In this document: positions 1 through 21,580 of the stretch, piece by piece
How the letters are laid out: every line of letters starts with the position of its first letter
Numbering within the stretch: the first letter of the stretch is position 1
Source: a virus
IMG/VR virus record: IMGVR_UViG_3300015261_000167
Location: 1-21,580 of that record
DNA length: 21,580 nt
Reading direction: 5' to 3' (one strand)
Notes under the pieces: model-generated
The model's database searches: none
Seen by the model: the letters and a program-made list of their open reading frames with translations, nothing else
Told to the model about the DNA's origin: nothing
Made by a program: the position numbers and the translations under genes

Positions 1-1032
1 TCACTTCGTTGGTGAGACTTTCTTGCCTTTCCGGTTGCGGATGTACTGCTCAGTCATGACTACGGTGGTATGCCCAAGTTGATCCTTGGCCTGCATGATA
101 TCGCCACTGGATTCGGCCTTGTCCGTACCGGCTTTGGCGCGCAGATCCCGCATTTGAAACTCAGGCTTTGCCACCCCAGCAGCTTCCCTCGCTATATCAA
201 ATCTCCTACGCAGCATTGCCACCGTCATCGGTGTGCCATCCTCTGCAACGATCAGCCGCGTCGAGCGGACTTTATGCCCTGACTTTCGGGACATTATTCG
301 ATCAATCAAAATCTTTAGTTCGCCGGTGACCTCGATTCGACGTTTCGCCTTTGTTTTGCCCTGAAGGACCCAGATCTGCCCATCCCTTACGTCTCTTTCG
401 TCCATCAACCGTGTGTCCGTGACTCGTTGACCAGTCAAGTAGGCGAGGTCCATTGCATCACGCAACCCAGCGTCAGCTTTGTCGTGAACTCGCTTGAACA
501 GTTCGTCCTCAACGTAGGTGTCCCGCCCAGTCTCCTTGTTGCCTTTGATTCCGGCGCAAGGGTTCGCAAGTGATGTATAGCCCTTGTCCCTGGCGTAGTT
601 CCATATCGCGCTGAGCAGGGCTTTTTCTCGATTGGCTCTTACCGGCGCTGACTTTCGCCAAGTCAGATACTGGCGAACATGAAGGGGCTCGATCGTCTCA
701 AGTGGTGCGGGCGGATCATCGAAGAACGCCATTAAGTTTTTCAGTTCGCGCTGGTTGTCGAGCTGAGTCGCTGCGCCCTTGGTGGGCACAACTTCAACCA
801 GGTACTTTTCTGCCACGTACCGAAAGGTGATCACCCTGGTGACCAGTTCGGTTGAAGTGCGATCACGCTCCAGTTTTGCGTACGCCATGATGGCCAAGCC
901 GTAGTCACTGCCCAGGGGTATTTCCTTGCGGTCCTTTCCGCCGGTGTCGTAATAGTAAAACACCCGGCCGCTGGCTTTCTTGCGCTCTCTTAGCCGGGCG
1001 ACGGAGCCCGGCTTACTTGGTCTTCTTCCCAT
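1..1032 (-). CDS. int: Phage tyrosine recombinase (integrase)
   Basis: A site-specific recombinase of 343 aa that would integrate and excise the prophage. The N-terminal ~65 aa look like an arm-binding domain. Residues ~70-155 form a SAM-like core-binding domain, and the catalytic domain follows. Visible catalytic residues are Arg203 (in TGQRVTD), a Lys near 226-228 (GKTKAK), Arg298 (RDLRAKAGTD), His321 (QLGH) and Tyr330 (TEQYIR). The box II His of the usual HxLR is Arg295 here, a substitution I associate with a branch of phage integrases, so the enzyme is probably active. The stop codon occupies the first three bases of the window, so the gene is complete. It starts one base after the stop of the DUF4224 gene; its own Shine-Dalgarno is weak, which suggests translational coupling. 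Confidence 0.95.
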   Translation of the reverse strand: MGRRPSKPGSVARLRERKKASGRVFYYYDTGGKDRKEIPLGSDYGLAIMAYAKLERDRTSTELVTRVITFRYVAEKYLVEVVPTKGAATQLDNQRELKNLMAFFDDPPAPLETIEPLHVRQYLTWRKSAPVRANREKALLSAIWNYARDKGYTSLANPCAGIKGNKETGRDTYVEDELFKRVHDKADAGLRDAMDLAYLTGQRVTDTRLMDERDVRDGQIWVLQGKTKAKRRIEVTGELKILIDRIMSRKSGHKVRSTRLIVAEDGTPMTVAMLRRRFDIAREAAGVAKPEFQMRDLRAKAGTDKAESSGDIMQAKDQLGHTTVVMTEQYIRNRKGKKVSPTK

Positions 1033-1033
1033 T

Positions 1034-1243
1034 TCAGCTTGCCTTGCGTGGTTTCCATACGAGTTTCTCTGGCTCGGATATGCCGACGGCAGTAACTGCC
1101 ATGGCTGTCACGCTCGGCCAACCGTTCATTTTGATGGTGTGCCGGATGCCGTTTCTTTTGAGGTTCAGGATCTGGCCAGCCTTTGTCCGAGCGCCGGTCA
1201 GCTCGCAAACCTCTTCATGCGATAGGAATTGAACTCCGCTCAT
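1034..1243 (-). CDS. DUF4224 family protein, candidate excisionase or directionality factor
   Basis: A 69-aa protein with the DUF4224 pattern: FLSHEEVCELTG at residues 6-17, then KAGQILNLKRNGI at 21-33, as in small winged-helix proteins encoded next to phage integrases. The role as excisionase or integration regulator is inferred from position. The start is set by CACGGAG seven bases before the ATG. A longer reading of this frame exists but would run through the neighbouring gene. The start overlaps the stop of the upstream membrane-protein gene by ATGA, and the integrase follows one base after the stop, so these three genes look like one translational unit. Confidence 0.75.
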   Translation of the reverse strand: MSGVQFLSHEEVCELTGARTKAGQILNLKRNGIRHTIKMNGWPSVTAMAVTAVGISEPEKLVWKPRKAS

Positions 1244-1467
1244 GGATCGCTCCGTGCGCCCGCAGTGGGCCGCGCTGTCTTGATGATGTGAATGATGAAA
1301 CCGAAGGTGGTCAGCAGCCAGCCGCAGGTGCCGACGAAGGCGTAGAGGATGTCGGTTGTCTCGCCGTCGACCAGAAGGCGCGGGGCGATCCAAAAGAACC
1401 AGCAACCGCTGCCTACCAGGTACAGCAAAGCGCCCAACAGGATCAGGGTGAGTTTTATTGCGAACAT
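1240..1467 (-). CDS. Small two-helix membrane protein
   Basis: A 75-aa protein with two hydrophobic segments, roughly residues 4-28 (AIKLTLILLGALLYLVG) and 43-64 (YAFVGTCGWLLTTFGFIIHII), ending in a polar tail. No family recognised. The SD is AAGGA six bases before the ATG and sits directly behind a GC-rich hairpin (1479-1493). The stop overlaps the DUF4224 start by four bases, which ties it to the int operon. A membrane gene upstream of xis/int could be a hitch-hiker rather than part of recombination. Confidence 0.7.
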   Translation of the reverse strand: MFAIKLTLILLGALLYLVGSGCWFFWIAPRLLVDGETTDILYAFVGTCGWLLTTFGFIIHIIKTARPTAGARSDP

Positions 1468-1478
1468 TGAGTGTCCTT

Positions 1479-1493
1479 GCCGCGCTGGGCGGC
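1479..1493 (-). promoter_or_regulatory. Pre-SD leader hairpin of the int operon
   Basis: On the minus strand GCCGC-ccagc-GCGGC forms a 5-bp stem with a 5-nt loop and is followed without a gap by the SD AAGGA (1474-1478). The same stem with a different loop precedes the gene starting at 2752. Confidence 0.5.
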
Positions 1494-1510
1494 ATATAGG
1501 GGATTGGAGT
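1491..1510. repeat. Leader-type repeat copy (TAGGGGATTGG element)
   Basis: GGCATATAGGGGATTGGAGT recurs at 1849-1869 as a near copy (GGCATGTAGGGGGATTGGGGT). Read on the minus strand it contains ATCCCCTATATGCC, like the SD-to-start stretch ATCCCCTATGCC in front of the gene starting at 6923. It may be a relic of a minus-strand leader. Confidence 0.5.
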
Positions 1511-1514
1511 GATA

Positions 1515-1547
1515 GCTTTCTGCCTAGATGTCAAATAGGCCGAAAGC
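1515..1547. promoter_or_regulatory. Strong inverted repeat in the intergenic region, possibly an operator for int operon transcription
   Basis: GCTTTC-t-GCCTA, a 9-nt loop, then TAGGC-c-GAAAGC: 11 paired bases with one internal mismatch. No T-run follows on either strand, so it does not look like an intrinsic terminator. On the minus strand the loop holds a perfect TTGACA (plus-strand 1529-1534), the -35 consensus, but no good -10 lies 16-18 bases beyond it. It lies between the int operon (starting at 1467) and the + gene at 1585, so an operator role for one of them is plausible but unproven. Confidence 0.4.
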
Positions 1548-1584
1548 CGTGTACAAGAAGGTTCAATTAAGTTCGTGATGAGGC

Positions 1585-1833
1585 ATGGACGTGTCACACA
1601 ACTTCGATGCTCCGATAGCGCACGCTTACCGGGGCCACGTGATGTTTCTCAAGTTCGACTGGCGCCGCCCGAACGATGAGAGCCCTGTTGCCGCAAATAT
1701 CATTGAACCAGCAGCCATTAATGGCTTGGGTGAGGTTGCAGCGAAGTTGGAAGGCCCTTGGCCTGACTATCCAGCAGCGCTTGATGACGCGATGGCGGCG
1801 GCCGAACGATGGATCGATAGTCAGTTGCCGTGA
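1585..1833 (+). CDS. Small hypothetical protein
   Basis: An 82-aa protein with no family recognised. The C-terminal part (PDYPAALDDAMAAAERWIDSQLP) reads as a plausible amphipathic helix. The start is uncertain: the ATG at 1585 has only GATGAGG close upstream, and an internal ATG at 1642 is possible. It sits in a + strand cassette with the next gene, opposite to the surrounding early operon. Codon use is ordinary GC-rich, which argues for a real gene despite the weak SD. Confidence 0.45.
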   Translation: MDVSHNFDAPIAHAYRGHVMFLKFDWRRPNDESPVAANIIEPAAINGLGEVAAKLEGPWPDYPAALDDAMAAAERWIDSQLP

Positions 1834-1848
1834 CTCTGCTCACCGGCA

Positions 1849-1869
1849 GGCATGTAGGGGGATTGGGGT
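1849..1869. repeat. Second copy of the TAGGGG leader-type repeat
   Basis: A near copy of 1491-1510. On the minus strand it reads CCCCAATCCCCCTACATGCC, resembling minus-strand gene leaders, but no minus-strand gene follows it. It lies between two + genes, as expected if it is a remnant of a displaced minus-strand gene. Confidence 0.4.
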
Positions 1870-1907
1870 TAGGGTTATTCTTGCGTTTCAACTAAAGGAG
1901 GCATCGC

Positions 1908-2096
1908 ATGGAAAGAAGCTTTTTTAGCGTGAAAAGAGCAATGGTGATCTTTGCGTTTATTTTGTGTGCAGGGATGCTGAGGGACGCCGGCCTAATAGGT
2001 TTTTGGGTAATGTTTTTGTTGGCGCTTTCGCCGAGTGCGATATTTTTCCTTTGGGATAAATATCGCGTTAGCAAGACCAATCTTGCGCAGCCTTGA
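1908..2096 (+). CDS. Small two-helix membrane protein
   Basis: A 62-aa protein with two hydrophobic stretches, ~11-31 (AMVIFAFILCAGMLRDAGLIG) and ~32-49 (FWVMFLLALSPSAIFFLW), and a short positively charged tail. The start is well supported by a strong SD, AAAGGAGG, seven bases before the ATG. No family recognised. With the gene at 1585 it forms a + strand cassette inserted against the leftward operon; expression in the lysogen is the natural guess. Confidence 0.65.
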   Translation: MERSFFSVKRAMVIFAFILCAGMLRDAGLIGFWVMFLLALSPSAIFFLWDKYRVSKTNLAQP

Positions 2097-2168
2097 TTGG
2101 CGTGACTCCCGCCATTCATGGCCTCGGCCCCTTGTGGATAAAGACGTAGGCGAACCAGAGGGTGGCGA

Positions 2169-2752
2169 TCATGGCGCCACCCGTGCAGCCGCGACTTCAT
2201 CAAGGAGCGATTGCGGCAGAGATGCGGCGAACTTGCCCTCAGTCCACGAAAGGGGCTCGGACTGGCGAATCATCTTGTTTAGCAGTTCGAATGCTGCGAC
2301 GAGCTGCTGGTCACGAATCTCGCCATCCTCCGGTAGATCGTCGCAGAAGACGTCCGAAGGATCGATCTCGCGGGGCATTTTTGGCTCGCAGATGCAAAGC
2401 TGCAGGTCTGCCAGGTCGATATCGCTGTCGATGAGGAAGTCACGTAGGCTGTCTTCGTCAAAGAAATACTGGTCGCTGTCGAATATTACCAACGGCTCGC
2501 CGGACCACTCCTTGACGGGCATCGCTGCGAACTTCGCTTGGCGGCTTTCCTGGTGACACTGCTGGCAGTAGCTCCGAATCTCGTGGATCGGATGATCCGG
2601 ATTTTTCTCGCATTGGCGATGGGTGGCGCAACACCAGCGCGCCATATGCTCATCTTGCCCCAGAAGCGGCCATCAGCGCCTACCCAGCCTGTGACGGTTT
2701 GGATGCTGGCAGCTTGTGGGGATTCGTACATCACGACTTTTTCTTCAGGCAT
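2169..2752 (-). pseudogene. Phage hypothetical protein interrupted by a one-base frameshift
   Basis: Two frames join into one coherent protein of about 194 aa. The first (from 2752, MPEEKVVMYESPQAAS...) runs to ...ADGRFWG. The second continues QDEHMARW...HEIRSYCQQCH... to 2169. The break is at the run of four C (plus strand 2658-2661); a fifth would restore the frame. The start at 2752 is well supported by AAGGA seven bases upstream behind the hairpin 2765-2778. The second part alone could only start at 2645 with a poor SD. The intact protein carries a Cys/His-rich stretch (C..CH at residues ~57-62 of the joined product) and a very acidic C-terminal half. No function known. It could be a true mutation or a homopolymer sequencing error. 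Confidence 0.7.
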
Positions 2753-2764
2753 GACTTCGTCCTT

Positions 2765-2778
2765 GCCGCTATAGCGGC
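2765..2778 (-). promoter_or_regulatory. Pre-SD leader hairpin
   Basis: On the minus strand GCCGC-tata-GCGGC is followed immediately by the SD AAGGA (2760-2764) of the gene starting at 2752. The stem is identical to that at 1479-1493 with a different loop. Confidence 0.5.
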
Positions 2779-2859
2779 TGACTTTGAAGGGGGAGGGGGA
2801 AATTTGCGCTGGTCGACCTTCTGCCTGAGAATCGCGCATCTACTGCGAGAGCTATCAGG

Positions 2860-3309
2860 ATGAAAGTTAGAACCAGCTGGTTGGAGCGGATAATCGTTGG
2901 AATATGTATTGCGATCGCGATCTGTGGCGCGTTAGCCGGTTATTTCTATGATCCGCCATGGCTGAATAGGGCCGGCTCGGTGATCATTGTTATCGGTGTG
3001 ATCGCGGCGTCTGTCAGACTTCAGGAAGTGCTGACCTCTCAAATAAGTCGCTTCCGAGAAATGAGCGATGAAAAGCAATTGCAAGAGCTTTATGAGGTGC
3101 ATGAGCGTTTTTTTGGTCGCCCTCTCGACGCCGCGTACAAGAAAGGGCTGGAGTCGCTGGTAAATAAAGGGCTCGAGACAATGTTCGCCAATTACATTGA
3201 GCGACGGGTCAAGCGGCTTAAGTCCGTGGAGTTGAGTATCCTCATTGCTGGCACCCTGATAAACGGTTTCGGAGATCTAGTAGTACTAGGCATGCAAAAG
3301 CTGTCGTAG
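2860..3309 (+). CDS. Membrane protein, moron candidate
   Basis: A 149-aa protein with hydrophobic segments at ~11-28 (IIVGICIAIAICGALAGY), ~38-52 (AGSVIIVIGVIAASV) and ~125-143 (ELSILIAGTLINGFGDLVVL). Between the second and third is a charged helical region (residues ~55-120) that may form a coiled coil. No family recognised. The start at 2860 has a modest SD (GAGAG about eight bases upstream). It is a single + strand gene wedged between minus-strand genes, a layout typical of prophage accessory genes acting at the host envelope. Confidence 0.65.
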   Translation: MKVRTSWLERIIVGICIAIAICGALAGYFYDPPWLNRAGSVIIVIGVIAASVRLQEVLTSQISRFREMSDEKQLQELYEVHERFFGRPLDAAYKKGLESLVNKGLETMFANYIERRVKRLKSVELSILIAGTLINGFGDLVVLGMQKLS

Positions 3310-3356
3310 GCCTGATGCGGCTCTTGAGGTGACGCGCTGCGACGTTTTCAAGCTGC

Positions 3357-3671
3357 TTACTGTGTTGCCTCCATCGATACCAGATCATGGGCATTCACAA
3401 TCCGCATGCCGAGCGCCTTGCCGATATGAACTTCAAGGCTGGCGCCGCGGGAATCCTGCCAACCGGGCAGTGTGGCAACGGTGTCGCAGTCCATCAGGGC
3501 AGCAATGTCGCGGCGCATGCAGTCGCTGCAGGTGCCGCCGTCTGGGTTGATCTCGGCGGGGTTGGTGACCGTGTGGCCGACGGCGCGCAGGCTGGCGGTC
3601 ATACTGTGGAAGGCGGCGAAGTTGAGGCCGGGCAGGCCGGTCATGGGGCCGCTGAGGTAGATGCGCTTCAT
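3357..3671 (-). CDS. DUF4406 domain protein (deoxyribosyltransferase-like fold)
   Basis: A 104-aa protein. The N-terminus MKRIYLSGPMTGLPGLNFAAF, then LRAVGHTVTNPAEI and a DIAALMDCDTVATLPGW stretch, match the DUF4406 family, which resembles nucleoside 2-deoxyribosyltransferases. In phages such proteins may act on nucleotides, but no reaction is established. DGGTCSDCMRRD at ~44-55 has a CxxC. Length is close to the usual single-domain size. The start overlaps the stop of the upstream gene by ATGA, so the two are translationally coupled. Confidence 0.8.
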   Translation of the reverse strand: MKRIYLSGPMTGLPGLNFAAFHSMTASLRAVGHTVTNPAEINPDGGTCSDCMRRDIAALMDCDTVATLPGWQDSRGASLEVHIGKALGMRIVNAHDLVSMEATQ

Positions 3672-4246
3672 GCCGCCACCTGCTGCTGTTCCTGGCCCAG
3701 CGCCTGCTGGACCGCGTGAATGATCCGCTCGAGGTAGGCGTAATCGGGGTTTGGCTCGGTGGCGTCATTGGTTAGGTGCCACCATTCATCACCGAACAGT
3801 TTCGTCATCAACTCGCTGTGTGCACCGTGGAGATATTCAATCGTTGGCGAGTCGCGCAGATCTTCTGCCTCATCGAACCGCTCGCGGGCCTCGTTGGCGC
3901 CGTAACAAAACTGGCGGCGCTCTTTCAGTACGAGGCGCTGCGCCTCCCTTGCAAGCGCTTCACCACTGAACTGCCTTGGCCTCATCGCCTGATCGAAGTA
4001 GCCGATGATGTAGGCGGTGTTCAGCTTGCAGAAGAACTGCCCGATGCTCAGACCATCCCACATGCCGCCCCAGTAGGCGGTCCAGCTCTTGCCCCAGCAA
4101 CTGACCGTGATGTTGCCCTTGCATGGGGCTAGGTCCTCGAGGAATACGGTGATTGGGTCGAGGTTCGGCGCGCCTGTGATAACCAGCTTCGTGACTGTCG
4201 AGCGTTCAACTTGCAGCGGCGCTGCCAGTTTGTTTTCTGTAGGCAT
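3668..4246 (-). CDS. Conserved phage hypothetical protein
   Basis: A 192-aa protein. The central block NITVSCWGKSWTAYWGGM (residues ~45-62), followed by a sentence like SIGQFF, resembles hypothetical proteins in the early regions of lambdoid phages; function unknown. The C-terminal half is charged and helical (ARERFDEAEDLRDS) with an aromatic motif (DEWWHL). The SD GAGGA lies upstream of the ATG behind a weak CGC/GCG hairpin. Its stop overlaps the DUF4406 start by four bases. Confidence 0.7.
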   Translation of the reverse strand: MPTENKLAAPLQVERSTVTKLVITGAPNLDPITVFLEDLAPCKGNITVSCWGKSWTAYWGGMWDGLSIGQFFCKLNTAYIIGYFDQAMRPRQFSGEALAREAQRLVLKERRQFCYGANEARERFDEAEDLRDSPTIEYLHGAHSELMTKLFGDEWWHLTNDATEPNPDYAYLERIIHAVQQALGQEQQQVAA

Positions 4247-4305
4247 GGGGAGTCCTCGCGTCTATATGCGGTAAACTGGTAAAAAAATTTCGAGGTGAAT
4301 GTGTA

Positions 4306-4995
4306 ATGGGGCGTGTTCTGGCGATAGTGGGTATTGTTGTAACAGTGGTTTATTTGGTTTTTGTTTGGTGGTTGGTAGGGGAGAGGATTCAATCCCTGCA
4401 AACCATGGGGCTAAATGAAGTAGGGGATTTTTTAGCAGGTGTGTTTGGACCTTTAGCTATTCTCTGGCTCGTATTGGGGTTTTTCCAACAGGGCGTAGAA
4501 CTTCGGCAAGGGACAGAGGCGCTGAAGATGCAAGCAGAAGAATTAAGGGCGTCAGTACAGCAGCAGTCAGCTATGGTTAATGTTTCGAAGGAACAGCTGC
4601 GCACTGCGATAGATGCAGCAAATTATGAGAAACAGCTTAACGAAAGAAACTGTGAGCCACATACTGGTTTTAAATTTAAGTATATGGCCACTAAAGGTCC
4701 TGAGAATTTCGCTACTTTTGTACTGATCAACACCGGACCCAGATGTAGCGCGTTGAGTGTCATATTTTCCGTCTCTGATTCTGAGCAAATAATTTTAATA
4801 TATAAGGATGTTTTTGCGAGCGACGAAATTGAAATTGAAGTGCCTGAAAGGCTACTAAGTGTTTCTGAACCAAGAAAGGCTACTCTTAGTTATACAAAAA
4901 ATAACGGAACAGTAAGTCATGAGTTTTATGGTCTAAGGAAAGTCCTGCCTAGATTTGGTCATCCTTTTGCGGAAGCGGTAAGGCTCTCTAGATAA
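4306..4995 (+). CDS. Two-helix membrane protein with coiled coil, paralogue of the product at 9725-10378
   Basis: A 229-aa protein. Two membrane segments, ~4-24 and ~41-60, are followed by a polar heptad-like stretch (~64-110) and a beta-rich C-terminal domain. Residues 36-91 match residues 36-91 of the 9725-10378 product at 41 of 56 positions without gaps (shared block LNE-GDFLAGVFGP), while the C-terminal domains differ. The start has GAGGTG eight bases upstream. The gene is visibly AT-richer than its neighbours, suggesting separate acquisition. Its stop is followed with no spacer by the stop of the convergent methyltransferase gene. Function unknown; an envelope-sensing or exclusion role is speculation. 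Confidence 0.75.
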   Translation: MGRVLAIVGIVVTVVYLVFVWWLVGERIQSLQTMGLNEVGDFLAGVFGPLAILWLVLGFFQQGVELRQGTEALKMQAEELRASVQQQSAMVNVSKEQLRTAIDAANYEKQLNERNCEPHTGFKFKYMATKGPENFATFVLINTGPRCSALSVIFSVSDSEQIILIYKDVFASDEIEIEVPERLLSVSEPRKATLSYTKNNGTVSHEFYGLRKVLPRFGHPFAEAVRLSR

Positions 4996-5919
4996 TCAGC
5001 AAGCTTTCATTAGCGCCTCAATTATTCGACGACCAGCCAATGGCGGAACCGCGTTGCCGGTCATGTGCATGGTCAGCCTGTGGTTGTCCGGGCGCTGCGT
5101 GTCTTTCGGGAAGGACTGCGCGGCCATGGCCTCGTCGGCGCTGATCATGCGCATCCGGTCACCGTCGACCACCGCCCACCGGTCCAGAGTGGTGATGGTG
5201 CCGATCGGGCGGTCCAAGCTGCGCCCGGTGAGCCCTGATCCCGAACCGTAATAAGGCATTACGAATCGATCGCCAAACCGTTCCCGGCCATTCTTCACCC
5301 GGGTCAGCGTGGATTCGGCGCGACCGTGTTTAATGATCGGCGACCACTTGCCGGCGTTGAAGTCGATAATTTCGCTGGCGGGCACGTGCTGGTGCTGCTG
5401 TAGCTGCAGGTGTAGCGGTGCCTTGCTGCGTGAGCAGACCATGAACAGCCGCACGCGGTGCTGAGGTACGCCGAGATCGGCGCAGTCCACGATATGCGGT
5501 GCCAGCGAATAGCCCAGGCGCCGCATCGCATCGGCCCAGGCAGGATACAGAATCCAGTCCATGAACTCTGGCACGTTCTCGATCACGGCAAAGTCAGGAC
5601 GATTTACCTCGGCGTTCGCCACCGGCGCCCATGCTGTCGATCTAGAATTATCGTGCTGCGGGTTGCCTGCGGACTTGCCGCGAGCCTTGGCGTGGCCCTG
5701 GCAACACGGAGAGGCCAGCATCACGTGGTGCTTCGGCACCTGCGACCAATCAGCCTGGTGCAGGTCCTGGCAGACGTGCTGCGTGTCCGGGTTGTTTCTG
5801 TTATGCCACTCCACGGCTGCGGGCCAGTGGTTGGCGGCCCAAAGGACGTTTAGGCCAGCGTCTTTGCCGCCGCGGGTCCACCCGCCGAAGCCGGAGAACA
5901 AATCAATTGCTGTATGCAT
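4996..5919 (-). CDS. DNA (cytosine-5-)-methyltransferase
   Basis: An SAM-dependent C5-cytosine methyltransferase of 307 aa. Motif I is DLFSGFGG at residues 6-13, motif IV SPCCQGH with catalytic Cys73, motif VI ENV at 114-116, motif VIII QHRVR at 153-157, and motif X GNAVPP near the C-terminus. The target-recognition region between VIII and X is short, and the protein is at the small end of the family. No restriction endonuclease is adjacent, so it is probably an orphan phage enzyme protecting phage DNA from host restriction or altering expression. The SD is AAGGA six bases before the ATG, behind hairpin 5931-5940. The leader is nearly identical to that of the upstream PAPS-reductase-family gene. 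Confidence 0.93.
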   Translation of the reverse strand: MHTAIDLFSGFGGWTRGGKDAGLNVLWAANHWPAAVEWHNRNNPDTQHVCQDLHQADWSQVPKHHVMLASPCCQGHAKARGKSAGNPQHDNSRSTAWAPVANAEVNRPDFAVIENVPEFMDWILYPAWADAMRRLGYSLAPHIVDCADLGVPQHRVRLFMVCSRSKAPLHLQLQQHQHVPASEIIDFNAGKWSPIIKHGRAESTLTRVKNGRERFGDRFVMPYYGSGSGLTGRSLDRPIGTITTLDRWAVVDGDRMRMISADEAMAAQSFPKDTQRPDNHRLTMHMTGNAVPPLAGRRIIEALMKAC

Positions 5920-5930
5920 AGGGGATCCTT

Positions 5931-5940
5931 GCCGGGCGGC
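5931..5940 (-). promoter_or_regulatory. Pre-SD leader hairpin of the methyltransferase gene
   Basis: The self-complementary GCCG-cc-CGGC (or GCC-gccc-GGC) on the minus strand abuts the SD AAGGA (5926-5930). The block 5917-5945 is nearly the same as 6921-6950 in front of the next gene. Confidence 0.45.
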
Positions 5941-5972
5941 GTGATCTGTAAATTGGGGGAGGGTGAGGCGAG

Positions 5973-6923
5973 TTATTCGCAGAGCCCATAGGCTGAAGAG
6001 CAGCTGTTCTGGCTGTCGGTGCGGGCGATCAGGTCGACCATGTCGAACTGTCGGCCACCTCGCGCGGTGTTGCTCCAGTCGACTATCCTGTCGATTCCGT
6101 GCGTGACGGCGCTCACCTTGTCATCTGATCGGACGGTGGGGTCGGTGACGGTGGCGAAGAACGTCGCCGCTCCGCGCTTGCTGGCTATGCTCACCAGTCG
6201 CTCCCATTCACGCACCCGGTCAACTTCCTCTGGCCACCTGGCCGCGATCTGCCGGAGTTCGTCTTTCGCGCACATGATGCATGGCATGCAGCCAACGCGA
6301 TTACAGCCTTGCAAGTACAGCGGGTTCGGCTTGATGCCGGCCGCCCGGTGAGCCTCGAAGACCGACTCAATTGTCCACTTCAAGATGGGCCGGTAGTTGA
6401 ACAGGCCGCCTCCAACCTCATCGCACTCTGGTAGATACCTGCGGGCCGGCGATTCATCAGCCCGAACGCCTTGCCAGGACAGCAGCATGTTTTCGCCGTC
6501 CATGAGTGGCAGGTAGACCTGCTCAATGATTGGGTTGCGCTTGAGCTCGTCGGTGCAGAAGCGCGCCTTGGTGCTTGGGAACCGGCCTTTCCAGAGGCAC
6601 AGATCCAGGAATGGGTTTCCAGTTGGGTGCAGGACTTCAAGAGCACCCAGCACCACGGATTCAGCAACACCCTTTTCGCGCCATTTCGTTTCGATGAATT
6701 TGCGCTTGCCGGCGATCTGCCTGGAGAAGTCTGCCTTCACCCAACGGATGGGAACGCCGGTGGCTTCGGCCAAGTAATGGATGTAGTCGTACGTCTCTGG
6801 ATGCTCATGCCCGGTGTCAGCCACTACAGCGCTGAGGTTCGGCACGTCTAGCTCGCGGGCGACCAGCAGCGTAGCGGTGCTGTCTTTACCGCCGCTCATG
6901 CTGACGATGTTGTGAGTAGGCAT
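5973..6923 (-). CDS. Phosphoadenosine phosphosulfate reductase family protein (PP-loop ATPase, DndC-like)
   Basis: A 316-aa PP-loop protein. The ATP-binding motif SGGKDST is at residues 10-16, RFCTDELK at 122-129, GVRADESPARR at 152-162, and a Cys cluster (C207, C212, C215, C218) could bind an iron-sulfur cluster. Free-living PAPS reductases act in sulfate assimilation and DndC in DNA phosphorothioation. Phage members lack an established substrate; a nucleic-acid modification role is inferred from the methyltransferase next door. The start at 6923 is set by GAGGA six bases upstream; an in-frame start at 7025 would add 34 residues unlike the family and run into the divergent gene. No sulfur-transfer partner (DndA, D or E) is visible. 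Confidence 0.85.
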   Translation of the reverse strand: MPTHNIVSMSGGKDSTATLLVARELDVPNLSAVVADTGHEHPETYDYIHYLAEATGVPIRWVKADFSRQIAGKRKFIETKWREKGVAESVVLGALEVLHPTGNPFLDLCLWKGRFPSTKARFCTDELKRNPIIEQVYLPLMDGENMLLSWQGVRADESPARRYLPECDEVGGGLFNYRPILKWTIESVFEAHRAAGIKPNPLYLQGCNRVGCMPCIMCAKDELRQIAARWPEEVDRVREWERLVSIASKRGAATFFATVTDPTVRSDDKVSAVTHGIDRIVDWSNTARGGRQFDMVDLIARTDSQNSCSSAYGLCE

Positions 6924-6934
6924 AGGGGATCCTC

Positions 6935-6944
6935 GCCGGCTGGC
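6935..6944 (-). promoter_or_regulatory. Pre-SD leader hairpin of the PAPS-reductase-family gene
   Basis: GCC-agcc-GGC on the minus strand directly precedes the SD GAGGA (6930-6934). It is homologous to the leader at 5917-5945. Confidence 0.4.
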
Positions 6945-7037
6945 GTGATTGAGATTTGTGAGTTTTTTAGAAATGTTTTCCCGGCCCGCGTCCGGTAAGC
7001 TCGTTAGCCAATCCCGGTGGGGCAACGAGGCACGGAT

Positions 7038-7820
7038 ATGGCATCGAATCTAGACGGTGCGTTGGCAAGCATTAGTCGTCATAAACAGATGATTGATGGT
7101 TGTAATGGGCGGGTTAAGTGGGCAGCGAAAAATGCTGTTTTTCATCTTGAGATGTCGGGCAAGCTTCTCAGCATCGACCCGTTAATGTCTGCGTTTCGTG
7201 CTATATGTGCTGAAGAAGAGGCAGCTACAGCGCTTATCTTTTCGCTTAAACGGCTTAAGTACGAAGGTGCGGGGAAAATCCAGTTCAAAAGCCATCAAGA
7301 TAAGCAGGCCGTAATCTTTTTCATTCATGCAATGAGAGAATGGGTCAACGATTTCAAAGTTGAGGTAAGTCATATTTTCTCAGATGCACGCTTGTATCCA
7401 ACGGAAGTGAACGGGCGTCATGCTGTTGGTATATATCTCCCACTGCTAAACACCGACAAGGCGGTGCATCCAATCCCGCCCCTATCATTGAATGTCCGAG
7501 GAAAAAGCTCTTGGGATGAAATCATTAACGGACTAGTAGCAAAGAAATGCGATGCAGACGGGTTCATTGGATTGAAAGAATATGTAGAAAAGCGTGCAAA
7601 TACCAGGAACGAACTTCTATACGCTACCGACAAAGGTATCCCGGCTTGGAAAACTGGAGTAGAACACTTTATCGTCAATCAATGCGGGATTGTAGAAGCC
7701 CTGCTTTTCTCAGTTGGCCTAATTGATCCATGGGGCGGTAAGGACAAGGATCGTTCACCAATTGTTGAGTCGTGTATTGCTGTGTTTTTAAAGTCATTCC
7801 GATTGCCACCAAAAAATTAG
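7038..7820 (+). CDS. Hypothetical protein, possible AbiV/HEPN-like helical protein
   Basis: A 260-aa, mainly helical protein. The N-terminal region (AAKNAVFHLEMSGKLLSI... then AICAEEEAATALIFSLKRL) recalls AbiV-type proteins, in which an acidic EE motif follows a helical pair. Near residues 190-200 the stretch KRANTRNELLY resembles an RNxxxH HEPN motif with Tyr in place of His. These likenesses are weak, so no function is assigned. The start at 7038 follows GAGG about ten bases upstream; an in-frame GTG at 7017 is the alternative. It is divergent from the PAPS-reductase-family gene and heads a + strand cassette, as expected for a lysogen-expressed defence or exclusion gene. Confidence 0.7.
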   Translation: MASNLDGALASISRHKQMIDGCNGRVKWAAKNAVFHLEMSGKLLSIDPLMSAFRAICAEEEAATALIFSLKRLKYEGAGKIQFKSHQDKQAVIFFIHAMREWVNDFKVEVSHIFSDARLYPTEVNGRHAVGIYLPLLNTDKAVHPIPPLSLNVRGKSSWDEIINGLVAKKCDADGFIGLKEYVEKRANTRNELLYATDKGIPAWKTGVEHFIVNQCGIVEALLFSVGLIDPWGGKDKDRSPIVESCIAVFLKSFRLPPKN

Positions 7821-7858
7821 GCTCCGGCTGCCAATGCTGTTGAAGAGGCAGCTGAGCC
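7820..7858 (+). terminator. Imperfect hairpin after the gene ending at 7820, possible transcription end
   Basis: GGCTC-cg-GCTGCC pairs with GGCAGC-t-GAGCC across a 14-nt loop. No T-run follows, so it is at best a weak or factor-dependent terminator, or a processing stem. The 60 bases after the stop codon hold no gene. Confidence 0.3.
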
Positions 7859-7882
7859 GAAACCGCACTCCGTGATCGAAGG

Positions 7883-7943
7883 TGGCAATTTCGTTTGGTT
7901 AGGGGTATTACGGGTGACCGGCATGGAGCCGGATCAAGGAGAT
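7883..7943 (+). promoter_or_regulatory. Promoter and leader cassette, copy 1
   Basis: Compared with 9660-9720, two blocks are identical: TGGCAATT (7883-7890) and a 42-base block (7902-7943). The 11 bases between them have diverged but kept their length. This fits a -35-like TGGCAA and a -10-like TATTAC (7906-7911) separated by 17 bases. The block continues into a hairpin CCGGC-atgga-GCCGG (7918-7932) and the SD AAGGAG (7936-7941). It drives the gene starting at 7948. Confidence 0.65.
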
Positions 7944-7947
7944 GGTG

Positions 7948-8157
7948 ATGTTTCCAAATGCATGCTGCAAAAGATCAATGCATTCTTATGATGGCGACGA
8001 CAACCTTGGTGACTTCCAAGTCATCGGCGGTCGTGATGCGGTCGATGAAGAGTTGCTCGTTAAGTGCAAGGATTGCCATGACGAATGGAGCAGGCGGTAC
8101 CAGAAGGATGGAACGCTGATCTGGATGAAAACGAAACAAATTTCTCAGCCTTCATAA
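7948..8157 (+). CDS. Small CxxC protein
   Basis: A 69-aa protein with CC at residues 6-7 and KCKDC at ~39-43, a possible metal-binding pair of Cys sites (C..C-x30-CxxC), followed by a basic tail. Upstream in-frame ATG (7942) and GTG (7945) touch the SD. The ATG at 7948 lies six bases after AAGGAG, exactly the spacing of the gene sharing this leader (9725), which decides the start. No family recognised. It is the second gene of the 7038-8157 cassette but has its own promoter copy. Confidence 0.6.
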   Translation: MFPNACCKRSMHSYDGDDNLGDFQVIGGRDAVDEELLVKCKDCHDEWSRRYQKDGTLIWMKTKQISQPS

Positions 8158-8175
8158 CTGGCCCGCCATATTTAC

Positions 8176-9183
8176 TCAAGCAGCGGCGCGTTTGAGCTGC
8201 TCGGTCAGCTGTGTAGGCAGACCGCGCAGCGTCAGCGTGCCGCCTGCTTCGTCGAACTCGATCTTGTGGCCCAACAAGTGCGCCTCGAAGCTGATCGACA
8301 TGCCCTCGGCCCGGCCGGTGAAGCGTCGGAATTTGTCGAGCGTCTTCTTGTCCGGCGGCAGGGCATCGGAAATCCCGTAATCCTTCGCCTTGATGAAGTC
8401 GTAGAAGTTCTTTGGCCGGTCTTCGTCGATCAACTCCGAAAGCTCGTCAAGGGTGATCGGCTCGCCGAGCTTGGCCTGGGCCATGGAGTAGTTGACCAGC
8501 GTGTGTGTCTTCTCGCGCGCTGAGTCCTCTGGTAGATCCTCACTTTCAACAAAGTCGCTGAACGCTTTGAGCAAGGTCCGGGTTTCGCTTGGGCCGTCGA
8601 TCCCTTCCTGGCAACCGATGAAGTCGCGGAAGTAGTCGTTCAGGCGGCGGCCCTGCTTACCCTTCAGGTACGAGATGTACTGCTTCGACTGTTTGTTGTT
8701 CTGCCATTCGCTGATGTTTATGCGCGCAGCCAGGCGGATGTGGTCCAGGTCCAGGCGCTTCACGGTCATCAGGGCCAGTTCTTCAGTCATGGTCACCGCT
8801 TCGGTTTCCTGCACCAGGGCGATGACCAGGTAATCGGTCATGCCTTGCTGATAGTGGCAGAAGAGGGCGTGCCCACCGGTGGTGAGGTTCGACTCTTCCA
8901 TCAGCTTAGTCAGGTGCTCGACGGCGGTGGTGCTGAAGGCCAGGAAGTCGGTTACGCCGGCCAGGTACTTGCCGAGCCATCCGCTCAATGGGTAAGCGCC
9001 TGATTCTTGATGAAAGAACCCCCAGCCCTTACCGGCAGTGGCGTTGTAGCTTTCGTTGAGCTGGCTCATCAGGTCGTCACGGGCCGGGCTCTCGACCTGC
9101 TCGGAGGCGCCCAAGAACAGCACGGCCGGGCTACCGTCGGGCTTCTTGTCGATCTTGTGGATGACGCTATGGCGTACAGGCAT
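8176..9183 (-). CDS. Nucleoid-associated protein, YejK/NdpA family
   Basis: 335 aa, the same length as the E. coli YejK/NdpA protein as I remember it. The start at [14 protein letters not shown], the central [21 protein letters not shown] region, [19 protein letters not shown] and [17 protein letters not shown] are typical of PF04245. Cellular members associate with the nucleoid; a phage copy may act on host or phage chromatin during early infection, which is inference. The start at 9183 has TGAGGT eight bases upstream. An in-frame start at 9285 would add 34 unrelated residues across the leader hairpin 9204-9229. No neighbour suggests an operon partner; it is a single minus-strand gene between two + cassettes. 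Confidence 0.92.
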
Positions 9184-9203
9184 TTCGTTTACCTCAGGTA
9201 GGC

Positions 9204-9229
9204 GCCGCTCTCCGGTGACCGGATGCGGC
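9204..9229 (-). promoter_or_regulatory. Leader hairpin of the yejK-like gene
   Basis: On the minus strand GCCGC-at-CCGGT-c-ACCGG-aga-GCGGC forms a two-part stem. The outer arms are the same GCCGC/GCGGC as at 1479-1493 and 2765-2778. It lies about eight bases before the SD TGAGGT. Confidence 0.45.
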
Positions 9230-9303
9230 TGTGTGTGTGAAATTTGGTGAAGTGGCGGTTTGATGGCTCTATGATTCGCCACCACCTACAGGGAGAGTTT
9301 TAA

Positions 9304-9642
9304 ATGCGTTTTTTACTGGCTACAGCGATAGCTATTGCGATTGCAGGCTGCTCCGGGCCCGGCGTTGTTCCGATGGGCCGCGACACCTACATGATTGCGA
9401 AGGACGGTAGCTTCACTACTTTTGGCGGTGGCGCTGTAAAAGCGGAGCTGTACCAAGAAGCCGATGCGTTCTGTGGCAAGAAGGGGAAGCAGTTGATGCC
9501 AGTCAAAGAGGCGTCCAGGGATTCGGGTTACGGGCGCTACGCAAATGCCGAATTGCAATTCCGTTGTCTTGACGCGAACGACCCAGAGATGGGCCGACCG
9601 ACGATGGAGTCAGAGCCACAGCTGAAGATCAAAGTGGAGTAA
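9304..9642 (+). CDS. Small secreted lipoprotein, moron candidate
   Basis: A 112-aa protein with a lipoprotein signal peptide: MRFLLATAIAIA then the lipobox IAGC with Cys16 as the lipidated residue; Ser at +2 suggests outer-membrane sorting. The mature part has two further Cys (in AFCGKKGK and QFRCLD) that could form a disulfide, and a YGRYANAELQFRC stretch typical of small Pseudomonas lipoproteins of unknown function. The start has GGGAGAG seven bases upstream, and a -10-like TATGAT lies at 9270-9275. As a + strand gene in a prophage it may alter the envelope of the lysogen. Confidence 0.8.
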   Translation: MRFLLATAIAIAIAGCSGPGVVPMGRDTYMIAKDGSFTTFGGGAVKAELYQEADAFCGKKGKQLMPVKEASRDSGYGRYANAELQFRCLDANDPEMGRPTMESEPQLKIKVE

Positions 9643-9659
9643 GCCGCCATTTGCGGTGA

Positions 9660-9720
9660 TGGCAATTAAGTCTAGGTTGGGGTATTACGGGTGACCGGCA
9701 TGGAGCCGGATCAAGGAGAT
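9660..9720 (+). promoter_or_regulatory. Promoter and leader cassette, copy 2
   Basis: The second copy of the 7883-7943 cassette: identical TGGCAATT (9660-9667) and a 42-base block (9679-9720) with -10-like TATTAC (9683-9688), hairpin CCGGC-atgga-GCCGG (9695-9709) and AAGGAG (9713-9718). The offset between the two copies is constant at 1777 bases throughout, with no indel. Confidence 0.65.
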
Positions 9721-9724
9721 TGTT

Positions 9725-10378
9725 TTGGCAAAGAAGCTTGAGTTTTGGGGGGCATTGGGCACCACTTTCTACCTGGCGATTATCGTAGTGACTGTTGCCA
9801 ACAACTTCGATGATTTCTTATGCCTTAAGCTTAATGAATTAGGAGATTTTCTCGCGGGAGTTTTCGGGCCTGTTGCATTTCTATGGCTGGTTCTTGGTTT
9901 CTTGCAGCAAGGTAGAGAACTAAAATTAAGCACTGATGCATTAAGGCTGCAAGCGGACGAACTCAGGGCTTCCGTGGAACAACAGACGATGATGGTTGAA
10001 TCTCAAAAAATAACCTTGGATAACCATGAGCGCTCACTTGATCCATTGCTGGTTTTGCAAGCTATACCGGGGACGCTTGATGAAGATGGGGACCATCATT
10101 TTCAGTTCAAGGTATTCAATAAGGGCGCATATTGTGAGGATGTAGAGATAAGTATTTCATCAGATGATTTTAGCTTTAGCCTGAGGGCGGAGCCGCTTTA
10201 TGATGATACATATACAACGTTTTCAGTTGGCGGGTGGAGCGATAAAGTAAACGTCGTAATTTCATATCTACGTGTAAGTGGGAATGCTGGAGTCCAGAAA
10301 TTTCAACTCACTAAGGCTGGGCACGAAGATGAAATTTGGTATGCGATTTCGAAGCTCAGGTCGGGGTCGGCACGCTGA
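9725..10378 (+). CDS. Two-helix membrane protein with coiled coil, paralogue of the product at 4306-4995
   Basis: 217 aa, starting at TTG six bases after AAGGAG, a clear case where the SD decides a non-ATG start. Membrane segments are at ~8-25 and ~41-60, a heptad-like polar stretch at ~64-105 (LRLQADELRASVEQQ), then a beta-rich C-terminal domain (FQFKVFNKGAYCEDVEISI) that could be an Ig-like or C2-like sandwich. Residues 36-91 align gap-free with the 4306-4995 product (41/56 identical), while the C-termini do not. Conserved membrane anchor plus variable outer domain suggests a family that diversifies its recognition part. Function unknown. Confidence 0.75.
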   Translation: MAKKLEFWGALGTTFYLAIIVVTVANNFDDFLCLKLNELGDFLAGVFGPVAFLWLVLGFLQQGRELKLSTDALRLQADELRASVEQQTMMVESQKITLDNHERSLDPLLVLQAIPGTLDEDGDHHFQFKVFNKGAYCEDVEISISSDDFSFSLRAEPLYDDTYTTFSVGGWSDKVNVVISYLRVSGNAGVQKFQLTKAGHEDEIWYAISKLRSGSAR

Positions 10379-10428
10379 AAAATCTCTTCCCCTGACCAGG
10401 AATTACTTTGTTTTTTGGATGATGCTAT

Positions 10429-10914
10429 TCAGTCTTCGCTGTCGTCGTCGGCGTTCATCTGCAGCGATTCGGCAAAACCTGTCTGCTGTAATTTGCGCGC
10501 CACGTTTTCAGATACCTCGAAACCGTGGCGCTTAATTTTGAATAGCGGGGCGGACGCATCAGCGTTTAGCGAGTGAGCGTGCGAGATCAGCCGCCAGATG
10601 GTCGAACGGTCTTTCGTCTCGCCCAGTTCGGCGGTGAGCGCTGCCAGCCGGTCACGCATACCCTGGCGGAAGTAATGGCGGATGATGTCGGACGGCCCTT
10701 TAACCTTTGGCGGCGCCGGCGGCAGTTCCTCGGCTCGGCCATTAAGCACCAGCAGTTGCACCGCCTCGCTGACTTCCTCGATCTCATGCCAGCGCATCAG
10801 ATCATCGAGCATCTGCCGGGTACCGTACGGGACCGTGTGCCGCAATTCCTGCTCGCCCAGCTCCAGCCGCTTCTCGGCAAGCTTGGCCGTGCGTTCCTTC
10901 TGTTCGGCTGCCAT
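10429..10914 (-). CDS. Phage hypothetical protein, possibly ribbon-helix-helix-like
   Basis: A 161-aa protein with a charged N-terminal helix (residues 1-25). The next region, ELRHTVPYGTRQMLDDLMRW then EEVSEAVQLLVLNG, has the spacing of a ribbon-helix-helix DNA-binding fold (strand, helix, turn, helix), though I cannot name the family. The linker PPAPPKVKG separates it from a helical C-terminal half with an acidic tail (DDDSED). The start has AGAGGTAGG upstream. It may be a phage DNA-binding regulator; this is inference from secondary-structure appearance only. Confidence 0.65.
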   Translation of the reverse strand: MAAEQKERTAKLAEKRLELGEQELRHTVPYGTRQMLDDLMRWHEIEEVSEAVQLLVLNGRAEELPPAPPKVKGPSDIIRHYFRQGMRDRLAALTAELGETKDRSTIWRLISHAHSLNADASAPLFKIKRHGFEVSENVARKLQQTGFAESLQMNADDDSED

Positions 10915-10983
10915 GGCCTACCTCTTCTATTCCGCTGGCCGGCAGTGCTAGCCAGGTTTGACGTGTGCGTTGCTGGGGGCGGG

Positions 10984-11454
10984 CTATGCGGCGCATGAAT
11001 CGACCTTCACCTGGTGCCAGGCTCCGACCGCCTCGAAGATCCGCGCGGCGTGTGCCTCGTCCAGAGATATCGCTTCAGGGATAGCGATCCAACCCGAGGC
11101 CACCATCTGGCTCTGGTTGGCTTCGTCGCGCAGTTGCTTGTAGCAATGCTCGATCACGTCGGCCAGGTGGTCGGATAGATAAACGCCATTGGGCGCGACC
11201 TCCACCGACTTGCTGTAGCGGTCGCCGCGGGCGTCGATACACAGGGCGCTGAGGTAGATCGTCCACCGATGAGGAACTCCGCAAACGGCCTGGCCGATCT
11301 TCCCGGGCGGGATGTTCTTCAGCGACTTGTAATTGACCATGCCCTGGCGGCCGCTCGGGTCGATGTTCACCACCGCGACGTGATTGGTGGCGAGGAGGGC
11401 GCGGCACGAGCGTTCAATGCGGGCCTTGAGGTTGTGCGGTTTGCGCTTGCTCAT
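10984..11454 (-). CDS. Conserved Pseudomonas phage hypothetical protein
   Basis: A 156-aa protein of a type I recall from many Pseudomonas prophages: a basic N-terminus (SKRKPHNLKARIERSCRALL), then ATNHVAVVNIDPSGRQG, a central HRWTIYLSALC and a C-terminal SLDEAHAARIFEAVGAW. Function unknown. Its start overlaps the stop of the 80-aa gene upstream by ATGA. Nothing in the sequence suggests a catalytic motif. Confidence 0.75.
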   Translation of the reverse strand: MSKRKPHNLKARIERSCRALLATNHVAVVNIDPSGRQGMVNYKSLKNIPPGKIGQAVCGVPHRWTIYLSALCIDARGDRYSKSVEVAPNGVYLSDHLADVIEHCYKQLRDEANQSQMVASGWIAIPEAISLDEAHAARIFEAVGAWHQVKVDSCAA

Positions 11455-11693
11455 AACGAGTTCGCCATCAGCCGCAGTGCTTTGCGATCCGCAGCCGTCA
11501 GTCCCTTTGGCTTTCGCTTGAGGACCGTTTCAGGGTCTATTTTTTCAGACCGCCGAGGGGGCTTCGGATTGTCCGGGGGGCTCTTTAAGTGTTCTATTCG
11601 GCCCCCGGCCGCCAGGTGCTGAGCGACCTGCTCGGATATTGATTTGGCGTGCTGTTGCTGTTGCTCGAACATGCCCAGATGGATGCTGATCAT
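11451..11693 (-). CDS. Small hypothetical protein
   Basis: 80 aa, starting MISIHLGMFEQQQQHAKS. A Gln-rich helix is followed by a proline/lysine-rich linker (PPDNPKPPRRSEK) and a short C-terminal helix (GLTAADRKALRLMANSL). The frame is open further upstream, but that part overlaps the gp157 gene. The ATG at 11693 has GTGAGG six bases before it, formed across the gp157 stop codon, so this start is preferred. The stop overlaps the next start by four bases. The low-complexity middle suggests a flexible DNA- or protein-binding tail. No family recognised. Confidence 0.65.
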   Translation of the reverse strand: MISIHLGMFEQQQQHAKSISEQVAQHLAAGGRIEHLKSPPDNPKPPRRSEKIDPETVLKRKPKGLTAADRKALRLMANSL

Positions 11694-11700
11694 GATGGCC

Positions 11701-12264
11701 TCACTTAATGCGGATCGAGCTTTCGCCTCGCTCAAGGTGAGCCCACTTCGGCTCCTCGAGCAGTTCGTGTTCCGCATCCTCCCCGGCGTCCATTCGCTTG
11801 CGCACAGCCGCGTTGTGATCGCGGATTTCCTTGAGCTTGGCGGCAATGGCTTTTTTGTCGGGTGAGATGCTCGATTTCACAGACGTTAGTTCATCAGGCA
11901 CTGCATCTTCGTTGTCGACGATTACCCGCTCGCTGCCCACCGCCGAGGTGATGGTGAACAGTGGTCGCTTGATCGACTTGATGTTGGCGGCTTCCATGTT
12001 GCGGCGCAGGAAATCGCTGACCTGGGAAATGACGTTGGATTTGATGCGCTTCAGCTCGGTGAGGCGCTCAATCTCCGTCTCGATGGCCGTTACGTCGCTT
12101 TCAATGTTGCGGCGCAGCATGACGATGTTGTCGGCCTTGAGGTTGAAGTCGCCATGAATCTCGTCCATGGCGTGCTGCAAGGCCTCCTTGAGGCCCTCAT
12201 CATCTGTGTCGGACATGGCTTGCAGTTCAGCGAGCTGGCCGGTGAGCTTGTATAAATTGGTCAT
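11701..12264 (-). CDS. Siphovirus Gp157 family protein
   Basis: A 187-aa protein. The N-terminus MTNLYKLTGQLAELQAM, the long charged coiled coil (residues ~30-95, e.g. ETEIERLTELKRIKSNV), then FLRRNMEAANIKSIKRPLFTIT and a lysine-rich C-terminus are characteristic of the Gp157 family, usually encoded beside phage single-strand annealing or SSB genes. The biochemical role is unsettled. It overlaps the upstream annealing-protein gene by ATGA, which supports a shared recombination module. Confidence 0.88.
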   Translation of the reverse strand: MTNLYKLTGQLAELQAMSDTDDEGLKEALQHAMDEIHGDFNLKADNIVMLRRNIESDVTAIETEIERLTELKRIKSNVISQVSDFLRRNMEAANIKSIKRPLFTITSAVGSERVIVDNEDAVPDELTSVKSSISPDKKAIAAKLKEIRDHNAAVRKRMDAGEDAEHELLEEPKWAHLERGESSIRIK

Positions 12265-13004
12265 GCTGCTTCCTCATCGGGCTTTTCTAGTTGCGCCTTT
12301 CGCTCTTCGAAAGCCTTCGTAATACGTTTGATAAAAGCCGTTTCGTTCCGGCGTGTTGCTTCGCGGAGATACTTCACGTTGACCAGATTCAATTCGTGAA
12401 GTGATACGGCTTTGCCGATGGTTTCGACGGCCGACGCGAGCCAGTCCACGCGTTCCTGCTTCTGGCGCAGCTGCTCAGCGTCCTTGTCTTCCGCTTTTTC
12501 GAGTGCGAACACCTCGGTGATGGTGTCGACGTAGCTGGGGTCATCGAACATGCCCAGGTAAATGTCAGCCGCGAAGCCCAATGCTTGCAGGCACTTACCA
12601 ATGCCGTCTGTGAGGGACTTTTTAGCGGTGTCCCAGTCAGTCAGGATTTTCCCCTGCTGCAGGTATACGAAAGGCGTGTGGCCGTATTGCTGGATGGTGC
12701 ATTTCTGGCCGTCTTTGCCCGTGTACCAGAGCTCAACCTTTACGGTGTGCACCTTCGCGCAGATCATCGGTGCGCCGGGCCACTCTTTCGTGGGGGCCTG
12801 GAGCGGGGCGCCTTCGTCGAAGCGATCCTCAAGAACAGTCCAGCCCCAGCCTTCACCGCAGGGCCCGAACAGCTCAGTGGCTCGATGCATGAGGTACGTA
12901 GGCCTGATGGCGGTGCCCTTGAACCCACCTGCGCCGGTAAATTTCTTGGTTACTTCGGGGTCAGTAGTTTCGACCTGATCCCAAATTCTGGTGTTGTCGG
13001 TCAT
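12261..13004 (-). CDS. Probable single-strand DNA annealing protein (Rad52-like)
   Basis: A 247-aa protein. The core GGFKGTAIRPTYLMHRATE, then FGPCGEGWGWTVLEDRFDEG, a beta-rich section (KVHTVKVELWY), and KSLTDGIGKCLQALGFAADIYLG resemble phage Rad52/ERF-like single-strand annealing proteins; this is recalled, not searched. The C-terminal third is a charged helical tail. The ATG at 13004 overlaps the stop of the ATPase gene (TGATG) and has GGAG eight bases upstream; a TTG at 13019 would overlap more and is less likely. With Gp157 downstream it forms a likely recombination cassette, though no exonuclease or SSB gene is visible. Confidence 0.7.
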   Translation of the reverse strand: MTDNTRIWDQVETTDPEVTKKFTGAGGFKGTAIRPTYLMHRATELFGPCGEGWGWTVLEDRFDEGAPLQAPTKEWPGAPMICAKVHTVKVELWYTGKDGQKCTIQQYGHTPFVYLQQGKILTDWDTAKKSLTDGIGKCLQALGFAADIYLGMFDDPSYVDTITEVFALEKAEDKDAEQLRQKQERVDWLASAVETIGKAVSLHELNLVNVKYLREATRRNETAFIKRITKAFEERKAQLEKPDEEAA

Positions 13005-14098
13005 CACTTGGTTCTCCAATCTGCGGAGCGCTTAACCAGGTCTTTGAAGGACACTGCCGGCAGCCTGCTCATGTATTTTTTGTTGTCGCGGTACCACTCT
13101 TCGAGAGCCTCCCGTGGGGTCTGGATCGCCACAATGTGGGTGATCTGCTCGCGGTAGGATGTTGAGTTGGCAACTTGCGAGTGGAAGGCGCTGCGAACGA
13201 CCACGGTGTTGGTCATCCCTTTTTTCACCAGGGCTGTGAGCTCTTCCTGAGACTTCACGGCAATCGCGCCGGGGTGTTTCTTCTGGAAGAGCCGGTAGCA
13301 CGCCTCCTTGACCAGTTCGGTGCTGCCGTACTCGACGTACTCAACATCCGGGACGCCCTGTTCAATTTTTTCTGCCACCTCGTCGAGCCGTCCGGTGTCG
13401 ATCCAGGCATTTTTCGAAACCTGTTTCAGGTCCCATCCGCAGACCGTCTGCCTGTCGCGCTCAAGCTTCAAATGCTCGGGCAAAATGTCGTAGCCGTAGG
13501 TCAGCTCGGTGTCGCACACGTAGAGCGAGCCTACGTACAGTTTCCCCGGCCGCGATGGCAGGATGTGGCCGTATTTGCTTCCGATCACGTCGCTCATCGC
13601 AGGCTGCATCCGCAGGCACATGCCACGGATCTCCTCCTCGTGTTCAGAGGTGATGCCGGAAATGATGAACTCAACGCCCTGATTCGGCCGGTGCGCCGGC
13701 GTCTCGTTGATGCAAAGCACCTCGGCGTCGAATTGGTCGCTGTGCCGGAACTCAGGAACCCATTGTTTGTTGCCATTGAGGACTGTTACGCCGAAGCCGT
13801 TACGGGTCAGCACCAGCATGGCGATTTTGTAGCCCTCGCCAAAACTGCCAATCGCGTCATCGCGGTCGGACTTGGAAGTGCTGCCCAGCACCAGGGTGCT
13901 GGCCTCCAGCCGTGCGAACCGGCTGGTGATGAACAGCTGGCCTTGCGCAAAGGCATATTCAAACGGGGATTCACTGTCCAGGGCGTTCTGGATCAGCTCG
14001 CGTACCGCCTCTTTCAGGCCCCAGTGGCGCACGTAATCCCGCGAAAGCGGAAGTTCATAGGATTTGGAACGGATGCGGTCTGCGATTGCTGCGAGCAT
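13004..14098 (-). CDS. GHKL-type ATP-binding protein
   Basis: A 364-aa protein. The N box RELIQNALDS (Glu34, Asn38) and the lid/G box AIGSFGEGYKIAML (83-95), preceded by LVLGSTSK (69-76), place it in the GHKL superfamily (histidine kinase, Hsp90, MutL, MORC). The expected DxGxG between them is degenerate (SRFARL at ~59-64), so adenine contacts must differ. No kinase, transducer or topoisomerase domain is recognisable. The start at 14098 has GGGAG seven bases upstream; ATG at 14116 would add six residues but abuts its SD. The gene is coupled to the annealing protein by TGATG, suggesting a role in DNA processing. Confidence 0.75.
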   Translation of the reverse strand: MLAAIADRIRSKSYELPLSRDYVRHWGLKEAVRELIQNALDSESPFEYAFAQGQLFITSRFARLEASTLVLGSTSKSDRDDAIGSFGEGYKIAMLVLTRNGFGVTVLNGNKQWVPEFRHSDQFDAEVLCINETPAHRPNQGVEFIISGITSEHEEEIRGMCLRMQPAMSDVIGSKYGHILPSRPGKLYVGSLYVCDTELTYGYDILPEHLKLERDRQTVCGWDLKQVSKNAWIDTGRLDEVAEKIEQGVPDVEYVEYGSTELVKEACYRLFQKKHPGAIAVKSQEELTALVKKGMTNTVVVRSAFHSQVANSTSYREQITHIVAIQTPREALEEWYRDNKKYMSRLPAVSFKDLVKRSADWRTK

Positions 14099-14144
14099 GA
14101 CTATCTCCCGCGCCATCCTTGCGGTGGGCGCTGTGCGAAATGAT

Positions 14145-14249
14145 TTATTGGGTGATCAGGCCGCCGATGGCTGGGCCCAGGAAAACAACTGCGATGAAGG
14201 TCAGGCCCACAATGGCCGAGGTCAGGCGGATGGCTTGGCGGGGCGTCAT
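14145..14249 (-). CDS. Very small membrane protein (34 aa)
   Basis: MTPRQAIRLTSAIVGL is followed by a hydrophobic run (TFIAVVFLGPAIGGLI), a single membrane helix. Although very short, its ATG overlaps the stop of the upstream gene by ATGA, the same joint used by each neighbour in this run, which argues strongly that it is translated. It ends 47 bases before the ATPase gene start. Function unknown; small single-helix proteins in phage early operons sometimes act on host membrane proteins. Confidence 0.6.
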   Translation of the reverse strand: MTPRQAIRLTSAIVGLTFIAVVFLGPAIGGLITQ

Positions 14250-14500
14250 GGTATGCACCGCTCGCTACCGCCGCAGTAGCTGTATTCGGGGTTGAACTCA
14301 CGCGCATCGCAGTCGAACACGTAGTCATTCCCGCACGATCTGCACTCTGCTTTCCAAGCGTTGCCGATTCGCTGCAAACCATCGGGCTCCCGCCCCTGGG
14401 CGGCCTCGTTGCGGTAGTTGCGCTCGATGCGAGTGTTACGTTTGCTTTGCGCTGCACGAATGCGCGCGGTGTCTGTTGCGTCGAACCTGTTGAGCTTCAT
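14246..14500 (-). CDS. Small zinc-ribbon-like protein
   Basis: An 84-aa protein with a basic N-terminal half (ARIRAAQSKRNTRIERNYRNE) and a Cys-rich C-terminal half: CRSCGNDYVFDCDAREF...YCGGSERC, giving CxxC plus further Cys that could bind zinc. The SD GAGGTGAAGG lies just before the ATG. It is coupled at both ends by four-base overlaps with the genes before and after. No named family recognised; nucleic-acid binding is plausible from charge and Cys pattern. Confidence 0.7.
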   Translation of the reverse strand: MKLNRFDATDTARIRAAQSKRNTRIERNYRNEAAQGREPDGLQRIGNAWKAECRSCGNDYVFDCDAREFNPEYSYCGGSERCIP

Positions 14501-14646
14501 GCCTTCACCTCATATGCGACAGTCCACTCATTGCAGATGCACGCTCGGCGACTCCAGGCGTGGACGTTTTCGATACCAGCGTCGTATGCAAGCGATAGGA
14601 CGCCGAGCCAGGATTTGTGGGTAAAGGCCAGGGTCATGGTTTTCAT
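14497..14646 (-). CDS. Small hypothetical protein (49 aa)
   Basis: A gene shorter than most ORF cut-offs. The product begins MKTMTLAFTHKSWLGV and ends EWTVAYEVKA. It starts six bases after a strong AAGGAG and overlaps both neighbours by ATGA (start with the gene ending at 14643, stop with the gene starting at 14500). A short GCC-agc-GGC hairpin stands just before the SD, as with other genes in this operon. No family recognised. Confidence 0.65.
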   Translation of the reverse strand: MKTMTLAFTHKSWLGVLSLAYDAGIENVHAWSRRACICNEWTVAYEVKA

Positions 14647-14834
14647 GCAGTCTCCTTGCGCCGCTGGCTGATCCTGAGCAGGCGCTTGCAGTAGTGGTTG
14701 AACTCTTCGACGGAAATGTTTTCGCCTTCCATCATCCTGGTGATCATCGCCAGGACGGCGCGCTGGGCGCCTTGCTCGCTGCTGGGATGCTCAAGTGCTT
14801 CAAGTGCCTCATCGATCAGGATGTGCGGACTCAT
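14643..14834 (-). CDS. Small helical hypothetical protein
   Basis: 63 aa: MSPHILIDEALEALEHPSSEQ, then AVLAMITRMMEGENISVEEFNHYCKRLLRI. It is predicted all-helical and acidic at the start, basic at the end (RRKET). It overlaps both neighbours by four bases, so it is part of the coupled run 15268-14145. No family recognised. Confidence 0.7.
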   Translation of the reverse strand: MSPHILIDEALEALEHPSSEQGAQRAVLAMITRMMEGENISVEEFNHYCKRLLRISQRRKETA

Positions 14835-15268
14835 AGGTCGGCATCCACATCGTCTTCGCGCTCTTCCCGTTCTGCTGCTACCGCGTCTTCGGCATACGGT
14901 CTCAGCAGCGCAACAGCGATCTTCTCGACCGCTTCAATCGGGCGTTGATGGCCCAGCAGGTCGGCTGCGTGAGCCCGGGCATCGCTCTGGCTGCCGAGCA
15001 TTGCCGACAGCAGTAGGCGGGCAAACGAATCACGCTGGTCCAGGCCGTCGATCTGGCGCTGGTTCAGGTAGCCCTGCAGGGCCGTGCAGAACCGGTCGAA
15101 CGTCACCACGTGCGGCTGGCCGTAGCGGCGCTTCCACTTGATATCGACTCCGCACACAAGGCGCTCCGCCGAATGCTCAAGCCAGTCCGTCACCTCGTCG
15201 CTCTCGCTGACCTCTGGAGGCAACTGAGCGTCGTAACGCTCCTGGCAAATATTCAATGCTGCGTTCAT
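14831..15268 (-). CDS. Phage hypothetical protein
   Basis: 145 aa from MNAALNICQERYDAQLPPE. The middle, DWLEHSAERLVCGVDIKWKRRYGQPHVVTFDRFCTALQGYLNQRQ, looks globular; the C-terminus is acidic (EREEREDDVDADL). An upstream in-frame GTG at 15313 exists, but GGAGG six bases before the ATG at 15268 favours the shorter form. It is the first gene of the run of ATGA-coupled genes ending at 14145. Function unknown. Confidence 0.7.
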   Translation of the reverse strand: MNAALNICQERYDAQLPPEVSESDEVTDWLEHSAERLVCGVDIKWKRRYGQPHVVTFDRFCTALQGYLNQRQIDGLDQRDSFARLLLSAMLGSQSDARAHAADLLGHQRPIEAVEKIAVALLRPYAEDAVAAEREEREDDVDADL

Positions 15269-15497
15269 GGGCGCCTCCAAAGTGGCGGGTTGTTCACCTG
15301 TATTCGTCAACACTTATGCCTCCCGCTGGTTGCCGATGGGCGCGGGGGAGGAGTGCTGACGTAATAGAGGTGGGAAAGGGAGGACAGGTCATCCAACTTC
15401 GTTGAAGCTGCGCTTTTATTTGCGGAGCAGTTGAGTGTACTGATAGGCTCAAAACAGCGATGTGCGAGATCGCACCGCCAAATAGCGAGATTTTTGA

Positions 15498-15875
15498 ATG
15501 TTCAGATTTTTTCTAGCCACTATTTTTTCATTTGTTTTTCTCGGCGTAATTTCTGGTTGCTCTTCCACTGCCGAACAAGAAAAAACACTGAGCGCCGGGC
15601 TCGTTGCGCATTTGAATAAATTCAAGACGTACCCGATCGCCTCGCAACTGGCCGGGGTTGAAGGGACAACCCAACTGCGCTTTACGATAGATGGCGACGG
15701 AAATGTCGTTTCTTATGAGCTGGTACAAAGTTCAGGCAATGTGGACTTGGACGCGGCCACTCTAGAATTAATCCGTCGCGCCCAACCACTGCCGAAACCA
15801 CCAGCCGATTTAATGAAAGACGGCCCAATTACGATCATTGCCCCTTTTATCTACTCCCTAGACGGGAATATCTGA
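15498..15875 (+). CDS. Lipoprotein with a TonB C-terminal-like domain, moron candidate
   Basis: A 125-aa protein. The signal peptide ends in the lipobox ISGC with Cys21 lipidated and Ser at +2. The mature part, FKTYPIASQLAGVEGTTQLRFTIDGDGNVVSYELVQSSGNVDLDAATLELI, has the hallmarks of a TonB C-terminal domain (YP..A, the IDxDGxV turn, SSG..xLDxAA), but without TonB's membrane helix and proline spacer. It could bind TonB boxes of outer-membrane receptors and so affect receptor use by other phages or siderophores; that is inference. Its 3' end overlaps the convergent small minus gene by 18 bases. A GTGCGA-ga-TCGCAC palindrome lies at 15462-15475, in front of it. Confidence 0.8.
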   Translation: MFRFFLATIFSFVFLGVISGCSSTAEQEKTLSAGLVAHLNKFKTYPIASQLAGVEGTTQLRFTIDGDGNVVSYELVQSSGNVDLDAATLELIRRAQPLPKPPADLMKDGPITIIAPFIYSLDGNI

Positions 15876-16055
15876 GCAGGACTTGCAATCCGCCGCCGTC
15901 ACTCGATGACCGTCTTCGCATTCAACGACGGAAACGCTGCTGGTGTAGCCACGTTCAGCGTTGAGCCTGTTTATCTCGCTGATACAGGCGGCCAGGCTCT
16001 TGTCGGAAAATACCCGAAGTTCGCCGCGCAGGGTGATGTGGATGACTTTGTTCAT
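15858..16055 (-). CDS. Small hypothetical protein, tandem paralogue of the next gene
   Basis: 65 aa: MNKVIHITLRGELRVFSDKS, then ACISEINRLNAERGYTSSVSVVECEDGHRVTAADCKSC. It is plainly homologous to the product of 16120-16305 (MNKVLRITLAGDREVF...). The ATG at 16055 is preferred over 16061 because it matches the paralogue's start and gives proper spacing from GGAG. The pattern, a short beta hairpin plus helix, ends in a Cys pair absent from the paralogue. Function unknown. It is preceded by a conserved hairpin leader (16081-16104). Confidence 0.75.
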   Translation of the reverse strand: MNKVIHITLRGELRVFSDKSLAACISEINRLNAERGYTSSVSVVECEDGHRVTAADCKSCSDIPV

Positions 16056-16080
16056 GGTCATGCTCCGGGTTGTTTTCCCA

Positions 16081-16104
16081 ATGCCCACCGCTCTGGATGG
16101 GCAT
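16081..16104 (-). promoter_or_regulatory. Conserved leader hairpin, copy A
   Basis: ATGCCCA and TGGGCAT enclose a 10-nt loop. Flanks (GTTGT..CCCAA on one side, TCAGTGA on the other) match copy B at 16547-16569. Stem bases differ in compensating pairs between the copies, which supports an RNA structure. Confidence 0.55.
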
Positions 16105-16119
16105 CAGTGAAAAGGTCCG

Positions 16120-16305
16120 TCATGCCGCAGCCTTGCACTCAGCAGCCGTCATGCGCTGCCCGTCTTCCAGCTCAACCACGCACACGCCGTTGGTATAGCC
16201 CCGCTCGGTGTTGATGCGATTCGCCTCGCGAATGCATGCAGCCAGTTCGCTGTCGGCGAACACCTCGCGGTCGCCGGCAAGGGTGATGCGAAGGACCTTG
16301 TTCAT
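16120..16305 (-). CDS. Small hypothetical protein, tandem paralogue of the previous gene
   Basis: 61 aa: MNKVLRITLAGDREVFADSE, then ACIREANRINTERGYTNGVCVVELEDGQRMTAAECKAAA. It shares most positions with the 15858-16055 product, from the first residue through the TAA-[ED]-CK motif. The start is supported by GGAGGCGGC directly upstream and by a four-base overlap with the gene ending at 16302. Function unknown. Tandem retention of two copies suggests dosage or divergence of targets. Confidence 0.75.
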   Translation of the reverse strand: MNKVLRITLAGDREVFADSELAACIREANRINTERGYTNGVCVVELEDGQRMTAAECKAAA

Positions 16306-16520
16306 GCCGCCTCCAAAGCTTGCTGAGCCAGCAGCTCAGTCACGGCCTCGTCCGGGGTGCAGCCGTCGGCGTAGAAGTCATGCAGGTCGCTTTCTTCGTG
16401 CGAGCCCATGGCGACCTGGTGGCCGAGCAGTTGGGATGCCTTGTCGATCCAGCGGTAGTAGGTGCGCTCTTCAGCGTCGGCGCGGCATTCATCAGCCGCC
16501 ATGGTTGCCATGTTGAACAT
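16302..16520 (-). CDS. Small acidic hypothetical protein
   Basis: 72 aa: MFNMATMAADECRADAEER, then TYYRWIDKASQLLGHQVAMGSHEESDLHDFYADGCTPDEAVTELLAQQ. Net acidic and helical. The start at 16520 has GGAGGG eight bases upstream; internal Met4 and Met7 are less well placed. It overlaps the following gene by ATGA and is led by hairpin copy B (16547-16569). No family recognised. Confidence 0.7.
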   Translation of the reverse strand: MFNMATMAADECRADAEERTYYRWIDKASQLLGHQVAMGSHEESDLHDFYADGCTPDEAVTELLAQQALEAA

Positions 16521-16546
16521 CGTGTTGCCCTCCGGTTGTCATCCCA

Positions 16547-16569
16547 AAGCCCGCTCAGTGAACGGGCTT
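16547..16569 (-). promoter_or_regulatory. Conserved leader hairpin, copy B
   Basis: AAGCCCG and CGGGCTT enclose a 9-nt loop between the early-left promoter and the gene starting at 16520. Homologous to 16081-16104. On the minus strand the stem is followed by TTTGGG, not by a T-run, so an attenuator function would need a protein or translation effect. Confidence 0.5.
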
Positions 16570-16594
16570 CAGTGATGCTTTCCGCCGTGACCCG

Positions 16595-16741
16595 CTACTG
16601 GCGTCGGTCACCGGCTTGAATCGAATGTTCTTCCAGCCGCGGGCCTTTCGGCTTGTTCTCCCGCTGGATAACTGTTCTTGGCGCTTTACGCTGCACGCCC
16701 GGGTCAGTTGCCAACCCTCTGAACCGTTGAGGCCGGTTCAT
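16595..16741 (-). CDS. Possible small ORF in the early-left leader (48 aa)
   Basis: MNRPQRFRGLATDPGVQRKA..., very basic with no hydrophobic segment. AAGG lies about six bases before the ATG, and the ATG overlaps the stop of the preceding 30-aa ORF by ATGA. These two features argue for translation, but no family is recognised and the composition could be chance. It sits in the ~310-base leader between the promoter and the first clear gene. Confidence 0.35.
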   Translation of the reverse strand: MNRPQRFRGLATDPGVQRKAPRTVIQRENKPKGPRLEEHSIQAGDRRQ

Positions 16742-16830
16742 CGCTGCCTTTGAATCTGGGCCGGTAGTGATCCGGCAAGGGGTGTCGCTAAAGAGCGGTG
16801 CAGGTTTAGCTGCTGGCCGGCATCGTTCAT
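16738..16830 (-). CDS. Possible leader peptide ORF (30 aa)
   Basis: MNDAGQQLNLHRSLATPLAG..., the first ATG after the early-left promoter (predicted start site near 16839). The SD is poor, which may mean near-leaderless translation or no translation. Coupling to the next ORF by ATGA is the only positive sign. Confidence 0.3.
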   Translation of the reverse strand: MNDAGQQLNLHRSLATPLAGSLPAQIQRQR

Positions 16831-16845
16831 TGCTGGCTTGAGGCG

Positions 16846-16874
16846 ATAATCACAGAGTGTGTTTGTTGTGTCAA
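16846..16874 (-). promoter_or_regulatory. Early-left promoter (sigma70 type)
   Basis: On the minus strand a perfect TTGACA (plus 16869-16874) is followed by a 17-base spacer and GATTAT (plus 16846-16851; 4 of 6 consensus). It points into the leftward early genes, and its -35 is overlapped by the palindrome at 16873-16887. Position and strength fit the lambda PL equivalent. Confidence 0.75.
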
Positions 16875-16887
16875 CACGTAACGTGTT
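16873..16887. promoter_or_regulatory. Operator-like palindrome overlapping the early-left -35
   Basis: AACACGTAACGTGTT is a perfect inverted repeat (7-bp arms, one central base). It overlaps the -35 by two bases, which is where a bound repressor would block polymerase. Looser CAC..GTG pairs flank it (near 16851-16861 and 16909-16919), possible lower-affinity sites. The likely binder is the S24 repressor encoded at the right edge. Confidence 0.65.
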
Positions 16888-16952
16888 TGTATTTTTCATG
16901 ATTGAATCACGCTGTGTGGTTTTTATAGGGCGATTGGGACGGAGGGGGCAGG

Positions 16953-16974
16953 GAGCCCGCCTATCGGCGAGCTC
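16953..16974 (-). terminator. Hairpin after the DUF1654 gene, weak terminator candidate
   Basis: GAGC-c-CGCC-tatc-GGCG-a-GCTC, an 8-bp stem with one mismatch, three bases beyond the stop codon at 16977. No T-run follows in the minus direction, so any termination would be inefficient. Confidence 0.3.
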
Positions 16975-16976
16975 AT

Positions 16977-17228
16977 TTAGGAATCGCAGTACTCACGCCA
17001 GCCGATCCGGACGGCGCCGTCTTCCAGGTGCTCGACCCTTATGCCCGCGGTGTCGCCGATGTCTTGGATGACCTGGCGCCAGGCTTCAGGGCTTTCATCG
17101 TCTCGCCTGGAAACCTCGACCAACTGAATCCTCTGCACTCTGGGGGAGGCAATTATGCGTTGCAGGCGATGGCCCACAAGCTCGTAGGAGTTTCTCGGTT
17201 TTGGTGTGGGGTAGGGTGCCTGGATCAT
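16977..17228 (-). CDS. DUF1654 family protein
   Basis: An 83-aa protein. SYELVGHRLQRIIASPRVQRIQ, then EVSRRDDESPEAWRQVIQDIGDT and HLEDGAVRIGW follow the DUF1654 pattern, a small family found almost only in Pseudomonas and its phages. Function unknown; the size and conserved basic helix suggest a regulator. The start at 17228 is set by AAGGAG seven bases upstream; an in-frame GTG at 17312 would cross the LexA box. The LexA box (17248-17263) lies 20 bases upstream of the ATG, so expression is probably induced by DNA damage. Confidence 0.8.
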   Translation of the reverse strand: MIQAPYPTPKPRNSYELVGHRLQRIIASPRVQRIQLVEVSRRDDESPEAWRQVIQDIGDTAGIRVEHLEDGAVRIGWREYCDS

Positions 17229-17247
17229 GCTTCGCTCCTTGCGAGTA

Positions 17248-17263
17248 CTGTATTTGTGTACAG
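17248..17263 (-). promoter_or_regulatory. LexA (SOS) box upstream of the DUF1654 gene
   Basis: CTGTATTTGTGTACAG fits the CTGT-N8-ACAG SOS consensus with a mostly AT core. It lies 20 bases before the start codon and just before the SD, where it would overlap a promoter. A clear -35 is not visible. Confidence 0.7.
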
Positions 17264-17357
17264 TCTTGGTGGTGACATATCTTGGCAAGAGGGGGCAGCA
17301 AGTTTCATGCATAAATGCATATTTAGCATAGCGGAGTCTTTTCGGCAGGCATGAAAA

Positions 17358-17376
17358 AGCCCGCGCTTAGCGGGCT
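17358..17376 (-). terminator. Intrinsic terminator of the superinfection-immunity-like gene
   Basis: On the minus strand AGCCCGC-taagc-GCGGGCT is followed by TTTTC. It lies 24 bases past the stop codon at 17401. Confidence 0.85.
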
Positions 17377-17400
17377 GTGCTTGAGTGCATAGAGCGAAAG

Positions 17401-18225
17401 CTACTTGCCGGGAGAGGCCCACCTAGCCAGCGTCCAATAGGTAGACTGACCAATCCTTGGCTCCTTTGCGTACTCTGTAGGGCGCTTCAAGCCGACCTGC
17501 ATAAGATCGTCTCGCACCTGCAGGACAGTCCAGCGAATATCCCTCGCCAAGTCCTTTTGGCGGAAACAATTTTCTCCCGAGGTTCTGTCAGCCCAGGCGG
17601 TGAATTCTGACTGGTTATAGTGAAAGAGGGACTGATTGAAATCGGTAGCGGAAACGCAGCCAAAAGCTGAGCCGTCTAAAATCACCAGGTCGTCGGCTGA
17701 TGCACGAAAGGTACCGGGCGCGGCAATGTGTGAGGCTACATTCGTCACCGGGAGCAAACGGTACGCGATCGCACCGATAATGATTGCCACGAGACCAGAG
17801 CACAGCGCTACGAACAGCGCGTTATTGCCAGCTGCCGAAGCTGCTCCCGGAATTACTTCTACAGACCCGGTGACAGGACTCTGACTTTCTTGGTTGATGG
17901 GCCCTGCGTTATCCTCAGGCAAAACATCGGCGCCGCAATGTTTGCACTTTATTGCTGCGCGCTTGATGGTCTCGGCGCACATCGGGCAAATCCTTTCAGA
18001 TGAGGCGCCGATCTCAGAGGGCAGCTTTTGTTCTGTATTCGCCGAAACCGACCATACGAGCGCAGCCACCCATCCAAGTGCTGTCCACCCTAGCAACAGG
18101 TTCACCAAAAAAATCGAGTTGCCGTTGCGATGCTTGCGCTTTGCAGCCACGAAGGTGGGCGTGAAATATATGACGAAGGCAGCCATTAGGAGCACAAAGC
18201 CGGCCAGTGGACTTCCACTATCCAT
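17401..18225 (-). CDS. Superinfection-immunity-like membrane protein with zinc ribbon
   Basis: A 274-aa protein. Residues ~8-62 (AAFVIYFTPTFVAAKRKHRN, then NLLLGWTALGWVAALVWSV) match the Imm-type superinfection immunity family, two membrane helices around a basic loop. A zinc ribbon follows (C80, C83, C94, C97: CPMCAETI...CKHCGA). A third membrane helix is at ~136-158, then a C-terminal domain of ~115 aa with no recognised fold. Imm proteins of T4 type block DNA injection by related phages; the same role is inferred here. Stand-alone Imm proteins are much shorter, so this is a multi-domain form. The start SD (TAGG) is weak. A clear terminator follows. Confidence 0.75.
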   Translation of the reverse strand: MDSGSPLAGFVLLMAAFVIYFTPTFVAAKRKHRNGNSIFLVNLLLGWTALGWVAALVWSVSANTEQKLPSEIGASSERICPMCAETIKRAAIKCKHCGADVLPEDNAGPINQESQSPVTGSVEVIPGAASAAGNNALFVALCSGLVAIIIGAIAYRLLPVTNVASHIAAPGTFRASADDLVILDGSAFGCVSATDFNQSLFHYNQSEFTAWADRTSGENCFRQKDLARDIRWTVLQVRDDLMQVGLKRPTEYAKEPRIGQSTYWTLARWASPGK

Positions 18226-18269
18226 ACCAAAAACCTAGTCCATTGAATTGAGCCAGCACTTTACCATTC

Positions 18270-18284
18270 GTGGCGTACAGCCAC
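18270..18284. promoter_or_regulatory. Short inverted repeat in front of the superinfection-immunity-like gene
   Basis: GTGGC-gtaca-GCCAC about 45 bases upstream of the start at 18225. The 18226-18438 gap otherwise holds the terminator at 18327-18353 and no gene. Could be an operator or chance. Confidence 0.25.
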
Positions 18285-18326
18285 CATTGGCGGGAAAAGC
18301 TGAACGGTCAAATCGCAGACAAAGAA

Positions 18327-18353
18327 AAGCCCGCGATGGGGAGTAGCGGGCTT
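18327..18353 (-). terminator. Intrinsic terminator of the gene ending at 18439
   Basis: On the minus strand AAGCCCGC, an 11-nt loop, then GCGGGCTT followed by TTCTTTG. It separates the acidic-protein gene from the superinfection-immunity-like gene. Confidence 0.75.
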
Positions 18354-18438
18354 AAAGGGATGTCCACTAGGAGCTGGAATCACCATAGGCGCTCGATTGT
18401 GAAAGGGGTGTGAAGGCAGTGCCCGTAATTAGCGCACG

Positions 18439-18912
18439 TCATTTATGGAGAATTATCTGTTGCCGGTATCCGCTCTCGTTAATCAGTAACGGGTACCTGC
18501 TCTCATCTATCAGTGAGTGCAATCGCTTTGAGTGGGTAGATTGACTAAAAAGTACCTGGCACTCAGCGGTATCAAAAAATTGTCTGAGGAGTGGTATCGA
18601 CAAATTGAACTGGTTCTTGTCAATTCTCAGCGAGACGGTAATTAAATCAAGCTGGTCGGTCAGATCTTGGTACAGGTCTATGACCAGCAGGCTGTCGCTA
18701 ACGGCAGACGAATAGACATGAACGTCACCAGCACCAATAGGTATGTCGTCGAAGTAGTGGTCGTACAGTTTTGCAATGTCTAGCTCGATTCCAGAGGCGA
18801 TCAAAGCGGCATCTAAATCCGCATTGGGTGAGTGCTCGTCCCCTACCCATGAAACTAAATCGGACATTGATACGCAGATGTCGAACTCATTGGCATAGAC
18901 GATGGAAGGCAT
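18439..18912 (-). CDS. Acidic protein of unknown function
   Basis: A 157-aa protein with no recognised motif. It is rich in Asp, Leu and Ser (NADLDAALIASGIELDIAKLYDHYFDD; LLVIDLYQDLTDQLDLITVSLRID), with an alternating pattern that suggests an alpha/beta fold. The SD before 18912 is poor; Met16 is an alternative start. It is AT-richer than its neighbours and flanked by its own terminator, so it is a separate acquisition. Position among immunity genes makes a defence or exclusion role possible, but the sequence gives no direct evidence. Confidence 0.6.
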   Translation of the reverse strand: MPSIVYANEFDICVSMSDLVSWVGDEHSPNADLDAALIASGIELDIAKLYDHYFDDIPIGAGDVHVYSSAVSDSLLVIDLYQDLTDQLDLITVSLRIDKNQFNLSIPLLRQFFDTAECQVLFSQSTHSKRLHSLIDESRYPLLINESGYRQQIILHK

Positions 18913-18993
18913 TGGTGGCAGACCCGGATGATGAATTTGGCGGTTACGCCGGAGGCAAGAATCACGACGCTGAGGATAGGTTAAAGGTCTGTA

Positions 18994-19320
18994 TCAGTAT
19001 GTAGTCGCGATCGCCTGCGCCAGTTGCATGTCAGACATATGAGGCGATGTGTAGGCCGAGCGATAATGCCGGGACGCCTGCTCAAACTCCGCGCCGCGAA
19101 TCTCGCCGTCCGAACCAATGAACGCCAGAGCGTCGGTCTTGGCTGACTTGAAAATCTTTGGCGGCTCGGTCGTTAGAGATGTAGTCGCCCCAATTAAAAT
19201 GGTTGGCGCGGAGATTGTTAGAAATATCGCGGCAGCGATAGGGTTGGCGCCATCACCTGACACGGCCTGTGTGCTGACCGATGCCAGCAGGGCGACTGCC
19301 AGAGTCTTCCATGAGTCCAT
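18994..19320 (-). CDS. DUF2388 family exported protein
   Basis: A 108-aa protein. The C-terminal half AKTDALAFIGSDGEIRGAEFEQASRHYR, then MSDMQLAQAIATTY matches DUF2388, a Pseudomonas family of small exported proteins normally encoded on the chromosome in tandem. The N-terminus (MDSWKTLAVALLASVSTQAVSG) looks like a signal peptide. Function unknown. SD weak. A chromosomal-type gene inside the prophage suggests transfer from a host. Confidence 0.8.
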   Translation of the reverse strand: MDSWKTLAVALLASVSTQAVSGDGANPIAAAIFLTISAPTILIGATTSLTTEPPKIFKSAKTDALAFIGSDGEIRGAEFEQASRHYRSAYTSPHMSDMQLAQAIATTY

Positions 19321-19385
19321 TCTTCGTTGCTTCCATTGCGATCAGAGGGCGCCACCATAGCAGAGCAGGGCGCTTGCCAGAAACA

Positions 19386-19412
19386 AGAAGCCCGGCGCTG
19401 GGCCGGGCTTCT
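19386..19412 (-). terminator. Intrinsic terminator of the DUF1828-like gene
   Basis: A perfect 10-bp stem (AGAAGCCCGG / CCGGGCTTCT) with a 7-nt loop, 16 bases beyond the stop at 19428, followed on the minus strand by TGTTT. Confidence 0.8.
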
Positions 19413-19427
19413 GCATCTAAAACTTGA

Positions 19428-20192
19428 TCAGGCGGCCTGTAGCGCTGCGTAGAGCTTCTCGCTATTTCCCTCGAAGACCACAATCGATGCGGTTTCGGCT
19501 AAAGCAACCATGGCTTGCTGAGTGGACTCATCTTCGCCACGCTCCAGGATAACGGTGCGCTTGGTATTGTCGCCAGAATTTTTCAGATCGCCCATCTTGC
19601 CGACGGCTCCATAGATACTTGCCCAGTTTGGTTTTCCAGCAGATCCGGCGGAGATAGTTTGGATGACCATCTGATTTGCGGTTCCTGGGTTTAGCACAAA
19701 GGGAAAGGAAAGCTGATGTCCGCTAGCCCCTGCCAAAATAAAATCTCGTCGTAAGCGGTCTTTATAAATGCGCGACAAGATGGATCCGACCTTCCGCTGG
19801 AATTTGGGCGTTTGAATTACGAGCAAATCGCTGCAGGCGTCACCGATTCTGGAGGCGGCCTCAATGAATCTAGCTATCTGAAAACCTGCCTCGCCCTCAG
19901 GGCAGACAGTGTGAAGCTCGCCATTATCAGATAAGGACATTCCACTCAGCTTGGCGATATCTCCGAATTTCTTGGAGCGCCTCTGGTCTGGGGCTATCCC
20001 ATGAGTCATAGCAGTGAACAAAATGTCGGAATTATCACTTATGCGAACTAGTCCGCGCCCAATATCCTGAACGAACGCGCCTATAGCCATGCCGTCGAAG
20101 GAAAGCTTGAGAGGGGATTGAATGTAGGCCAGTCCATCGTTGATATGACGGCAACGAAAGCCCAGCTGCCTGCTGATGTCTGCACAGTTCAT
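19428..20192 (-). CDS. DUF1828-like protein, second gene of a two-gene module
   Basis: A 254-aa protein. The N-terminal half (AYIQSPLKLSFDGMAIGAFVQDIGRGLVRISDNSDILFTAM, then FGDIAKLSGMSLSDNGELHTVC) resembles the DUF1828 pattern of a short beta domain with a conserved ISDN turn. The C-terminal half may correspond to the DUF1829-like extension. The ATG at 20192 overlaps the stop of the partner gene by ATGA, so the two are translated together; the frame is open upstream to 20291 but that would run into the partner. Function is not established to my knowledge. Family call is from memory of the pattern only. Confidence 0.7.
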   Translation of the reverse strand: MNCADISRQLGFRCRHINDGLAYIQSPLKLSFDGMAIGAFVQDIGRGLVRISDNSDILFTAMTHGIAPDQRRSKKFGDIAKLSGMSLSDNGELHTVCPEGEAGFQIARFIEAASRIGDACSDLLVIQTPKFQRKVGSILSRIYKDRLRRDFILAGASGHQLSFPFVLNPGTANQMVIQTISAGSAGKPNWASIYGAVGKMGDLKNSGDNTKRTVILERGEDESTQQAMVALAETASIVVFEGNSEKLYAALQAA

Positions 20193-20713
20193 AGTAAGTC
20201 CATTTGCCCGCTTTCTGATTGCGGCTGTCGCGGCGGCAACGTAAAAGGTGGCGCCCCTGAAATATTGGCACGCTCTAGGAAGATACGCCATAACGCCTGA
20301 ATGTCGGTCCGATCAATGGGCTCTGCGTATCCTGAAGATCCTTCAGGGACTGGCACGTGCACATGAGGATGGTCCGCATTTTTCCCATAATGCGGCATGC
20401 CCTTTCCGATAGTGTTGACGTGTTCGCTTGGACCATTTTCGTCAAGGGCCAGCAGCCTGGCGCCACCAGCAACAAAGGTCATTGATACCTTATCCGGCAC
20501 TCCGTCGAAGTCACTGTACTTATGGAAAATATCTAGGAAGTAGCCCTCTTGGACGACATCTTTAATCGATATAGGGATGCGACACTTGTGGGACGCTGGA
20601 AACCCTTTCCCGCCCTGGGACTTCCAGATAATGGTCTTGGCTCCAGCCCAGGATTTTGGGACGGAAATTGCCGCCATGGCATCTGTGTACGGAATCTTGC
20701 CGGCTTGCGCCAT
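20189..20713 (-). CDS. DUF6978-like protein, first gene of a two-gene module
   Basis: A 174-aa protein. The middle region GYFLDIFHKYSDFDGVPDKVSMTFVAGGARLLALDENGPSEHVN, then HYGKNADHPHVHVPV, has the His-rich HxN...HxHxH layout I associate with the DUF6978 family; several of these His could bind a metal. A proline-rich tail (PPFTLPPRQPQ) leads into the coupled DUF1828-like gene. The start has AGGAG seven bases upstream. As a coupled pair next to the repressor, with its own terminator, it looks like an accessory module for defence or addiction; this is inference. Confidence 0.65.
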   Translation of the reverse strand: MAQAGKIPYTDAMAAISVPKSWAGAKTIIWKSQGGKGFPASHKCRIPISIKDVVQEGYFLDIFHKYSDFDGVPDKVSMTFVAGGARLLALDENGPSEHVNTIGKGMPHYGKNADHPHVHVPVPEGSSGYAEPIDRTDIQALWRIFLERANISGAPPFTLPPRQPQSESGQMDLL

Positions 20714-20846
20714 TCCCTGCTCCTATAATTCACGAGCCTCAAATGAGCGCGCTTCCTTTTTTTGGTTCAGTTGAAACCACTATTCACCCGGCGGAGCGCA
20801 CGAAGCCTACCTAGGCGTCGATCGCACATTCCTTCCCGCCTGCACC

Positions 20847-21086
20847 TCATCCATGCACACCATAGAAGTGATTCAGCGCTATCAGCTCAACCACAGCCAC
20901 GATGGTGCAGAGTACAACGAAGCCAGGACTGAAAACCCGCTTGCGGTTGGATGAGCTGCCGTCCGGCCAAATGCCAGCTTCGGTTGTGAAAACCACCATG
21001 AGCGCCAGCAGGGCACAGGTCCACACCTTGCTCCAGAAGCTTTGCTCTCGCCATGAGGTTGATGGCTTTCCAAGGGCGGATGGCAT
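20847..21086 (-). CDS. Small membrane protein coupled to the repressor gene
   Basis: A 79-aa protein with two hydrophobic stretches (~20-38, VWTCALLALMVVFTTEAGI, and ~53-73, FSPGFVVLCTIVAVVELIALN). Its ATG overlaps the repressor stop (TGATG), so it would be made whenever the repressor is made, i.e. in the lysogen. That expression pattern suits a superinfection-exclusion protein, but no family is recognised. SD is poor; coupling probably drives translation. The ~130 bases between its end and the next gene hold no gene. Confidence 0.6.
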   Translation of the reverse strand: MPSALGKPSTSWREQSFWSKVWTCALLALMVVFTTEAGIWPDGSSSNRKRVFSPGFVVLCTIVAVVELIALNHFYGVHG

Positions 21087-21580
21087 CAGTAAAACTTCTG
21101 CAGCGCCTGCACAACCACGCCTACGATCCTGCAGTTCTCGTCGACCGCCTCGATCGGGTAGCTCGGATTCAGCGGCTTCAGGAACAGCCGGCCGCCGTCG
21201 CTCACCAGCTTCTTGAATGTAGCCTCGTTGCTGTCTGGCAGCTTGGCCACCACCAGCTTACCTGGTGCAACCTCAGCCTCGGTGTCTACCAGGATCAGAG
21301 TGCCCTCAGTGATGCTCTGGCCGGCGGGCGCCGTCATCGAGTCACCTTTGACCGTCAGCCAGAACGCTGTGCCCTTGGAGTCGTACTCCGAGAACTCGTA
21401 GCTGTCCGAGAAGCCGGCCGGGTAGGGCTCCACGGCCTCCGCCCAGGAGCCGGCGGCAACCCAGCTGATTACGGGGTAGCGGAATGATTTGGTGGGCTGG
21501 GCGGCGATTGAAATATTCGAGGGGCTTTCGCCAGGCAAAAGCAGCGCTGCCGGATCGATTTTCAGTTCATGGGCAATCTT
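21086..21580 (-). CDS. Phage CI-type repressor, S24 peptidase domain (5' end outside the window)
   Basis: 164 aa are visible; the N-terminal HTH lies beyond the right edge, and only its last residues (KIAHELKIDPAALL) are seen. The C-terminal S24 domain is complete: an Ala-Gly cleavage site in SWVAAGSWAEA, the catalytic Ser in GDSM and the catalytic Lys in EATFKKL. Such repressors keep the prophage silent and undergo RecA-stimulated self-cleavage after DNA damage, which leads to induction. The likely operator at the left promoter is 16873-16887. The partial start shown by an internal TTG is not the real one, since the frame stays open to the window end. Confidence 0.92.
   Translation of the reverse strand, partial: KIAHELKIDPAALLLPGESPSNISIAAQPTKSFRYPVISWVAAGSWAEAVEPYPAGFSDSYEFSEYDSKGTAFWLTVKGDSMTAPAGQSITEGTLILVDTEAEVAPGKLVVAKLPDSNEATFKKLVSDGGRLFLKPLNPSYPIEAVDENCRIVGVVVQALQKFY

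Follow-up and report, generated by a model that had tools for sequence, protein, structure and literature searches.

Organization of the gene A–gene B locus

The window, i.e., the whole stretch of DNA that was analysed, is a viral record of 21.6 kb and belongs to a Pseudomonas prophage. On its minus strand it carries two adjacent genes, which we term gene A and gene B, within the following set of features:

20189..20713, minus strand: gene A, 174 aa (ATG at 20713, TGA at 20189), a remote DUF6978 / PDC-M24A relative
Gene A product, predicted structure: folded domain at residues ~5–164, followed by a disordered C-terminal tail
19428..20192, minus strand: gene B, 254 aa (ATG at 20192, stop at 19428), DUF1828, phrog_1960 / PDC-M24B
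Gene B product: DUF1828 at residues 37–116; C-terminal half of PD-(D/E)XK-like fold
20189..20192, minus strand: ATGA overlap between the stop of gene A and the start of gene B
20192..20206, minus strand: tail codons Q170-M-D-L-L174 of gene A, clamp-binding-like motif
20357..20422, minus strand: gene A codons H98-x-N100 ... H117-x-H119, invariant His/Asn cluster, a putative metal or catalytic site whose chemistry we infer
20720..20725, minus strand: TAGGAG, Shine-Dalgarno sequence of gene A
19386..19412, minus strand: terminator-like hairpin 3′ of gene B, 11 pairs
21086..21580, minus strand: 3′ part of a cI-like repressor gene with an S24-type C-terminus, truncated at the end of the window; the transcript probably begins with this gene
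20847..21086, minus strand: 79-aa ORF between cI and gene A, possibly co-transcribed

Both ends of the pair carry the signals described in a first-pass annotation of this DNA: TAGGAG precedes gene A, and a strong terminator follows gene B in the form of an 11-pair hairpin (19412–19386), which starts 15 nt past the gene, contains 8 G-C pairs, and runs into a T-rich tail. This hairpin is the strongest terminator-like site on the minus strand from position 18000 to the window end. As the region holds three terminator-like sites compared to a shuffle mean of 3.3, the terminator call is carried by hairpin length and position and not by the number of sites. Between 18000 and the end of the window, this strand yielded no sigma-70-like promoter, and an early-left promoter, to which the first-pass annotation had referred, was not identified in the window. 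The strong terminator and the lack of an internal promoter fit, without proving, a single cI–orf79–A–B transcript. Its repressor gene, which ends at 21086, lies only partly inside the window.

Just past the terminator of the pair, a small secreted-looking protein is encoded at 18994–19320, which in another locus (L003) occurs as two tandem paralogues (7087–7413 and 7449–7814). The window contains two further sets of paralogues. Membrane-anchored proteins with the common segment GDFLAGVFGP...QQGxEL are encoded at 4306–4995 and 9725–10378, and tandem small ORFs at 15858–16088 and 16120–16305 on the minus strand share the pattern ITLxGxxxVF...LAACIxExNRxNxERGYT...VExEDG.

Genes A and B form one conserved unit

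Separate searches with A and B in viral contigs recovered the ATGA overlap in all 99 phage-type loci with both genes, a count that includes some overlapping fetches of one contig. The same overlap is found in 14/14 loci of named genomes (Pseudomonas, Azotobacter, Xenorhabdus, Yersinia, Providencia, and Izhakiella). Thus, the junction is not a product of chance, and the coupled pair proposed earlier is indeed one conserved unit. Throughout the close family both genes are coupled, and separate occurrence was not seen. In the remote family, whose chromosomal A proteins were reached only via a DUF1828 search, 26 of 29 DUF1828 genes have an ORF directly upstream, and 25 of these 26 ORFs contain an H-x-H motif.

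A near-identical pair is shared by IMG/VR contig 3300030000_000024 and Pseudomonas sivasensis P7. A pair of 25–27% identity occurs in 240 of 5,426 complete E. coli genomes, where it is chromosomal in all and covered to at least 80% in 238; strains Nissle 1917, ATCC 25922, and CFT073 carry a relative. No plasmid-borne copies of the pair were found. Annotated phage relatives are Pseudomonas phage phPA-G, the E. coli Jouyvirus phages ev207 and ev017, PhiR63_2, and PhiR57_1. Among 392 genomes of the order, the query genome is the sole match, which marks the close family as rare.

In phPA-G, gene A (PP083311.1, 14515–15018) is absent from the deposited annotation, which lists the partner B. The same phage encodes a diversity-generating retroelement (Avd and reverse transcriptase; L006, 9454–10504) about 3 kb beyond the pair.

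Gene A is a remote DUF6978 relative with an invariant polar cluster

Gene A itself has no match in Pfam, PHROGs, PADLOC, or NCBIfam, and its direct family assignment was dropped. Its E. coli homologue P0003 scores 22 bits with DUF6978 (PF22398), below the Pfam gathering cut-off of 29.6, and matches PDC-M24A of PADLOC with an E-value of 4.8e-04. Moreover, hhalign joins the Pseudomonas, enterobacterial, and remote chromosomal groups of A proteins (probabilities: A5–A7 97.5%, A7–A6 96.8%, A5–A6 95.8%), and group A6 includes the proteins of L156 and L161, whose genomic places score as DUF6978 above the cut-off (L133, L134). By way of its relatives and of profile comparison, gene A is a remote member of the DUF6978 superfamily; the likeness stated in the first-pass annotation holds at this distance, and not as a library match of A itself.

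Fourteen residues are invariant across 27 A proteins, Q170 in the tail being one of them. H98, N100, H117, and H119, which lie in the region initially described as His-rich, do not vary in 27 relatives either. In the close family, the invariant set reads R86-x4-D91-x6-H98-x-N100 ... H117-x-H119, and H-x-H is the element that recurs in the remote members. This cluster resembles a metal or catalytic site, an assignment that we regard as putative.

AlphaFold predicts a compact domain, with the last ten residues (165–174) disordered. The best match to A among PDB structures has an E-value of 0.11 and the best among viral structures 0.065, and the fold was left unnamed. PDB sequence matches of A3 and A4 (a designed SAKe protein and spike-fusion constructs) were dismissed as short-stretch artefacts.

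The tail of gene A resembles a sliding-clamp-binding motif

Within the predicted disordered segment, gene A ends in QMDLL. The tails of close relatives are all of the Q-[MIL]-x-[LF] type, with the Gln at the fifth or sixth position from the C-terminal end (QMDLL, QMELL, QMGLL, QMSLL, QIGLPL, QIGLGL, QLGLGI, QLGLSL, and similar, further QMDLNV, QMGFDV, and QMGFGI). Remote A proteins end in QLNLL, QMTLL, QISLAF, QPNLF, QQGLF, QMIIL, QLSFDL, or QTTLGF, and some in EPDLF, PDLF, or GLF without the Gln. The beta-clamp-binding motif has been reviewed as Q-phi-x-[L/M]-[F/L] or Q-phi-x-[L/M]-x-[F/L], often located at the C-terminus, as in QLSLPL of Hda and QLVLGL of Pol IV (PMC11139829). With Met counted as phi, QMDLL satisfies this definition in a flexible segment, and the close-family tails match or nearly match it (PMC11139829). 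In actinobacterial NucS, [E/K]-x-x-L-F serves the same clamp-binding purpose (PMC8228993).

Clustering at 60% identity yielded 28 clusters of A proteins. The relaxed motif is present in the last 15 residues of 19 clusters. Across 5,000 shuffles of the tails, it appeared in 3.3 clusters on average and in 11 at most, and among background ORFs its frequency is 3.3%; since the patterns were set after inspection of the tails, these figures, and the relaxed one in particular, are descriptive. A near-strict pattern, whose second position also accepts Ala, Val, Phe, or Pro, is found in 7/28 clusters (shuffle mean 0.67, maximum 5). The Q motif is absent in 9 of the 28 clusters, most of which end in DLF, GLF, DLL, or GLGL, and the A protein of L159 has no convincing clamp motif. 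At L036, A ends in QMSLL, the very pentapeptide carried by E. coli MutS.

Different synonymous codons are used for the conserved Gln, Gly, and Leu of the tail, and the second position alternates between Met, Ile, and Leu. This pattern points to selection on the tail peptide rather than on translation of gene B. Together with a Shine-Dalgarno-like match of only 0–4 nt before gene B, the synonymous codons rule out that the tail is kept as a ribosome-binding site for B. A second clamp motif near the N-terminus of B, QLGF, was also discarded, as it varies to NLGF, RLGF, and KLGF.

Alternatively, the tail might dock on B or a different partner, or be a packing element of A, with the function of the pair being something else. 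Its location at the A/B junction would suit this reading, as would variants such as QMGFDV and QMDLYR, which violate the strict motif. However, the variation as a whole obeys the grammar of clamp motifs, with pentamer and hexamer forms and M, I, or L at position 2, and includes matches or near-matches to known ones. Further, the tail is predicted to be disordered and is found again in remote members that share little further sequence, so that we judge a non-clamp role improbable. From motif conservation, A would thus dock on DnaN via its C-terminal QMDLL. As far as our searches reach, a clamp-binding-like tail appears to be new for this family.

Gene B combines DUF1828 with a PD-(D/E)XK-like domain

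The DUF1828 likeness of gene B is borne out by Pfam (PF08861, 26.1 bits at a cut-off of 22). The protein also matches phrog_1960 and, over residues 16–234, PDC-M24B of PADLOC (E 7.4e-07). In the ISDN turn, which had been singled out in the first-pass annotation, D53 and D56 are invariant. The predicted structure comprises two domains (pLDDT 87, pTM 0.53). A Foldseek search with the second domain of this model returned AF1548 (1y88) as best match (E 4e-4, probability 1.00), followed by weaker matches to Can2, Card1, Cdn1, SfsA, and MspJI. As modelled, and at the domain level only, the C-terminal half of B is of PD-(D/E)XK-like core fold. This restriction-enzyme-like fold had been overlooked earlier, as had the clamp-binding-like tail of A.

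The conserved residues of the second domain (SGH, W190, Y194, G198, K199, and D202) do not correspond to the canonical nuclease set, and inspection by eye of the positions invariant in 27 B proteins revealed no D...(D/E)xK signature. An active PD-(D/E)XK nuclease is therefore not supported by the conserved residues, which weakens the proposal that the pair cuts DNA.

Without exception, the 43 distinct B proteins of the close family have AA as their last two residues, and 29 have LAA (window 19428–19436), an ending that we take to resemble an SsrA-type degron. Such C-termini would suit a labile antitoxin, and the strongest rival to our interpretation is an addiction module in which A, as a SocB/RipA-like clamp-jamming toxin, halts host replication while B acts as the antitoxin. 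Two coupled genes in fixed ratio are in line with this arrangement, and clamp-targeting toxins are known, namely RipA of the pneumococcal Rosmer system and SocB (PMC12795458). On the other hand, A and B exceed the typical size of toxin–antitoxin proteins, and the invariant polar cluster of A would be superfluous for a plain clamp-blocking peptide. Moreover, the LAA end is missing from many remote B proteins, and the C-terminal helix of B is predicted to be ordered. In view of these points, we consider an addiction module rather unlikely.

The pair lies beside repressors and in defence loci

Using an iterated profile, we found a cI-like repressor gene upstream on the same strand in 114/114 close-family loci; through overlapping fetches, this number counts some contigs more than once, and five of the repressor matches are weak. 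The position beside the repressor, reported for the window from the outset, is thus shared by the close family. The distance between cI and the pair has a median of ~124 nt in distinct cases, and Pseudomonas, Azotobacter, and enterobacterial prophages all carry the pair directly downstream of cI. Altogether, 54 distinct repressor sequences precede it. In 55 locus pairs, the A proteins agree at 80% or more while the repressors are unrelated or below 40% identity, indicating that the pair tracks the rexAB position and not a particular repressor. Remote prophage loci with a cI-like gene nearby, as judged by eye, are L179, L180, L181, and L183.

The universal cI-adjacent place in the close family would also be expected of a device for prophage self-regulation, by which the pair curbs replication or induction of its own prophage via the clamp rather than providing immunity to other phages. 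Yet, remote relatives reside in operons of restriction and BREX systems, where no repressor is present, and the pair is rare among phages, with gene B present in 7 of 50,697 phage records. Self-regulation as the sole role is accordingly the reading that we hold to be very improbable.

Among the neighbours of remote pairs that were selected by eye as defence-like, and which represent confirmed cases rather than an enrichment, PADLOC identified type I restriction–modification (RM) genes at L156, L161, L167, L169, L171, and L175, type III RM at L163, and type IIG enzymes at L173 and L174. The neighbours at L170 are the BREX genes BrxF/BrxC/PglX and those at L159 Gabija GajA/GajB. The proposal of a candidate defence or addiction module was thus right in kind, given such relatives in defence loci. 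It was not new as a candidate, as PADLOC already lists the pair as PDC-M24.

At L170 (G836:C162:19000-38000, 9179–9964), the DUF1828 gene lies between BrxF/BrxC and PglX without a recognisable A. Between the A–B pair and hsdR, PemK/MazF-like and RhuM/Fic-like genes were recognised by eye (L161, 9848–10174; L156, 10350–11348), so that the type I RM operons of L156 and L161 hold several nested modules.

Comparison with known systems

Like the PADLOC candidate PDC-M24, the pair consists of adjacent same-strand genes, a DUF6978-type gene followed by a DUF1828-type gene, and the E. coli prophage relatives match both the PDC-M24A and the PDC-M24B model. In contrast, gene A of the window is too divergent to match PDC-M24A, and the clamp-binding-like tail is absent from the described candidate. 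Taking the matches of B and of the E. coli A protein together with the profile links, the A–B pair is, at the level of sequence, a divergent form of PDC-M24. PDC entries of PADLOC denote phage defence candidates; our literature search found no paper that names PDC-M24 and none that links DUF1828 or DUF6978 to a tested function.

With lambda rexAB, the pair shares its two-gene make-up and its place immediately behind cI in the same orientation, and in the E. coli phages ev207, ev017, and PhiR63_2 it sits before N. It differs in that neither protein matches RexA or RexB (Pfam, PHROGs, PADLOC, NCBIfam) and that no obvious membrane protein is encoded by A or B.

SocAB of Caulobacter and RipAB/Rosmer of Streptococcus are two-gene units with a small protein aimed at DnaN (PMC12795458), as A putatively is. 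However, A and B lack Panacea/SocA, SocB, or Rosmer-type domains (Pfam, PHROGs, PADLOC, NCBIfam), and the gene sizes and domains of the pair are unlike theirs.

EndoMS/NucS, a restriction-like nuclease that is activated by its C-terminal clamp-binding peptide, resembles the pair in joining a restriction-like fold to such a C-terminal pentapeptide (PMC8228993). It is a single mismatch-repair protein whose nuclease site is active, whereas A–B comprises two proteins, and B has no evident D...ExK site.

Proposed mechanism

The most economical model is a clamp-tethered lysogen module. Coupling, tail motif, cI position, defence neighbours, PDC-M24 matches, and the EndoMS/NucS precedent lead us to propose the A–B pair as a candidate superinfection-exclusion module that is expressed in the lysogen, docks on the clamp, and acts on replicating invader DNA; to this proposal, which is drawn from sequence comparison and predicted structure, we give about an even chance. 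The pair would probably be transcribed with cI in the prophage state, like lambda rexAB, and translational coupling would fix the B:A ratio. Through its flexible QMDLL peptide, A would tether to host DnaN, as motif conservation suggests, while activity or sensing would likely reside in its folded domain, which carries the invariant His/Asn/Arg/Asp cluster. B is probably the obligate partner of A or a DNA-engaging subunit. The folded domains may act on DNA or on the replisome, and the tether to the clamp would enrich the complex where DNA is being actively replicated. For an invader that uses the host clamp, replication would then be cut or stalled, resulting in phage exclusion.

More tentatively, and with some doubt on our side, DUF6978/DUF1828 may constitute a widespread clamp-riding immune module of prophages and chromosomal loci, in which a clamp-docking protein brings a partner of restriction-enzyme fold to replication forks in a replication-gated manner. 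If so, the same unit would serve beside cI and as an add-on of restriction, BREX, and Gabija systems, and immunity would come into play only while replication via the host clamp is under way. Phages such as T4 and T7 bring or borrow another processivity factor, and the model predicts that the module selects against users of the host clamp rather than against phages of this kind. The relatives in well-used E. coli strains make a study at native level possible. Should the tail bind DnaN and defence depend on it, the pair would represent a rare anti-phage module that is tethered to the replisome.
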